From: Microbulbifer thermotolerans
GTDB taxonomy: Bacteria; Pseudomonadota; Gammaproteobacteria; Pseudomonadales; Cellvibrionaceae
Assembly (NCBI RefSeq): GCF_900112305.1
Contig: NZ_FOKT01000002.1
Coordinates: 248,001-312,000 of the forward strand
DNA: 64,000 nt
Reading direction: 5' to 3'
Below the pieces are notes generated by a model. That model was not told the origin of the DNA. It searched no databases and saw nothing but the letters and a program-made list of their open reading frames with translations. This document shows positions 1 through 64,000 of the stretch, in pieces. The stretch's first letter is position 1, and every line of letters starts with the position of its first letter. Made by a program: the position numbers and the translations under genes.

Positions 1-616
1 ACAGATCGGAAAGTGTGGATGCACAGACGCGCGCGGTGAAAGTGGAGGCGTTAAACTCGTGCTCCGCGTAGAGAATCAGGGAAACATTCATTACCTGCTC
101 GTGCAGCGCATTGGGCTTCTCGCCCCGCAACATATGCAGAAAATGACCGCCGATGGAATCGTCATCCGTCTCGGTTTCAATACGCACCCCATCGTGGGTA
201 AAGCGGTACCAGTAGCAAATAATCGACGGGAAGGCAGCCAGCAGGCGATTGGCTTTTTCCTGCTGCTGATCAAAAGACGCTTCGCCTTCCAGGTTACCCA
301 ACATGGAGCAGCCGGTGCGCATCACGTCCATCGGGTGAGCATCTGCGGGAATGCGTTCGAGCACTTCTTTCAGCGCCTGCGGCAGCCCGCGCATGCCTTT
401 GAGCACGCCTTTATAGTCTGCCAACTGCGCCTTGGTAGGCAGCTCACCGTAAAAAATCAGGTAGGCCACCTCTTCGAATTCGCAATTTTCCGCCAGATCC
501 TTAACGTCGTAGCCTCGGTAAGTCAATCCGGAGCCGGAAACCCCCACGGTGGACAGCGCGGTTTTACCGGCGACCTGGCCACGCAGGCCTGCGCCTCCAA
601 TTTTTTTCTCTGCCAT
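1..616 (-). CDS. prpC: 2-methylcitrate synthase, C-terminus cut off by window edge
   Basis: Condenses propionyl-CoA with oxaloacetate in the methylcitrate cycle for propionate breakdown (cytoplasm). The reading frame gives an N-terminus (MAEKKIGGAGLRGQVAGKTA) followed by a helical citrate-synthase fold with the typical YRGYDVKDLAE and HPMDVMRTG segments. About 205 codons are present, so roughly the last 170 residues lie beyond the left edge. Two ATGs are possible: 616 sits about 8 bases behind an AAGGGG ribosome site, while the one at 622 (adding two residues) is too close to it. It lies 103 bases downstream of prpB on the same strand, as in prp operons. A general citrate synthase is the alternative, but the prpB neighbour argues for PrpC. 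Confidence 0.93.
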   Translation of the reverse strand, partial: MAEKKIGGAGLRGQVAGKTALSTVGVSGSGLTYRGYDVKDLAENCEFEEVAYLIFYGELPTKAQLADYKGVLKGMRGLPQALKEVLERIPADAHPMDVMRTGCSMLGNLEGEASFDQQQEKANRLLAAFPSIICYWYRFTHDGVRIETETDDDSIGGHFLHMLRGEKPNALHEQVMNVSLILYAEHEFNASTFTARVCASTLSDL

Positions 617-719
617 CTTCATTTCCCCTTGTCGATTTTATGTAAGGTTCTGTTAGGCATTGCCCAATTGGCTGATGCGGGAACAAGCAGTCTCTGTATA
701 CCTGCACTCATCGCAGTAT

Positions 720-1598
720 TTACTTCTTAAACAGCTCGTCCAGCTTCTGCTCGAAGTCGTGGTAATTGAGATAGCTATACAATTCTTCGCGAGTCTGCAT
801 AGTCTCAACCACGGCCTGTTGGTCGCCGTTTTGCAAAATACTGGTATAGACATTTTCCGCGGCCCGGCTCATAGCGCGAAATGCGGACAGTGGATACAGA
901 ACAATGTCCGCCCCTGATTCCCCCAGTTCTTTGGCGTTGTACAACTTTGTTTTACCGAACTCGGTGATATTCGCGAGGATGGGCACATTTAGGGCATCCT
1001 TAAAAGCACGGTAGTGCGACAGCTCGGTAACCGCTTCGGCAAAGATGCCATCGGCACCCGCTTCAATGCAGGCTTGTGCACGGTCGATTGCAGCCTCAAG
1101 CCCCTCCTGTGCGAAAGCATCGGTGCGGGCCATGATAAAAAAGTCATCATCCGAACGTGCATCCACTGCCGCCTTGATACGGTCGACCATTTCTTCCTTG
1201 GAAACAATTTCTTTATTGGGGCGGTGACCGCAGCGTTTCTGAGCCACCTGGTCTTCGATATGCACAGCTGCGGCCCCGGCGCGGATCATCTCCTTGATGG
1301 TGCGGGCGATATTGAAAGCGCCGCCCCAGCCAGTATCTATATCCACCAGCAGTGGCAGGCTACTGGCCGCAGTGATACGCCGCACATCCTCGAGCACATT
1401 GTCGAGACTGGTCATTCCCAGGTCCGGCAAGCCGTATGACGCATTGGCAACACCGCCGCCGGACAGGTAAATCGCCTTGTGGCCAATGCGCTCCGCCATG
1501 ATGGCCGCGTAGGCATTGATGGTGCCCACTACCTGCAGCGGCTTGTTTTCTTCCAGTGCGCGGCGAAAACGAGCGCCGGGGCTAAGTTTCTGCTTCAT
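720..1598 (-). CDS. prpB: Methylisocitrate lyase
   Basis: Cleaves 2-methylisocitrate to pyruvate and succinate, the last step of the methylcitrate cycle. The 292-residue protein has the usual length and the isocitrate-lyase superfamily active-site motif KRCGH at residues 121-125, with Cys123 as catalytic base. The metal-binding segment VDIDTGWG is near residue 85. The ATG follows a GAGGTAGACCC ribosome site. The gene starts only nine bases after the GntR-type regulator stops, so the two are co-transcribed. Nothing looks unusual. Confidence 0.96.
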
Positions 1599-1607
1599 GG
1601 GTCTACC

Positions 1608-2291
1608 TCAGTTATCTTGTGTCAGTTTCTGTTCGATATTGTGCCGGGAAGCGCGGATGTGCCGGCGCATCAGAAGCTCGGCCAGCTCACCATCTCCCGC
1701 CTCGATGGCTTCGATAATATGGCTGTGTTCACGGAAAGCCCGCTTGGCCCGGGGGCTGGGCATTCCCAATTGATAGCGGTACATGCGTACACGGTGGTAG
1801 AGCCGGTTGCACAAAGTATCGATCAGCAGTTGATTCTTGGAGGCCTGCACAATGCGAAAGTGGAAATCGAAATCGCCCTCCGGCTGGAAGTAAGCCTTGC
1901 CTGCCTGCAACTCTTCCTGCTGCTCGTGGCGGTCCAGCATTTGCTGCAATTCCGCCAAGTCCTCGTCACTGCGATGCGCCGCCGCCAGGCGGCAGGCCAT
2001 GCCCTCCAGCGCCTCCCGCACCTCATACAGTTCCAACAGGCCCCGCTCGCTCAGTTCCACCACCCGTGCCCCCACGTGCACGCGACGCTCGAGCAGCCCC
2101 AGGGACTCCAGGCGCATCAGCGCCTCGCGCAGGCTGCCGCGGCTGGCATTAAAGCGCCGTGCAAGTTCCGGTTCACTGATTTTGCTCCCGGCCGCAATGC
2201 GCCCTTCGACAATTTCACCACGCAGGGTCACAAACAGGCGCTCCGCCAGACTCTGACTTGTCCCCGGTACCCGCAGCTGCGCACCTTTCAC
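1608..2291 (-). CDS. GntR-family (FCD) regulator of the methylcitrate operon
   Basis: Predicted DNA-binding repressor of the prp genes. The N-terminal winged helix-turn-helix (SEPELARRFNASRGSLREAL) is followed by an all-helical FCD ligand domain ending at residue 227, the usual length for the family. An open frame continues upstream to an ATG at 2459, but that extension crosses a clear promoter and operator. I therefore prefer the GTG at 2291, which sits about five bases behind an AGAGAGG ribosome site. Being first in the operon with an operator in its leader suggests autoregulation. Methylcitrate cycle intermediates are the likely effectors, by analogy with GntR-type regulators of prp operons. 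The sigma-54-type PrpR of enterics is a different family. Confidence 0.85.
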   Translation of the reverse strand: MKGAQLRVPGTSQSLAERLFVTLRGEIVEGRIAAGSKISEPELARRFNASRGSLREALMRLESLGLLERRVHVGARVVELSERGLLELYEVREALEGMACRLAAAHRSDEDLAELQQMLDRHEQQEELQAGKAYFQPEGDFDFHFRIVQASKNQLLIDTLCNRLYHRVRMYRYQLGMPSPRAKRAFREHSHIIEAIEAGDGELAELLMRRHIRASRHNIEQKLTQDN

Positions 2292-2317
2292 ACTTACCTC
2301 TCTCAACCGGCCCTTAA

Positions 2318-2327
2318 TTGTCGACAA
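2318..2327. promoter_or_regulatory. Palindromic operator TTGTCGACAA in the prp leader
   Basis: A perfect 10-bp palindrome lies 26 bases upstream of the GTG start of the GntR regulator and about 15 bases downstream of its predicted -10 box. FCD-type GntR proteins typically bind short palindromes of the form TTGTnnACAA. The position just past the transcription start suits repression. Binding by the adjacent regulator is inference. Confidence 0.7.
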
Positions 2328-2342
2328 CTTTAATCCAGAAAG

Positions 2343-2371
2343 ACCATAAACCAGGAAAAAATGTAGGTCAA
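2343..2371 (-). promoter_or_regulatory. Sigma-70 promoter for the GntR-prpB-prpC operon
   Basis: On the minus strand a TTGACC -35 box (2366-2371) and a TATGGT -10 box (2343-2348) are separated by exactly 17 bases. The promoter precedes the palindromic operator and the GTG at 2291. Its presence inside the longer open frame is the main reason to reject the upstream ATG of the regulator. Confidence 0.65.
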
Positions 2372-2590
2372 TAGCGTTCAACACCTGCAAAGTGTTGACA
2401 ATCAGTGGAAATAACTGACCTTTGGGCGAGTGGTAGTCTTGTAACAACGAAGGGGGCATAATAGCGCCCGCGCCGGCACGCCCCCTCGCGCAGCACCCTA
2501 TGCTTAGATAGGCCCGGGGGAAAGGTGTGTCACGCTGTTTGACACTTTGTATTGGCGATTAAGGCTGCCAGTATCCGGATTGATTGAATT

Positions 2591-3115
2591 ATGCCGAAGA
2601 GTTTTATCAGGCGATGGCTGCCTACACCAGAACAGGTTCGCGCTAACAGCGGCCTGAAGTTTCTCGGCACTCTTCTACACGACCCCAACCTTTTTCACCT
2701 GAACCGCCACTCGGTTTCTGTGGCCTTTGCAGTAGGGGTTTTTACTAGTTTCCTGCCGTTGCCCGGGCAAATGGTCATCGCCGCCCTACTGGCATTGTGG
2801 TTCCGTTGTAACCTGCCGCTTTCAGTCATTCTTGTTTGGATCAGCAACCCGGTAACCATGCCGGCAATCTTCTACAGCACCTACAAGCTGGGCGCCTGGA
2901 TACTCGGCACACCGCCGCTGGACTTCAAAATAGAGCTTTCCTGGGAATGGCTGACTGAAGAGATCGGGAAAATCTGGCTACCGCTCTTTTTTGGCTCACT
3001 ACTGGCGGGCGTTTTCTTTGCGACTGTGTCTTACTTTGCGATGCAGGCGCTATGGCGCTGGCATGTGGTGAAACGCTGGAAAATGCGAATTAATCGGCGC
3101 TCCACCGCCAATTGA
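2591..3115 (+). CDS. DUF2062 family membrane protein
   Basis: Small 174-residue inner-membrane protein of unknown function. It matches the DUF2062 pattern: an amphipathic N-terminus (PNLFHLNRHSVSVAFAVGVF), a hydrophobic core around residues 45-100 with the ISNPVTMPAIFY segment, and a last membrane helix near residues 135-155. The C-terminus is very basic and probably cytoplasmic. It converges on lolE with 29 bases between stops. The same gene sits next to lolCDE in Pseudomonas (from memory), which hints at an envelope role, but no function is established. Confidence 0.8.
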   Translation: MPKSFIRRWLPTPEQVRANSGLKFLGTLLHDPNLFHLNRHSVSVAFAVGVFTSFLPLPGQMVIAALLALWFRCNLPLSVILVWISNPVTMPAIFYSTYKLGAWILGTPPLDFKIELSWEWLTEEIGKIWLPLFFGSLLAGVFFATVSYFAMQALWRWHVVKRWKMRINRRSTAN

Positions 3116-3144
3116 ACTCTCCGTCTCTTCTCTCCCTTCAAATC

Positions 3145-4416
3145 TCACTGTTCATTGCGCAATGCCGCCGCTGGCTGAACGCGGCTCGCCTGCAGCGCCG
3201 GATAGAGTGTCGCCAAAAGACTGAGTAGAAAGCCCGCGCTCACCACCAGTGCCACATCGCCCCACTGCAATTCGGATGGCAGATAATCCACCGGATAGAC
3301 ATCGGACTTCAGAAATTGGATGCCAAGCAGAGACTCCAGTCCCGCCACCAAATCAGTGACTGTCAAGGCGCCCATGATCCCCAACAGCCCGCCGAACAAA
3401 GCGCCGACCAGTCCTACCAACGCGCCCTGACTGACAAAAGTCAGCAGAATCTCCCGGGTACTGGCACCCATAGTGCGAAGTATGGCGATATCGGCGTGCT
3501 TATCGATCACGACCATGACCAGGGTGGACACAACATTGAAAGCGGCGATGGCAATAATGAGTAAAACCAGCAATCCCACCAGATTGCGGGACATCTGTAT
3601 AGCTTGGTAGAGGTTGCCGTGGGTGCTACTCCAGTCAGTGCCGTAGAAGCCCTGCGCCGGCAGATCCTTGAGCAGTCGGCGCAATGTCCAGTTGGCTGCC
3701 AGCATCTCCTGAAAACGCAGCTGCACCCCGGCACCACTACCACCGCCCGCCAGAGCCGAGGCCTGATCCCAGGAAACCAGTGCCAGTGATTGGTCCAGCT
3801 CTGTTCCGGAGTGGAAGATATCCGCCACCACAAACCCAGCCAGACGCGCGGCATGCCGCCCGCCTGCTTCCTGCTCGCCGTCGGCGTTGCTCGGCACAAT
3901 CAGGGATAAATGTTCACCTACCCGAACATCGAGTTTCTCTGCAATCCCCTTGCCGAGAACTATCCCCGGCTCGGCGGAGTCCGCCAACGCATTGAAGGCT
4001 GCGGGGGTCACAAAGCGGTCAATGTTTGACACGCGGACGATCGTATCGGGATTAATACCCTGCACCAAAAGCGGCGCTACCGCGCTGCCCTGACGGGCCA
4101 AAGCGTTGATCTGCCACACCTCTGCGGCAGCTACTACCTCGGGGTCGGCAGCCAACTGATCGCGTACCGCTGGCCAGTCAATGTCCGGAGCGGAATTATA
4201 GATAGTGGCGTGAGGCATAATTCCAAGGATCCGCTCGCGCAATTCCCGGTCAAAACCGTTCATCACCGACATCACCACAATCATCAATGCCACGCCGAGA
4301 ATCAGACCGACCATCGACAAACCGGAAATAAAGGACACCAGGCCGCCGGTATCTCCATTGCGGCGCTGAGCGCCGGCGTAGCGCAGGCCGATAAAAACGG
4401 GCAGAGGCTTAAACAC
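3145..4416 (-). CDS. lolE: Lipoprotein-releasing ABC transporter permease LolE
   Basis: Inner-membrane permease that, with LolC and LolD, extracts mature outer-membrane lipoproteins and passes them to LolA. The 423-residue protein begins [12 protein letters not shown], has one N-terminal membrane helix (about 27-50), a large periplasmic domain, and three C-terminal helices (about 278-303, 330-352, 388-412), the FtsX/MacB-type layout. The start overlaps the end of lolD by 8 bases, so translation is probably coupled. Assignment as LolE rather than LolC follows gene order (third in the operon) and the C-terminal [13 protein letters not shown]; the two paralogues are hard to separate by eye. Confidence 0.88.
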
Positions 4417-5158
4417 GGTTTTCCCCGGCGTGTTCCAGTTTGCCGTCTATCAGATGCAGACAGCGGTCCAAAGCGGCCGCCAGGTCCGGGTCGTGCGTAA
4501 CGATGACAAAGCTAATGCCCATCTCCCCGTTCAGCCTCTCCATCAGCTTGTGGATCTCTTTCGCAGTGGCGCGATCCAGATTGCCGGTGGGTTCATCCAT
4601 CAAAACACAAGCGGGCCTGGTCACCAGCGCCCTGGCGATGGCCACCCGCTGTCGCTCACCGCCGGACAACTGCGATGGCTTGTGGGTCAGGCGCTCACCG
4701 AGCCCCACCGCCCGCAGCATCTCCGTCGCTTCTTCACGCGCACGGGACACCGCCTGTTTACCGATCAACAGAGGCATAGCGACATTTTCAAGCGCAGAGA
4801 ATTCGCCCAGCAAATGGTGGAATTGATAGACAAAGCCCAAACTGCGGTTGCGCAGCCAACCGCGTTGGTTTGCGTCGAGCTCGGAGAGATTTTGATCCGC
4901 GACCCACACCTCGCCAGAACTGGGGGTATCCAGCCCGCCTAGCAAATTCAGCAGTGTCGATTTGCCCGAACCAGAAGCACCCACTATCGCCAGCTTTTCA
5001 CCGCGTTTTACTTCCAACTCAACGCCGCGCAATACCTCCAGCTCACGGTTGCCCTGCCGGTAGCTCTTGCGCAAGCCGCGACAGGCGAGTACGACGTCGG
5101 CGCCGCCGGTATTGACGGGCACAGCCTGCTCGGTATGGATTTCCACTTGGCTGTTCAT
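4409..5158 (-). CDS. lolD: Lipoprotein-releasing ABC transporter ATPase LolD
   Basis: Cytoplasmic ATPase powering the LolCDE exporter. Walker A (GASGSGKST) is at residues 60-68, the signature [15 protein letters not shown] is near residue 165, Walker B ([12 protein letters not shown]) follows, and the H-loop is VTHD. The 249 residues include about 20 extra at the N-terminus compared with the usual core. It lies between lolC (95-base gap) and lolE (8-base overlap). Confidence 0.95.
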
Positions 5159-5253
5159 TAATTCAATTCACTTTTTGGTTGATCTTCACACTGACCTTCT
5201 CGTCCGCCCTGCGTTCATTGGGCACCCGAGCATTTGCTGGCCACCGTGGCTGT

Positions 5254-6495
5254 TTATTCGTACCGCAAAGCTTCCGCCGGCTCTATTTGTGCCGCGCGCC
5301 AGGCCGGAAAGAGCGTTGCCAGAAGGCTCATCAGCACCGCGGCGGTGAGTACCACAGCGGCATCGGAGGCGCGAAATTCCGAGGGCAAAAAGCTGACAAA
5401 AAATACTCTTGGGTCGAAAATCTTCGCGCCCAGACGATTTTCCGCCCAGCTGACTACGTCCGTCAGATTCAGCGCGATCAGGATCCCCAGCAACGCACCA
5501 GCTAAAGCGCCGATTATTCCGATGGCGCTGCCCTGCACAACAAAAATTGACATTATTTGCCTGGAGGTAAGTCCGAGCGTGCGCAACACTGCGATGTCCG
5601 AACGCTTGTCGGCCACCATCAGTACAAGTGCGGAAATGATATTAAAGGCTGCCACAGCAACGATAATCATCAGCATCAAAGTGACGACGGTTTTTTCCAT
5701 CTTCACCGCCTGAAAGAGGCTGCCCTGAGACAAGCTCCAGTCTTCCCCCTTGAAGTCCTCGCCCAGTGCCTGTGCATAAGCGGATACACGTCCCAGGGCA
5801 TTGTCCATGTCGTCGAAACGCAGCTGCAGCCCCTGCACTTTACCCGGCATACGCAGCAGTCGTGCCGCATCGTCCAAGTGCATTAGGGCCATGCTCTGGT
5901 CCACCTGGGCGCCCACGGAGAAAACTCCGGCCACGGTAAATCGCTTGGTGCGGGGGAAAATGCCGGCCGGCGTTACCACAACCTCCGGCAGGGTGAGCAC
6001 CACGGTATCCCCAGGAATCACGTTCAACTGCCGCGCCAGAATACGGCCGAGCACAATGCGGTAACCGCGCGACTGCAGTGCGTCCAGGCTGCCCATCATC
6101 ATGTGCTCGCCCACCTCAGACACGCCGCGCAACGCCTTCGGATCCACTCCTTGGAACTCCACGCCATGGCTGGTCCCACCGGCACTCAGAAGAGCGAAAC
6201 CGCGCACAAAGGGGCTCGCCGCCTCCACGTGCGCCTGCCGTTCCAACTGTTGCGCAACACTGCGCCACTCTTCCAGACCGCCATCCTTCTCGATAAAGCC
6301 ATGGGGTACAACACTGAGAATGCGGGTTTTAAGCTCCCGGTCAAAACCATTCATCACCGAGGTCACCACGATCAGGGCCATAACGCCCAACGCCATGCCC
6401 AGCAACGAGAAGCCGTTGATAAAAGAGATAAACTGCCGGCGACGGCGGGCGGCCACATAACGCAGGCCAATAAAGAGAGGGACTGGTTTGATCAT
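5254..6495 (-). CDS. lolC: Lipoprotein-releasing ABC transporter permease LolC
   Basis: Partner permease of LolE in the lipoprotein exporter. The 413 residues show the same layout: helix at about 22-48, periplasmic domain, three C-terminal helices (about 272-300, 318-340, 375-398). It ends AAQIEPAEALRYE, which resembles the end of E. coli LolC. A basic RRRRQ stretch precedes the first helix. It is the first lol gene in the operon, 51 bases downstream of the membrane hydrolase gene on the same strand. Confidence 0.9.
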   Translation of the reverse strand: MIKPVPLFIGLRYVAARRRRQFISFINGFSLLGMALGVMALIVVTSVMNGFDRELKTRILSVVPHGFIEKDGGLEEWRSVAQQLERQAHVEAASPFVRGFALLSAGGTSHGVEFQGVDPKALRGVSEVGEHMMMGSLDALQSRGYRIVLGRILARQLNVIPGDTVVLTLPEVVVTPAGIFPRTKRFTVAGVFSVGAQVDQSMALMHLDDAARLLRMPGKVQGLQLRFDDMDNALGRVSAYAQALGEDFKGEDWSLSQGSLFQAVKMEKTVVTLMLMIIVAVAAFNIISALVLMVADKRSDIAVLRTLGLTSRQIMSIFVVQGSAIGIIGALAGALLGILIALNLTDVVSWAENRLGAKIFDPRVFFVSFLPSEFRASDAAVVLTAAVLMSLLATLFPAWRAAQIEPAEALRYE

Positions 6496-6546
6496 AGGCG
6501 TGATTTAAGCGGAAAAGTGGCGGGAAATCCAAATATTTCCACACAT

Positions 6547-8178
6547 TTATTTCGCATTGAACTTGGCCAGCCGGTCCCGCAACCGCCGCAGGTCCACTTC
6601 GCCCCACCCGTCCGGCTCCGTCAGTGCCAGCCACGCGCGTACATAGTCCGCCGGCGCATAGCTGTGTCCGAAGCCCATGGGCGCAGCACCCGCGTGCATG
6701 TCCGCCGCCAACTGAAACATTGTCACAATCGGATACCAGTGCAGGTCCGGCGATACATCCGGCGCCCGCGGTTGCTCCATCCAGTCGGGCCTGCGGTACA
6801 GTGCGCCGGGATCAAAGAAAACGATGGGATCGCTGCCGTGCTGCAGATAGGCGAGGCGAAAAGCCCCCCAGGGCAACCCGCCCTGGTCGTAGCCGCCGAA
6901 ATGATTGCCAAAGCGAACCACTGCGCCGTCGCGGAACACCGGCAGCCATGCCGGTGAGCCTGGATCGCGGTGTGCGGTCACCATCCGCCAGGTATCGCTG
7001 CGAAACGGCGGGCCGGCCCATAGGGCGCCGTCGAAGGGGTCATCAATAATGTCGTAAAAATCGAATGAACGGTCGGAGTTGAGGGCCCCCAGGCTGAGGC
7101 CGAACAAATAGAGCCTGGGCCTTGCGTCCGCCGGCATCTGGCGCCAATGTCCATAGACCGCACGAAACAGCGCCTGCGCAGACTCCCGGCCGTAGGCATT
7201 CTCCGTCATCAATGCGATCGGACTCGGCAGATAGGAATACTGGGCCGCGACACTCGCGATATCTCCCCGGTGTAAAAACTCCACCGAATTGATGGCCCCA
7301 GGGTCCACCCAACCCGTGCCCGTGGGTGTGATGAGAAGCAGTAGAGAGCGCTCAAAAGCCCCCACCCGCTTGAGTTCTTGCAAAGCCAGCTGCGCGCGCT
7401 CCGCCGGCGTATCCGCCGCGTTCAACCCCACGTACACACGGATCGGTTCTTTCCCCTCACCGGCCACCGCTGCAATATCTGCCGCGGTGGGACCCAGTGC
7501 CAAGTAGCGCCGCCCCTGATGCCCCATATCCCGCCAGCGCAGCAGAGACTGGGCGCTACCGGCCTTCATCGGATCCTGTGGCGCGGCCAACTCCGGTTCC
7601 ATGCCCGCATCCAGCTGCTGGTAAATGGAGTCCACCGTGCGAAGTGCGGCACTTAACAGCAAGTCGTTGATAATCCCCCAAAACAGCGCAAAGGCGGCAA
7701 CCAGCCCCAGCAAAATGGAAACCCGCCGAGGAATCAGTCTTTCCAGCTTTTGCGTCAGGAAAATGTAGGTGCGCCGAAATAACTTCGCAATGAGCAGAAT
7801 CGCGAGAAAAAATGCCAGCGCCACCAATGACACAGTGAAAGGCCTTTCGCCAGAAACCGCTTCCAGGCCCATCAGCGCGCGGACGGTATTCTGCCAGTGG
7901 CTGGCACGAAAAAGAAAGGCCAGCGCTACGAACATGCAGACCCCGCCTGAGATCAACAGTAACCACCGCCTGACGCGCCGTCCCGGCAGCGGCAGGCCGA
8001 GAAAGAACCACAGCCAGCTGAGTAATACGCCAACAGCGTAGCCTGCGGCCAAAGAAACGCCGGATATACCGCCTTGGACGATGTCACTGCGAGGAATCAG
8101 AGAGGGCGTCAGGGAAAGGGCAAAAAAGAGACTGCCAAGCAGCAATCCTGCTGGGGAAAAAAAGTGTCCACGCCGCAT
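6547..8178 (-). CDS. Membrane-anchored alpha/beta-hydrolase (DUF10081-type)
   Basis: Predicted integral-membrane protein with an external or cytoplasmic alpha/beta-hydrolase domain; substrate unknown. Five hydrophobic helices occupy roughly residues 10-30, 39-63, 72-91, 115-135 and 153-175. The C-terminal half contains the nucleophile elbow GLSLG with Ser near residue 362. The pattern resembles the Abhydrolase_9 family. I place the start at the ATG at 8178, preceded by AGGTGG five bases away. The open frame continues 35 codons further up, but that part is basic and has no good ribosome site. It lies 51 bases upstream of lolC on the same strand, so an envelope role is possible but not shown. 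Confidence 0.72.
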   Translation of the reverse strand: MRRGHFFSPAGLLLGSLFFALSLTPSLIPRSDIVQGGISGVSLAAGYAVGVLLSWLWFFLGLPLPGRRVRRWLLLISGGVCMFVALAFLFRASHWQNTVRALMGLEAVSGERPFTVSLVALAFFLAILLIAKLFRRTYIFLTQKLERLIPRRVSILLGLVAAFALFWGIINDLLLSAALRTVDSIYQQLDAGMEPELAAPQDPMKAGSAQSLLRWRDMGHQGRRYLALGPTAADIAAVAGEGKEPIRVYVGLNAADTPAERAQLALQELKRVGAFERSLLLLITPTGTGWVDPGAINSVEFLHRGDIASVAAQYSYLPSPIALMTENAYGRESAQALFRAVYGHWRQMPADARPRLYLFGLSLGALNSDRSFDFYDIIDDPFDGALWAGPPFRSDTWRMVTAHRDPGSPAWLPVFRDGAVVRFGNHFGGYDQGGLPWGAFRLAYLQHGSDPIVFFDPGALYRRPDWMEQPRAPDVSPDLHWYPIVTMFQLAADMHAGAAPMGFGHSYAPADYVRAWLALTEPDGWGEVDLRRLRDRLAKFNAK

Positions 8179-8331
8179 CCCTACCACCTGGGGGTATTCC
8201 TTTTGTCTACAGAATAGACGCAAGCCGCGCTGGGGACGTACCACACGCAAAAAACGTGAATAAATCCAATTGTTTCGGCACAATATCTGCTTTAATTGGC
8301 GACAACCAAGAATAATCCCGGAGAAGAATCC

Positions 8332-8628
8332 ATGGTTATCAGACTCCGCAGCCGCATTCCCCTCCTAATCAGCGCCGCCGTCCTCTCCCTGTCGTTTGGA
8401 GCGCGGGCGGAAAGCCTGCAAGTGCCCGTCGGCGCCCAGGGAAGTGAAGTGCACGTCGAACAGCTGCGCGGCCTGAAGAAAGATCAAGTCAACGCCCGTC
8501 TAGGCGAGCCGCTCAGCATAGAGGGCCCCGTGGGTGATCCTGCCATCACCCGCTGGGAATATCCGGACTTCTACGTGTACTTCGAGTGGGACGTGGCGCT
8601 GCATACCGTGAAGAAGCACCGCGGTTAA
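8332..8628 (+). CDS. Small exported protein, SmpA/BamE-like fold
   Basis: 98-residue secreted protein. A signal peptide (MVIRLRSRIPLLISAAVLSL to about residue 26, AxA-type site GARA/ES) precedes a short domain with LRGLKKDQVNARLGEPLSIE. That is the first helix and turn of SmpA/OmlA-like domains, as in BamE. There is no lipobox cysteine, so it is periplasmic rather than a lipoprotein. The ATG at 8332 has a GGAG site upstream; an in-frame TTG at 8296 would bury the signal peptide. It diverges from the membrane hydrolase gene. A similar Pseudomonas gene near sthA is annotated loosely as a phosphodiesterase, which nothing here supports. Confidence 0.75.
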   Translation: MVIRLRSRIPLLISAAVLSLSFGARAESLQVPVGAQGSEVHVEQLRGLKKDQVNARLGEPLSIEGPVGDPAITRWEYPDFYVYFEWDVALHTVKKHRG

Positions 8629-9024
8629 CCCGCGCCCTCTTCTGTTTGCCCCTGCTGCGCGGGCGCGGGACTGCACTCCCGTGCCGGCGTTACCAATTCT
8701 CTGCTCGGATCAAGCCCGCCGGCCCCGTCCAGTCATTCTACAGCAAACAATTTCCTCCACCTGGGCGTCAGCTGAATGGTCTACACCCAGGGTAAGCGGT
8801 CCCACATTGCATGCGACGCTAGCGCCTGGCACAAATCCTCGACAAGTGTTTCAACAATTTCTCGGTATAGATAAATTCGCGCGCAACCCGTGCGACCTTT
8901 GATGGCATAGCATTTGTTCGCATCGCCGAAGATGAATTGGAGAGAGAAAACGCGGCTTCCCAAGGACTAGACTAAAAACTTTCGCGCAATGGCGGGCGGA
9001 AGGAATCACACATGTTAATGTGGG
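8629..9024. other. Intergenic stretch with one GC-rich inverted repeat
   Basis: No credible gene lies in these 396 bases. Just after the stop of the BamE-like gene, CCCGCGCCC (8629-8637) pairs perfectly with GGGCGCGGG (8661-8669) across a 23-base loop. There is no T run, so it is at best a weak or Rho-assisted terminator. The remainder shows nothing I recognise. Confidence 0.5.
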
Positions 9025-9489
9025 TCAGTAAAGATAGGTTGCAGTACCGGTTGCAATCAGCTCACCGGCGTCGTTAACAAGCTCCATCCGCGCCACCACC
9101 AGCTTGTTACCCGTACGCAATATGCTGCCCTGGCAAATGAAGTGTTGTCCCCTGCCCGGCTTTAAATAATCCACCCGCATATCCACAGTGCCCAGCTTCG
9201 ACAAGCGCTCGGTCTTCTCCCGCCAGCTGATATCCCCCAGGCGCTGGTAGGCGGCCACCATAGCGGTAAGACCACCAACGGTGTCGAGCGCCGTGGCGAT
9301 CACACCGCCGTGCAGGATATTTTTCCACACATTACCGATCAATTCCGGGCGCAGCTCAAAAGACGCCGAGAGCCTGAGCGCTTCCAGATCCAGTTCGCGC
9401 ATTTCCAGCCCTATCTGACGGTTAAAGGGGATCTGTTCAAAGAACCCCTTAACCAAATCGCGGAATTCACCGGGAGAAGGTTCACTCAC
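9025..9489 (-). CDS. YigI-like hotdog-fold thioesterase
   Basis: 154-residue cytoplasmic thioesterase of the PaaI/YigI type. The hotdog signature [14 protein letters not shown] begins at residue 60, with His60 and Asp69 at catalytic-type positions. Its length matches E. coli YigI (about 155). Probable substrates are acyl-CoAs, but specificity cannot be read from sequence. Its ATG overlaps the sthA stop by four bases, so the two are translationally coupled. Confidence 0.85.
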
Positions 9490-10883
9490 AAGCGCATTAC
9501 CCTATTGAGCCCATCCAGGGCGGCACTGCGGTACGCCTCAGCCATAGTCGGGTAGTTGAATGTAGTATTAACAAAATAGTCAATTACATTATTCGGCGCA
9601 GGTTGCTTCATGATCGCCTGTCCGATATGCACAATCTCCGCCGCCTCTGCGCCGAAGCAGTGAATACCGAGGATCTCGTGGGTATCAATGTGGAAAAGAA
9701 TCTTCAACATACCCACCCGCTCACCGGAAATCTGCGCCCGGGCTGTGTGTTTGAACAGAGCGCGCCCCACTTCGTAAGGCACCTTGGCATCTGTAAGCTC
9801 GGACTCCGTTTTTCCGACCGATGAAATCTCCGGCAGTGTGTAAATACCCGTGGGCGCATCCTCGATGATTCGATGGCCTCGGCCGGCTATCGCGGCCGCC
9901 ACAGCGCGACCTTGGTCATAGGAGGCGCTGGCGAGACTGGGCCAGCCGATCACATCCCCCACCGCGTAGATATTCTCCACTTCCGTGCAATAGTGCTCAT
10001 CGACAGCCAACTGGCCGCGGTGATTGGCCTCCAAACCGATATTTTCCAAGCCCAGTCCGCGCGTATTACCGGTGCGGCCGTTGCTCCAAAGCAGCGCGTC
10101 GGCATGAATTCGCTTACCGGATTGCATTTCCATAATCACGCCCGTATCGCTAGGCACTACCCTTGCATACTCTTCCTTGTGACGCACGGTGACGCCCATG
10201 TCGCGCAGGTGATAGCTGAGCGCGTCGGAAATCTCGTCATCGAGGAACTCCAGCAGGCTACCGCGGGTATTGATCAAATCCACTTTGACACCAAGACCAG
10301 CAAAGATGGAGGCATACTCACATCCAATCACGCCAGCGCCATAGATCATAATAGAGTGCGGCGTATGCTGCATTTCCAGGATGGTATCACTGTCGTAAAT
10401 ACGCGGGTGAGAGAAATCGACATCGCCGGGGCGATAGGGACGCGAGCCCGTGGCAATAACAAACTTCTCCGCCGCAATCGTCTCGGTGGCGCCATCGGGC
10501 AACAGCACTTCCAGTGTTCCAGCATCGCGGAAACGGGCTTCGCCAAAAATCAGCTCGACACGATTGCGCGCATAAAAAGCGGTGTGCATTTCCACCTGAT
10601 AGTTGATGACTTTATTGACAGTGCGCATGACCTGCGGAAAGGTTAGACGGCGAGGCTCACCCAATGCCCGGAAAACACTTTGCGTGTTGTAGCGCATTAG
10701 CTGCTTAACCGCGTGCCGCAGGGCCTTGGACGGAATTGTGCCTTTATGTGTACAGTTCCCCCCCGCCGCAGGCCGCTTTTCGATCACCGCCACGCGCATG
10801 CCTTTCTTGGCGGCGCTCATCGCTGCCGCTTCGCCAGCGGGACCAGAACCGATTACTACCAAGTCGTATTTTTGATCTGCCAT
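9486..10883 (-). CDS. sthA: Soluble pyridine nucleotide transhydrogenase
   Basis: FAD enzyme that exchanges reducing equivalents between NADPH and NADH. The 465-residue protein has the FAD-binding GSGPAG at residues 12-17. The active-site segment [16 protein letters not shown] keeps only one of the redox cysteines (Cys44, Thr49), which separates SthA from dihydrolipoamide dehydrogenase and glutathione reductase. A second Rossmann motif ([18 protein letters not shown]) binds the nicotinamide nucleotide. It runs into the thioesterase gene. Near the nqr operon this places two NADH-balancing systems together. Confidence 0.95.
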
Positions 10884-10974
10884 TCAATTGCTCTGTCAAC
10901 TTTTGTCGCTTGCTACGGCAACTGGAACCCAGTTTGAATGTTCTCTACCGCAGGCTCGCAAGTACCACTAATTG

Positions 10975-11130
10975 GGAACCACTGATGAATTGAAATAAGC
11001 GTTGCCATTGGTTTCGGGGCGCTAAGACAATAGGGTTACCTCAAATTGGAAATACCCATCCCATCACCTGAGCTTTTCATTTGGCCCCGATGACGTTTAA
11101 CCACCAGATAGTGAATTCCTCAAAGGTTCC
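10975..11130 (-). repeat. Degenerate copy of the 214-bp inverted-repeat element (copy A)
   Basis: The left end GGAACCACTGATGAATT and the right end GTGAATTCCTCAAAGGTTCC are imperfect inverted repeats of each other. The interior matches the reverse complement of the copies at 24862 and 41706, including the blocks GGGGCGCTAAGACAATAGG and CATCACCTGAGCTT. The centre is missing about 55 bases relative to the full copies. The flanks (ATTG/ATAG) are not a matching duplication, so this is an old, decayed copy. Confidence 0.75.
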
Positions 11131-11167
11131 ATAGCCAGGATCAGGAACAATCAGCGCCCGCTATACC

Positions 11168-11416
11168 TTATCGCACATTCTCACCCGGGCCGACCGCTGT
11201 CGCATCATAAGCCAGCTCAGTCCGTTTGGCTTGGCGCTCCTGCTCCTTTTTGCATTCATCGTCATTGCCGCCGCAGATCTCACAGCCATCTTTCAGACCG
11301 AGACTATTCAAACCGCCGCAAGAGCCCTTTAGCGGCTTGTTCTGAAAAATTGCACCCAGCGCCATACCGGTAACAATCAGCAGCAGGGCCACGAAAGCTA
11401 AAACAAATACCATCAT
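11168..11416 (-). CDS. nqrM: Na+-NQR maturation protein NqrM
   Basis: Small membrane protein needed to assemble Na+-NQR, thought to deliver iron for the NqrD/NqrE centre. The 82 residues comprise one N-terminal helix (about 3-23) and a cysteine-rich tail with Cys33, 45, 48 and 55 (GSCGG, GCEICGG, DDEC), the DUF539 pattern. It overlaps the end of apbE by four bases and is the last gene of the nqr cluster. The tail after residue 60 is charged and variable. Confidence 0.93.
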   Translation of the reverse strand: MMVFVLAFVALLLIVTGMALGAIFQNKPLKGSCGGLNSLGLKDGCEICGGNDDECKKEQERQAKRTELAYDATAVGPGENVR

Positions 11417-12495
11417 GATTCAGACTTCTCCAGGTAGGGGGCAAAAGCGCTGCTGTAACGCTCTTCGAACCCTTTATCAGTTTTTACCAGCATAAAAACG
11501 GCGAGATTTTCCCGCTCGGCCAACTTTAACCCCGCCTCGGCACCGAGTACATTCAGAGCTGTCGCCAAGCCATCCGCTTCTGCACAGTTGTCTGCGATTA
11601 CGGTAACTGAGGCCAATTTGTGTTGTAACGGACGACCAGTGCGCGGATCGATACTGTGCGCGTAGCGCACTCCGTCGCGCTCGTAATAATTGCGGTAATC
11701 GCCACTGGTGGCAACGGATTTGCCACTGATCGCAATTGGCCGCTGCACTACGCGTCCTGACGGATCGGGACTTTCGATACCGATGCGCCAATCCAGACCT
11801 TGCGGATTCTTGCCCCGGCTACGCAGCTCACCACCTATTTCCACCAGATAATTGCGAGCGCCCCGGGCTTCCAGCAACAGCGCAACACGATCGACACCGT
11901 GGCCCTTGGCAATAGCGGACAGGTCAATCTCAACCGGACGGCTTCGTGTAATGCGATCGGGATTGCGCTCAACGGTCAGCGCATCCGACCCTATCTGTGC
12001 CAGTAGTGTCTCTATCTCCACAGCAGTCGGTATTTGGTCGGGTTCCGGCTGAGGACCAAAACCCCAGAGATTCACCAACGGGCCGACAGTGATATCAAAC
12101 GCGCCGCTACTGCGCTGGTAAATATCGAGTGATAGCGCTACAACATCCGCGAGGGGAGCACTGACCGGTACCGCCTCACCGACCGGCCCACGGTTAAAAC
12201 GCATCAGCTCGGAATCGTCGATATAAGTCGACATTTCCTGGTTAACCCGCACTAGCTCCGCATCGATCTCCTGCTGCAGCCCAGTCTTATCCAATGTCGC
12301 AGGCACATCGACCAACGTTATGTGGTAGCTGGTTCCCATCGTGGCGCCGCTCAGCCGCCAAACCTGCGGTGCGGGGGTACAACCGGAAACCAATGTCGTT
12401 ATTACGACCGCTCCAAAAAGCAAAAACAGGGTCCGAATAGCGGACCCTGTTTTTATGGTTGTCGGCACTTTCAATGCAGTTTGCAATCTGGACAC
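11413..12495 (-). CDS. apbE: FAD:protein FMN transferase (lipoprotein)
   Basis: Attaches FMN covalently to threonines of NqrB and NqrC. A lipoprotein signal ends LVSGC with Cys39, so the enzyme is membrane-anchored on the periplasmic side. Family motifs include SAIAKGHGVDR near residue 195 and HSIDPRTGRP at 280-289. The frame opens with GTG at 12495, five bases after the nqrF stop. A TTG at 12486 is better spaced from a GGAG site (eight bases). No start lies nearer the lipobox with a proper basic n-region. Oddly, a perfect 14-bp terminator-shaped hairpin lies inside codons 14-25. About 360 residues, normal length. Confidence 0.93.
   Translation of the reverse strand: MSRLQTALKVPTTIKTGSAIRTLFLLFGAVVITTLVSGCTPAPQVWRLSGATMGTSYHITLVDVPATLDKTGLQQEIDAELVRVNQEMSTYIDDSELMRFNRGPVGEAVPVSAPLADVVALSLDIYQRSSGAFDITVGPLVNLWGFGPQPEPDQIPTAVEIETLLAQIGSDALTVERNPDRITRSRPVEIDLSAIAKGHGVDRVALLLEARGARNYLVEIGGELRSRGKNPQGLDWRIGIESPDPSGRVVQRPIAISGKSVATSGDYRNYYERDGVRYAHSIDPRTGRPLQHKLASVTVIADNCAEADGLATALNVLGAEAGLKLAERENLAVFMLVKTDKGFEERYSSAFAPYLEKSES
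12422..12454 (-). terminator. Terminator-shaped hairpin inside the 5' end of apbE
   Basis: AAAAACAGGGTCCG and CGGACCCTGTTTTT form a perfect 14-bp stem around a 5-base loop. The stem ends in an A tract and a T tract, so it could act on either strand. It lies 47 bases past the nqrF stop, where an operon-end terminator would sit, yet it falls in the signal-peptide region of apbE. It may limit read-through from nqrF to apbE and nqrM. Confidence 0.75.
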
Positions 12496-12500
12496 TCCGA

Positions 12501-13724
12501 TCAGCCGCCGAAGTCATCCAGGAGGATATTTTCATCCTCAACGCCCAGATCCTTGAGCATATTGATCACTGCGGCGTTCATCATGGGCGGTCCGCACATG
12601 TAATACTCGCAGTCTTCCGGCGCCGGGTGGTTTTTGAGGTAGTTCTCATAAACCACATTGTGAATAAAGCCAGTGTAGCCGGTCCAGTTGTCCTCGGGCT
12701 GCGGGTCTGAGAGAGCCACATGCCACTCGAAGTTATCGAACTCTTCCTGCAGCTTGTCGTACTCGTCCTGATAGAACATTTCCCGCAAAGAACGCGCACC
12801 ATACCAGAAGCTGATCTTGCGCGTGGTTTTCAGGCGCTTGAGCTGATCGAAGATATGAGAACGCATTGGGGCCATACCCGCGCCACCACCGATAAACACC
12901 ATCTCGTTGTCGGTATCCTTGGCGAAAAACTCACCAAATGGACCGTACACTTTGATTTTGTCACCCGGCTTCAGGCTGAAGACGTAGGAGGACATCTTGC
13001 CCGGGGGGATTCCCTGAGTACGCGGAGGCGGAGTTGCGATACGGATATTGAATTTCACAATACCCTTCTCTTCCGGATAGTTGGCCATGGAGTAGGCTCG
13101 TACTATCGGCTCGTCCACCTTGGACTCGAGATTGAAGAAGCCAAAGTGCTCCCAATCACCCCGGTACTGCTCCTCAATATCAAAGTCGGAGAACTTCACG
13201 TGATGGGGAGGCGCTTCCAGCTGTACATACCCCCCCGCGCGGAAGTCAACATTTTCACCTTCCGGCAAACGCAGGGTCAGCTCTTTAATAAAGGTGGCCA
13301 CGTTGGGGTTGCTTTCCACAGTGCACTCCCACTGTTTCACCCCGAAGACCTCCTCCGGAACCTCGATCTCCATATCCTGCTTCACGGCGACCTGGCAAGA
13401 GAGGCGCTTACCCTCTTTGGCATCGCGCGGCGTGAAATGCGCAGCCTCAGTGGGCAGCATATCGCCACCGCCGGATTTCACGATACACACACACTGGGCG
13501 CAGCTGCCGCCCCCACCACAGGCGGAGGCCAGGAAGAGATTGTTCGCCGCCAGTGTCTGCAGCAGCTTGCCGCCAGCGGGCACCGTGAGGGTCTTTTCCC
13601 CATTGATCAGAATGTTGACGTTGCCAGTGTTTACCAAGCGTGAGCGGGCGACGAGAATAACCGCCACCAGCGCCAGCACGATCAGGGTAAACATGACTAC
13701 GCCGAGGATAATTTCAATATTCAT
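12501..13724 (-). CDS. nqrF: Na+-translocating NADH:quinone reductase subunit F
   Basis: Entry point for NADH electrons. One N-terminal helix (about 3-25) anchors a ferredoxin-type domain with 2Fe-2S ligands Cys69, 75, 78 and 110 ([12 protein letters not shown]). A flavin reductase-like part follows with FAD motif RAYSMANYP and a C-terminal NADH-binding segment ([22 protein letters not shown]). The 407 residues match the family length. It is the last structural gene of the nqr operon, 18 bases after nqrE. Confidence 0.97.
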
Positions 13725-13742
13725 GCTATCGTGCTCCCCCGC

Positions 13743-14351
13743 TTAGATGTCGATGCCGCCGAAAGACATGAAGCCCAGAGACATCAGACCTACGGTGATA
13801 AACGTGATACCCAGGCCTTTCAGACCATCGGGCACATCACTGTACTTCAGGCGCTCGCGAATTCCGGCTAGAGCGGTAATTGCCAAGGCCCAGCCGAGAC
13901 CGGCACCGAAGCCATAGGCCACACTTTCACCGAAATTGTATTCACGCTCCACCATGAACAGAGAGGCCCCCATAATGGCGCAGTTCACAGTGATCAACGG
14001 CAGAAATACACCCAGCGCGTTGTAGAGAGCGGGGACATATTTATCCAGGAACATCTCCAGGATCTGTACCAAAGCGGCGATAACGCCGATATAAGACAGC
14101 AGGCCGAGGAAGCTCAAGTCCACGTCTGGATAACCGGCCCAAGCCAGAGCACCGTCTTTCAACAGATAGGTATAGATCAGGTTGTTGACCGGTACCGTCA
14201 GGGTCAGAACAACGATAACCGCCACACCCAAGCCAATGGCCGCTTCAATTTTCTTCGATACGGCCAGGAAGGTACACATACCGAGGAAGAAGGCCAGCGC
14301 CATGTTTTCCACAAAAACGGCGCGGATAATCAATGAAATAAAATGCTCCAC
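13743..14351 (-). CDS. nqrE: Na+-NQR subunit E
   Basis: Integral membrane subunit of the sodium-pumping NADH dehydrogenase, 202 residues with six predicted helices. It begins [20 protein letters not shown] and carries the conserved [13 protein letters not shown] stretch, whose cysteine is a ligand of the iron centre shared with NqrD in known structures. It starts two bases after nqrD ends, so it is tightly coupled. It is homologous to RnfA, but the surrounding nqr genes fix the identity. Confidence 0.96.
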
Positions 14352-14353
14352 GA

Positions 14354-15025
14354 TCAGGCCTCCTGCGCTTGTGCCGGTAGAGGTTTAGTGTTGGGCGCAA
14401 TTTTGAACTCATCCTGTTCCACCTGACCCGGCTTCCAGGTGCGCAGCCCCCAAATAATCAAACCGATCAGGAAGAATGCGCTGGGCGGCAGCAGCAACAA
14501 ACCGTTGGGCTGATACCAGCCGCCATTGCTGACCGTTGGCAGAATTTCAAAGCCGAACAGTTTGCCTGCTCCGAAAAGCTCGCGGATGGTCGCCAGAGTA
14601 ATCAGCATGGCGCTGTAACCGAGGCCGTTACCGATGCCGTCCAGAAAACTCGCCACCGGCGGGTTCTTCATAGCAAAGGCTTCCGCCCGCCCCATCACAA
14701 TACAGTTGGTAATGATCAGGCCAACGAACACTGACAGCTGCTTGGAAATGTCGTACGCAACAGCCTTGATGATCTGGTCAACCACAATTACCAGAGAGGC
14801 GATCAGAGTCATCTGCACGATAATGCGGATGCTGTTCGGAATCTGGTTGCGCACGGTGGATACCGCAAAGTTCGAAAAGGCGGTTACCAGGGTCAGCGCC
14901 ACACACATTACCAGTGTCACTTTCAGTGAACTGGTCACCGCCAGCGCGGAACAGATGCCGAGGATCTGTAGCGCGATGGGGTTGTTATTGAAAATCGGAT
15001 CGAACAGAGTCTCTTTCAGTTTCAT
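14354..15025 (-). CDS. nqrD: Na+-NQR subunit D
   Basis: Membrane subunit paired with NqrE as an inverted-topology homologue. The 223 residues include about six helices and the conserved [18 protein letters not shown] segment with its iron-ligand cysteine. The C-terminal tail (about residues 205-223, rich in charged residues and ending PLPAQAQEA) is somewhat longer than usual. It lies three bases from nqrC and two from nqrE. Confidence 0.96.
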
Positions 15026-15028
15026 CGC

Positions 15029-15811
15029 TTACGCCTCCCCTGCTTTCAAGTTTTTCAGGAAGGGGCCAAAGCCCTCACTGCCCAACCAGAAGTGCAGAAG
15101 ATTATCCACGCCATTACTGGTCAAAGTTGCACCAGAAAGTGCATCCACCTGAAATTCCGCATTGGGGCTGTTCAAGTCGACGCCGCCTTTGACTAAGTCA
15201 ATCGCGACATTGCCGTTGGCATCGTAGATCTTTTTACCCAGCCATTTGGCTTTCCAGATGGGATTGTCGACCTCACCACCGAGTCCGGGCGTTTCTTTGT
15301 GCTCATAAAAGCCCAGGCCGGCAACTGTATTGAGATCGCTTTCCAGTGCCAGGAAGCCGTAGAGCGTGCCCCAGAGACCATAGCCACGCACCGGCAGAAT
15401 GATCTTTTGCAGCTCACCGCCCTGCTCCACCAGGTACACCTCTTTGATGTTTTCCCGGCGAATCAACTTGGCTTTGTCTTTCTCTGGAGACAGCTTTTCA
15501 CTGGCCGACGGCACCTTGGCCGCAGCGCGTCCACTGCCTCCAGCGGGGGCTTCATCGGTGAATTTTCCGGTTTTCAGGTCTACATACTTGATGGCCACAC
15601 TCTCGAAGAGTTTTTCAACCTCCGAGGCACTTGTGCGGGGATCCTTGATCAGGCCGCCAGCCATCAGCACGTTGCGCTTCATATCCAGCGCGGCATTAGC
15701 CTGTTGCGCCGGCTTCAGCATCACCGCTGCGGTGGACACCACAACGGAGCAGACAATACAGAGTGCCAGGGCAACCAGCAGCGTGCCCTTGACGGAATCT
15801 TTATTAGCCAC
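15029..15811 (-). CDS. nqrC: Na+-NQR subunit C (covalent FMN)
   Basis: Membrane-anchored periplasmic subunit with covalent FMN. One N-terminal helix (about 9-31) is followed by the FMN-binding domain; the acceptor threonine lies in SGAT at residues 226-229 (Thr229). Residues about 88-118 form a Gly/Ala/Lys-rich insertion that looks low-complexity. The start overlaps nqrB by eight bases. FMN attachment would be by the ApbE encoded downstream. Confidence 0.96.
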
Positions 15812-17015
15812 GTGCCAACCTCCGTTTGATATGGGACTGCACCACGAAGTGGTCGAACAACGGTGCGAACAGGTTGGCGAACAAGATCGCCAGCATCATG
15901 CCTTCCGGGAAGGCCGGGTTCACCACGCGAATCAACACACACATTACCCCGATCAAGATGCCGTACCACCAGCGACCGGTATTGGTCATGGCGGCGGAAA
16001 CCGGGTCCGTGGTCATGAAGATCAGGCCGAAGGCGAAACCACCCACCACCAAGTGCCAGTACCAGGGCACATTGAACATCGGGTTGGTTTCAGATCCGAT
16101 TGTGTTGAACAGGAAGGCAGTGGCCATCATGCCCAGCATGGTACCGGCGACAATGCGCCAGCTGGCAATCTTCATCAGCAGCAGGATAGCGCCAGCGATC
16201 AGGATCGCGAGCGTGGAGGTCTCGCCGATGGAACCGTGCATATTGCCGAGGAAGGCATCCATCCAGGTCAGCTGACCGGTAGGTACACCTACGGCCCCGC
16301 CCTGAAGACCTTCGCTTGCCAGTACGGACAGGGCAGTCGCGCCGGTATAACCGTCCACCGCGGTCCACACTGCATCACCGGACATGGCGGCCGGATAAGC
16401 GAAGAATAGGAAAGCGCGGCCGGTAAGTGCCGGGTTGAGGAAGTTCTTGCCGGTACCGCCGAAAACCTCTTTACCGATCACCACACCGAAGCTGATGCCC
16501 ATAGCCACCAGCCACAGGGGCAGATCCGGCGGGCAGGTCAGCGCGAACAAAATGGAGGTCACGAAGAACCCTTCGTTGACCTCGTGTCCGCGTACTGCCG
16601 CAAAAAGCACTTCCCAGAATCCACCTACCACGAAGGTGACGAAATAGATGGGCAGGAAGTATACGGCTCCGTGCAAGAAGTTGTCCCAAGTACTGTTGGG
16701 ATCATAACCGCCCAGGGCGCCGATAATGGCGTGACGCCAGCCTGACAGCTCGGGGTTGCTCATCCCCTCGATGATGGTGTTGGCCTGGAAGCCGACATTC
16801 CACATACCGTAGAACATCGGAATCAATGCACAGGCCCACACTGTGATCATGATGCGTTTCAGGTCAATACCATCACGCACGTGAGCGGTGGTCTTGGTGG
16901 TCGCCGCCGGCTGAAACAGCGCGGTGTCAACCGCCTCGTAGAGAGCATAAAGCTTCTCGTATTTACCGCCCTTGTGAAAGTGCGGCTCAATAGAGTCGAG
17001 GAATTTGCGCAACAT
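15804..17015 (-). CDS. nqrB: Na+-NQR subunit B (covalent FMN)
   Basis: Main membrane subunit, 403 residues with about ten helices, carrying a second covalent FMN and part of the sodium and quinone sites. The flavin acceptor motif is DGYTGAT at residues 221-227 (Thr227). The conserved block [13 protein letters not shown] at about 142-154 contains an acidic residue linked to Na+ uptake in Vibrio. It starts two bases after nqrA. It resembles RnfD, but the length and N-terminus are those of NqrB. Confidence 0.97.
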
Positions 17016-17017
17016 CC

Positions 17018-18358
17018 TTACCCCTCCTTCTCAATACGGGTCAGGTTGTCCCGCAGGATTGGGCCGAATTCGTATTTGCCGGGGCACACGAAGGTGCACA
17101 GCGCCAAGTCTTCTTCGTCCAGCTCTAACGCACCCAGCTGCTGGGCGGTCTGGGTATCACCGACAATCAACGCTCTCAACAGCTGAGTCGGCATCAGATC
17201 CAGAGGCAAAACCCGCTCGTAGGTGCCGATTGGCATCAGGGCACGCTCAGAGCCGTTTGTGCTGGTGGTGAAGTTGAACTTGCGGTTCTTAAACAGACGC
17301 GACAAGTAAATCGGCAATATGGAGAAGCGGTTGCTGCCCGCATGCAAGTAGTGCAGGAAGGGACGTTCACGGCCCTCTTCCAAAACGCTGACTTGGTTGT
17401 GGTAACGCCCAAGATAAGCCAGTGGCCCCACAGCAGTGCTACCACCGAATACCGAACCGGAAATAACCCGGTTTTCGCCTTCCTCCAACTCACCCGCGGT
17501 CAATTCGGACAAGTTCGCACCGAGCCGGGTCCGCAGCAGCCGTGGATTTTTGACCCGCGGACCACCCAAAGCGACGACGCGCTCGGTAAAAAGCACCCCA
17601 GTGGTAAACAACTTACCGACAGCGATCACGTCTTGATAATTGATCGTGAACACGCTGCGGCCCGCCCGAACCGGGCTCAAGAAATGGATATGCGTACCGG
17701 ACAATCCTGCCGGATGGGGACCGGCAAAGGTTTCGTGACGAACATTGCTCGCGCTCGGCAACGGCAAATCGGCATCCGGCGCGCTGCACACATAGGTGAC
17801 TTCCGCCAGCTTGGACAAAATTTCCACGCCCTGTTGGAAGGCATCGCGCTGCCCGGCAATCACCACCTGCGGGTCCGCAGCGAGCGGATTGGTGTCCATG
17901 GCGTTGATGAAAATAGCGGCGGGTTCAGCATCCAGAGCCGGCACTTTGCTGTAGGGGCGGGTGCGAAGTGCAGTCCAGAGGCCGGATTCCACTAGATTTT
18001 GCACCACCTGCTCGCGGGTGAGTTCGGCCAGCTGTCCCGCGTCGTAACTGGCAAACTGCTCAGCCTCGTCGCCATCGATCTCGATCACCACAGACTGCAA
18101 CACACGGCGGGCACCGCGATTGATCGCCACGACACGGCCTGCGGCGGGCGCTGTGTAGCGCACACCTTCGGTCTTCTTGTCGGTAAACAGCAGCTGTCCG
18201 AGTTTGACGCTATCCCCCTCGGCCACCGCCATGGTCGGCTTCATCCCGTGGTAATCGGGGCCGAGCACAGCGACGGTCTTGAGCGCAGGGCCATCGTGGA
18301 TGACCTGCTCGGGCGCGCCGGATATGGGTAAATCCAATCCCCGACGGATCTTTCTCAT
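17018..18358 (-). CDS. nqrA: Na+-NQR subunit A
   Basis: Peripheral subunit of the Na+-pumping NADH:ubiquinone oxidoreductase, linked to quinone binding. Starting at the ATG at 18358 gives [18 protein letters not shown] and 446 residues, the length and N-terminus of known NqrA. The open frame runs 57 codons further upstream, but that part is arginine-rich and covers the leader hairpin, so it is not coding. First gene of nqrABCDEF; its promoter lies about 200 bases upstream. Confidence 0.96.
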
Positions 18359-18392
18359 ACGCCTATGCCTAGTTTCTAGTTTGAAAATATGC

Positions 18393-18455
18393 AATGCAGC
18401 CCGCCGACCGGATCGCAGCCAAACATCAGCCGGCGCCCGTTCGGCGGGCCGCATT
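18393..18455 (-). promoter_or_regulatory. Long leader hairpin ahead of nqrA
   Basis: In the predicted nqr transcript, bases 18455-18441 pair with 18407-18393 as a 15-bp stem with a single G-U pair and a 33-base GC-rich loop. It ends about 34 bases before the nqrA ATG and is followed by GCATATTTTC. It could be an attenuator-type or mRNA-protecting structure. No known riboswitch class is evident to me. Confidence 0.5.
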
Positions 18456-18553
18456 GAAGAATTCCCGCGTTGCGGGGGCTTAAACCGCTTGATCCCGGAC
18501 TCGGGTGAGGAGAGAACTTCTCGGCGCACGGCGGCCCCGCCAAAATCGCGCGC

Positions 18554-18582
18554 ATTATAAAGACGGGCTTGGGGGTTTACCA
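18554..18582 (-). promoter_or_regulatory. Probable promoter of the nqr operon
   Basis: A perfect TATAAT -10 box (18554-18559 on the minus strand) lies 17 bases from a weak -35, TGGTAA (18577-18582). Transcription would start near 18547 and leave a leader of about 190 bases before nqrA. The remaining sequence to the gap terminator shows nothing else clear. Confidence 0.5.
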
Positions 18583-18701
18583 GTGCGCAAATGGTCGAAT
18601 TGAGCTGGATAGAGAAAATTATTACTGAAAAAACAGACAGTTGAGCGGATATTGGTCAGGAATGATCCAGGGGTGGAGCGGTGTCGGAGGGCTATGGAGT
18701 A

Positions 18702-18728
18702 CCGGGCACACCCCTGAGGTGTGCCCGG
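18702..18728 (-). terminator. Hairpin downstream of the GAPDH gene
   Basis: CCGGGCACACC and GGTGTGCCCGG form a perfect 11-bp stem with a 5-base loop, 24 bases past the GAPDH stop. There is no T run on the minus strand, so it may need Rho or serve as an mRNA 3' end. It separates gap from the nqr promoter. Confidence 0.55.
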
Positions 18729-18751
18729 CCAATTATACTGCGGGCTGCGAA

Positions 18752-20209
18752 TCAGTCCTTTTTGGGAAATAGTTCGTATCTAACCCCCGCCATATCCTCC
18801 AGGCAGCGCACCACTTGACAACTGTAGCCAAACTCATTGTCGTACCAGCAGTAAAGTACGGCGTTGCGGCCATCGACGATAGTGGCTATAGAGTCGAAAA
18901 CACAGGCTCGGCGGGAACCCACGAAGTCACTGGACACCACTTCTGGGGAGTTGGTGTAATCGATTTGCTGACGCAGCGGCGAGTGCAAAGCCACCCCGCG
19001 CATATACTCGTTCAACTCCTCCTTGGTGGTTTCCCTGCCCAAAGTCAGATTTAGAATCGCCATGGAGACGTTGGGCGTAGGCACACGGATGGCGTTACCA
19101 GTCAGTTTACCCTTCAGTTCCGGCAGAGCCTTAGCCACAGCCTTGGCCGCACCGGTTTCCGTCAGCACCATATTCAAAGGTGCTGCGCGCCCCCGGCGCT
19201 CCCCCTTGTGATAATTATCGATCAGGTTTTGGTCATTGGTGTAGGCGTGCACAGTCTCAACGTGCCCGTGCTCCACCCCAAACCCATCCATCACTGCCTT
19301 CAGTACCGGAACAATCGCATTAGTGGTACAGGAAGCAGCGGACAAAATTTTGTCTTCCGGCTTGATATCAGAATTATTAATACCGTAAACGATATTCTTG
19401 ATATCTCCCTTGCCGGGTGCGGTCAGAATCACCTTGGCGGCACCAGGGCACTGCAGGTGCTGCCCCAACCCCTCCTCGTCGCGCCACACGCCGGTGCTGT
19501 CCACAACGATGGCATCGTGAATACCGTGGGCTGTGTAGTCCACCTCTTGCGGCGAGTTAGCATAGATCACCTTGATCTCGTTGCCGTTGCAGATCAAAGT
19601 GTTGGTCTCTTCATCTACGCGAATAGTGCCCTTGAAAGCGCCGTGTACTGAATCGCGACGCAGCAGGGAGGCGCGCTTGACCAGGTCGTTATCCGCCTTG
19701 CCTTTGCGCAGCACAATCGCGCGCAGGCGCAGCACATCGCCACTGCCGGCCTTGTCAATCAACACCCGCGCCACCAGGCGCCCGATGCGGCCAAAGCCGT
19801 AGATCACCACATCCCGCGGCTCGGGCAGTGGTTTACCGGCACCCTCAGCATCGGCGAGCTCCTCCCTGACAAACTCGTCCACGGACAGGCCGCGGTTGTC
19901 GCGCATATACTTGTTGGTCAAGGTACCCAAGTCGATATGCACCGGCCCTAAATCCAACTTGCAGATCGCTTCCAGCACCGGGAAAGACTCGAATTCAGAG
20001 AGCTCGTTCTCCTCAACCTGACGTACGAAGCGATGCGCTTTCATAATGCTCAGCACAGAGCGGTTTACCAGGTTACGGCCATACATGTAAATGCCGACAT
20101 TACGCTCGCGGTTGAGCTTGCCAATCATCGGGATCATGGATTCGGCGAGGGCCTCGCGCTCTTTCCAGTCCTTGAAAAAATCCGCGGGCTTCGGTCGCTT
20201 CTGATTCAC
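18752..20209 (-). CDS. gap: Glyceraldehyde-3-phosphate dehydrogenase, long N-terminal form
   Basis: Interconverts glyceraldehyde-3-phosphate and 1,3-bisphosphoglycerate. About 130 residues precede the NAD-binding VVIYGFGRIGRLVAR (135 onward); the catalytic cysteine is in SAASCTTNA (Cys294). With 485 residues it belongs to the long class found in Pseudomonas beside mfd, distinct from the ordinary 330-residue GapA; the extension's role is unclear. I choose the GTG at 20209, seven bases behind an AGAGGTG site; a TTG at 20227 is in frame but lies before that site. It diverges from mfd; the shared upstream region holds a promoter and a HexR-like box. A gluconeogenic bias is possible but unproven. 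Confidence 0.92.
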   Translation of the reverse strand: MNQKRPKPADFFKDWKEREALAESMIPMIGKLNRERNVGIYMYGRNLVNRSVLSIMKAHRFVRQVEENELSEFESFPVLEAICKLDLGPVHIDLGTLTNKYMRDNRGLSVDEFVREELADAEGAGKPLPEPRDVVIYGFGRIGRLVARVLIDKAGSGDVLRLRAIVLRKGKADNDLVKRASLLRRDSVHGAFKGTIRVDEETNTLICNGNEIKVIYANSPQEVDYTAHGIHDAIVVDSTGVWRDEEGLGQHLQCPGAAKVILTAPGKGDIKNIVYGINNSDIKPEDKILSAASCTTNAIVPVLKAVMDGFGVEHGHVETVHAYTNDQNLIDNYHKGERRGRAAPLNMVLTETGAAKAVAKALPELKGKLTGNAIRVPTPNVSMAILNLTLGRETTKEELNEYMRGVALHSPLRQQIDYTNSPEVVSSDFVGSRRACVFDSIATIVDGRNAVLYCWYDNEFGYSCQVVRCLEDMAGVRYELFPKKD

Positions 20210-20287
20210 TGTCAGACACCTCTGCAATGTGTTTGATGGCGGGGGTTAGCGGCGGGAAAAATCTGCCCCAGTGCCGCGTGGCTGCGC

Positions 20288-20316
20288 AATATAAGCATTC
20301 ACCTAAAAGCGCGCAA
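20288..20316 (-). promoter_or_regulatory. Probable promoter of the GAPDH gene
   Basis: On the minus strand TTGCGC (20311-20316) and TATATT (20288-20293) are separated by 17 bases. The transcription start would be near 20281, about 70 bases before the GTG. The match to sigma-70 consensus is moderate at -35 and good at -10. Confidence 0.5.
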
Positions 20317-20340
20317 CTGAGCAAAAAAGAGCCTAAAAAT

Positions 20341-20355
20341 TGTAGTAAAACTACC
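20341..20355. promoter_or_regulatory. HexR-like operator TGTAGTAAAACTACC
   Basis: This 15-mer is a palindrome with one mismatch (the last base would be A). It fits the gammaproteobacterial HexR consensus as I recall it, TGTARTnnnAYTACA. HexR is an RpiR-family regulator of central sugar metabolism that senses KDPG and often controls gap genes. The box lies about 60-74 bases upstream of the predicted gap start, a position that suits activation rather than simple blocking. HexR itself is not in the window. Confidence 0.65.
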
Positions 20356-20519
20356 AATTTATTCCTCTGCCAAGCGCCCGTTTCCCACCCCGGGCCGCGG
20401 CTTTTCACGACCGCCAAAAATGCAGCCTTTACGGATTATCTGCAGCATAGAACATTCACCGCTACAATAACGCCCCAAACCACTTCTCAGCCCAAAAAAT
20501 GCGGATATATTAAGGAAAG

Positions 20520-23500
20520 ATGACTGATTTTGATCCCGTCGCCCCACCGGCCTTCCGCTCCTCCAGTGACCGCCAATTCTGGGGGCAACTGCACGGCGCC
20601 GCCGCTGCGCTGGCCGTATTAAATGCCGCCCGTAGACGCGCAACCCCCACCCTGCTGGTCACCCGCGACAGCCTCGAAGCGCACCGCATGGAGCTGCAGC
20701 TGAAATTTTTTAACAAGCCCGGGGGAGATGGCGCGGGCCGTGAGCAAGTAGAAATTTTTCATTTCCCGGACTGGGAGATACTGCCCTACGATACCTTTTC
20801 CCCCCATCAGGACATCATCTCGGACCGTCTCGCAACCCTCTATCAGCTGCCGCAAATGGAAAGTGGCATCGTGATAGCGCCTGTCAGCACACTAATGCAC
20901 CGGCTTCCGCCGCGCGACTATGTGGCCGGCAATGCTCTGATACTGCACGAGGGACAGCGGTTCGATATCGACGCGCAGCGAATCAAACTCGAACAGGCCG
21001 GCTACCACTGTGTGGATACCGTTTATGAACACGGTGAGTTTGCGGTGCGCGGTGCGCTGATGGATATTTATCCGATGGGCAGCCCCCTGCCCTACCGCAT
21101 TGATCTATTCGATGACGAAATAGATTCTCTGCGCACCTTTGACCCCGAAAGCCAACGCACCGTCGATAAAGTTGACAGTATTCACCTGCTACCAGCGCGG
21201 GAGTTTCCACTGCACAAGGCAGCTCTGGCGGAGTTTCTGCAGAACTGGCACGAGCACTTTGAAGGCGATCCCACCCAGGTGCCCATCTATCAGGATATCA
21301 GCGCCGGCATCGCCCCCGCCGGTATAGAGTACTATCTGCCGCTCTTCTTCGGCGGCAATTGCGCGAGCCTGTTCGACTATTTGCCCGCCGACAGCCAGAT
21401 CTTTCTCCTCGGAGACATTCAACAGCCACTGGAAAACTTCTGGCGCGAGGTCAACAACCGCTATGAGAGCCGCCGCGGAGATCTGCACCGGCCGATATTG
21501 CCGCCGCGGCAGATACTGCTGGACGTAGCAGAATTTAATGCCGCACTGAAAAAACGGCCCCGGGCGATCCTTTCCCCGGATACACTGCCGAACGCCCAGG
21601 GGAACTACAACTTTGCCAGCGAAACGCCCCCGTCACTGCCCGTGGACGGAAAATCCGAGCAACCTCTGGCGGCACTGCAGAGCCACCTGGCGAGCTATTC
21701 GGGGCGGGTTCTTTTTTGTGCCGAAAGTGGCGGTCGCCGCGAGGCTCTCCTGGAATTGCTCGCTGGAATCAATCTGAGACCCGTGCAGTTCGAAAGCTGG
21801 TCCGAATTCCTCGATAGCGGCGAACCCCACGGTATTACCGTCGCCCCCTTGGATCAGGGAATGGTCCTCAGCGAACCTCCTGTCGCGCTTGTGGCGGAGC
21901 CGCAATTGTTCGGCGAAAGGGTCATGCAACAGCGCCGGCGCAAGAAAGCCAAAGACGACGCAGAGATTGCGGTCAAGAACTTGGCAGAGCTGCGTATTGG
22001 CACCCCGGTGGTGCACATTGATCACGGCGTCGGCCGCTACCGCGGTTTGCAGCACCTGGAGTTCGATGGCCAACCAGCGGAATTCCTGACCCTGGAATAC
22101 GCCGATGAGGCCACGCTCTATGTGCCCGTATCCAACCTACACTTGATCAGCCGCTATTCCGGCGCTGACGAAGCTCTGGCACCACTGCACCGCCTCGGCA
22201 GCGAACAGTGGCAAAAAGCCAAACGCAAGGCAGCGGAAAAGGTCCGCGACGCTGCCGCCGAGCTACTCGACATTTACGCCCGCCGCGAGGCGCGCCGCGG
22301 CCATGCCTTTGCCGACCCGGGGCTCGCCTACCGCGAGTTCGCCGCCGGTTTCCCATTCGAGGAAACGCCAGATCAACAGCAGGCGATAGAAGCCGTAATT
22401 GCAGATATGCTCGCGGAGAAACCGATGGACCGCCTGGTTTGTGGCGATGTGGGCTTCGGCAAAACCGAGGTCGCCATGCGCGCCGCTTTCGTCGCCGTGC
22501 ACGCTGGCAAGCAGGTGGCAATGCTCGTCCCCACCACACTGCTCGCCCAACAACATTTTCAATCCTTTCAGGACCGCTTCGCCGACTGGCCGGTTACCGT
22601 CGAAGTGCTTTCACGCTTCCGCTCCGGCAAGGAGATCGACAACGTCAAGGAAAAAGTAGCCGATGGCAAGGTCGACATTCTGGTCGGCACCCACAAACTG
22701 CTCTCCAGCGATTTGGACTTCCGCAACCTGGGCCTGCTGATCATCGATGAAGAGCACCGTTTCGGTGTGCGTCAGAAGGAGCGTCTGAAGAGCTTACGTG
22801 CGGAAGTGGATATCCTTACGCTCACCGCGACACCGATCCCGCGAACCCTGAATATGGCCATGTCCGGTATCCGCGACCTGTCGGTGATCGCCACCCCACC
22901 CGCCAGGCGCCTGTCGGTAAAGACCTTCGTGCGCGAACGCGACGACGCTCTGATCAAAGAGGCGATACTGCGCGAGATACTGCGCGGCGGTCAGGTCTAT
23001 TTCCTGCACAACGAAGTGAAAAGTATCGAAAGGATCGCGCGGGAAGTGCAGGATCTGGTGCCGGAAGCCAGGGTCGGAATCGGCCACGGACAAATGCGCG
23101 AACGGGAGCTGGAGCAGGTAATGAGCGACTTCTACCACAAGCGCTTCAACGTGCTCGTCTGCACCACCATCATTGAAACCGGCATAGACGTACCGACCGC
23201 CAACACCATCATTATCGAGCGCGCGGATAAATTCGGTCTGGCACAACTGCACCAGCTGCGCGGCCGCGTCGGGCGCTCCCACCACCAGGCCTACGCCTAC
23301 CTGCTCACCCCAAACAAGCGCGCGATGACTGCCGATGCCGTCAAGCGCCTGGAAGCCATCAGCGAGGCCCAAGATCTGGGGGCAGGCTTCACCTTGGCCA
23401 CGCACGACCTGGAAATCCGCGGCGCCGGCGAACTGCTCGGCGAGGAACAGAGCGGCCAGATCCAGAGCGTCGGCTTCAACCTCTACATGGAAATGCTCGA

Positions 23501-23999
23501 CCGCGCGGTTAAAGCTATTCGCAGCGGCAAAACCCCCAATATCGATGAGCCGCTCGAATCCCCTGCCGTAGATGTCAACCTGCGGGTACCGGCGCTGATC
23601 CCGGACGATTACCTCCCAGACGTACACGGGCGGCTCATCATGTACAAACGTATCGCCAATGCGGCTGACAGCCGGGAGCTCAAGGAGCTCCAAGTAGAGA
23701 TGATTGATCGCTTCGGCCTGCTGCCGGAACCGGTTAAGCATCTATTTCGCACCACCGAGATCAAACTCAAAGCGGACGCCATGGGTATCCGCAAGCTGGA
23801 AGCATCGGCAGCTCAGGGACGCATCGAGTTTGCGGACGACACCCGGGTGGACCCGCTAACATTGGTAAAAATGGTGCAGAGGGAACCGGGACGCTATCAG
23901 CTCGCGGGCGCCAACCAGTTGAACTTTGCCCTCGACGAAGGCGGGCCCAGCGAGCGTCTGCAACAAGTAAGCGGAGTGTTGGAACGGCTGGCGCAGTGA
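20520..23999 (+). CDS. mfd: Transcription-repair coupling factor
   Basis: Removes RNA polymerase stalled at lesions and recruits UvrA. The 1159 residues include an N-terminal UvrB-homology region, the polymerase-interacting CarD-like domain (VHIDHGVGRYRGL near 500), an SF2 translocase with Walker A GDVGFGKTEVA (about 643) and DEEH box (about 743), and the C-terminal TRCF domain. The length is normal. AAGGA precedes the ATG closely. It diverges from the GAPDH gene; csiV follows 136 bases downstream. No LexA box is seen upstream. Confidence 0.98.
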   Translation: MTDFDPVAPPAFRSSSDRQFWGQLHGAAAALAVLNAARRRATPTLLVTRDSLEAHRMELQLKFFNKPGGDGAGREQVEIFHFPDWEILPYDTFSPHQDIISDRLATLYQLPQMESGIVIAPVSTLMHRLPPRDYVAGNALILHEGQRFDIDAQRIKLEQAGYHCVDTVYEHGEFAVRGALMDIYPMGSPLPYRIDLFDDEIDSLRTFDPESQRTVDKVDSIHLLPAREFPLHKAALAEFLQNWHEHFEGDPTQVPIYQDISAGIAPAGIEYYLPLFFGGNCASLFDYLPADSQIFLLGDIQQPLENFWREVNNRYESRRGDLHRPILPPRQILLDVAEFNAALKKRPRAILSPDTLPNAQGNYNFASETPPSLPVDGKSEQPLAALQSHLASYSGRVLFCAESGGRREALLELLAGINLRPVQFESWSEFLDSGEPHGITVAPLDQGMVLSEPPVALVAEPQLFGERVMQQRRRKKAKDDAEIAVKNLAELRIGTPVVHIDHGVGRYRGLQHLEFDGQPAEFLTLEYADEATLYVPVSNLHLISRYSGADEALAPLHRLGSEQWQKAKRKAAEKVRDAAAELLDIYARREARRGHAFADPGLAYREFAAGFPFEETPDQQQAIEAVIADMLAEKPMDRLVCGDVGFGKTEVAMRAAFVAVHAGKQVAMLVPTTLLAQQHFQSFQDRFADWPVTVEVLSRFRSGKEIDNVKEKVADGKVDILVGTHKLLSSDLDFRNLGLLIIDEEHRFGVRQKERLKSLRAEVDILTLTATPIPRTLNMAMSGIRDLSVIATPPARRLSVKTFVRERDDALIKEAILREILRGGQVYFLHNEVKSIERIAREVQDLVPEARVGIGHGQMRERELEQVMSDFYHKRFNVLVCTTIIETGIDVPTANTIIIERADKFGLAQLHQLRGRVGRSHHQAYAYLLTPNKRAMTADAVKRLEAISEAQDLGAGFTLATHDLEIRGAGELLGEEQSGQIQSVGFNLYMEMLDRAVKAIRSGKTPNIDEPLESPAVDVNLRVPALIPDDYLPDVHGRLIMYKRIANAADSRELKELQVEMIDRFGLLPEPVKHLFRTTEIKLKADAMGIRKLEASAAQGRIEFADDTRVDPLTLVKMVQREPGRYQLAGANQLNFALDEGGPSERLQQVSGVLERLAQ

Positions 24000-24135
24000 T
24001 ACTATCCGTTCGCAAGGAGCTTGCATCCATGGCCCAACTGATTTCGGCCGTCGAATGCAGCAAAGTCCTCGAACGCGGCACCAGCCTTGTTTCGCGGTAG
24101 ATTCAGTAACGAGACGACCAGAAAGCGGTAACTCC

Positions 24136-24861
24136 ATGACAAACATCCTAAGACTCTGCGCCGCCTTGCTGCTGGCAGCAACGGCGGCAAGTGCCCAAGC
24201 TGTCAACTATGCGGGCACCACTTTCGAGATAGAGATGATCGTCTTCGAGCGCATTGGCGGCATGGAAAACTCCAGTGAAGACTGGCCCGCAGCGCCACGA
24301 CTGCGCTACCCAGAAAAATGGGTGGATTTCGATACCGCTACTGGCGGTGCCCCCCTTCTGGTCCCGGCGGCCACACAACTGAGTAACAAGGCAGCGGCAC
24401 TGAACCGCAGCGGTGACATGCGGGTACTTTTCCATAAAGCCTGGCGCCAGGTGCTGCAACAGAAGCGCAACTCCCCGGCGATTATTATTGACAGCGGCGA
24501 GAACCCGGGAAGTCAAAGTCGTCTGGGCGGTAGCGTGACACTAAGTGTGGCGCGCTATCTCCATCTGAGCACCAACCTGTGGCTAAGCGAACCCAGCGAT
24601 GACAACACCGGTATCCCGCTGCCTCTACCCCCGAAAGCAGCTACGGAAGAACCTCTGGACCTGATGAGCACTGCAGACTTTCGGCCAGCAATGGCAGACA
24701 GAGCCATGGCCCCAGACACGACCTACGCGCGCCATGTGGCCCTGTTACAAGCCGAGCGGCGCATGCGCAGCGGTGAGCTGCACTACATCGATCACCCCGC
24801 CTTCGGCGTGCTTATCGAGGTCAGAACAATAACCTCGGCAGAGGAAGCTTCGGGCACCTAG
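24136..24861 (+). CDS. csiV: CsiV-like exported protein
   Basis: Periplasmic protein of the CsiV family, named for its role in cell shape and peptidoglycan assembly in Vibrio cholerae. The ATG at 24136 opens a clear signal peptide (MTNILRLCAALLLAATAASA) followed by the family start FEIEMIVFERIG. It contains LRYPEKWVDF and ends with a block predicted to be beta-rich (GELHYIDHPAFGVLIEV). It is 241 residues long. Its position just after mfd matches Vibrio and Pseudomonas as I recall. The TAG stop lies within the CTAG flank of a repeat element; because that flank is probably a target duplication, the insertion should not have changed the protein. Confidence 0.82.
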   Translation: MTNILRLCAALLLAATAASAQAVNYAGTTFEIEMIVFERIGGMENSSEDWPAAPRLRYPEKWVDFDTATGGAPLLVPAATQLSNKAAALNRSGDMRVLFHKAWRQVLQQKRNSPAIIIDSGENPGSQSRLGGSVTLSVARYLHLSTNLWLSEPSDDNTGIPLPLPPKAATEEPLDLMSTADFRPAMADRAMAPDTTYARHVALLQAERRMRSGELHYIDHPAFGVLIEVRTITSAEEASGT

Positions 24862-25074
24862 GGAACCTCTGGTTAATTCACTTCCTGACGGTAAAAACTC
24901 TTTGGAGCCAGATAAGAAGCTCAGGTGATAGGCTGGCCATTTCGAAACCGACCGATACAGGAATGTATCCGTCGGAGCTACAGGGAAATACTCGTACGTT
25001 TTCGAAGTGGCCATCCTATTGCCTGAGCGCCCCGGAACCTACCATAGTGTGCGCGCGAATGAATCAGAGGTTCC
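24862..25074 (+). repeat. Inverted-repeat (MITE-like) element, copy B
   Basis: 213-bp non-coding element bounded by inverted repeats GGAACCTCTGGTTAATTC and GAATGAATCAGAGGTTCC, with CTAG directly on both sides (24858-24861 and 25075-25078). Nested inverted repeats continue inward (GAAGCTCAGGTGATAGG with CCTATTGCCTGAGCGC; CCATTTCGAAAC with GTTTTCGAAGTGG), so the whole element can fold into one long hairpin. It shares most of its sequence, in the same orientation, with the copy at 41706. No transposase is encoded. The ends and YTAR-type flanks suggest mobilisation by an IS5-group transposase. It sits directly behind csiV. Confidence 0.88.
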
Positions 25075-25370
25075 CTAGCGCTTGTAGAGCGCCCAATACG
25101 CTGATTCACTCTAGCTCTCCGCACAGGCGAAAGTCTGCCAGCCCATCTCCGCTGGCAGCCCGATAGCCAGAACATCCCGCAACCACGCCAGTGCTTTCAC
25201 GGTTAGCAGAAGTATCACAATTCTCTTGCTTTTATCGATGATGACTGAAAAATACCTTGACCAATAGGTAGTGTGGCAGCAAACAACAGGCACGGGGTTC
25301 GAATAACTTACCCAAGCTGTTGCACTCCGGTATACTAAAAACTTCCGAGTGATAGAAGCATCCCATACAG

Positions 25371-25538
25371 GGAACCTTTGATTAATTCGCAGGGTCGCTC
25401 AGGCAAAGAGATCGTCATTTCGAAAACACAAGACTCCACCGGATAAGGTCATGTATCCGACAGTTTTGAAAACAGCCGAGTGATCGCATCTGCGCCTGGA
25501 GTCTCTGTCGTGCCAGTTAGCGATTTCATCACGGGTTC
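25371..25538 (+). repeat. Diverged copy of the inverted-repeat element (copy D)
   Basis: The left end GGAACCTTTGATTAATTCGC and a right end that reads AGAACCCGTGATGAAATCGC in reverse complement are imperfect inverted repeats. Inside, CATTTCGAAAAC and ATGTATCCGACAG correspond to blocks of the intact copies. It is shorter (168 bp) and heavily mutated; the flanks ACAG and CTAG do not match. With copy B it makes 24862-25662 a gene-free, repeat-rich stretch; the other bases there show nothing recognisable. Confidence 0.65.
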
Positions 25539-25662
25539 TCTAGGATAAAATGCTGTCACTCCTGAGGTTTAACCTTCCCAACCGCTCGGAGCAAAAGCCA
25601 GTTCATCGAGCGCTATGGCAGACACAGAGTTATAAAACCCCTAACAACTAGCCAGTATTTCC

Positions 25663-26895
25663 ATGATTACCAACGATGCAACAATTCTCGGCATGCTTGC
25701 CGCCATTCTGGGCTTTGTCTTTTACACCGCCGGTAGCGAGCACCCGTTTTGGAAGCGCTTTTACCGCTTCGTGCCGGCTCTACTACTCTGTTATTTCCTT
25801 CCTTCATTGCTTACCACATTCGGCATTATCGATGCGGAAAACTCAAACCTTTACTACGTTGCTTCCCGCTATCTGTTACCGGCAAGCCTGGTGTTACTGA
25901 CCCTGAGCATAGATCTCAAAGGCATTATCAATCTGGGGCCGAAAGCGCTGATTATGTTTCTGACCGGGACTTTGGGTATTGTGATCGGCGGCCCTGTGGC
26001 ACTGCTGATTGTGTCCGCGGTAAACCCGGACATGATCGGTGTCGACGGCCCCGATGCAGTTTGGCGCGGCATGACCACCGTGGCTGGCAGCTGGATCGGC
26101 GGCGGGGCCAACCAAGCGGCGATGAAAGAAATCTTTGGCGTGGGCGATCAGATCTTTTCCGCCATGGTGGCCGTGGACGTGATCATTGCAAACCTATGGA
26201 TGGCCGTGCTCCTGATTATGGCGGGCAACGCCAAGACACTGGACCAGCGCCGCGGTGCCGATACTGAAGCCATCACCCAGCTTCGAGAAAAAGTGGAGGC
26301 GCTGCAGAAGAAACACCAACGCATTCCCAGCCTGCCGGACCTGATGTTGATTGCCGCCGTCGGCTTCGGCATCACCGGTATTGCCCATGTAATGGCGGAT
26401 CAACTCGCCCCTTGGTTCCAAAATAATGCCCCGCAACTGGCACGATTCAGCTTTACCAGTCAGTTTTTCTGGGTAATCGTTATCGCCACCACCCTTGGCG
26501 TGGCGATGGCCTTTTCGCCCGCAAAACAGTTGGAAGGGGCCGGTGCCTCCCGCGTAGGATCGGTATTTATTTACATCCTCGTGGCCACCATAGGCACGCA
26601 CATGAATATCGCCGCTCTAAAAGATAGCCCCGAGCTATTTGTGCTCGGAGCCATCTGGATGGCAGTACACGCGGGGCTAATACTGCTGGTGGCGAAACTC
26701 ATCAAAGCCCCCACCTTCTTCTTGGCGGTAGGTAGCCAAGCTAATGTCGGCGGCGCAGCCTCAGCTCCGGTAGTAGCCGCAGCCATCCACCCCGCGTTGG
26801 CGCCTGTAGGGGTTCTACTGGCAGTACTGGGCTACGCGCTCGGCACCTATGCATCCTGGTTCTGCGGCCAGTTGCTGCGGGTGATCGGAGGCTGA
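25663..26895 (+). CDS. DUF819 family membrane protein
   Basis: 410-residue polytopic inner-membrane protein with about ten to twelve helices, matching DUF819 (YjcL-like). Conserved features visible are ATILGMLAAILGF at the start, the TVAGSWIGGGANQAA stretch near residue 150, and a related NVGGAASAPVVAAA near 365. The paired glycine-rich segments are reminiscent of transporters with inverted repeats. A charged coiled-coil-like stretch (about 200-225) joins the two halves. Function is unknown; solute transport is a guess. It stands alone in the accessory stretch between csiV and the cold-shock gene. Confidence 0.8.
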   Translation: MITNDATILGMLAAILGFVFYTAGSEHPFWKRFYRFVPALLLCYFLPSLLTTFGIIDAENSNLYYVASRYLLPASLVLLTLSIDLKGIINLGPKALIMFLTGTLGIVIGGPVALLIVSAVNPDMIGVDGPDAVWRGMTTVAGSWIGGGANQAAMKEIFGVGDQIFSAMVAVDVIIANLWMAVLLIMAGNAKTLDQRRGADTEAITQLREKVEALQKKHQRIPSLPDLMLIAAVGFGITGIAHVMADQLAPWFQNNAPQLARFSFTSQFFWVIVIATTLGVAMAFSPAKQLEGAGASRVGSVFIYILVATIGTHMNIAALKDSPELFVLGAIWMAVHAGLILLVAKLIKAPTFFLAVGSQANVGGAASAPVVAAAIHPALAPVGVLLAVLGYALGTYASWFCGQLLRVIGG

Positions 26896-26980
26896 TCTCA
26901 GGGGCGGCGGCCAACCAGTACGCCCCGTCGCAGCAACAAGGGGCAATACACCGGTGGCCACAAGCTGGAGAAAAACGAAA

Positions 26981-27007
26981 GAAAGGCGGGTCTTTGACCC
27001 GCCTTTC
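26981..27007. terminator. Bidirectional intrinsic terminator
   Basis: GAAAGGCGGGTC and GACCCGCCTTTC form a perfect 12-bp stem with a TTT loop. On the minus strand it is followed by a T-rich run (TTTCGTTTTTC), so it best serves the cold-shock gene. It is also well placed to end the DUF819 transcript on the plus strand. Confidence 0.8.
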
Positions 27008-27095
27008 AGGCTACACCAGTGGGAACTCAGGGCTTCTCTGTCCCTTGGATTCCATTTTGCAGAAAAGTTATTTCAACGAGTAAATTCAGCGGGAA

Positions 27096-27311
27096 TCACT
27101 CACAAGGAACAACATCTTCCGCCAGCAATCCCTTATCGCCCCGCTGCATTTCAAACTCTACCGCTTGGCCTTCGTTCAATGTTTTATAACCATCGCCGCG
27201 AATGCTGCGGTAGTGAACGAAAATATCCTCAGTTCCTTCTCCACAGGTAATGAAGCCATAACCCCGGGCGTTATTGAACCACTTCACAGTACCTGTAACG
27301 CGATCACTCAT
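27096..27311 (-). CDS. Cold-shock domain protein (CspA family)
   Basis: 71-residue single-stranded nucleic-acid chaperone. The cold-shock domain starts [15 protein letters not shown], with RNP1-like GYGFITC (17-23) and RNP2 DIFVHY (29-34). RNP1 has Tyr in place of the usual first Phe. ATG 27311 follows a GAGG site by eight bases. The frame is open a further 29 codons upstream, but that lies in the leader. About 290 bases without another gene separate it from the MscS gene, which suits the long leaders of cold-shock mRNAs; I found no clear promoter there. An intrinsic terminator follows the gene. Confidence 0.92.
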
Positions 27312-27602
27312 TGAGACAACCTCATTATTGTTATTGCGCCCACCCCACTCACCCGAGAAAGGCGTTAGGCCAAGCGCCACCCCATTATCAGTAATCACCC
27401 CAAACAGCGATTACGGTTTCGAACCGTCCACCGAGCACAAGCTTGGTGTACGAACTCCGATTCTTAGATAAATCGGCGCCAGTGTCTAGGGCTCGATGCG
27501 AAATAAATACCAAGATTCAACGATTACATGCAACAAATCGTCAAAATTTGATTTAAATCCGCTGTAAATGGAAAAAATATACTTTTCACCCTCTGATTGA
27601 CA

Positions 27603-28709
27603 TCAAGTATCCAAGGCAACTTCGCGCTTTAGCGAAGACAGTTCGGCAATATGCAGCGTTGAGGTCGGGAAGGCGCAAGAAGCCCCGTGACCTTCAATAA
27701 TCTTTAATATTGTTAATAGGACGTCCTGCTTTATCTCGTGATATCGTACCCAATCGGTGGTTTTGGTGAAGGTATAGATAAAAAAGTCCAGCGATGACGG
27801 AGCAAACGAATTGAAATTGACAATCAACGTTTGATTAGTATCGATTTCAGGATGCTGCTGCAGCATTGCTTTCACGTCGGCGATAATGGCCGGCATCAGA
27901 GGCGCATCCTCATAGCGGATGCCAATGGTCTCGTATATGCGCCGATTCAACATACGCGAGGGGTTTTCCACCGCAATCTGGGTGAAAACACCATTGGGGA
28001 TATAGAGGGGCCGTTTGTCGAACGTGCGGATACGGGTGAGACGCCAGCCGATATCCTCAACCACACCCTCAATTTCCTTGTCCGGCGAACGGACCCAATC
28101 GCCGACGGCAAACGGGCGATCCAAATAGATCATCAAACCGCCAAAAAAATTAGCCAGTAAATCCTTGGCCGCAAAACCCACCGCGAGTCCACCGATACCG
28201 CCAAAAGCCAGGACACCACTGATGCTGTAGCCAAGGAATTGCATAATCACCATCGCGGCGGTAATCACGATTGAGGCGCGCACCAACTTGCCCACTGCCC
28301 GCACTGTGGTCGCGTCCATGGGTTTACCCATATAACGGGGATCGCGAAGATTGTGTTCCACATTGCGCGAGAATCGCCAGGCGAACCAGGCCAACACCAG
28401 TATTAGGCCAATCTCCCGCGCCGGCACCGCGAGGGAAAAAATTTCCGCCCCTGTCACTACACCGGCTCTGTTGGCAGCCACGCTGAGGCCGAGCAGCCAG
28501 ATCAACACCGACCCAGGAGGCATCAAAGCGCCGACCAAAGCATCGTCCCAAGGGTTTACAGTCCGCTCCGCCCGCTCGGCGAGCCGGTGAACAAAGCGGC
28601 CCAATAACCAGGAGGACAGGGCCGTTACCAGAACGATCAAAAAAATGGACAAAATCCAGAAGCGATTGTCCCCAATCCAGGACAACATGAGTTCTTTAGC
28701 TGATTCCAC
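27603..28709 (-). CDS. MscS-family mechanosensitive channel
   Basis: Inner-membrane channel that opens under tension to release solutes. Helices lie at about residues 17-38, 62-83, 93-112, 137-160 and the pore helix around 165-190 (GISGVLAFGGIGGLAVGFAAKDLLANFFGG), the TM3 pattern of the family. A cytoplasmic beta-domain follows (FAVGDWVRSPDKEIEGVVEDIGWR). I take GTG 28709, nine bases behind GGGAG, giving 368 residues. A TTG at 28718 touches the ribosome site, and an ATG at 28688 is also possible. The five-helix size resembles YnaI/MSCS-like forms rather than the short MscS. Confidence 0.88.
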   Translation of the reverse strand: MESAKELMLSWIGDNRFWILSIFLIVLVTALSSWLLGRFVHRLAERAERTVNPWDDALVGALMPPGSVLIWLLGLSVAANRAGVVTGAEIFSLAVPAREIGLILVLAWFAWRFSRNVEHNLRDPRYMGKPMDATTVRAVGKLVRASIVITAAMVIMQFLGYSISGVLAFGGIGGLAVGFAAKDLLANFFGGLMIYLDRPFAVGDWVRSPDKEIEGVVEDIGWRLTRIRTFDKRPLYIPNGVFTQIAVENPSRMLNRRIYETIGIRYEDAPLMPAIIADVKAMLQQHPEIDTNQTLIVNFNSFAPSSLDFFIYTFTKTTDWVRYHEIKQDVLLTILKIIEGHGASCAFPTSTLHIAELSSLKREVALDT

Positions 28710-28852
28710 GAAATACAACTCCCGCTACACGCTGTTTATCGCTATATCTTACCCCGCCCGGACGGCTCTCTATAGCCACCCCTTCACGCTCAGTGGGCAG
28801 CTTCATCTTTGTTGCCGATACTTCACAAAGCGGCAACCCGGCCTCGAGCCCC

Positions 28853-29857
28853 CTACATCCAGGACGCCAGCCAATCACGTGTTTTATGCCAGCGCTCACA
28901 GGATTTCAGCTCCCGCCAGGACTGAATCACCGGTCTACCTCGCATTATTTTCAACCGCTCGCTGGATTCGCGGCGGGGAGAATAGCCGTCCAGCGTCTCG
29001 AGTATTTCAATAACCCCGGCACGGCAGTTGCAGACAACCCCCATATCACACCCGGCTTCCAAAGCCGCTCGAATCCTGTCTGCGTACCCTCCCGCGATAG
29101 CCGCGCCGCCCATGGAAAGGTCATCACTGAAGATAACGCCACTGAAACCGAGTTGCCCGCGCAACGCCTGCTGGAGCCAGACCGGGGAAAATCCCACCGG
29201 CCGGCGGTCCACCTGAACAAAGCGGATGTGGGCGGGCATGATCGCATCCAGCTCCCCTGCCTCTATACAGTCAATAAAGGGCTGCGCATCAGTCGCCATA
29301 ATTTCCTGCAGCGGGCGCCCGTCCTCGGGCAGCTCCTCATGACTGTCCTCGATCACATGGCCATGACCGGGAAAGTGCTTACCGGTGGTCGCCATGCCGG
29401 CCTCCCGCATTCCCCGCATAAAAGGCCGCACCTGCTCGGCCAGGCGTCTAGGGTCGGCGCAAAAGCTGCGATCCCCAATGACGCGGCTGCGATGATCGTC
29501 CGCGTCCAGCACTGGGGCAAAGCTGAAATCCAAGCCAACCGCCAACAGTTCCGCCGCCAACAACCAACCGACGTCCTGTAACTGGCCGCTATCTGCGCGA
29601 CCACACAGCGCTTGCATGGATGGCAGCCGGGTAAATTCATTACGGAAACGCTGCACCCTGCCACCTTCCTGGTCCACTGCCAACAAGATTTCGGGACGCA
29701 CCTCGCGAATCGCCGCAACCAATTCTTCCAGCTGGACTCTATCGCGGTAGTTACGCGCAAAAAAAATCAATCCACCTACCAGCGGGTGCCGCAGTAACTC
29801 GCAATCTTGCCCAGTCAACTCCAGCCCCTCGATATCGATCATTACCGGGCCGATCAT
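28853..29857 (-). CDS. nagZ: Beta-N-acetylhexosaminidase
   Basis: Cytoplasmic glycoside hydrolase family 3 enzyme that removes N-acetylglucosamine from anhydromuropeptides during cell-wall recycling. The signature KHFPGHG is at residues 160-166, the mobile-loop DSH at 171-173, and the likely nucleophile Asp in VIFSDDLSMGGA near 244. The 334 residues match the NagZ length. It lies between the MscS gene and psrA, all on the minus strand; nagZ-psrA order matches Pseudomonas as I recall. In species with AmpC, NagZ products drive its induction, but no ampC or ampR is in the window. Confidence 0.95.
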   Translation of the reverse strand: MIGPVMIDIEGLELTGQDCELLRHPLVGGLIFFARNYRDRVQLEELVAAIREVRPEILLAVDQEGGRVQRFRNEFTRLPSMQALCGRADSGQLQDVGWLLAAELLAVGLDFSFAPVLDADDHRSRVIGDRSFCADPRRLAEQVRPFMRGMREAGMATTGKHFPGHGHVIEDSHEELPEDGRPLQEIMATDAQPFIDCIEAGELDAIMPAHIRFVQVDRRPVGFSPVWLQQALRGQLGFSGVIFSDDLSMGGAAIAGGYADRIRAALEAGCDMGVVCNCRAGVIEILETLDGYSPRRESSERLKIMRGRPVIQSWRELKSCERWHKTRDWLASWM

Positions 29858-30026
29858 GGAATATCCTCTTCGTTAAATGTGAACGACACAGCAGGGGGCA
29901 GCCAGACACCAGGTAAATCCGCGCGATTGCACCCTTTTCTGACGCTACTGTTGTGGGGTGCGCTTCTATCCCCCCCTTCACGCTCCACTCCCTTCCCGCT
30001 GAGTCAGATAGTATTGCAATGGCGTC

Positions 30027-30656
30027 CTAGCCGTTGACCTTAAGCATGGCCGATGCCGCGGGTACCAAGCGTTCCAGCGTCTCCTGGAGACTGCTCTCCG
30101 CCCCGAAATCCTCCCTCAGGATAGCCTCGATGGCATCAAAGCTCGACAAAGTAAAAATAGTGGCCCCAAGCATAAAATAGAGGCGCCAGTAAAAGGTCAC
30201 CGGGTCCAATCCAGGCAGCGCCTGGGCCAGGAGACCGGCGAAACGCCGGTAGCTATCGCCATAACGGGACACGATAAAACGGCGCAGATGTCCCTGATAC
30301 TGGGTATAGGCCAGCCCGAGCAAGCGCATAAACCGCTGCGGATCCCTGCCCCGCTTCACCAGGCTGCCTATGGCCACTTGGTAAATACTCGACAGAAGAT
30401 CCTCCACAGTAAGCGGCTCTCCGGTAGCGACACGCCTGTCCAATTCGACAGCCAGAGCTTGGGTGAAAGGTGTTAAAAACCGCTCGAATACCGCTTGTAT
30501 CAGTTCTTTTTTAGACCCGAAGTGATAATTAACCGCAGCGAGATTGACACCGGCTGTACTGGTAATGGTGCGTAGTGATGTCTCGGTAAACCCACGTTCG
30601 GCGAAAAGTATCTCCGCCGCATCCAGGATCCGGCTAACGGTATCCGTCTGACTCAT
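30027..30656 (-). CDS. psrA: TetR-family regulator PsrA
   Basis: Predicted fatty-acid-responsive repressor. The N-terminal helix-turn-helix (TSLRTITSTAGVNLAAVNYH, then FGSKKELIQAVF) is close to Pseudomonas PsrA, which senses long-chain fatty acids and controls beta-oxidation genes and itself. The 209 residues are slightly shorter than Pseudomonas PsrA. A box of the PsrA type lies 21 bases upstream of the ATG, supporting autorepression. Neighbours nagZ and lexA match the Pseudomonas order. No fatty-acid oxidation genes are present in this window. Confidence 0.85.
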   Translation of the reverse strand: MSQTDTVSRILDAAEILFAERGFTETSLRTITSTAGVNLAAVNYHFGSKKELIQAVFERFLTPFTQALAVELDRRVATGEPLTVEDLLSSIYQVAIGSLVKRGRDPQRFMRLLGLAYTQYQGHLRRFIVSRYGDSYRRFAGLLAQALPGLDPVTFYWRLYFMLGATIFTLSSFDAIEAILREDFGAESSLQETLERLVPAASAMLKVNG

Positions 30657-30676
30657 GCCTGTTTAAACCATCATTT

Positions 30677-30690
30677 AAAACAACTGTTTG
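30677..30690. promoter_or_regulatory. PsrA-type operator upstream of psrA
   Basis: AAAAC-AACT-GTTTG fits the PsrA recognition pattern (G/C)AAAC-N2-4-GTTT(G/C) except for its first base. It sits between psrA and the divergent small gene at 30787, so it could act on both. A separate GTTTAAAC palindrome lies at 30661-30668, next to the psrA start. Confidence 0.65.
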
Positions 30691-30786
30691 GTTTTGCCAG
30701 ATTAGCATATTCCTGCTTGGATGGCGCCTTGTTGCCACGGGTGAACCGACCCTAGATTGAAAGGAAAGCAACTGGGAGAAGCAGCC

Positions 30787-31095
30787 ATGGCACATCCTAA
30801 ACCCGATATTGGCGATTGGTACGAAGATATCGACAGCGGCGAGTTATTCGAGGTGGTGGCCATCGACGAAGTACACGGGACCGTGGAAGTACAGTACCTG
30901 GATGGCGCCGTCGGCGAGTTCGAGCGGGACCACTGGCCGGCTTTGCCGATCGTCGACGCTGAACCGCCTGAAGATGCCAATATCGCCTTTGGCACCACCG
31001 CTCATGAACAGGACGCAAATACGGTGGAACCAGCCAACCCGCTGGATACCCTGGAAGGCGAGAGCTTTACGGGAACTGACGAGCCTGATCACTGA
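30787..31095 (+). CDS. Small acidic conserved protein (DUF6763-like)
   Basis: 102 residues, strongly acidic. The N-terminal half reads MAHPKPDIGDWYEDIDSGEL then a beta-rich segment (FEVVAIDEVHGTVEVQYLDG) like a small barrel; the last 45 residues are low-complexity Glu/Asp/Thr. The pattern recalls DUF6763, a family I associate with Pseudomonas and Marinobacter. ATG 30787 follows GGGAG by about eight bases; an earlier in-frame ATG at 30757 has no such site. It diverges from psrA and may share its operator. Function unknown. Confidence 0.7.
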   Translation: MAHPKPDIGDWYEDIDSGELFEVVAIDEVHGTVEVQYLDGAVGEFERDHWPALPIVDAEPPEDANIAFGTTAHEQDANTVEPANPLDTLEGESFTGTDEPDH

Positions 31096-31131
31096 CATCA
31101 CCCGCCATCCAGCAAGCTGGCCACAGCGGAT

Positions 31132-31770
31132 TTATTCCCGTTCTTTGATGTGCTCGATAATCAACTCGGCAGCCTCATCGACGGTATCCACAATTTTGAA
31201 TAAGTCGAGGTCCGAAGAATCGATACACGCCCTCTCCAAAACTGTATCCACCAACCAATCCCGCAACCCAGACCAATAGCGCTTGCCCACCAGTACAATG
31301 GGAAAACGGCGCACTTTTTGGGTCTGTACCAAAGTCAAAATCTCGAATAGTTCATCCAGAGTCCCGTAGCCACCCGGCAAACCGACAAAGCCCACCGCAT
31401 GCTTGACAAACATGAATTTTCGCACGAAAAAATAGCGAAAATGTAAACTGATGTCCTGATAAGGATTGGCTTTCTGCTCGAAGGGTAATTCTATATTGAG
31501 GCCTATGGAGGTTCCTGGCTGCGGATAAGCGCCGCGATTACAGGCCTCCATGGCCCCAGGACCACCGCCGGTTATCACCGGGATACCCTCAGCGGCCAGC
31601 AATTCCCCCAGCCGTACGCCCTGCTTGTATTCAGGGCTGTCTTCCGCAAAACGGGCGCTGCCGAACACGGTGACGGCACCGCTCAGAGCAATCAGGCGCT
31701 CTATGCCGTCCACCAATTCTGATTGAATACGCAACACACGCCACGCTTCGGGCATTTTCGCATCTAACAT
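31132..31770 (-). CDS. LOG-family (TIGR00730) Rossmann-fold protein
   Basis: 212-residue cytoplasmic protein with both LOG motifs: GGGPGAMEACNRGA near residue 68 and PGGYGTLDE near 128. LOG proteins are nucleotide 5'-monophosphate phosphoribohydrolases, often misannotated as lysine decarboxylases. The substrate here (AMP-type or other nucleotides) cannot be told. It diverges from lexA across a 159-base region with SOS boxes, and converges on the small acidic gene. Confidence 0.85.
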   Translation of the reverse strand: MLDAKMPEAWRVLRIQSELVDGIERLIALSGAVTVFGSARFAEDSPEYKQGVRLGELLAAEGIPVITGGGPGAMEACNRGAYPQPGTSIGLNIELPFEQKANPYQDISLHFRYFFVRKFMFVKHAVGFVGLPGGYGTLDELFEILTLVQTQKVRRFPIVLVGKRYWSGLRDWLVDTVLERACIDSSDLDLFKIVDTVDEAAELIIEHIKERE

Positions 31771-31858
31771 TATTGTGTTCCCTCATTGTCGCACTTATCG
31801 TCAGAATACATACTTTTCTTTGCATTTCCTTCTCAATGTAGCAGCTGCACCCCGAGGA

Positions 31859-31886
31859 TTGCACTGCTGTCAAATCTGTATATAAT
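31859..31886 (+). promoter_or_regulatory. lexA promoter
   Basis: TTGCAC (31859-31864) and a perfect TATAAT (31881-31886) are separated by 16 bases. The start would be near 31893, directly ahead of the SOS box at 31895, and the weaker box at 31876 covers the -10. This arrangement allows LexA to block its own promoter. Confidence 0.7.
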
Positions 31887-31891
31887 CCCAG
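31876..31891. promoter_or_regulatory. Second, weaker LexA box
   Basis: CTGTATATAATCCCAG has the CTGT half-site and most of the spacing of an SOS box but CCAG instead of ACAG on the right. It overlaps the lexA -10 element. E. coli lexA also has two boxes. Confidence 0.45.
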
Positions 31892-31894
31892 CAA

Positions 31895-31910
31895 CTGTAT
31901 AAAAATACAG
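31895..31910. promoter_or_regulatory. LexA (SOS) box
   Basis: CTGTATAAAAATACAG is a full CTGT-N8-ACAG site, placed 20 bases upstream of the lexA ATG and just past the predicted transcription start. It supports SOS autoregulation of lexA. Confidence 0.9.
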
Positions 31911-31929
31911 ACAAAGATCAGGTGATTCC

Positions 31930-32535
31930 ATGACAAACCTCACTGCACGCCAGGCCCAGGTACTTGAACTGATCAAGGTGTATCTGGAGGAAACAGGTTA
32001 CCCGCCCACGCGGGCAGAGATCGCCCAGGAACTGGGTTTTCGCTCTCCCAATGCTGCGGAGGAACACCTCAAGGCCCTGGCCCGCAAGGGCGCCATCGAA
32101 ATGGTGGCAGGCGCCTCCCGGGGTATCCGTATACCGGATCATCAGACAGGCCTCCCCATTGTCGGCCGCGTGGCGGCGGGCAATCCGATCCTGGCGGAGG
32201 AAAATATTGAGGATTATTGCGATCTGCCGGCAAATTTCTTTCACCCGCCAGCGGATTATCTGTTGAGGGTACACGGGATGAGCATGCGTGACGCAGGGAT
32301 CCTCGACGGCGACCTGCTCGCGGTCCAAAAAACTGACCAGGCTCGCAACGGCCAGATTGTGGTCGCCCGCATTGAAGACGAAGTGACTGTCAAACGCTTC
32401 CGCCGCAAAGGCAATCAGGCAACCGTTCAGTTACTTCCGGAAAACGAGGACTTTGAAGTAATACAGGTGGATATGCGGGACAAAAACTTTGCGATTGAAG
32501 GACTTGCGGTGGGCGTGATCCGCCAAAACCCGTAG
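31930..32535 (+). CDS. lexA: LexA repressor
   Basis: Master repressor of the SOS response, cleaved with help from RecA filaments. The 201 residues show an N-terminal winged helix ([20 protein letters not shown]), the Ala83-Gly84 cleavage bond (VAAGNP), catalytic Ser118 in HGMSMRD and Lys155 in VTVKRF. AGGTG lies five bases before the ATG. In Pseudomonas a sulA-type gene follows lexA; here none does. Confidence 0.97.
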
Positions 32536-32555
32536 ACGCGGAACATCTGATATTC

Positions 32556-32592
32556 AGGCCGAGTCTTTGCTTGCTAATCGATCGCTCGGCCT
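32556..32592 (+). terminator. Possible terminator after lexA
   Basis: AGGCCGAG (32556-32563) and CTCGGCCT (32585-32592) are a perfect 8-bp inverted repeat around a 21-base loop, followed by TTTGC. It lies 20 bases after the lexA stop. The loop is long and the T run short, so this is tentative. Confidence 0.45.
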
Positions 32593-32697
32593 TTGCAAAA
32601 CTTACGCGGGGGCATTGCTTGCGGGGGCCCGGAAGTAACTAGCCGGGCACGGAAAGACCACCCTCCTGCGCGCGACCGAACATTCCGCACCCATCAG

Positions 32698-32955
32698 TCA
32701 GTGTACCGTGTGATTAACCGGTACCGCTTCTTCCTCTTCCTCGAGATACTCAGCCCCCTGCTCCTCCATATACTGAACAGCCTCTATTCCAGCCTCCAGC
32801 ATTGCTCTCGCCACAGCGACTTTGTGTTCACGCAGGAATTCCAGACTTTCTGCCGAAAAATGGATGCGAACCAGCGGGTCCTCCCTGTGCCCGGCCCGGC
32901 GCAATGCCACATCGCCGTTGGCCAGTTCGACAATTTCAAAAGTTTCGGAGGACAT
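32698..32955 (-). CDS. Conserved hypothetical protein of the topA operon
   Basis: 85-residue acidic protein, probably cytoplasmic. Residues 1-35 are beta-rich (FEIVELANGDVALRRAG), 36-60 form a helix (SAESLEFLREHKVAVARAML), and the tail is a run of Glu (YLEEEEEAVP). I do not recognise a named domain. It ends the minus-strand series topA, DUF6586-like gene, this gene, 95 bases after its neighbour, with a TGTAGAGGGAGAAGTCC leader containing GGGAGA. A similar small gene lies near topA in Pseudomonas (from memory). Confidence 0.65.
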   Translation of the reverse strand: MSSETFEIVELANGDVALRRAGHREDPLVRIHFSAESLEFLREHKVAVARAMLEAGIEAVQYMEEQGAEYLEEEEEAVPVNHTVH

Positions 32956-33050
32956 GGACTTCTCCCTCTACATCGATTTCCACGCAGTGTAACACAGGGG
33001 CAATCATTCAGTGACAGGAAAAAGAAGGACAGGTCTGCGGTGAAATGGCG

Positions 33051-33542
33051 TTACCATTCCTCCGCCTGTGCGCGCTGGCGTTGCACCAGCTCCCCCAAAG
33101 CCCCGTGCCACTCCCACAGCAGGCTATCATTCAGCACCGGGGCGGCAGATGCCGAGATGTCTTGTACCGGTATCAGATTGTCGCCCTGGGGCCGGTCGCC
33201 GCATTTCTCTTGGGAGAAGTGCCACAACTGCCTCCAGGCCGCCTGCATCTGCGCCAACCAGCTGTTGCGATTGGCCAACAGCTCTTGGAGCTCCACCGCC
33301 TGGCTGCAGGTTTTACCCGCAGCCTGTGCACACTCGGCAAGTGTCTGGGCGGACTCCGGTTCGGTCATCAATTGCAGCTGAAATGCCAACTCGGCAAGAA
33401 ATGCGCGATAGGCGCGCCACAACTGCAGTACTACCGCCTCATACAACGCAGTGCGCGCCAGCGGAGCGGCGTTCTCAGTCTCCAACAGCAACGCAGCCTT
33501 GCGCAGCGACGAAGCCACAATCCCGGTATAAGGATTACTCAT
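33051..33542 (-). CDS. DUF6586-like helical protein
   Basis: 163 residues, almost entirely helical, rich in Ala, Leu and Gln, with no membrane segment or signal. It looks like the DUF6586 family found between lexA and topA in pseudomonads; function unknown. Its ATG overlaps the topA stop by four bases, so expression is tied to topoisomerase I. The C-terminus has a [20 protein letters not shown] helix. Confidence 0.7.
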
Positions 33543-36208
33543 TTGCTTTTCGCCATCGCCTTTTTGCGCGCGGGCGCGCGCTTGGCTTTACCTGCGTCTA
33601 TCTGCCACTTGCCATCGCGGTAGAAGGCGCGCCATCCCGTGGCTTTGCCATTTTCTTCGGATTGCACATACTGCTCCTGGGTTTTGCGGCTGAAGCGCAC
33701 TACCGTATCGCGCCCTTCGTCATCTTCGACTGGCGCGGAAAACAGAAAGCTATACTTCGGATCTATCTCATCCTTGTGCGGCAGCAGTTCCTTTACCAGA
33801 GGCGCACGGGTCTCGCGGTTTTTCGGAAACTGACTGGCGGCCAAGAATAGACCGGTGGCGCCGTCACGCAAGATATAGTGGTCGTCCACCTTTTGACATG
33901 GAAGTTCCGGCATGGGTACCGGATCCATTTTCGGCGGCGCTGGCTGACCGTTTTTAAGCAGCTTGCGGGTGTTTTTGCAGGATTCATTGGTACAGCCAAA
34001 ATACTTGCCAAAACGGCCGGATTTCAACTGCATATCCGAACCGCACTTATCGCACTCAATGACGGGGCCATCGTAGCCCTTGATTTTGAATGTGCCCTGC
34101 TCAACTTCATAGCCGGGGCAGTCCGGGTTGTTGCCGCAGATATGCAGCTTGCGGTGCTCGTCCAACAGATAGCTGTCCATGGCGGTACCGCACTTGGGAC
34201 ACCGGCGCTTTTCACGCAACAGACGGGATTCGGCCTCTTCATCCTTGTCCGCATCCACCGCCTCGTCACCGGGCACTAGGTTCATGGTGTTCGTGCAACG
34301 CTCCTTGGGCGGCAATGCATAGCCGGAACAGCCGAGAAATACCCCGGTGGAGCCAGTTCGAATCTGCATGTGGCGGCCGCATTTGCTGCACTCAATATCT
34401 GTGTCTGTTGGCGTGTTGCGGCGCATTCCTCCCTCTGCCGCCTGGGCTTTTTCCAGCCGTGCGGAGAAATCCTGGTAAAAGTCGTCGAGCAACTCCTTCC
34501 ACCCCTTCTCGCCCTCTGCGACAGCGTCCAGAGATTCTTCCAGGTTGGCGGTGAAGCCGTAATCCATCAGATTCTGGAAGCTTTCGTTCAGCCGGTCGGT
34601 GACTATGTCCCCCATCTTTTCAGCGTAGAAGCGGCGGTTCTCCAAGCGTACATAGCCTCGCTCCTGGATTGTGGAAATGATGGATGCGTAGGTGGAAGGA
34701 CGGCCGATACCGCGCTTTTCCAGCTCTTTTACCAACGCCGCCTCACTGTATCGCGCCGGCGGTTTTGTAAAGTGCTGTTTTGGATCCAGCTTTTTCAGCG
34801 CCAGCTTTTCGCCAACTTTTACGTCCGGCAACACCAGATCTTCATCTTTCTTGCCAGCCGGTGGTGCCACTTTCATAAAGCCGTCGAAGCGGATCACTCG
34901 ACCGCGAGCGCGAAGCTCAAAGTCCCCGGCACTGACCACGATCGACGTGGAGGTGAACTGGGCTGGGGTCATTTGGCAAGCCACGAACTGCTGCCAGATC
35001 AAGTTGTATAGCCGCTCGGCATCCCGTTCCATGCCAGGCAGCATATTCGGCTGCACACGCACATCCGACGGCCGTATCGCCTCGTGCGCTTCCTGAGCCC
35101 CCTCCTTGCTGCTGTATACATTGGGGCGCTCCGGCAGATATCTGTCACCGTACTGCTCGCCAATAAACTCGCGAACGGATTCCACCGCCTCTGCACTCAG
35201 ATTCGTGGAATCGGTACGCATATAGGTGATGTGGCCCGCCTCGTAGAGGCGCTGCGCCAACATCATGGTTTTCTTGACACTGAACCCCAGGCGGTTACTG
35301 GCCATTTGCTGCAGTGTGGAGGTAATAAAGGGTGCCGAAGGCTTGGAGCTGGTCGGCTTGTCGTCCCTTGCGCTGACGACGAAGTCACTGGCCTGCAGGG
35401 CCTGGGCCGCAGCGCTAGCCTGAGCCTCATTGGTCGGACGGAAATTTTCCCCGGCCTGCTTTTTTACCTCCAGGCGGAGCGCTTCTGCCCGAGCGGTCTC
35501 TGTGTCGGCGTTAATTGTCCAGTATTCTTCCGGAACAAATGCGCGGATCTCGCGTTCGCGCTCCACCACCAAACGCACCGCCACTGACTGCACCCGCCCG
35601 GCGGAGAGACCGCGGGCAACCTTCTCCCACAGAAGCGGCGATACCATGTAGCCGACAATGCGGTCCAAAAAGCGCCGCGCCTGCTGAGCGTTTACACGGT
35701 TCATATTCAGGCGGCCCGGATCCTGGAAGGCCTCCCGGATCGCAGATTTGGTAATCTCGTTGAACACCACTCGGCGATACCGTTCGTCATCGCCGCCGAT
35801 GGCTTCGCGCAGATGCCAGGCAATGGCCTCTCCCTCGCGGTCCAAGTCCGTGGCCAGGTAGATGTGATCCGCCTCAGCGGCAAGCTTGCGCAATTCAGTG
35901 ACCACCTTTTCCTTGCCGGGCAAGATTTCATAGTGGGCTGCCCAGTTGTGGTCCGGGTCTATGCCCATGCGCTTAATCAGTTGCTCGCGGTTTTTCTTGC
36001 GCTTGTAGGCCTCCTTGGCCTCGGGGGAGAGTTTGCGCGTCTCCGCAGCCCGGCGAGCGCGCTCCTTGGGATCCACCGCCTGCTTCCCACCGCTGGGTAA
36101 ATCGCGAATATGGCCGACGCTGGACTTAACCACGAAGTCCTTGCCGAGGTATTTGTTGATGGTTTTCGCTTTGGCCGGTGATTCGACAATGACCAGTGAT
36201 TTACCCAT
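33539..36208 (-). CDS. topA: DNA topoisomerase I
   Basis: Relaxes negative supercoils by nicking one strand. The 889 residues begin with the Toprim domain ([20 protein letters not shown]); the catalytic tyrosine is Tyr329 in ITYMRTDST. The C-terminus has zinc-ribbon Cys clusters ([24 protein letters not shown]). A Lys/Arg-rich tail ([16 protein letters not shown]) probably binds DNA or polymerase. First gene of a three-gene unit. Confidence 0.97.
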
Positions 36209-36438
36209 AAGCTCTTGATTTCAAATAGAAAATTTACTGCCTTCCGCCACCCGTCCCCCAGTTGGGGGCCACCAGCGTTGCGCGAATATATAAGCTCCGC
36301 TCCTTGTGCGGTCAAGCGAGTAAAACAAAATCTTTAAACAGAGGTTACAATTTGTGCACTCGCCCACATGGCAAGAATCGCTTCAAATAGCGGCATATTT
36401 GCAACAATTCAAGGCAATTCCGATAGGATTAAAACCGA

Positions 36439-36966
36439 TTAAGCATCCCCTGGTTGCGCTGGGGCGGCTTGCCGTATCGCTTCCTCTATTGGCGGACGGA
36501 ATTCCGCGAGCGCCGCTTCCAGCGCATGAAAGCCTGCGTCACCGCTGGATTCCCGCCACTGTATACCCAATCCGTTTTCCTGCGCGATTACGGCACAGGC
36601 GTCCTCCGGTAAGTTTTTTAGCATTTGGCGAAGCGGCTCCCAGGCCGATTTCGGTGCCGCAGGCCGGCCATTCCGCCAGTCCCAGCGGCCGGCAAAATGC
36701 AATTCATGCTCGACTCGCTGCAACTCCAATATCCAGCCCAATTGCAACCGGCGTCCATCTCCCCAGCGGCTGCTGTAAACCGCAGCTGTCCCCTGCCCCA
36801 ACGCCGCTGGCAGTGCCTGCATTTGCACCGCGAGTCCGCTGGCAGCGGCCCGAGCACGCATCGCGGCAAGACGCCGGTCGCGTGCGCTCGGTTTCATCCA
36901 CATCACCGGCCCCACGACAAGGGCAAGCACAAATAATAGGATGAGCAAAGGAAGCCAGCCGGCCAT
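36439..36966 (-). CDS. Membrane-anchored hypothetical protein
   Basis: 175 residues: one N-terminal helix (about 3-24, ending WMKPSARDRR) then a soluble region of about 150 residues, probably cytoplasmic, with several Trp (WILELQRVEHEL, WDWRNG). I do not recognise a named domain; a similar gene follows topA in Pseudomonas as I recall. ATG 36966 lies five bases behind AAGGAG. The C-terminus is Ala/Pro-rich. A 230-base gap without another gene separates it from topA on the same strand. Confidence 0.65.
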   Translation of the reverse strand: MAGWLPLLILLFVLALVVGPVMWMKPSARDRRLAAMRARAAASGLAVQMQALPAALGQGTAAVYSSRWGDGRRLQLGWILELQRVEHELHFAGRWDWRNGRPAAPKSAWEPLRQMLKNLPEDACAVIAQENGLGIQWRESSGDAGFHALEAALAEFRPPIEEAIRQAAPAQPGDA

Positions 36967-37109
36967 AATCACTCCTTGTCAGCGCGAATTGACGCCTATT
37001 TTGCGATGCGCCGCGCTATTTATGTCAACCGGTTTTTTTACAGTAGACTTAGGGAACAACCGCATCTAGACAGCAAAAACTTGAAATAATAGGAAGGAGC
37101 GGAGGACTT

Positions 37110-37547
37110 ATGGCCGGTTACAAACGCATTCTCGTCGGTTTAGATCTTTCGGAGGAATCCTCGCAGATACTGGAAAAAGCCGGGGAGATCAGCAGGGCCT
37201 TCGCCGCCGAAGTCAGCCTCGCCCATGTGATTGAGCCGCTGACCTTCGCCTACGGCGGTGATATTCCGATGGATTTATCCGAGGTTCAAGAGCAGCTGCA
37301 GACCCAAGCCAGGGAGCAGCTAAGCAAGGCGGCTCAGAGGCTGGATGTGCCGACAGAACGCCAGCACGTCATTCTTGGGCAGCCAGCCACGGAAATACAC
37401 AGGCTGGCGGACGAGCTTGAAGCGGATCTGATTATCATAGGCAGCCACGGCCGGCACGGTTTGGCTTTGCTACTCGGCTCCACCGCCAACGGCGTATTGC
37501 ACGGTGCCGGTTGCGACGTACTGGCGGTTAGAGTCCAGAGCGAATAA
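37110..37547 (+). CDS. Universal stress protein (UspA family)
   Basis: 145-residue cytoplasmic stress protein with a Rossmann-like fold. The ATP-binding pattern G-x2-G-x9-G-S-T is visible as GSHGRHGLALLLGST near residue 110, so this is the nucleotide-binding type. A strong GGAGG site lies four bases before the ATG. It stands alone, convergent to uup. Confidence 0.92.
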   Translation: MAGYKRILVGLDLSEESSQILEKAGEISRAFAAEVSLAHVIEPLTFAYGGDIPMDLSEVQEQLQTQAREQLSKAAQRLDVPTERQHVILGQPATEIHRLADELEADLIIIGSHGRHGLALLLGSTANGVLHGAGCDVLAVRVQSE

Positions 37548-37701
37548 AAGTCAGGGCGACCGCTTTCACGGTGTAACCGAAGCGTGAAACACAATCGGAT
37601 ACTTCGCCAGGGGAGGCTTGCACGCAGCCACACACAGCGATCACTTTCGCCCTGACTCGCTGGCGGACACACGACCGCATATTGCGAGCCGGTACACCGC
37701 T

Positions 37702-39573
37702 TCATGCGCCCCCGGCCATGCCGTCCAGCTCAGCCCAACGCTCAAAGGCGGCGTCCAACTGCGCCTGTTTTGCTGCCAGCGTCCGCAAACTTTCCTCGAC
37801 CAACGCTTGCTCCCTTTGATAAAAATCCGGTTGTGCGATGGCCGATTCCAATTCAGCGATCTCCCCTTCCAGTTGCTCAATCAGGCCCGGCAGGCTGTCC
37901 AGCTCACGCTGGAGCTTATAGCTGAGCTTTTGCTTTCTGGGCGCTGACTGGGGCTTGCTTTTCACTTTCTCCACCGTCGATTTATCGGCGGAACTGCCGC
38001 TTTCTTCCGGCAGCAAAAAACTGCCTCCCTGACGCAGGAAATCGGCATAACCGCCAACATATTCACGCACGATGCCACCGCCCTCGAACGCTAGACAGGA
38101 ATCCACCACGTTGTCGAGAAAAGCGCGGTCGTGGCTAACCAGCAGTACTGTACCGGGAAAATCCAGCAGCAGCTGTTCAAGCAGCTCTAGCGTTTCCACA
38201 TCCAAGTCATTGGTAGGCTCATCGAGTACCAGGATATTGGCTGGCTGGCTGAACAGTTTGGCCAATAGCGCGCGGTTGCGCTCACCACCACTGAGAGCCC
38301 CGACTTTAGTGCGCGCCTTAATACCACTAAACAGGAAGTCCGCCAGGTAAGACATGGCGTGACGGCTTTTGCCACCGATACTGATGGACTCCCGCCCCCC
38401 GGCAATGTTATCCAGCACAGTCAGCTCGGGATTGAGTTGCTGACGGCGCTGGTCGAAGTAAGCCACCTGCTGCTTTGTGCCCAGGCGAACCTTGCCCCCG
38501 CCCGGCTGCAGCTCGCCCAGCAAAATCCGGATCAGGGTGCTCTTACCCACCCCATTGGGGCCGATCAGACCCACCTTGTCACCGCGCATCAAGGTAAAGG
38601 ACAGATCGCGGATCAATGGCGGCTCGCCGGGATAGGCAAAGGATACGTCTGTCAGTTCCGCAACCAGTTTGCCGGACATTTCTCCAGCATCCAGCGCCAT
38701 CTTGGCGCTGCCCTGTCGATTGCGGCGCGCCTCCCGCTGTCGGCGCAGCGCCTGCAGGGCGCGCACCCGGCCTTCATTGCGGGTGCGGCGGGCTTTGATC
38801 CCCTGGCGAATCCAGGCATCTTCCTGAGCCAGCTTCTTATCGAATAGAGCTTCGCTCCTGGCCTCTTCCTCCAACAGTTTTTCCTTTTCCCGCTGATAAC
38901 GGTCAAAGTCACAACGGAACACGCGCAAGTGTCCGCGATCCAGATCCCACACCGTCTTCGCAAGACGCTGCGCCAGCGCGCGATCATGGCTGACAAACAA
39001 CAGAGCGCCACGGTATCCGCCGAGAAAATTTTCCAGCCACTCCACTGCGGAAATATCTAGGTGGTTTGTGGGCTCATCCAGAATCAGCAGATCCGGCTGC
39101 GTCACCAGTGCCCGGGCCAGCGCGGCACGCCGCTGCCAGCCGCCAGACAACTCGGCAACTATGTGATTTCCGTCGAGCCCGAGCCGGTCTATTACGCTCT
39201 CGATGCGCGGCAGCAATTCCCAGCCATGCGCTGCTTCGATTTGCGTCTGCAGATCCGCATCTGGTTCCGCGCGATAATCCGCCAGCCACAGCCCCACCTC
39301 ACCGAGACCACCGGCTACGTAGCGGTAGACACTGTCGATACAATCCGAGGGCAGCTCCTGGCCCAAGGTCGCCAATACGATCCCCCCGGGGCGCACAATT
39401 TCACCCTCGTCCGGCTCAATGTCTCCGGCAATCAGCCTCAGCAGGCTCGACTTGCCCTCGCCATTGCGCCCCACCAAGCAGATGCGGTCGCCGCGCTCTA
39501 TTTTGGCGCTGACGTTCTCCGCAAGTACCTGCGCCCCGTATCGCAGGCTTACGTCATCCAACTGAAGCAACAT
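37702..39573 (-). CDS. uup: ABC-F family ATPase Uup
   Basis: Soluble protein with two tandem ATPase domains and no membrane part, acting on ribosomes or branched DNA. Domain 1 has GRNGEGKSS and LSGGWQRRAALARAL; a basic helical linker follows (about 240-290, KEKLLEEEARSEALFDKKLA); domain 2 has GPNGVGKST and LSGGERNRALLAKL. The C-terminal coiled coil (about 545-615) marks Uup. The 623 residues match the family. It diverges from slt across 150 bases. Confidence 0.93.
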   Translation of the reverse strand: MLLQLDDVSLRYGAQVLAENVSAKIERGDRICLVGRNGEGKSSLLRLIAGDIEPDEGEIVRPGGIVLATLGQELPSDCIDSVYRYVAGGLGEVGLWLADYRAEPDADLQTQIEAAHGWELLPRIESVIDRLGLDGNHIVAELSGGWQRRAALARALVTQPDLLILDEPTNHLDISAVEWLENFLGGYRGALLFVSHDRALAQRLAKTVWDLDRGHLRVFRCDFDRYQREKEKLLEEEARSEALFDKKLAQEDAWIRQGIKARRTRNEGRVRALQALRRQREARRNRQGSAKMALDAGEMSGKLVAELTDVSFAYPGEPPLIRDLSFTLMRGDKVGLIGPNGVGKSTLIRILLGELQPGGGKVRLGTKQQVAYFDQRRQQLNPELTVLDNIAGGRESISIGGKSRHAMSYLADFLFSGIKARTKVGALSGGERNRALLAKLFSQPANILVLDEPTNDLDVETLELLEQLLLDFPGTVLLVSHDRAFLDNVVDSCLAFEGGGIVREYVGGYADFLRQGGSFLLPEESGSSADKSTVEKVKSKPQSAPRKQKLSYKLQRELDSLPGLIEQLEGEIAELESAIAQPDFYQREQALVEESLRTLAAKQAQLDAAFERWAELDGMAGGA

Positions 39574-39723
39574 AAATAACCACTACAATAACTAATTGAA
39601 CCGGCGGCACTCACCGCTCGAACGTGCGCAACAAAGAGCGCGAGCTAAAACTGGGTATTTTACGCATTTTTTGTCGCGCTGTTCTGCTAGCCTGACCGGA
39701 CAGCTTTCAATCGGGTAATTGCA

Positions 39724-41700
39724 ATGTCGATTGGCGCAAAGGGATTCGCGTTTTTCATTACGCTACTACTGACAGCCGTTCCCACTTCGGGACTGGCCGG
39801 TGAAGCGGAAGATGCCGTCGCCCAGAGGGAAAAGCTGCGCGCCGCTCGCATGGCTATAGCCCGCGGTGACCTAAACCGCTTGAAGCAGCTCAAAGCGGAT
39901 TTGAACGGCCACCCTCTTCTTCCCTACATAGACTACTGGGCGCTTAGCAAGGAGCTCTCCCGGCTCCCGTACGACAAAATCGACAAATTTCTCGCCGACA
40001 ACGAAAACACCGCCATTGGTGACTGGTTACGCGTCCGGGTACTGCGCGAGCTCGGCAGCCGGGCGCGCTTCCGCGCCTACCTGAAGTACTATCGGCCAGA
40101 AAAGATAACCCGGGCTTCGCTGCGCTGTTACTACGCTGATGCCCTATCCCGCCACGGCGACAAAGCAGTTGCCTACAGGCTGGTAGAAGAACTATGGCTC
40201 GTGGGCAGCTCCCAAGCAGACGAGTGCGATCCCGTATTCCGGCGGTGGATGCAGGACGGAGGCCTCACCCAGGAACTGGCTTGGCAGCGACATCAACTCG
40301 CACTACAGAAGGGCAACCTGGATCTGGCCGCATATATCGCCACCAAAATGACGGGAACCTACGCGAAGCTGGCGGCGCTGATGCGTTCGGTACACAAAAA
40401 TCCAGAGCAACTTCTCGACTATCCGCGCTTCGCCAGTTTCTCGCCCGGCGATTATTCAAGGGAGTACCGCGCCATCGTTGTACACGGTCTTCAACGACTG
40501 GCTCAAAATGACGCCACCAGCGCCGATCAGGCTTGGCAACGCTATCAAGCAAGCTACCTGTTCAGCGATGAAACACAGGAAAGGATGCTCCGATACCTGG
40601 CTCGACAATTCGCACGCCAGGATAACTTCAATGGTCTGTTGCAATTGGTAAAAGAGCGGCAGTTCACCGATGCCAGCTCCATCGAGTGGCTGGCGCGCCA
40701 GTCGTTGCGGGAGCTGGACTGGGAGCAGCTCGCCTTCTGGATCGACCGCATGCCGGAAGAGCAGCAACAGCATGAGCGCTGGCTCTATTGGAAAGCGCGT
40801 GCCTTGGAAGAACTATACGGCCGGGAGCGGGCCAGCGCAGCAGTGCAACTGTACAGGAAAGCCGCGCAAAACCGCAGCTATTACGGATTTTTGGCAGCCG
40901 ATACACTGGGGTTAAATTACAGTTTTATCGACCGCCCGGTTCCCATCAATCCTCAACAAGTCGAAGAGATGGCCGCGCGGCCGGCCATGCGACGGGCACG
41001 GGAGTTACAAGCCATCGGCGAGCTCTATCACGCGCGCAGAGAATGGGACTACGCGACCAGAGATATGTCCCATGGAGAATTGCTCACGGCCAGCAAACTC
41101 GCCAGCTCCTGGGGCTGGTACCACAAGTCGATTCAATCAGTTCTGGCCGCTGACTATCTGGACGATCTGGAGCTGCGCTTTCCCTTGGCGTTTGCCGATA
41201 TAGTCGATGATGTCAGCAAAAGAATCGGGGGCAAAACAGCCCTTGACCCCTACTTTATCTACGCCGTGGCCCGGCAGGAAAGCCACTTCAGCCACGATGC
41301 AAAGTCTCAGGCTGGCGCTTTGGGACTGATGCAACTGCTGCCATCGACAGCACGCGCAACTGCCCGCCGCGCCGGCGTGAAATACCGGCGCAGTTGGGAT
41401 CTTCTCAGCCCCAATACCAATATCGCACTGGGCAGTTTTTATTTGAATACGCTGCTGGACCGCTTTGACAACAACCGCATACTGGCCGCGGCGGCCTACA
41501 ATGCCGGCCCCACGCGAGTGGCCAACTGGCTTAAAGAAACTAAGAACCGCTTGCCTTTCGATGTTTGGATAGAGACGATTCCGTACAGAGAGACCCGCCA
41601 TTACGTGCAAAACGTGCTGGCTTATTCAGTCATCTACGCCTACCGCAGCGGTACCAAGTTGACACTGCTGCGGAAGAACGAAGCAACCAGCAAGCTTTAA
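39724..41700 (+). CDS. slt: Soluble lytic murein transglycosylase
   Basis: Periplasmic enzyme that cleaves peptidoglycan to 1,6-anhydro-muropeptides, the substrates later handled by NagZ. A signal peptide of about 25 residues ends near SGLAGEA. A long superhelical U-domain follows, then the SLT catalytic domain from about 500 with Glu519 in VARQESHFS and the motif GALGLMQLLPSTA. With 658 residues it is the long Slt70 type. A repeat element begins only a few bases after its stop. Confidence 0.95.
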   Translation: MSIGAKGFAFFITLLLTAVPTSGLAGEAEDAVAQREKLRAARMAIARGDLNRLKQLKADLNGHPLLPYIDYWALSKELSRLPYDKIDKFLADNENTAIGDWLRVRVLRELGSRARFRAYLKYYRPEKITRASLRCYYADALSRHGDKAVAYRLVEELWLVGSSQADECDPVFRRWMQDGGLTQELAWQRHQLALQKGNLDLAAYIATKMTGTYAKLAALMRSVHKNPEQLLDYPRFASFSPGDYSREYRAIVVHGLQRLAQNDATSADQAWQRYQASYLFSDETQERMLRYLARQFARQDNFNGLLQLVKERQFTDASSIEWLARQSLRELDWEQLAFWIDRMPEEQQQHERWLYWKARALEELYGRERASAAVQLYRKAAQNRSYYGFLAADTLGLNYSFIDRPVPINPQQVEEMAARPAMRRARELQAIGELYHARREWDYATRDMSHGELLTASKLASSWGWYHKSIQSVLAADYLDDLELRFPLAFADIVDDVSKRIGGKTALDPYFIYAVARQESHFSHDAKSQAGALGLMQLLPSTARATARRAGVKYRRSWDLLSPNTNIALGSFYLNTLLDRFDNNRILAAAAYNAGPTRVANWLKETKNRLPFDVWIETIPYRETRHYVQNVLAYSVIYAYRSGTKLTLLRKNEATSKL

Positions 41701-41705
41701 TTTAA

Positions 41706-41919
41706 GGAACCCTCTGATTAAATCACTTTCTGGTGGCAGAGGCTCTTCGCGGGTGGATGTGAAGCTCAGGTGATAGGACGGACATTTCGAAACCGAAGGG
41801 TACAGGGATGTATCCTTCGGAGCTACAGGGAAGTACTCGTGCGTTTTCGAAATATCCGTCCTATTACCTGAGCGCCCCAGAAGCTATCATAGTGTTCTCG
41901 CGAATTAATCAGAGGTTCC
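41706..41919 (+). repeat. Best-preserved inverted-repeat (MITE-like) element, copy C
   Basis: 214-bp non-coding element with ends GGAACCCTCTGATTAAATC and GAATTAATCAGAGGTTCC, flanked on both sides by TTAA (41702-41705, 41920-41923). Inner inverted repeats (GAAGCTCAGGTGATAGG with CCTATTACCTGAGCGC; ACATTTCGAAAC with GTTTTCGAAATAT; CCGAAGGGTACA with TGTATCCTTCGG) make the whole unit one long hairpin. It matches copy B along its length in the same orientation. No open frame or transposase is present. It fills the gap between slt and the convergent glutaredoxin-like gene. Confidence 0.9.
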
Positions 41920-41928
41920 TTAAATAGC

Positions 41929-42183
41929 CTATTGATGGCGCAGCCACTCTCGCAGTTGCGCACTGTCAAAAGGCCAGCAACAGACTTGGTTGGGATCCCC
42001 CAGCCCCACAGCCGGAATACGGGTGGAAAGGCGCTCCATCAGCAATGGGTCATCGGCAATATCCACTTCCCGCAGGCGCAGCTGAAACCGCTCCAGTAGC
42101 GGCCAGATTTCCACCTTTGCCTTTTCACACAGGCTGCAACCCAAAGTGGTATAGAGAATCAGCTCGCGGGGTACTGCTGTCAT
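41929..42183 (-). CDS. Glutaredoxin-like protein (DUF836)
   Basis: 84-residue thioredoxin-fold protein with the redox motif CSLC near residue 15 and a cis-Pro region RIPAVGL. It matches the DUF836 small glutaredoxin-like family; partner unknown. ATG 42183 overlaps the stop of the FHA gene (ATGA), so the two are coupled. The longer open frame upstream lies inside the FHA gene and is not used. Confidence 0.8.
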   Translation of the reverse strand: MTAVPRELILYTTLGCSLCEKAKVEIWPLLERFQLRLREVDIADDPLLMERLSTRIPAVGLGDPNQVCCWPFDSAQLREWLRHQ

Positions 42184-43037
42184 AAAAGTCCCTGGTGGCG
42201 CGCCCAAAAAAAGCCCAGAGCCGCCGCAGCAACCAGCAGCCCCCCCATCCAGAGCCACAGACTTCCACCACTATCCGCCAGTTCGCCGCCATTTTCGTAC
42301 TTGCGGCGCTCCCGGGTCGGCTCTCCGGCAGCGGTCTGCGCGGGCTTAACCACTTTCGCACTCCCCACCTCACTTTTAACGGGAGACGAGGCCAGCGCCG
42401 GGCGCACACTGGTCTTATTCCGGTCATCCGCTGGACCAACCACACTGAAGCTGAGGGTATCAAAACGCAGTTCATCGCCACGGCGCACCCGGGATTCAGT
42501 GATGCGCTTATTGTTCAGATAAGTGCCGTTGGCCGACCCCAGATCTGTCACGAAAAGCAAACCTTCTCGCACATCCAGGCGTGCGTGACGACGTGACAGG
42601 TGAGACAAAGAAAATGTGATATCGCAGTCGTCCGAACGCCCCACCACACTGCTCTCGCGGATGGGGAACACCTTTCCTGCGATCGCCGGATGATTGGCAC
42701 GCAAAGCCCAGGCGACACTACTGGCCGGTGCAACCTTCTTGAGCCTGGTCACCTTGGGGTCCACAACCCTTAGAGTCCGCCCTCCGATTTGCAATTCGTC
42801 GTCGCGCTTCAATGGGCAACTACCCTGTACTGGGGTGCCATTGAGCAGTGTCTGGCCACTTTCTGCGAGGTGATGCAATGTCAGCACATCCCCTTCCACG
42901 GTTACTTCAGCGTGCAGCTTGGCCACAGATTCATCGGCGATGGCCAAATCACAGTTACCGGCGCGCCCAATGGTCACTTTGGGTGCTACCAGCCACACAC
43001 TCACGCTGGCATCCTTCAGGTCACAAAGTTTGAACAT
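42180..43037 (-). CDS. Tandem FHA-domain protein with C-terminal membrane anchor
   Basis: FHA domains bind phosphothreonine peptides. The first (about 14-92) has GRAGNCDLAI and SVAKLHAEV. The second (about 120-200) has GRSDDCDI, SRRHARL and SANGTYLNNKRI, the complete set. A charged linker and a membrane helix near the C-terminus (WLWMGGLLVAAAALGFFW) follow, leaving the domains in the cytoplasm. ATG 43037 gives 285 residues; the frame is open far upstream without a good start. It diverges from the phosphatase gene, forming a signalling cluster with the kinase beyond it. A reader of the kinase's phosphorylations is the natural inference. Confidence 0.85.
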   Translation of the reverse strand: MFKLCDLKDASVSVWLVAPKVTIGRAGNCDLAIADESVAKLHAEVTVEGDVLTLHHLAESGQTLLNGTPVQGSCPLKRDDELQIGGRTLRVVDPKVTRLKKVAPASSVAWALRANHPAIAGKVFPIRESSVVGRSDDCDITFSLSHLSRRHARLDVREGLLFVTDLGSANGTYLNNKRITESRVRRGDELRFDTLSFSVVGPADDRNKTSVRPALASSPVKSEVGSAKVVKPAQTAAGEPTRERRKYENGGELADSGGSLWLWMGGLLVAAAALGFFWARHQGLL

Positions 43038-43245
43038 GGAGCATTTTCCTTTAACCGTTTTGGCCTGGGGCCAACGGATTTTGATTGCGGCGGCCTGGCA
43101 AAACCGCCTGTTTATTATCTCTCGCTCTGATGGCGGCAAGTTTATCACGGGGATTTTCGTTAGCGTATGATGTGGTTTGCAGCTTACAATGGCATCGCGT
43201 TCGATAATTGAGAGACATAATGGGCGGTAGCCGGCGCTCCGGCCA

Positions 43246-44280
43246 ATGAACAGGGAACCGGAATCGACCGCATCGCAGGGATGTCCCGCCGACCGCGGCA
43301 CAGTCGCCTCGGGACGCCGGGTAAACTCAAAAATAACGACAGGTAGTTGCACGCACGTGAGTGAAGCCAAAGTACGTGAAGTATCGCGGCACAAAGGAAC
43401 AGCCCAGCGCGCCAGCGCCAGCCCGCGCAGTGCCGGCGCAACCCACCCCGGCTACAAGCGCGAACAGAACGAAGACGCCTTCTGGGCCGATGAGGAACTC
43501 GGTATCTGGGTGGTAGCGGACGGACTCGGGGGGCACCAGGCCGGTGAAATTGCCAGCCAGACGGTGGTGGAGGAAATTCAGCGCTCCGCCGCGACGGACC
43601 GCCACTACGAGCGGGCACTGCAAAGAGCGCACGCCCTACTGCTCGGCGACGAACAGAGCACCGGCAATATGGGTTCCACTGCGGTAGTGGTGGCCGAAGA
43701 CAACAGCTACTTCCATGTGTACTGGGTCGGTGACAGCCGCGCCTATCTCTGGACTCCCGGCGCTGGCCACGGTCAACTGAAGCAGCTCACCAGTGACCAC
43801 TCCTACGTGCAAATGCTTGTGGATTCAGGGGCAATCAATTCCACCGAGGCCGCCAACCATCCAAACCGCCACGTGATTACCCGCTGCATCGGCGGCAGCA
43901 CCAATCCCAAGCTCGAAATCGACCGTGTGTCATCGCCCTGGTCTCCCGGACAGCGTCTGCTGCTGTGTAGCGATGGACTCAGCTCCGAGGTAGAACCGGA
44001 TCAGATCGCACAAATCCTAGCGGAGAACAGGAACAACCGCCGCGCTGCCGAGCTTCTCGTCGGAGCGGCTCTGGATGCCGGGGGAAAAGACAATATCACC
44101 GTGCAGGTCATCGATGCGCCGACTGCGGTGCCAACAGCTCATAAAAAGTGGACTTCCCGCACAGGCAGTGCGCTGAGGGCTTCCGCGCAAATACTGAAAC
44201 AGCACGGCAAACTACTGTTGCTTCTGGGCACACTTGGCCTAGTCGCAGTCGTTGCCGCCAGACTCATCGGCGCATCTTGA
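43246..44280 (+). CDS. PP2C-type Ser/Thr phosphatase, membrane-anchored
   Basis: Metal-dependent phosphatase. Motifs: GYKREQNEDAFW, VVADGLGGHQAGEIAS, VGDSRAYLW, LTSDHSYVQMLV, LLCSDGLSSEV and GGKDNITVQVI, covering the metal ligands of the family. A C-terminal helix (LLLLLGTLGLVAVVAARLIG) anchors it, catalytic part inside. The start is uncertain: ATG 43246 gives 344 residues, while a GTG at 43357 (307 residues) would remove a basic stretch that resembles no part of the fold. Seventeen bases separate it from the kinase gene, so the two form an operon. It likely reverses the kinase's modifications. Confidence 0.88.
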   Translation: MNREPESTASQGCPADRGTVASGRRVNSKITTGSCTHVSEAKVREVSRHKGTAQRASASPRSAGATHPGYKREQNEDAFWADEELGIWVVADGLGGHQAGEIASQTVVEEIQRSAATDRHYERALQRAHALLLGDEQSTGNMGSTAVVVAEDNSYFHVYWVGDSRAYLWTPGAGHGQLKQLTSDHSYVQMLVDSGAINSTEAANHPNRHVITRCIGGSTNPKLEIDRVSSPWSPGQRLLLCSDGLSSEVEPDQIAQILAENRNNRRAAELLVGAALDAGGKDNITVQVIDAPTAVPTAHKKWTSRTGSALRASAQILKQHGKLLLLLGTLGLVAVVAARLIGAS

Positions 44281-44297
44281 ATTACGGAAAGAGGTCG

Positions 44298-46700
44298 ATG
44301 GAAGTCGTCAGCAACAGCTCTCTGGAAATTCCTGGCTACCGTATCCTGAAAAAAATCAACCAGGGCGGGATGTCCACAGTATATCTCGCGATCCAGCGCA
44401 GTGTGGGCCGCCAAGTGGCGTTGAAGGTGATGTCGCCGGTGCTCAACGCAGACCCGGTGTTCAGCGAGCGTTTCCAGCGAGAGGCAAATATCGTCGGGCA
44501 GCTGTCCCACCCCAACATCGTCAGCATCCACGATATCGGCCGCTACCGCAGTCTCAATTACATCGCCATGGACTATATGCCAGGCGGATCGGTATCCGAC
44601 CGTCTGTCAAAAGGCGCTTTAGAACCGCTGGAGGCCCTGAATGTGGTCCGTGAAATCGCCATGGCACTGGACCACGCCCACAGTAAAGGCTACGTGCACC
44701 GGGACTTAAAACCGGAAAATATCCTCTTTCGCGAAGACGGCTCCGCAGTGTTGACGGATTTCGGCGTGGCGCGGGCCGTGGCTCGGACAACTCGTATGAC
44801 CAGCTCCGGTATGGTGGTTGGCACTCCCCATTACATGAGCCCGGAGCAAGCCCGCGGCGCTGCCATTGACGGACGCGCCGACCTCTACAGCCTCGGCGTG
44901 GTTTTCTATGAAATGTTAACCAGCGCCGTACCCTACCAGGCAGAAGAAGCCGTCGCTATCGCAATCAAACACTTGACGGACCCAATACCCCGGCTGCCGG
45001 CACGGCACTCTCTTTACCAGAGTCTGATCGACCACTTTCTCGCCAAGGATCCCGAACACCGCTTCCAGCGGGGCCTGGAAGTGGTGGACGCTATAGACCA
45101 GCTGCTCGCAGCCCTGGCCGGCAAACCCGCTGCCCAAACCACGCAACTCAACAATACACCGGTGCGCGTCTCCAGCCTGCTGCGCGCCCTTCTTCTAACT
45201 ATCTACGGCACCATCAGTGACCAGCTGACTAGAGCCTGGGCCCGCTGGCGCGACAAGCCACTAAACAAAAAACCAGTGCGGGCTGAGCAGGAAACCCTGA
45301 TGCGCATCCATCAGGTAATCCGCCAAGCGCCTGTGCGCAAGCACCGCCAGTGGCTGTTCGGTAGCCTGATCAGCGTCACCGCGGTATCCGCTTGGCTGCT
45401 TTTCAGCACAGGGGGTAATGAACAGCAACAGCTGCAGAATTACCCTTTATTGAACGGGGCCAGCGCCCTTCCCGCACGATCTCCGCAACCGGGCACAACC
45501 GGAAGAAGCGGCACACCGAAACCGAAGGAAACGCCGCAGGAGCGGATGACACCGGTAGCTGTTGAACACCCAACAGTGCCAAATACCGCGCAAGTTACAT
45601 CCGCTACAGGCGAAGCGGCTGCCCGGACAGAGGAAGGGGAAGCCGACAAGCAGGTCGCAGGTACAGCTCAGATATCTGCCGCGACCGAGTCCACCCCCGC
45701 ATTCGAGAGTGAGGCCCCCTCTCCCGCCCAAGCCGCTTCCCCGGAGATGGAAGTCTACCAGCTCACCGTGCACCCGAATCCCAGGGACGCGAGAGTGCGC
45801 ATCATGAACATCGCTCCCCGTTACCAGCCCGGCATCGAATTGGCACCGGGCAGGTACGATCTGGAAGTCAGCAAGCCGGGTTACACAACGGTTCGTCGCT
45901 GGATTACCATCAAAGACGGCGATCTGACAATTCCGGTGCAGCTGAAGCGAGCCTGGTACCATGGCAAAACATTCCGTTCCCCCCTGTCATCTGGTGAACA
46001 GGGTCCTGAAATGGTCGTGGTCAAAGGCGGCCAATTCCGTATGGGCAACGACAAACGCGCCGTCTCCAGCCCCGCGCACAAGGTAACCATCGCCAAAGCC
46101 TTTGCCATCTCCACACACGAAATCACCTTCGACGACTACGACCGTTTCGCCGACGCCACTGGCGCCGCACTGCCCGGTGACGAGGGTTGGGGACGCGGCA
46201 GCCGGCCGGTGATCAATGTCAGCTGGCACGATGCACAGCAATACGCGAAGTGGTTGTCGAAGGAGACAGGAAAACGCTACCGCCTGGCAAGTGAGGCGGA
46301 GTGGGAGTACGCTGCCAGAGGTGGTGTACAGGCCCCCTTCTGGTGGGGTGGCGACGATCCACGGGGAAAAGCCAACTGCCGCCGCGGCTGTGCCAGTGAG
46401 TTCAACGGGCTGTTTTCTTTCTCCAGTGCGCCAACGGGACACTACCAGGCCAACCGTTTTGGCCTATTTGACACTGCCGGAAATGTAGCCGAATGGGTAC
46501 AGGACTGCTTTGCCAGCGGCTACAGCAAACACCGCAGCGACGCCCGCCCAGTCCTAATATCCAACTGTGAGCTGCGCACAGTTCGCGGCGGTTCCATGCG
46601 CTCGCCGCTCAAAAATATCAGTTCCGACTACCGCGAAGGCTTACGCGAAGACGCCATGTCCCGCGAAGTGGGCTTTCGCGTGGTGATGGAGCTCGAATAG
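44298..46700 (+). CDS. Hanks-type Ser/Thr kinase with PEGA and FGE-like domains
   Basis: Membrane kinase of 800 residues. Kinase domain: glycine loop NQGGMSTVY (21-29), Lys43, HRDLKPEN with Asp136, DFG at 154-156, GTPHYMSPEQA. A membrane helix lies at about 352-372, then a low-complexity Pro/Glu/Thr region. Periplasmic PEGA-like repeat follows at about 487-553 and a formylglycine-generating-enzyme-like (sulfatase-modifying) domain at about 569-800 (MVVVKGGQFRMGNDK, EAEWEYAARGG, FDTAGNVAEWVQDC). The final RGGSMRSPLKN lacks the cysteine pair that true FGE enzymes have in RGGSYMC-type motifs, so this domain is probably a sensor or binding module. ATG 44298 has GAGG just upstream; the longer frame overlaps the phosphatase gene. 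Confidence 0.9.
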   Translation: MEVVSNSSLEIPGYRILKKINQGGMSTVYLAIQRSVGRQVALKVMSPVLNADPVFSERFQREANIVGQLSHPNIVSIHDIGRYRSLNYIAMDYMPGGSVSDRLSKGALEPLEALNVVREIAMALDHAHSKGYVHRDLKPENILFREDGSAVLTDFGVARAVARTTRMTSSGMVVGTPHYMSPEQARGAAIDGRADLYSLGVVFYEMLTSAVPYQAEEAVAIAIKHLTDPIPRLPARHSLYQSLIDHFLAKDPEHRFQRGLEVVDAIDQLLAALAGKPAAQTTQLNNTPVRVSSLLRALLLTIYGTISDQLTRAWARWRDKPLNKKPVRAEQETLMRIHQVIRQAPVRKHRQWLFGSLISVTAVSAWLLFSTGGNEQQQLQNYPLLNGASALPARSPQPGTTGRSGTPKPKETPQERMTPVAVEHPTVPNTAQVTSATGEAAARTEEGEADKQVAGTAQISAATESTPAFESEAPSPAQAASPEMEVYQLTVHPNPRDARVRIMNIAPRYQPGIELAPGRYDLEVSKPGYTTVRRWITIKDGDLTIPVQLKRAWYHGKTFRSPLSSGEQGPEMVVVKGGQFRMGNDKRAVSSPAHKVTIAKAFAISTHEITFDDYDRFADATGAALPGDEGWGRGSRPVINVSWHDAQQYAKWLSKETGKRYRLASEAEWEYAARGGVQAPFWWGGDDPRGKANCRRGCASEFNGLFSFSSAPTGHYQANRFGLFDTAGNVAEWVQDCFASGYSKHRSDARPVLISNCELRTVRGGSMRSPLKNISSDYREGLREDAMSREVGFRVVMELE

Positions 46701-46713
46701 TGAGGAGCCTGAG

Positions 46714-46788
46714 CGGCGCGTGAGCGCCGTATCCATAAACTGCAAACGTACGGAAATAGTGTGACGCGGTGCGATCCATGATCGCACC
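46714..46788. terminator. Two hairpins between the convergent kinase and rlmL genes
   Basis: CGGCGC-gtga-GCGCCG (46714-46729) and GGTGCGATC-cat-GATCGCACC (46768-46788) are perfect short-loop stems of 6 and 9 bp. Neither has a T run. They lie between converging genes and probably mark mRNA 3' ends in both directions. Confidence 0.5.
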
Positions 46789-46798
46789 CACTCATCAG

Positions 46799-48991
46799 CT
46801 AACGCTCAGGATGCTTTATTTCCCACACATTGTGAATTTTCGGATTGCGCTGGAAATCCCTGTCCAAAAGCGGCAACGTTTCCACATTAAACTCCGCCGC
46901 TAGCTCCTTATCCATTTTGAAAGTGCGTAAATTGTTGGAAAACACCAGGGTTCCCTCCGGCCCCAACAGGTTCATACACTGGCGAATCAGCTTGGCGTGA
47001 TCCCGCTGGATATCCAGCACGCCGCGCATCTTCGCGGAATTGGAAAAGCTCGGCGGATCGAGAAAGATTAAGTCGTAGCCGCCGCGCCGATTCTGCTGAG
47101 CGGAATCGAGCCAGCGCAGACAGTCTGCCTCTACCAGTTGGTGCTGTCGACCGTCCAGGTGATTGCGCCGGAAGTTGCGAGCCGCCCAGGCCTGGTAGGT
47201 CTTCGACATATCGACGCTGGTACTTTGCCGGCAACCGCCCAGTGCCGCCTGCACAGTGGCACTGGCGGTGTAACAAAAGAGGTTCAGAAAGCGCTTACCA
47301 TGAGCCCGTTCGCGCAAATACTGGCGCACCGGCCGATGGTCCAGGAAGAGCCCGGTGTCCAGGTAGGCGTAAAGATTCACCTCCAGTTCGGCCCCGTATT
47401 CATTGACCCAAAAAGACTTCGCAGCCTCTGTTTGCTTCCGATATTGGCCACCGCTCTTGTGGCTGTGCCTGCGGCGTTCCTTGATACTGATAGCACCTTG
47501 AGGAATTTCCAAAACCTGCTGTACCGCCCGCACAAGGTCTCGCAGTCGGGTGCGCGCCTTGTGCTCATCGACAGTAGACGGCGCGCGGTATTCCTGCACA
47601 TGGGCGTGCCGACCGCCGTCAAGAGACTGATAAATATCGATTGCCGCCGCGTACTCAGGCAGATCCGCGTCGTAGAGACGATAGCAGTCGATTCCGTTCC
47701 TCTGCGCCCACTTGCCAATAGTGCGCAAGTTTTTGCGCAGGCGGTTAGCCACCATTTCAGCTTCGGGGGAAAGCGCCGGCTTGCCTTCTTCCACCTTTGC
47801 GTCAGCGGCATGCTCGCGAACATTGAACATTAACAAGCGGCTGGGAATACTGCCGTTGTATAACTGGTACTGTTTGTGGGAGCGCAATCCCGTGTCAAAA
47901 CCGAGTTCGGGATTGCCGGTGAAGATTCCAACCTGCCAGCCGGGGAACTCTCTTTTCAATTGGCGCCCAAGTTCCGCGTAGGTCTCGCGCAGGGCCTCCT
48001 GCTCACCGAGCCGCTCACCGTAGGGAGGGTTGGTCAGCACCAAACCGCGTTTGACCTGCCGGTGGGTAGGCACCTTAAAAGCGGATACCGGTCGGCAGCT
48101 GACCCGCACGTGTCGCTCGAGGCCGGCACGGGCAATATTGGCCTCAGCGGCAAACAGCACTTTCGCGTCTGCGTCGTAGCCACGGATTTCCGGCAATTCC
48201 CGCTCCAACCCTCTCCGCCGACGTTCCAGGGCTTCTTCGCGCAGGCAATTCCAAATGTCGCTCTGGTGATTCAGCCAGCGCTCGAAGCCAAAGCTGTCGC
48301 GCTGCAGGCCGGGCGCTATGTCCGCGGCCATCATCGCCCCCTCTACGAGTATGGTGCCGGAGCCACACATAGGATCCAACAAGGCGCCACCAGCAGCCGC
48401 TATTTGCGGCCAGCCCGCGCGCAACAGCAGCGCCGCGGCCAGATTTTCCTTCAGCGGCGCGGCACCGATATGCGTGCGGTAGCCGCGCTTGTGCAGACTG
48501 TCTCCACTCAGGTCTACAGCGATATCCAGTTTGTCCCGGTGCAGGCGTAGCGCCACAGTCAGATCCGGGTTGTGACGACTCACCTGTGGTCTCGCGCCAC
48601 TTTGCTTGCGCAGGCGGTCGACGATCGCGTCCTTGGCTTTCTGGGCACCGAACTGGCTGTTGCGAATCTCGCGGTTCGTCCCCGAGAACTGCAGCCACAG
48701 CGTACCCGATGGACTGATATGCTGCTCCCACGGTAGTTCGACCACCGCATGATAGAGGTCTTCGGCATTGTCGATACGCACCTGTGCGAGACACAGTAGT
48801 ACGCGGTTGGCAAGGCGGCTCCAAAGACAACAGCGGTAAGCCAGTGCCAAAGGACCGGTGAAATGCACAGCCGCTGGCTGCTCACGTATTTCCACTGCGC
48901 CGAGATCCCGCAGTTCCGCAACGAGCAGCCCCTCTAGACCTTTGGGGCAAGTGGCGGTGAATGTCTGTGTTCCTGCTAAATATTCAGTCAA
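46799..48991 (-). CDS. rlmL: 23S rRNA methyltransferase RlmL/RlmK (bifunctional)
   Basis: Makes m2G2445 and m7G2069 in 23S rRNA. The 730 residues carry an N-terminal THUMP domain (about 50-150), the RlmL methyltransferase with NPPYGERLGE (near 320), and the RlmK methyltransferase with LDPPSFSNSAKM (near 650). The only reasonable start is the TTG at 48991 (TEYLAGTQTFTATCPKG), because no in-frame ATG precedes the THUMP domain. A TTG start may lower expression. It diverges from rmf, another ribosome-related gene, across 669 bases; the same order occurs in Pseudomonas as I recall. Confidence 0.95.
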   Translation of the reverse strand: MTEYLAGTQTFTATCPKGLEGLLVAELRDLGAVEIREQPAAVHFTGPLALAYRCCLWSRLANRVLLCLAQVRIDNAEDLYHAVVELPWEQHISPSGTLWLQFSGTNREIRNSQFGAQKAKDAIVDRLRKQSGARPQVSRHNPDLTVALRLHRDKLDIAVDLSGDSLHKRGYRTHIGAAPLKENLAAALLLRAGWPQIAAAGGALLDPMCGSGTILVEGAMMAADIAPGLQRDSFGFERWLNHQSDIWNCLREEALERRRRGLERELPEIRGYDADAKVLFAAEANIARAGLERHVRVSCRPVSAFKVPTHRQVKRGLVLTNPPYGERLGEQEALRETYAELGRQLKREFPGWQVGIFTGNPELGFDTGLRSHKQYQLYNGSIPSRLLMFNVREHAADAKVEEGKPALSPEAEMVANRLRKNLRTIGKWAQRNGIDCYRLYDADLPEYAAAIDIYQSLDGGRHAHVQEYRAPSTVDEHKARTRLRDLVRAVQQVLEIPQGAISIKERRRHSHKSGGQYRKQTEAAKSFWVNEYGAELEVNLYAYLDTGLFLDHRPVRQYLRERAHGKRFLNLFCYTASATVQAALGGCRQSTSVDMSKTYQAWAARNFRRNHLDGRQHQLVEADCLRWLDSAQQNRRGGYDLIFLDPPSFSNSAKMRGVLDIQRDHAKLIRQCMNLLGPEGTLVFSNNLRTFKMDKELAAEFNVETLPLLDRDFQRNPKIHNVWEIKHPER

Positions 48992-49104
48992 AATTTGTTA
49001 CTCACTCGCATCGGAACGCGGAAACCGCTGGTGCAGTAGTTTTGCAATGCAAGTTTCCAAGCGCTCATTACAAAGTCAAACATTATCAGCCGTGCCAGTA
49101 CGAT

Positions 49105-49295
49105 GGAATCTCTGATCGATGTATCAGGGCACTGTCATTGGTTTCGGGCGCTCAGGCAACGGGATAGTTTTTTCGCAAACGCACGGGTACGTCCCTACCG
49201 GTCCGACGGTTTCGAAATGTCTATTCCACCATCCGGATCTCTCATCTGACCTTGAAGTCTCTTTACCTGCGGCCAGCGAAGCAATCAGAGAATCC
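49105..49295 (-). repeat. Decayed copy of the inverted-repeat element (copy E)
   Basis: Left end GGAATCTCTGATCGAT and right end GCAATCAGAGAATCC are imperfect inverted repeats of the family type. Inside, GTTTCGGGCGCTCAGGCAA and ACGGTTTCGAAATG match blocks of the reverse-complemented intact copies. Length 191 bp. Flanks CGAT and CTAT do not match. It lies in the gap between rlmL and rmf. Confidence 0.7.
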
Positions 49296-49660
49296 CTATA
49301 CAGTTTTCTTCTATAAGACATAACGCTAAGACAAAAGCGTTTGTTCACAGGCCGATCACTTTTTGTTCTACTGAAAACGGCACATATTGCCGCTCGCTCT
49401 AGGAGCCAGCGGCTCCAAGAGCGAAAACGCGGCTCAGTGAATGAAACAGTGTGCCCCTATAAGCGCTTTTTTTGATTTTCCACCAGCGACAATAGGCTTG
49501 CAGCACCGCAAGTAGAAACAGAAGGCGCTGTACCGACCGGACCAAAAGGTTGACTACGCTTACAAGTGCAGATGTACAAAAACTTTAAAAAGGCGCCCTG
49601 TGACGCTTCGACTGTGCACAGCCTGTCTACTGCGCACCCGAGTATAGAGGTACTGCAACA
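49296..49660. other. Non-coding region upstream of rmf with a strong hairpin
   Basis: With copy E this completes a 669-base gap between rlmL and rmf. At 49396-49422, GCTCT-a-GGAGCC and GGCTCC-a-AGAGC form an 11-bp stem with one mismatch around AGC. It has no T run on either side, so it is not an obvious intrinsic terminator. No coding sequence is convincing here, and I could not place the rmf promoter. Confidence 0.5.
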
Positions 49661-49912
49661 ATGAAACGCCAAAAACGCGATCCATCCGAACGGGCCTTCT
49701 ACAGAGGCTACCTGGCCGCCACGCAAAACAAAGCCTTGGCAAACTGTCCCTACGAAAACGGCAACCTGCATCAGGCCTGGGTCAACGGCTGGCGCGAGGG
49801 CCGGGAGGATTACTGGAACGGTTTTGGGGGTTCAACCATGGCGCAAAAGCTGGAAATCTATTCAACGGTGAGCAGTGAAGTGCACCACCCGAATGGCTGG
49901 AGCAGCACATAA
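49661..49912 (+). CDS. rmf: Ribosome modulation factor
   Basis: Converts idle 70S ribosomes into inactive 100S dimers in stationary phase. The N-terminus MKRQKRDPSERAFYRGYLAA and the CPYENGN, WVNGWREGRED segments match RMF throughout. At 83 residues it is longer than E. coli RMF (55). The extra C-terminal 25 or so residues (from about GGSTMAQKLE) are polar and not recognised. An AGAGG site lies ten bases before the ATG. Confidence 0.95.
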   Translation: MKRQKRDPSERAFYRGYLAATQNKALANCPYENGNLHQAWVNGWREGREDYWNGFGGSTMAQKLEIYSTVSSEVHHPNGWSST

Positions 49913-49974
49913 CTGCGGTTTTCCCGGAGGAAACATCAGGCCGAGTCTGTGTGCCGGCGCGCTTTATGCAGATA

Positions 49975-49998
49975 GCGGCGTGAAAAATTCACCGCCGC
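49975..49998. terminator. Hairpin between convergent rmf and pyrD
   Basis: GCGGCGTGAA and TTCACCGCCGC pair with one bulged base around AAA. There is no T run. It lies 62 bases after rmf and 33 bases beyond the pyrD stop, so it may end both transcripts. Confidence 0.45.
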
Positions 49999-50031
49999 TA
50001 ACCTTGATCTTCCAATCGGCAAAAAGCGATT

Positions 50032-51066
50032 TCAATCTGCGCTCTGCCTGCGCAGCAGCGCAATGGCTTCGACAGCCTCCCGGATTACAGCCGGGCCGCG
50101 GTAAATAAAACCGGTATAAATCTGCACTGCAGTGGCACCCGCGCGGATCTTTTCCGCGGCACTCTCGCCGTCGAATATTCCTCCCACACCTATAATTGGG
50201 AGTTCTCCGCGCAGTGCTTTCGCCAGGCGAGCGATGACTTCGGTCGACTTGTCCCGCAGTGGCTTTCCACTCAGACCGCCCTCTTCGCGGCCGTGCGGCA
50301 GGTGCGCAACGGAGGATTTGTCGATAGTGGTGTTGGTGGCGATGACTCCGTCTATTTCAAATTCCCGTAGTGCCGCGGCAATTTGCTCGATGTCATCGTT
50401 CTCGATATCGGGCGCGATCTTGACCGCAAGCGGCACGTAGCGGTCGTGTTGTTGCGCCAGCCGTTGCTGCTTTTCTTTGATGGCACCCAGCAGCCGGTTA
50501 AGGCTGTCGCCAAACTGCAGGTTGCGCAGTCCTTTGGTGTTCGGCGAAGAGACATTGGCGGTGATGTAATCGGCATGTGCGTAGACCTTATCCATGCACA
50601 CGCAGTAGTCATCCGCGGCCCGCTCTACCGGAGTATCAAAATTTTTTCCGACATTGATACCGAGTACGCCGCCATAGCGGCGCCGCATGACCCTCTGCAC
50701 CAGATATTCCACGCCCAGGTTATTGAACCCCATGCGGTTGACAATGGCCTCTGCCTCTTCGATACGAAACAGGCGTGGTTGCGGATTACCGGGTTGTGGG
50801 CGCGGTGTCACAGTGCCCACTTCGATAAAACCAAAACCCAGTGCACCCAGTCCGTTGAACGCCTGCGCGTTTTTATCCAGACCCGCGGCGAGACCGACCG
50901 GATTGGGCAACGTCAGTCCCATCAGCTCCACCGGATCATCCGCTACCGGCTTGTTAAACAGGGACACCAATCGCAAGCGCTCGGCGGCGCCGATCGCATC
51001 CAGGGAAAGTGTATGGGCAAGTTCAGGATCGAGCGCGAATAGAGCTTTGCGCAGGTATGAGTACAT
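50032..51066 (-). CDS. pyrD: Dihydroorotate dehydrogenase (quinone), class 2
   Basis: Membrane-associated FMN enzyme of pyrimidine synthesis that passes electrons to quinone. The N-terminal membrane-interacting helices ([20 protein letters not shown]) mark class 2. Motifs include [13 protein letters not shown] near 57, the active-site loop [15 protein letters not shown] with catalytic Ser near 177, and GVGGIFDG for FMN phosphate. The 344 residues are typical. AGGGA precedes the ATG. It follows gdhB on the same strand but a strong hairpin separates them. Confidence 0.97.
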
Positions 51067-51108
51067 TATTTCCCTTTATTCCGTCGTTTCACTTGTCAAG
51101 CGCTGCGC

Positions 51109-51152
51109 CCAGCGCTCTTCCCCATCCTTAAAAGGCCGGAGAAGAGCGCTGG
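51109..51152 (-). terminator. Hairpin between gdhB and pyrD
   Basis: CCAGCGCTCTTC and GAAGAGCGCTGG form a perfect 12-bp stem; the 20-base loop holds a further small inverted repeat. It begins 12 bases after the gdhB stop on the minus strand. No T run follows, so termination may be Rho-assisted. Confidence 0.6.
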
Positions 51153-51163
51153 CAAGCCTCAGT

Positions 51164-54100
51164 TTACTCCGCCAGCGTCTCCTGGTCCGCAGTGGCATTG
51201 GCCAGATACATCAGCTCACGCAGCGCCACGGTAAACATGGCGAAGTCCGCAGCCGGTGCCGCCTTGAGTTCGGACACAAGGCTGTTCCAGCGTTGAATCG
51301 CGGGCGCCATGATAACGCTCCAGCGGGACATTGCACCATCCACATCCAACCCCGCTTCTCCGGCCAGGCGCAACAAATTTACCGCGAGCGTGGAAAGCTG
51401 GCTGTCCAGGTCATCCATACTCGTTTCACGGGCCTGCGCCTGCCAATAGCTTTCCACCGGCATACCGGTAATCTGGGTGCCGAACCAATGTAAATCCAAA
51501 GCATCCGCGAGCCGGAAGTAGATGCTGGCCACTTCCTCCACCGGGCGCTCAGCGGCGCGCGCCGACACTGCAATTCCCAATGCCGAATACAAGTGCGTGG
51601 GCGATGCCGCCAGCAGTGCAATCTGCTCTGGCACATTGGCCTCCAGCAGCTCTTGATAGCGGGCTTCCCAATCGCGGCGGGGTGCGCCGGAGAGCACTTC
51701 CGGCAGCGCGCGAATGACCCGCTGCACCGGTTCCTGGAACAGTTCGCGATTCTGCGCAGGCTCCAGATCGTTGCGCCGGCTGCGGATAAACCAGCGGGTA
51801 GCGCGGCGCACACGGCCAATCATTGAGCTGAGCAGCTCAATCTGCAGTTCCGCAGGAACCTTGTAGTCCAGCGCCGCCACCTGCCGTTGAAACTCCGGCA
51901 TCAGATAAACATCGCGGGCACTGATATAGGCAGCGGCCACTGCGTTGACGTCGGCACCTGTGGCACTGGCAATACGGTGATAGAAGGTGATGCCCAGGCT
52001 GTTGACCATCTCATTGGCCACCTGGGTGGCTACGATCTGGCGACGCAGGGGGTGGTCATAAACCATTTCCCGATAACGAGCCACCAATTCTGCCGGGAAG
52101 GCGGATTCCACCGCTTCCTGTACTTGCGGGTTGTCGATAACCTCGGCGTGCAGTAACTCTTCCTTCAACTTCACCTTCACGTAAGAAATGAGTACCGACA
52201 GTTCCGGACGTGTCAGGTGCTGTCCCTTGTTGTGGCGCTCAGTGATCTGTTCGTTGTCGGGGATAAATTCCAGTGCCCGGTTGAGACGGCCTTCACTCTC
52301 CAGATCATTAATTGTGCGGCGGTATTCGTCCAAACGCGCCGCCACCTGATACTCTGCTACGGAAAGCGCACAGGTCTGATCGTAGTTGTTGTGCAGTACC
52401 AGCTCGGAAACCGAGTCGGTCATTTCCTCGAGCAGCTGATTCCGCTGCTTGTCTGTCAGATCGCCATTGGTGACCACTTTATTGAGGAGGATTTTGATAT
52501 TCACCTCGTGGTCGGAGCAGTCGACGCCAGCTGCGTTGTCGATAAAGTCCGTATTGCAGCGCCCACCGTTGAGTGCGAATTCGATACGCCCCCGCTGGGT
52601 CATACCGAGGTTGCCCCCCTCACCGAACACCTTGGCCCGCAGCTCCCGGCCATCGACCCGCAGGTGGTCATTGGACTTATCCCCCACTTCTGCATGAGTC
52701 TCGCTGCTGGCCTTCACGTAGGTACCGATGCCGCCATTCCAGATCAAATCCACCGGTGCGCGCAACAGAGCGCTGATCAGCTCATTGGGGTTCAGCTGAT
52801 CCGCCTCTATGGCAAACGCCTCTTTCATCTCCGGCGTAATCCGGATGGATTTCGCGCGGCGGTCAAAGATACCGCCTCCCTTTGAGATCAGCTCGCGGTT
52901 GTAATCCATCCAGGTGGAGCGCGGCAGCTCGAACAAACGCTTGCGTTCGGCAAAGCTGGTGACAGCATCCGGGTTCGGGTCGATAAAGATGTGCATATGG
53001 TTAAAGGCCGCCTTGAGGCAGATATGTTCGGACAGCAGCATGCCGTTGCCGAACACGTCCCCGGCCATATCGCCAATACCGATTACCGAGAAATCCTGCT
53101 CCTGAACATTGATGCCCATCTCGCGGAAGTGGCGCTGCACGGATACCCAGGCACCCCGGGCAGTAATGCCCATTTTTTTGTGATCGTAGCCCTGGCTTCC
53201 ACCGGACGCGAAGGCATCGCCAAGCCAGAAGTCGTACTCGGCGGCAATACCATTGGCGATATCGGAGAAAGTGGCAGTACCCTTATCTGCGGCAACCACC
53301 AGATAGGGGTCGTCGTCATCCCGGCGTACCACCTGTTCCGGCGGCAACACTTCGCCACCCTTCAAGTTGTCCGTGATGTCCAACAAGCCGCGGATAAAGG
53401 TCTTGTAGCAGGCGATACCCTCCGCCATCATGGCCTCGCGACTGCCGTCGGCCGGCGGGCGACGCACCACAAAGCCGCCCTTGGCGCCGCTGGGTACAAT
53501 CACCGCGTTCTTTACATTCTGCGCCTTTACAAGGCCCAGTATCTCAGTGCGGAAATCCTCGTGGCGGTCGGACCAGCGCAGTCCACCCCGCGCCACCTTG
53601 CCGCCCCGCAGATGCACGCCCTCGACCCGCGGCGAATAGACAAAAATCTCAAACTCCGGTCGCGGCTCGGGGATTCCGGGTATATCCCGAGGACTGAATT
53701 TAATGGAGATATAGTCCTTAGGCTCTCCATCACTTCCGCTCTGGAAAAAGTTGGTTCGCAAAGTGGCCAAGATCAGGTCCAGGTAGCGACGGATCACTTG
53801 ATCTTCGTTCAGATTGTCAACGCCGTCCAACCCTTCGTGGATCTTCTTGATCAGCCGCTCAACCCGGGTCTGGTCGCCTTTTCCGGCACTAATACGCGGG
53901 TCGAACATGGCACGGAACAAAGCGACCAGGTTACGGGTAATTTCCACATGGTTGGCCAGAGTAGCGGCAATATAACCCTGGCTGGCGCTGAATTTGGTTT
54001 GCTTCAGATAGCGGGCATAGGCGCGCAGCATCGACACCTCGCGCCAGTTGAGGCGCGCCGCCAGAACCAGGCGGTTGAAGGCGTCGCTCTCGGCCACGTT

Positions 54101-56065
54101 ACTCCAGATTGCGGCAAAGGCATCCTGAAACAGATTGCGGGAGGCTTGGGCGTCGATGCGGGTAGGCAGGCCAAACTCCAGATAAAATTCGTGCATCCAC
54201 ACATCAGTACGGCCGGCGGGGCGAATCGTATAAGGGAATTCCCCCATTACTTTCAGGCCCAGGTTTTCCAATACCGGAATCACGTCGGACAGTGTCAATC
54301 CGCTACCCCAGTTAAATACTTTAAAGCGCAGACTTCCGGCAGGCGCTCCAACAGGCTGATAGAAGCTCATTGCCACCCGGTTGGTTTCGCTCAGATCCTG
54401 AATCGCGGCCACATCCTGCACGGCGATACGCGGCTCGAAGTCCTCCCGGTAGCCGGCGGGGAAAGCCCGACCGTAAATACCATAAAGACGGTTGCCCTTC
54501 TCCTCACCGTGACTTTCGATCAGGGATTTTTGGAATACGTCTTCCCAGGAACGGGTAATATCCACTATTTGCGCCTCCAGTCGCGCCACATCGAACTCCA
54601 CCGGTTCACTTGGGGAAACACGGAAAACAAAGTGCACCCGGGCGAGGATGGATTCGGAAAAATAGGTTGTGAAATCGGATTCCTTGGCCTTGACGGCGTC
54701 GGCGATGTGCGCGCAAATCTGCTCGCGCACGCTGCTGTTGAACTGCTCCCGCGGCACATACACGGTTGCAGTCACGAACTTGCCGAAAGGATCACGGCGC
54801 ATAAACAGCCGGATATGGGCGCGCTCGTTCATCGATAGCACACCCATCACCGTTTCAAACAGCTCCCGGGTGCTGCTTTGAAACAGCTCGTCCCGTGGGA
54901 AGGTATCCAGGATGCGGCGCAGCGCCTTGCCGTCGTGGCTTTGGGGGGCCAGGCCACTGGATTCCATCACCGACGCCATTTTGCGGCGGACAATCGGAAT
55001 TTTGGCGGGACTTTCGGTATAAACGGGGGAAGTGTACAGCCCCATAAACGCCGACTCACCAATCACCTCGCCCTTGGCGTTGTAACGCTTAATGGTCACA
55101 TAGTCGGAATAGGCCGCGCGGTGCACTCGCGATTTAACAGACGACTTGGCGAAAGTGAGGAAGTTTGGCCCCTGGTAAAACTTTTGCTTTCCCTCGTTGA
55201 ATGCCGTTTCCGGTGTCGGCTCTGCTGGCTCCTGCAGCTTTTTAAATATACCCAGACGGCGCTTCTCCACCTCGCAGAGTACTTTTTTCTCCCCCTGTTG
55301 GCAGAACTCGTATTCGCGATAGCCAAGGAAGGTGAAATTGCCATCTCGCATCCACTGCAAAAACGCGCAGGCTTCCTGCAGATTGGCATCTTCCCCGCCC
55401 TCGTTGCCACCGCCGAGACCGGCACGCAACTGGTCTTCCATAGCGCTGCAGGTATCGAGCATAGGGACATAGTCGTCCACCACCAGTTCCACGTCACCGA
55501 GCACATCCGTCAATGCCGCGGACAGATCGGCAGCGTAGGCCCGGGAAGTATCCAGATTGATCTCCACGTAGACGAGCGCCTCGTCGACGGCATTCTCTTC
55601 CGATACTTCTTTCAGCCCCGCGCGGCACGGCGGAAGCAACTTCTCCAGTTTGCCGGATGGATCCCGCTGCAGGCGCATCACCGTGCTCTTGATCGAATGG
55701 ATAACCGTGTCTCGGCGGTTGATCTCAATACGTACTGAGTCCACCAGAAATGGCATATCCCGCTGCAACACACCCACCACCGTGTGCGAGCACTGCCAGC
55801 CGTCGTCCTCCAGACGCGGATTGAACACCCGCACCTTCGGCTTGTCTCCCGGCCGCTGCTGAATAAAGTTCCACCAGGTGTATATGCAACCATACACATC
55901 GACCAGCCGGCGCCCGGCCAGATCTTCCAGCGGGTACTGGTGTAAAAACTGCTGTGCGAAGGCCACCACTGGCTCCGCCTGATCCGCCAGCTTCTCCCGT
56001 ATCAAGGCGCTGACCTGTTCTACCAATTCCTCGCGGCTTTCGGTAATTACCGTCGCCATATTCAC
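51164..56065 (-). CDS. gdhB: NAD-dependent glutamate dehydrogenase, 180-kDa class
   Basis: Oxidises glutamate to 2-oxoglutarate and ammonia. At 1633 residues it is the very large class known from Streptomyces, Caulobacter and Pseudomonas: a long N-terminal regulatory region with ACT-like segments, a central catalytic part (IVPSGAKGGF near 860, with the lysine and glycines of the substrate site), and a C-terminal region of about 500 residues. The GTG at 56065 lies six bases from GGAGG; an ATG two codons later (56059) is too far from it. Allosteric control by amino acids is known for the family. It diverges from moxR. Confidence 0.97.
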   Translation of the reverse strand: MNMATVITESREELVEQVSALIREKLADQAEPVVAFAQQFLHQYPLEDLAGRRLVDVYGCIYTWWNFIQQRPGDKPKVRVFNPRLEDDGWQCSHTVVGVLQRDMPFLVDSVRIEINRRDTVIHSIKSTVMRLQRDPSGKLEKLLPPCRAGLKEVSEENAVDEALVYVEINLDTSRAYAADLSAALTDVLGDVELVVDDYVPMLDTCSAMEDQLRAGLGGGNEGGEDANLQEACAFLQWMRDGNFTFLGYREYEFCQQGEKKVLCEVEKRRLGIFKKLQEPAEPTPETAFNEGKQKFYQGPNFLTFAKSSVKSRVHRAAYSDYVTIKRYNAKGEVIGESAFMGLYTSPVYTESPAKIPIVRRKMASVMESSGLAPQSHDGKALRRILDTFPRDELFQSSTRELFETVMGVLSMNERAHIRLFMRRDPFGKFVTATVYVPREQFNSSVREQICAHIADAVKAKESDFTTYFSESILARVHFVFRVSPSEPVEFDVARLEAQIVDITRSWEDVFQKSLIESHGEEKGNRLYGIYGRAFPAGYREDFEPRIAVQDVAAIQDLSETNRVAMSFYQPVGAPAGSLRFKVFNWGSGLTLSDVIPVLENLGLKVMGEFPYTIRPAGRTDVWMHEFYLEFGLPTRIDAQASRNLFQDAFAAIWSNVAESDAFNRLVLAARLNWREVSMLRAYARYLKQTKFSASQGYIAATLANHVEITRNLVALFRAMFDPRISAGKGDQTRVERLIKKIHEGLDGVDNLNEDQVIRRYLDLILATLRTNFFQSGSDGEPKDYISIKFSPRDIPGIPEPRPEFEIFVYSPRVEGVHLRGGKVARGGLRWSDRHEDFRTEILGLVKAQNVKNAVIVPSGAKGGFVVRRPPADGSREAMMAEGIACYKTFIRGLLDITDNLKGGEVLPPEQVVRRDDDDPYLVVAADKGTATFSDIANGIAAEYDFWLGDAFASGGSQGYDHKKMGITARGAWVSVQRHFREMGINVQEQDFSVIGIGDMAGDVFGNGMLLSEHICLKAAFNHMHIFIDPNPDAVTSFAERKRLFELPRSTWMDYNRELISKGGGIFDRRAKSIRITPEMKEAFAIEADQLNPNELISALLRAPVDLIWNGGIGTYVKASSETHAEVGDKSNDHLRVDGRELRAKVFGEGGNLGMTQRGRIEFALNGGRCNTDFIDNAAGVDCSDHEVNIKILLNKVVTNGDLTDKQRNQLLEEMTDSVSELVLHNNYDQTCALSVAEYQVAARLDEYRRTINDLESEGRLNRALEFIPDNEQITERHNKGQHLTRPELSVLISYVKVKLKEELLHAEVIDNPQVQEAVESAFPAELVARYREMVYDHPLRRQIVATQVANEMVNSLGITFYHRIASATGADVNAVAAAYISARDVYLMPEFQRQVAALDYKVPAELQIELLSSMIGRVRRATRWFIRSRRNDLEPAQNRELFQEPVQRVIRALPEVLSGAPRRDWEARYQELLEANVPEQIALLAASPTHLYSALGIAVSARAAERPVEEVASIYFRLADALDLHWFGTQITGMPVESYWQAQARETSMDDLDSQLSTLAVNLLRLAGEAGLDVDGAMSRWSVIMAPAIQRWNSLVSELKAAPAADFAMFTVALRELMYLANATADQETLAE

Positions 56066-56387
56066 AGGGAACCTCCCGATTTACTTCTTATAGGAATGGC
56101 CTGTCATCGCCAGGCCCGAAAATACTGTTGTTCTGTCTCCACTCTTGCCCGGCATCAACAGTGGAGGCGTTAAACTTTGCCGGAACCTCATTTGTTTACT
56201 CGGCGTGCCCGGTTGAACTTTGAGCCACCAGACAGGTCTATAGGCCGCTCATCGGTTGCCTCGCCGACGAGCGCCGCTAAAATCAACACGCGCCGCTGGA
56301 TCGGCGGCGACTATATATAGAAGATGATAGATTGCCGCCCGGCCGGACGACTGCGGCACCACTCACAACAGAAGTGAAATTGACACT
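56066..56387. other. Divergent intergenic region between gdhB and moxR
   Basis: No gene is present in these 322 bases. A GCCGC-tggatc-GGCGGC inverted repeat (56293-56309) precedes TATATA at 56312, but no -35 box is spaced properly from it. Promoters for both directions must lie here; I cannot place them with confidence. Confidence 0.4.
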
Positions 56388-57356
56388 ATGGAAAACCAGA
56401 ACATCAGGGAGCGCCTCATCGCCCTCGGCGACTGGCTCGGACAACAGATTATCGGCCAGGAGACGCTGGTGAATCGGATACTGATTGCCCTGCTGGCGGA
56501 CGGCCACCTTTTGGTGGAGGGCGCTCCGGGACTCGCCAAAACCAAGGCGATCAAGACATTGAGCGAGGCTATTGAGGGTGATTTCCATCGCGTCCAATTT
56601 ACGCCGGATCTGTTGCCGGCGGATATAACCGGTACCGATATCTACCGACCGGAAACCGGAGAATTTCACTTTCAACCCGGGCCTGTGTTCCACAACCTGA
56701 TACTGGCCGACGAGATCAACCGCGCCCCCGCCAAAGTGCAATCAGCGCTGCTGGAGGCCATGGCAGAACGGCAGATCAGCGTGGGGCGCAAGACCTACCC
56801 CCTGCCCAAACTATTCCTGGTCATGGCGACACAGAACCCCATTGAGCAGGAAGGAACCTATCCGCTTCCTGAAGCACAACTGGACAGGTTCCTGATGCAG
56901 GTGAATCTTGCCTACCCCGGTGCCGAGGCGGAAGCGAAAATTTTGCGCCTGGCCAGATCCGAGGCAAGCCATGGCGAAAATCACCCTTCCGAAATCATCA
57001 CCCAGGAGACCATTTTCCGCGCCCGCCAAGAGATCTTAGGGATGCAAATGGTAGAAGCGGTGGAGACCTATACTGTCCAACTTGTCATTGCTACACGAGA
57101 GCCGGCAAAGTATGACAGCGAGCTTGCCTCCTGGCTAGATTTTGGCGCCAGTCCACGGGCAACTATTGCGCTCGACCGCTGTGCCCGCGCCAGAGCCTGG
57201 CTCGCGGGCCGCGACTTTGTCACTCCGGACGATGTCATGGACGTGGCGCCAGACATTTTACGCCATCGACTATTGCTCAGTTTTGAAGCTGAAGCCGCCG
57301 GGGTAACGGCTGATCAGGTCATTGAGCGACTTCTGCAGCAAGTACCGGCAATCTGA
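56388..57356 (+). CDS. MoxR-family AAA+ ATPase
   Basis: Predicted chaperone-like ATPase, 322 residues. Walker A GAPGLAKT (45-52), Walker B with LADEINRAP (near 110), sensor 1 in [20 protein letters not shown]. The last third is the MoxR lid domain ([22 protein letters not shown]). MoxR proteins commonly act with VWA-domain proteins encoded next door, as here. First gene of a six-gene plus-strand operon; the DUF58 gene follows after 51 bases. Confidence 0.93.
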
Positions 57357-57407
57357 AACGATCCCTGCCACGCTATTGCGGGGCGAAATCCGACAGAGCA
57401 GAGCTGA

Positions 57408-58454
57408 ATGCCTTTGGCGTCCTCTGGCGCAGATCATCAGATTGCGCACTACGCACTAACGGGAGCGGAGAGAGGCAATAGAACCTTGCTTCAAGCAGTG
57501 AACCACACAGAATTGGAAATCCGCGGCGCCTACCCTAAGGTGGAACCCCTGGTGCGCCTGCGCCACATTGCCCGTCAATTGCAGCTGTTCAAGCCGCGCC
57601 TGGCCAGAAGTGATCAGGCCGGCAATTTGCTTACCCGCTATCGCGGTCGCGGAATGAATTTTGAAGAGGTGCGCGACTACCAACCGGGTGACGACGTACG
57701 TACCATCGACTGGCGTGTCACCGCGCGCACCGGAAAGGCACATACCAAACTGTACCAAGAAGAGCGGGAACGTCCGGTGGTGATCCTGCTCGATTTGCGC
57801 GCACCGATGTTCTTTGGCAGCCAAGTGGCTTTCAAGTCCGTAGTCGCCAGCGGCATAGCCGCGGCACTGGGGTGGGCCGCATTACAGCACAGTGATCGCG
57901 CTGGCGCGCTGCTGTTCACCGATACCAACATAGACACAGTGCGTCCGCGCCGCAGCCATCACGCGGTGCTGGCCATGATTCACAATATCGTCGCCCGGGC
58001 CGGCGAGCTCACCAGTCCTGTTACCGGCAACTCACAGCCGCTGAAAAACATGCTCGAAGAGGCGCGCCGTATCGCCCGCCCCGGCAGCGCCCTGTTTTTA
58101 ATCAGCGATTGTCACGACCTGGATGACAGTTGTGCGCAACCCTTGTATCTGCTCACCCGCCACGCGGATCTGCAAGTGATCCGCGTCAGTGATCCCTTGG
58201 AGCGGCATCTGCCGGATCAATCCCTTACCATCTCCGACGGCCGCCAGCGCACCTTCATAAACGCCGGCAGCCGTCCACTGCGCGAACACTTTGCCGAACA
58301 CCAAACCCAGGTCCGAGCAAGAGTGGAACAGCTTTGCCACAAACACCGACTGCCATTACTGGACTTCGATAACACGCAGCCGCTGATACCGGCATTAGTC
58401 GCCAAATATGGAAGCCGCGATTCAGCCCTTGCCGCGCGGAGAACAAAACGATGA
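57408..58454 (+). CDS. DUF58 domain protein
   Basis: Cytoplasmic protein of 348 residues with the DUF58 signature RGRGMNFEEVRDYQPGDDVR then TIDWRVTARTG near residue 85, followed by a degenerate VWA-like region (VVILLDLRAPMFFG). It is a standard partner of MoxR ATPases; biochemical role unknown. The start is uncertain: ATG 57408 has no strong ribosome site, and a GTG near 57499 would give a length closer to relatives. Its stop overlaps the next gene by four bases. Confidence 0.85.
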   Translation: MPLASSGADHQIAHYALTGAERGNRTLLQAVNHTELEIRGAYPKVEPLVRLRHIARQLQLFKPRLARSDQAGNLLTRYRGRGMNFEEVRDYQPGDDVRTIDWRVTARTGKAHTKLYQEERERPVVILLDLRAPMFFGSQVAFKSVVASGIAAALGWAALQHSDRAGALLFTDTNIDTVRPRRSHHAVLAMIHNIVARAGELTSPVTGNSQPLKNMLEEARRIARPGSALFLISDCHDLDDSCAQPLYLLTRHADLQVIRVSDPLERHLPDQSLTISDGRQRTFINAGSRPLREHFAEHQTQVRARVEQLCHKHRLPLLDFDNTQPLIPALVAKYGSRDSALAARRTKR

Positions 58455-59068
58455 GGTTCACCGCAGCTATTCTTCTGCTCACTTTTGGCTGTGGGATAGC
58501 GAGCAGAGGCGCACTCGCGCAACAGCAGCCGCTTCAGCCGCAATTGTCGCCAGAGGCTCAGGAGCTGCTGGCTCAGTTACGCGATATCCATGAACCCGCT
58601 CCGGTCGGGTGGTGGCCACCGGCGCCCGGCTGGTGGCTCCTCGCCCTGTTGCTATTGACTTGTGCCGGTGCGGCGTTCCTGTGGTTGCGGTACAAGCGCC
58701 GACAGCGCCGAAAAAATCGCTACCGGGCCGAAGCCATAAAATTGCTGCGAGGTATAGACATTAAACAGGCACGGGCCACCCAGGATATCAACGAAATTCT
58801 CAAGCGCGTGGCGGTCACTCATTACGGTCGCGGCGTTTGTGGCAATTTGACCGGCCGCAAGTGGCTTGAATTTCTTCAAACCAGGGTCGCGATTGACTGC
58901 CCGGAGGAAGTACAAAAAATTTTGCTGGAAGACCTTTACCGGGAGAGCGGTAACAATATTTCCGGCAACCAGGCTTTCCTGGACTACGCCGTGAATTGGG
59001 TCCAGCGGCACGGGCAGCGCAACGCCAACGGCGGGAACTTAACCGCAATGGAGGCGGAGAATGTTTGA
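58451..59068 (+). CDS. DUF4381 family membrane protein
   Basis: 205 residues. A probable signal sequence (about 1-24) is followed by a short periplasmic part (LAQLRDIHEPAPVGWWPPAP), a membrane helix (about 57-77, WWLLALLLLTCAGAAFLWL), then a basic RYKRRQRRKNR stop-transfer and a helical cytoplasmic domain. The DIHEP...WWPPAPGWW pattern is the DUF4381 hallmark. It overlaps both neighbours (4 and 8 bases). Confidence 0.85.
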   Translation: MRFTAAILLLTFGCGIASRGALAQQQPLQPQLSPEAQELLAQLRDIHEPAPVGWWPPAPGWWLLALLLLTCAGAAFLWLRYKRRQRRKNRYRAEAIKLLRGIDIKQARATQDINEILKRVAVTHYGRGVCGNLTGRKWLEFLQTRVAIDCPEEVQKILLEDLYRESGNNISGNQAFLDYAVNWVQRHGQRNANGGNLTAMEAENV

Positions 59069-60092
59069 ATTCGCCTCGCCGTGGGCATTCCTCCTGCTGC
59101 CCCTACCCCTTTTGGCACGTTGGTTGCTGCCACGCGCCAAGCCACTGAGCAGTGCAGTGAAGGTTCCCTTTTATGCGGAACTGTCACAGCGTGGCGGCGG
59201 AGAACAGAGCAATCTACTGAACTTGTTATTACTTTCCCTCATCTGGCTGCTGCTGGTGGGCGCCGCTGCCCGTCCCCAGTGGTACGGGGAACCCATTACC
59301 CAGACCAGCAGCGCCCGCGATCTGCTGTTGGCGGTGGATATTTCCGGCAGCATGGAGACCCCGGACATGCTGCTGGGCGGCCGCCCCGCCATGCGCATCG
59401 ATGCGGTCAAACAAGTTGTCGGCGACTTTGTCCAGCGGCGGCAGGGCGACCGCCTCGGCCTTGTGCTCTTCGGCACGCGTGCCTACTTGCAGGCACCGCT
59501 GACCTATGACCGCGAAACCGTCGGTACCCTGTTGTGGGAGGCGCAAATCGGCTTTGCCGGCCAGGGTACCGCCATTGGCGACGCCATCGGACTTTCAGTA
59601 AAGCGCCTGACCCAACGCCCGGCGGAACACCGAGTGTTGATCCTTTTGACCGATGGCGCCAATACCGCCGGAGAGGTTGCGCCGCTGAAGGCCGCCGAAC
59701 TGGCCCAACAGGCAGGAGTAACCGTCTACACAATCGGCGTCGGCGCAGAGGAGATGGTACAGCCTGGCCTGCTCGGTGGGCGTTTTGGAAGCCGGCGTAT
59801 CAACCCCTCCCGCGATCTGGACAGTGAAACGCTGCAGGCTATCGCAGACAAAACCGGAGGCCGTTATTTCCGCGCTCACAATCCCCAGGAACTCGTGCAA
59901 ATTTACGCTGAACTGGACCGCCTGGAACCCGTGGAGCAAGAGGCCGAAAGTTACCGTCCGCTAAAATCCCTCTACATCCTGCCTCTAGGCGCCGCTCTGG
60001 CGATTGCCCTCCTCTGGGCTGCAGTACCACTGCTCGCCAATGGTCTTAACTGGGGAAGTACAGCAGGCGACAGCCGGAGGCGCACAAGCTGA
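59061..60092 (+). CDS. BatA-like VWA-domain membrane protein
   Basis: 343 residues. Two N-terminal helices (about 7-24, 52-70), a VWA domain with intact MIDAS motif DISGS (Asp93) and the TDG element (LLTDGANTAGEV), and a C-terminal helix near 315. The VWA domain lies between the helices. A GGAG-containing site precedes the ATG. Its stop and the next start share one base (TGATG). Bat proteins are linked to stress or aerotolerance in Bacteroides and Leptospira, but the mechanism is unknown. Confidence 0.88.
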   Translation: MFEFASPWAFLLLPLPLLARWLLPRAKPLSSAVKVPFYAELSQRGGGEQSNLLNLLLLSLIWLLLVGAAARPQWYGEPITQTSSARDLLLAVDISGSMETPDMLLGGRPAMRIDAVKQVVGDFVQRRQGDRLGLVLFGTRAYLQAPLTYDRETVGTLLWEAQIGFAGQGTAIGDAIGLSVKRLTQRPAEHRVLILLTDGANTAGEVAPLKAAELAQQAGVTVYTIGVGAEEMVQPGLLGGRFGSRRINPSRDLDSETLQAIADKTGGRYFRAHNPQELVQIYAELDRLEPVEQEAESYRPLKSLYILPLGAALAIALLWAAVPLLANGLNWGSTAGDSRRRTS

Positions 60093-61948
60093 TGTTTATA
60101 GAAGACCTCAATCAGTTTCACTTCCTGCGCCCACAGCTATTGTGGCTCTTAGTTCCAGCCGTAATGCTCTGCTGGGGCCTGGCGCGCACCATTCTCAACA
60201 GTGGGCAGCTGCAAAAAGTTATCGACCCGGAACTCCTGCCCCATCTGCTGCTGCGCGGTGGAGAACAGCGGCCTTGGCTCTTCACGCTCATCTTCGCTCT
60301 CCTCTGTGGTGCGATTGTCGCACTCGCCGGCCCCAGCTGGCGCAAACTGCCGACCCCCGTCTACAGCAACCAGGACGCACTGGTAATACTGCTGGACCTG
60401 TCGCCTTCGATGATGGCTACCGACTTATCCCCCAACCGCCTGACCCGTGCGCGGTTAAAAATTCTCGATATTCTCCGTCAGCGCAAAGACGGTCTCACCG
60501 CCCTAGTCGCCTATGCCGGAGAGGCCCACGTAGTCACGCCCTTAACGGAAGACACCGCCACCATCGCCAATCTGGTCCCGGCCCTGTCGCCAGCCATAGT
60601 GCCGGTATCTGGCAGCAATATCGAAATGGCGGTGGAAACCGGCATTCGCCTGCTCAAAGATGGCGCCACCGGCCGAGGGCAACTACTAGTGGTAACTGAC
60701 GGTATTGACGATGCAGCTTTAGACACGGTTGCGAAACAGGTGGCGGATGCGGGAGTAGTACTGAGTATCCTCGCTGTGGGCAGTGGCGAGGGCAGCCCCA
60801 TTCCCCGTGGAGACGGCGGCGGTTTTATCACGGATAACAACGGCGCCATCATTATTTCCAATTTCGACGCCCGCGCCCTGGCAAAACTCGCTCGCCGCAG
60901 CGGCGGCCACTACGCCACAATCAGTGTGGACGACACCGATATCGCCCAACTGCTTCCAGAAAAAGAGACGCCGACACAGGCCAGGCTCACGGAACGTGAA
61001 TTCGATCAATGGCGCGAAGAGGGGCCCTGGCTGGTATTGCTATTACTGCCATTTATCGCCCTGCTCTTCCGCCGCGGCACCCTCGCCTGCGCACTTCCCT
61101 TCGTCCTGTTGACCTCGCTTCCCCAGCAGTCCCAAGCCTTTGAATGGCAGGATCTCTGGCTGCGCAAAGATCAACAAGCCCAACAGTTGTTGCAACAAGG
61201 CGAAGCCGAGCAGGCCGCAAAAACCTTCCGTAACCCCGAGTGGCGTGGTACCGCCAACTACCGCGCCGGAGACTTCCCTGCTGCGGCGCAAAACTTTGCC
61301 CGCGGCGACGCCCCTGAAAGCCTTTACAACCTCGGCAACAGTCTGACTCACCAAGGCCGCTACGACGAAGCCATTGCCGCCTACAACGAGGCACTGAAAC
61401 AGCAGCCACAATTCGCCGACGCTCAGCACAATCGAGAAATTGCCGAGAAACTCAAAGCACTGCAGCAACAACAGCAGCAACAGCAACAATCACAGCAGGA
61501 CCAGCAACAATCCGGAGAACAGGAACAACAACAGCCGGGCGACAATCAGCAACAGGGCCAGAATCAACAGCAGGATCAGCAGCAGGGACAGAATCAACAA
61601 CAGAGCGGAAACCCGCAATCTCAGCAATCGCCCGACAACCGGCAATCATCCGAACAACAATCCAAAAATAACAGCCAACAAGAGCAAAACAAACGCGAAC
61701 AAAGTGCCTCGCAACAAAAAAGCGAGGATCAGGAACAGACAGATGGAGAACAACAGCCGGTTGGCGTGGATGAGCAACCACTGGACCCCGAGACGCAGCA
61801 GGCCTTGGATCAATGGTTGCGCCAGATTCCCGACGACCCCGCCGGCTTGATGCGCGAAAAATTCAAATACGAAAGCCTGCAGCGCCGCCGCGCCTACCGC
61901 AGCGGCGAATGGCAACCCCCGGAAAACGGAGCCACGCAGAGATGGTAA
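60092..61948 (+). CDS. BatB/BatC fusion: VWA plus TPR with long Gln-rich tail
   Basis: 618 residues. Two helices (about 14-32, 62-80), a VWA domain with MIDAS DLSPS (Asp102) and a TDG element (VVTDGIDDAAL), a third helix (about 310-330), then a TPR unit (SLYNLGNSLTHQGRYDEAIA near 410-445). Residues about 455-560 are a low-complexity tract of Gln, Asn, Ser and Glu. The short conserved end (DQWLRQIPDDPAGLMREKF) is typical of BatC-type TPR proteins. The Gln tract is probably a flexible spacer. It overlaps batD by seven bases. Confidence 0.87.
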   Translation: MFIEDLNQFHFLRPQLLWLLVPAVMLCWGLARTILNSGQLQKVIDPELLPHLLLRGGEQRPWLFTLIFALLCGAIVALAGPSWRKLPTPVYSNQDALVILLDLSPSMMATDLSPNRLTRARLKILDILRQRKDGLTALVAYAGEAHVVTPLTEDTATIANLVPALSPAIVPVSGSNIEMAVETGIRLLKDGATGRGQLLVVTDGIDDAALDTVAKQVADAGVVLSILAVGSGEGSPIPRGDGGGFITDNNGAIIISNFDARALAKLARRSGGHYATISVDDTDIAQLLPEKETPTQARLTEREFDQWREEGPWLVLLLLPFIALLFRRGTLACALPFVLLTSLPQQSQAFEWQDLWLRKDQQAQQLLQQGEAEQAAKTFRNPEWRGTANYRAGDFPAAAQNFARGDAPESLYNLGNSLTHQGRYDEAIAAYNEALKQQPQFADAQHNREIAEKLKALQQQQQQQQQSQQDQQQSGEQEQQQPGDNQQQGQNQQQDQQQGQNQQQSGNPQSQQSPDNRQSSEQQSKNNSQQEQNKREQSASQQKSEDQEQTDGEQQPVGVDEQPLDPETQQALDQWLRQIPDDPAGLMREKFKYESLQRRRAYRSGEWQPPENGATQRW

Positions 61949-63711
61949 GTAAATGCGAAATGCGGAGCACGGAGCAATTGGCAGCGGCAAATCCAAGTGC
62001 CACACCCACCAAGTCCAATAAACGACTTGGCAAGCACACACACTGGTTAACCACTTTCCTCCAGGCAATGCTGCTGATGGTGCTGGCCAATTTCGCCCAG
62101 GCAGCCGGGAATCTCACCGCTACTGTGGATCGCAATAAAATCGGCATTGATGAAACATTGAACCTGCGCTTGCGCTACACCGGTGACGAGTCGGGCGGCC
62201 AGCCGGATTTCGAACTGCTGGAACAGGACTTCGATATCCTCTCCCGCCAACAATCCAACCAGTATCGGGTCATCAACGGGCACGCCGAAAGTTTTGTCGA
62301 ATGGATGCTGACTCTGGCACCGAAACGTGAGGGCAACTTATTCGTGCCGTCCTTACACTACAAAGGAGAGGTATCCGATGCGATACCGGTTATTGTCACC
62401 GAAGCCGGCAGCGGCCCCGGCGCCGACAACCGTCAGGCATTTCTCGAAGTAGAGCTGGATAAGGAAAGGCTCTACGTGCAGGAACAGCTTCTGGTCAAGG
62501 TGCGCCTGTATACCACTATCGGCCTCCACGATATCGCCACGGAACCGCTGCAAATTCCCGGCGCCCATATCGAAAAGGTGGACGAGCAGCGCTATGAGCG
62601 CCGCATTAATGGTGTCGCCCACGCGGTGTATGAACTCACCTATGCCGTGTTCCCGGAAAGTTCCGGAGAACTAACCATACCGGCGCTCAATTATGTTGCT
62701 ATCGCAGGCAGGCGCGATCCCTTTTCCCTGTTCAATCGCAACAGTCAACGGCTGCGCCTGCGGTCGCAGCCAAAAACCATTGAAGTCCAACCCAAGCCTG
62801 ATACATACAGCGGCACTCACTGGCTTCCCGCCGCCAGTCTCGGCATAGTGCAAAGCTGGAGCCAGGATCCAAAGACATTTACCGTCGGAGAACCGATCAC
62901 ACGCATCGTCACCCTGCGTGCCGAGGGCCTGCGCGCAGCCCAGTTGCCACCGCTGCCGAAACTCAATGTCGAGGGCCTTAAAACCTACCCAGATCAACCC
63001 CAACAGGATGATCAGGCCGATCTCAACGGCATCACCGGCAGCCGCACGGAAACCACCGCCATCGTCGCCACCAAACCAGGCGACTACCAGTTGCCGCCCA
63101 TTACACTCACCTGGTGGGATACCAAAACCGGGCGCCAGCGCGCCACTCAACTACCCGCCTTCCGTTTCACAGTCAGCGGCAGTGCCACAGCCACAATGCC
63201 TCAGCAGCCCGGCGCCACTCCCGATCTTATCCCTGGCGCCACCGCAACCACGGCCGCACCATCAGTAATACAAAGCAATTTTTGGCGCAACCTCGCCATC
63301 GCCGCCCTCGCCTCTCACCTGCTGTGGCTGTTGTACTTCCTGCGGCGTCGCAGCGTCCAACCTGTAAACAGCAACGCTACAAAAAAACAACCAAACGCCA
63401 ATCAACAAGCCCGTAACCTGGAAAAAGCGGCCGAGACTGGGGACCCAGCCACCATCCAACAAGCCACCCTCAAATGGCTGCGTGCCCGCTGGCCAGAAAT
63501 ATCGGCAAGTGGGCTGGAGGAAGCAAACCGACAACTGGGATTTGAGGAACTGGAAAAACTACAGGGATTACTGGACGCGGCCCTATACGCCACACCACCG
63601 AAGCCGCTGAACCGTCAACAGGTGGTGATTTTGGTGGGGAGGTTGCTCAAGCGGGAGCCTAAAAAAGCCAAAATTACGAGTGATAATCCACTCCCAGATC
63701 TGTTCCTCTGA
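61942..63711 (+). CDS. BatD-like exported membrane protein
   Basis: 589 residues from ATG 61942. A polar N-terminal stretch of about 35 residues precedes the hydrophobic signal (TTFLQAMLLMVLANFAQAAG). Several beta-sandwich repeats follow (LTATVDRNKIGIDETLNLRL marks BatD) in the periplasm, then one helix near 455 and a cytoplasmic helical tail. Because the N-terminus before the signal is unusually long, a later start (for example ATG 61960) is possible. Last gene of the moxR-bat operon; the VWA and TPR partners lie upstream. About 90 bases with nothing recognisable follow. Confidence 0.85.
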   Translation: MVSKCEMRSTEQLAAANPSATPTKSNKRLGKHTHWLTTFLQAMLLMVLANFAQAAGNLTATVDRNKIGIDETLNLRLRYTGDESGGQPDFELLEQDFDILSRQQSNQYRVINGHAESFVEWMLTLAPKREGNLFVPSLHYKGEVSDAIPVIVTEAGSGPGADNRQAFLEVELDKERLYVQEQLLVKVRLYTTIGLHDIATEPLQIPGAHIEKVDEQRYERRINGVAHAVYELTYAVFPESSGELTIPALNYVAIAGRRDPFSLFNRNSQRLRLRSQPKTIEVQPKPDTYSGTHWLPAASLGIVQSWSQDPKTFTVGEPITRIVTLRAEGLRAAQLPPLPKLNVEGLKTYPDQPQQDDQADLNGITGSRTETTAIVATKPGDYQLPPITLTWWDTKTGRQRATQLPAFRFTVSGSATATMPQQPGATPDLIPGATATTAAPSVIQSNFWRNLAIAALASHLLWLLYFLRRRSVQPVNSNATKKQPNANQQARNLEKAAETGDPATIQQATLKWLRARWPEISASGLEEANRQLGFEELEKLQGLLDAALYATPPKPLNRQQVVILVGRLLKREPKKAKITSDNPLPDLFL

Positions 63712-63802
63712 TTACCCGCTGAACAGCTGGGGGCATAATGACATAAAGCGAAAATACTATTAAAGATCTGTCAAATAGATCTATAAGAAAGCGTGGTTTA
63801 AA

Positions 63803-64000
63803 TTAAAGTCTCATTGAACTCTTGTATAGCCTAAGTGTCTGCGAAATAACTTTTTCGCTAGAAAAATGATTTTCGACAAGCTTCCTTCCAGCAAGACCGA
63901 ACTGGTAACGTAAATCTTTATTTGTCACCAAAGTCTTCAGTGCGATAACTAATGAGTCCACATCACCCGGCTGGATAAGTAACCCATTGAGACGGTGTCG
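63803..64000 (-). CDS. Glycosyltransferase C-terminus, cut by window edge
   Basis: The last 65 residues of a minus-strand gene: NGLLIQPGDVDSLVIALKTL followed by VTNKDLRYQFGLAGRKLVEN and ending in HFSSEKVISQTLRLY. The GLLI-PGD-xxLxxAL and AGRKLVExxF pattern is the end of GT4-type (group 1) glycosyltransferases. Stop at 63803-63805. Base composition is richer in A and T than the rest of the window, as is common in surface-polysaccharide loci, so such a cluster may begin beyond the right edge. Confidence 0.8.
   Translation of the reverse strand, partial: RHRLNGLLIQPGDVDSLVIALKTLVTNKDLRYQFGLAGRKLVENHFSSEKVISQTLRLYKSSMRL

What the first reader, a model, noticed from the sequence alone, without database searches (positions are those of the whole stretch)
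41702..41923. A 214-bp palindromic mobile-type element with intact TTAA duplication
The ends are 18-19 bp inverted repeats, the interior is a set of nested inverted repeats, there is no coding capacity, and TTAA flanks both sides. With the second good copy flanked by CTAG, both duplications fit YTAR, the known 4-bp target of IS5-group transposases. I infer a MITE-like element moved by an IS5-type transposase encoded elsewhere. I do not recognise it as a named family.
Basis: partly seen in the sequence, partly recalled or inferred. Interest (0 to 1): 0.72.

Follow-up and report, generated by a model that had tools for sequence, protein, structure and literature searches.

The report
Jumping element carrying an RNA hairpin
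A short gene-less jumping element, present in roughly 200 copies in one marine bacterium, carries inside it a much older Y-shaped RNA hairpin whose two tips look like binding sites for the global regulator CsrA, and at least one unrelated jumping element in another bacterium carries the same hairpin.

Summary
Window 41706-41919 is a 214-bp MITE with a TTAA duplication, one of about 200 copies in this Microbulbifer genome (398 ends). Of 43 copies scored, 28 have a perfect 4-bp duplication, mostly YTAR. Congeners carry a 1.14-1.17-kb IS5-family element with similar ends, and several relatives have a short empty site. The IS5-type MITE reading stands.

Positions 41761-41876 are a separate, older 116-nt element ('X'). 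X folds as a Y with strong covariation. Both tips fit the CsrA SELEX site RUACARGGAUGU, and the shape resembles Rfam TwoAYGGAY. X occurs in 45 of 48 genus genomes, own included, and across the class, almost always without these ends. Inside the MITE, X diverges less than its arms in 15 of 15 copies found by their ends. A different MITE with 8-bp duplications carries X in another gammaproteobacterium.

Most likely this is an IS5-mobilised MITE that captured and spread a CsrA-binding RNA module. CsrA binding is inferred, not shown. MITE copies show no strand bias to genes.

The parts
41702..41705 (.). left target-site duplication TTAA (YTAR)
   Evidence: sequence; family duplications
41706..41919 (+). 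214-bp IS5-type MITE; + strand is the one that bears the GGA tips
41706..41721 (+). left terminal inverted repeat GGAACC(C)TCTGATTAA, with one extra C
41905..41919 (-). right terminal inverted repeat, read TTAATCAGAGGTTCC on +
41722..41760 (+). left arm of the MITE, fast diverging
41761..41876 (+). captured 116-nt element X: 26-bp covarying basal stem, 11-bp hairpin and 3-bp hairpin on a three-way junction
   Evidence: 122.8 bits with model R1, which was built from A1 and so includes this copy
41793..41820 (+). tip 1 hairpin, loop AGGGAT closed by C-G (CsrA-type ANGGAN hexaloop)
41824..41835 (+). tip 2 hairpin TACAGGGAAGTA, loop AGGGAA (CsrA-type)
41877..41904 (+). right arm of the MITE
41920..41923 (.). 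right target-site duplication TTAA
   Evidence: sequence
24862..25074 (+). second good copy, 213 bp, flanked CTAG/CTAG; its X is 24916-25031
49101..49303 (-). decayed copy; X relic 49147-49242 on - (31.4 bits)
25366..25547 (.). decayed MITE relic
10969..11139 (.). decayed MITE relic; degenerate ends at 10975 and 11130

Best explanation
The finding is a non-autonomous DNA transposon (MITE) moved in trans by an IS5-family transposase that recognises ends like GGAACCTCTGATTAA and duplicates a 4-bp YTAR target. The sequence evidence for this is strong; movement itself was not observed. Its interior is a captured copy of X, an older RNA-type element spread over Gammaproteobacteria. When transcribed on its GGA strand, X forms a three-way junction with two hairpins that present ANGGAN hexaloops about 23 nt apart. 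A CsrA/RsmA dimer binds sites of this kind. The structure is shown by covariation and the strand by G-U/A-C asymmetry; protein binding is inferred. By amplifying, the MITE has seeded about 200 mostly intergenic dual CsrA-type sites (the number is extrapolated). Read-through transcripts would carry them as a distributed CsrA decoy, or as a local handle on the mRNA they end up in. That function is inferred.
For: MITE: ends and duplications; 12 complete IS5-type copies in congeners, all 24 flanks YTAR, 7 of 12 identical on both sides; transposase family; 11-58 bp between the two genes in G042, G020, G014, G039 and G029 where this genome has about 235. X as a separate element (own genome counted in each): 45 of 48 genus genomes, 49 of 145 order genomes, 45 of 274 class genomes. 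MITE ends flank X on both sides in 33 of 42 own places, one side in 6, none in 3; elsewhere 46 of 47 places in G007 and 72 of 74 in other loci have none. Structure: 126 cells changed on both sides against 33.8 shuffled, 26 of 40 pairs. RNA strand: G-U 103 cells against A-C 20; 42 against 7 after leaving out two G-U consensus pairs and one junction pair, chosen after looking. Tips: A(N)GGA in 75/75 and 74/75. SELEX consensus RUACARGGAUGU with GGA in a hexaloop (PMC7652899, passages). TwoAYGGAY match of one related X at 45.6 bits, gathering 43, a family predicted to bind CsrA (PMC4333381, passages). csrA present (G000:C13:373005). In 464 kb all 8 strict dual ANGGAN hairpins fall in X; Markov control about 1. 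X less diverged than arms in 15/15 end-defined copies, 8.3% against 24.5%, p=6e-5. Independent carriage in G436.
Against: No protein-binding data. The window X does not match TwoAYGGAY in Rfam even at E=10, and none of 48 genus genomes reaches the cut-off. In MITE copies X is not biased to the sense strand of the upstream gene (18 of 36). No promoter-like or terminator-like site was found at the window element, so transcription is assumed. In the BLAST-ranked 30 copies the X-versus-arm gap is small (3.1% against 5.0%, p=0.049). G-U excess among MITE copies is marginal (47 against 29 cells, p=0.05). 7 of 44 copies lack GGA in at least one tip. Only 8 of 16 X calls pass the strict dual-hairpin rule. 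The fuller tip motif ACA(N)GGANGT holds in only 40 and 59 of 75.
Confidence: 0.6

Rival explanations
1. Plain IS5-type MITE: X was caught by accident and is neutral filler. It has no present function, and its structure only reflects its origin.
For: Random strand relative to genes, no promoter or terminator signature at the window copy, 9 of 42 own X places have lost at least one MITE end, and shorter end-bounded derivatives of 83-175 bp exist.
Against: X diverges less than arms in 15 of 15 end-defined copies, 37 of 44 copies keep GGA in both tips, and a second unrelated MITE carries the same module.
Confidence: 0.22
2. X acts as DNA: a cruciform-forming palindrome used by a recombinase or nucleoid protein, and selection or arm-to-arm correction keeps the palindrome.
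For: The stem is nearly perfect and individually variable between copies. Close pairs are mostly divergent, 11 of 13 in G007, as in BIME-like palindromes.
Against: G-U pairs far exceed A-C mismatches on one strand, which DNA-level constraint does not predict. The loops stay A(N)GGA while stems drift.
Confidence: 0.1
3. X is a REP-like repeat moved by a RAYT (Y1 transposase), unrelated to CsrA.
For: Dispersed intergenic palindromes in divergent pairs resemble REP/BIME units. 45 of 48 genus genomes do hold some PF01797 match.
Against: G012, G013 and G004 hold 52, 59 and 19 scored X places but no PF01797 match. The tips fit the CsrA consensus.
Confidence: 0.05

Closest known systems
IS5-family MITEs (non-autonomous derivatives of IS5-group insertion sequences)
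   Same: Short, no coding, ends like those of an IS5-family element, 4-bp YTAR duplications, many copies, short empty sites in relatives.
   Different: The interior is not a deletion remnant of the IS but a captured, older, structured RNA-type element.
TwoAYGGAY RNA (Rfam RF01731; Weinberg et al. 2010, PMC2864571, passages seen; CsrA prediction in PMC4333381, passages seen)
   Same: Two hairpins with A-N-GGA-N loops on a basal stem. One related X (G086) reaches the gathering score and its two hairpins align to the family's two.
   Different: The window X and the genus genomes searched do not reach the score. X is a high-copy dispersed repeat and here is MITE cargo; the passages seen of the two papers say nothing of either.
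CsrA-sequestering sRNAs (CsrB/C, RsmX/Y/Z)
   Same: Hairpin loops presenting GGA, proposed titration of CsrA.
   Different: X has two sites per copy, no promoter was seen at the window copy, and it is scattered over about 200 places rather than one or a few sRNA genes. I did not search this genome for these sRNAs.
REP/BIME and NEMIS/Correia-type intergenic repeats (recalled, from no call)
   Same: Intergenic palindromic repeats that end up in transcripts; divergent pairs in congeners.
   Different: X is abundant in two genomes without a RAYT match; tips are CsrA-type; in this genome X moves on IS5 ends.

Membership tests
IS5-type MITE | terminal inverted repeats match an IS5-family insertion sequence | tested here: met
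   0-4 mismatches over 15 bp at the ends of 12 IS copies in congeners; one end of L069 is identical (GGAACCTCTGATTAA ttcac); transposase NF033581 356 bits
IS5-type MITE | 4-bp YTAR target duplication | tested here: met
   28 of 43 perfect, 36 of 43 at least 3/4; mostly TTAA, TTAG, CTAA, CTAG
IS5-type MITE | no transposase gene, multiple copies, empty sites | tested here: met
   the empty site is short in five relatives, longer or altered in others
IS5-type MITE | moved in trans by the IS5 transposase | not testable with these tools
   needs a transposition assay
TwoAYGGAY (RF01731) | window X reaches Rfam gathering score | tested here: not met
   no match at gathering nor up to E=10; 0 of 48 genus genomes over the cut-off, 5 of 48 below it
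TwoAYGGAY (RF01731) | a related X outside the genus reaches the score | tested here: met
   G086: 45.6 bits (cut-off 43), a second copy 41.3. Of 26 distinct loci given (8, 20, L171 and L172 in both) only L174 gave it
CsrA/RsmA binding site | ACA and GGA with GGA in a hairpin hexaloop, two sites per RNA | tested here: met
   A(N)GGA 75/75 and 74/75; fuller ACA(N)GGANGT 40/75 and 59/75; consensus from PMC7652899
CsrA/RsmA binding site | binds the protein | not testable with these tools
   no binding data
REP/RAYT | Y1 transposase in genomes with X | tested here: not met
   no PF01797 match in G012, G013 and G004, which hold X; the other 45 of 48 genomes do have a match

The most novel reading that the evidence does not exclude
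X is a class-wide family of mobile or mobilised CsrA-binding RNA hairpins that unrelated MITEs have captured repeatedly: IS5-type with 4-bp duplications here, an 8-bp-duplication element in G436, and a probable TA-target element in G223. In this genome it has become a transposable, distributed CsrA sponge of about 200 dual sites.
Probability: 0.38. Interest if true: 0.87.

Novelty: new variant of a known kind. Interest (0 to 1): 0.72.

Why it matters
MITEs are usually seen as passive leftovers of insertion sequences. Here one spreads a structured RNA module that looks made for the global regulator CsrA, and another MITE elsewhere has done so independently. If CsrA binds it, transposition rewires or titrates a global post-transcriptional regulator. 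It also makes an old prediction directly testable (that TwoAYGGAY-type RNAs bind CsrA), in a genome with about 200 natural copies. Congeners with many csrA genes carry few X, which hints at co-evolution, but clade effects are not excluded.

Tried and rejected
A RAYT/REP origin was tested by PF01797 in the genus and judged unlikely because G012 and G013 have X but no match. A first alignment of 30 copies had not turned the minus-strand copies and gave falsely variable tips; one search replaced it. A first gene-context table used crude ORFs and several loci that look orthologous, also ORF-based, replaced it for the counts given. TIRs round stand-alone X, with mismatched flanks as control: scores of 13 or more in 0 of 46 G007 places (control 16 of 365), 1 of 74 other loci (L170; control 8 of 582) and 4 of 17 in G012/G013 (control 3 of 129), where by eye the arms are terminator-like or larger repeats. 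In that script the own-genome control is uninformative because all copies share ends. Twenty stretches round csrA genes (19 from five congeners, 1 own) hold no X. Plasmid and phage searches for X, and a plasmid search for the G436 element: no match. An exact 17-mer of the MITE in genome contigs gave 34 single hits in scattered organisms, about what chance gives by my arithmetic; the own genome may be left out there. A 20-mer of the end in viral contigs: none. Rfam hits to Ysr224 and microRNA families are below gathering and taken as chance hairpin matches. The G255 case (28-bp inverted repeat round X) was not counted as a capture, because its outer flanks are repeats too. A stricter count of ANGGAN hairpins with stems of 4 or more found no dual site, because tip 2 has a 3-bp stem; one search used 3. 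Papers: CsrA with MITE gave one paper, on Rfam, read in passages, which does not link them; CsrA with REP gave 4, listing only; Microbulbifer with MITE terms gave 0. PMC9788540 (passages) reports two CsrA-related sRNAs in Alcanivorax, not repeats of this kind.

Full report
WHAT IS THERE. The element described is real. TTAA stands at 41702-41705 and 41920-41923, and between them lie 214 bp that begin GGAACC and end GGTTCC. It starts just after the stop codon of a lytic transglycosylase-like gene (ORF 39724-41700; the name is my reading of the sequence). The genus is taken as Microbulbifer: a same-genus genome, G041, has a contig of 43,523 bp, the exact length of the plasmid record of Microbulbifer sp. 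MI-G.

IT IS AN IS5-TYPE MITE. A search of the own genome gave 255 candidates, of which 40 were scored, and all 40 are near-full-length copies, this one included. The 15-bp end occurs 398 times at up to 2 mismatches, against 1 for the control pattern. In 864 kb of own sequence (two 400-kb stretches and the window) I found 42 places of the inner element, which extrapolates to about 190 per genome. Of 44 turned copies, 43 could be scored for duplications: 28 perfect, 8 with 3 of 4, 6 with 2, 1 with none. The window copy itself is mis-scored there because of its extra C; by eye it is TTAA/TTAA. L021 is mis-set too: in the earlier alignment its flanks read CTCA on both sides. Seven congeners hold 12 complete IS5-family copies of about 1.14-1.17 kb whose ends differ from the MITE end by 0-4 of 15 bases. 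All 24 flanks are YTAR, and 7 of 12 copies have the same 4 bp on both sides. One encodes a 316-aa transposase that matches NF033581 at 356 bits and PF01609 plus PF05598. In the own genome, pieces of such an element lie at contig ends (C12, C28, C30, C21) or are frameshifted (C15), as expected of repeats in a draft.

EMPTY SITE. At the window site this genome has about 235 bp between the two aligned gene pieces. From the table I worked out: G029 11, G020 12, G039 18, G042 31 and G014 58 bp, with both gene pieces aligned up to nearly the same points. In others less of the genes aligns or the gap is longer: G021 44, G012 112, G008 134, G013 209, G037 441, G024 1,349, G015 1,858 and G036 1,880 bp. 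I did not look into what lies there. The rest I did not work out. The whole MITE was not found in any congener.

THE INTERIOR IS A SEPARATE ELEMENT. A genus search with the whole MITE hit 13 other genomes: 12 in the inner part, and G039 in the end only, at its IS copy. The hits in G012 and G013 proved to be a 116-nt element, here called X, with other flanks. A model from 19 copies (17 from G012/G013, 2 from the window) finds X in 45 of 48 genomes of the genus (copies scored were capped at 77), in 49 of 145 of the order and in 45 of 274 of the class at E up to 1e-5. The own genome is counted in each and the samples overlap in part. Of 42 own X places, 33 have both MITE ends, 6 one and 3 none. 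In G007, 46 of 47 have none, and in other loci 72 of 74 have none.

X IS A STRUCTURED RNA-TYPE ELEMENT. The fold is a 26-bp basal stem, a junction, an 11-bp hairpin and a 3-bp hairpin. Of 40 pairs, 26 change on both sides in at least one sequence. There are 126 such cells against 33.8 in shuffles (0 of 500 reach it), and slid structures give 10 to 27. The alignment was made without structure (MAFFT), but relatedness of copies inflates such counts. On an order-wide set of 75 rows (100 matches less 25 lower-scoring overlaps of the same places) there are 103 G-U and 20 A-C cells. Leaving out two pairs that are often G-U and one junction pair, a choice made after looking, 42 against 7 remain. This set was fitted to the model, which leans towards it. 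The asymmetry points to the strand with GGA loops as the functional RNA.

THE TIPS ARE CsrA-TYPE. Stems of the tips drift with compensation, but the loops stay A(N)GGA: 75 of 75 in tip 1 and 74 of 75 in tip 2. The fuller ACA(N)GGANGT holds in 40 and 59 of 75. The SELEX consensus for CsrA is RUACARGGAUGU, with GGA mostly in a six-base loop closed by the AC/GU pairs (PMC7652899, passages). In 464 kb of own DNA, strict pairs of ANGGAN hairpins 15-35 nt apart occur 8 times, all in X; Markov sequence of the same size gave about 1. Only 8 of the 16 X calls listed in that script meet the strict rule. One related X, in G086, is accepted by Rfam as TwoAYGGAY (45.6 bits, cut-off 43), a family that another group predicted to bind CsrA (PMC4333381, passages). 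The own X is not accepted. So it works like a TwoAYGGAY RNA, but membership is not shown. The genome has one csrA match.

IS X KEPT IN THE MITE? In 15 copies found by their ends alone, X is less diverged from the family consensus (made from the 44 copies) than the arms in every copy (8.3% against 24.5%, p=6e-5). In 30 copies ranked by similarity of the whole element the difference is small (3.1% against 5.0%, p=0.049). In all 44 it is 4.85% against 12.2%, but 14 of these were found through X and are biased. 37 of 44 keep GGA in both tips, 6 in one. Against a cis role: of 42 own places 36 could be classed as intergenic, and X is on the strand of the upstream gene in 18 of them. In G007 it is 23 of 37, with 4 of 37 between divergent genes against 36 of 163 X-free gaps. 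No promoter- or terminator-like site was found at the window element.

OTHER MITES CARRY X. In G436, ten copies form a 158-bp element with ends GTAATTATTCAGC...GCTGAATAGTTAC and 8-bp duplications: 7 of 10 perfect, 3 of 10 with 7 of 8. I fetched ten of the eleven places listed for it (13 were scored). In G223, two copies of a 207-bp element have ends TAAATACGTGTTCCGAAT; a TA duplication fits but rests on two copies. So one carrier independent of the window's is firm and a second is probable.

NOVELTY AND LIMITS. I found no paper that links CsrA with a bacterial MITE or with dispersed repeats of this kind. The searches were made, in an open-licence library only; most results were seen as listings, often only the first 8-20, and subscription papers are mostly missing. 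The MITE itself is a new member of a known kind; a MITE that carries this RNA module is a new variant. Everything about CsrA is inference from sequence and structure.

Noticed in passing
genus genomes G009, G021, G029, G030, G031, G035, G039, G041, G043, G044, G045: Eleven congeners show 5-27 csrA matches; those read in G029, G030, G035, G043 and G045 are mostly a divergent MLILKRRTGENLRIG-type subfamily. These eleven have 0-36 X (10 of 11 have 12 or fewer), while 32 of 37 genomes with 2 or fewer csrA have 14 to 77 X (Mann-Whitney p=1e-4, Spearman -0.44, no correction for kinship; X capped at 77). Six of 48 genomes showed no csrA, which may be a search miss; they are counted among the 37.
   Followed up: partly
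G007 loci L232-L251; also L124, L126, L131, L174, L175: Stand-alone X often lies in close divergent pairs (11 of 13 pairs in G007 within 400 bp, gaps 27-94), like a giant BIME; how these spread is unknown.
   Followed up: partly
L252 16377-16834 (G000:C14): Three X copies in tandem with a period of 171 bp inside what looks like one MITE-bounded array.
   Followed up: no
L029/L031/L063 (G000:C15:375677-379622): A frameshifted IS5-type transposase lies directly beside a MITE copy, in a degenerate composite arrangement.
   Followed up: no
G000:C21 and window (coordinates): Shorter end-bounded derivatives (83-175 bp) suggest internal deletion within the MITE family.
   Followed up: no
G255 L323-L328: X inside a 222-225-bp unit with a long inverted repeat TCAATGAGGCCAGCAGCCTG that itself sits in other repeats.
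   Followed up: partly
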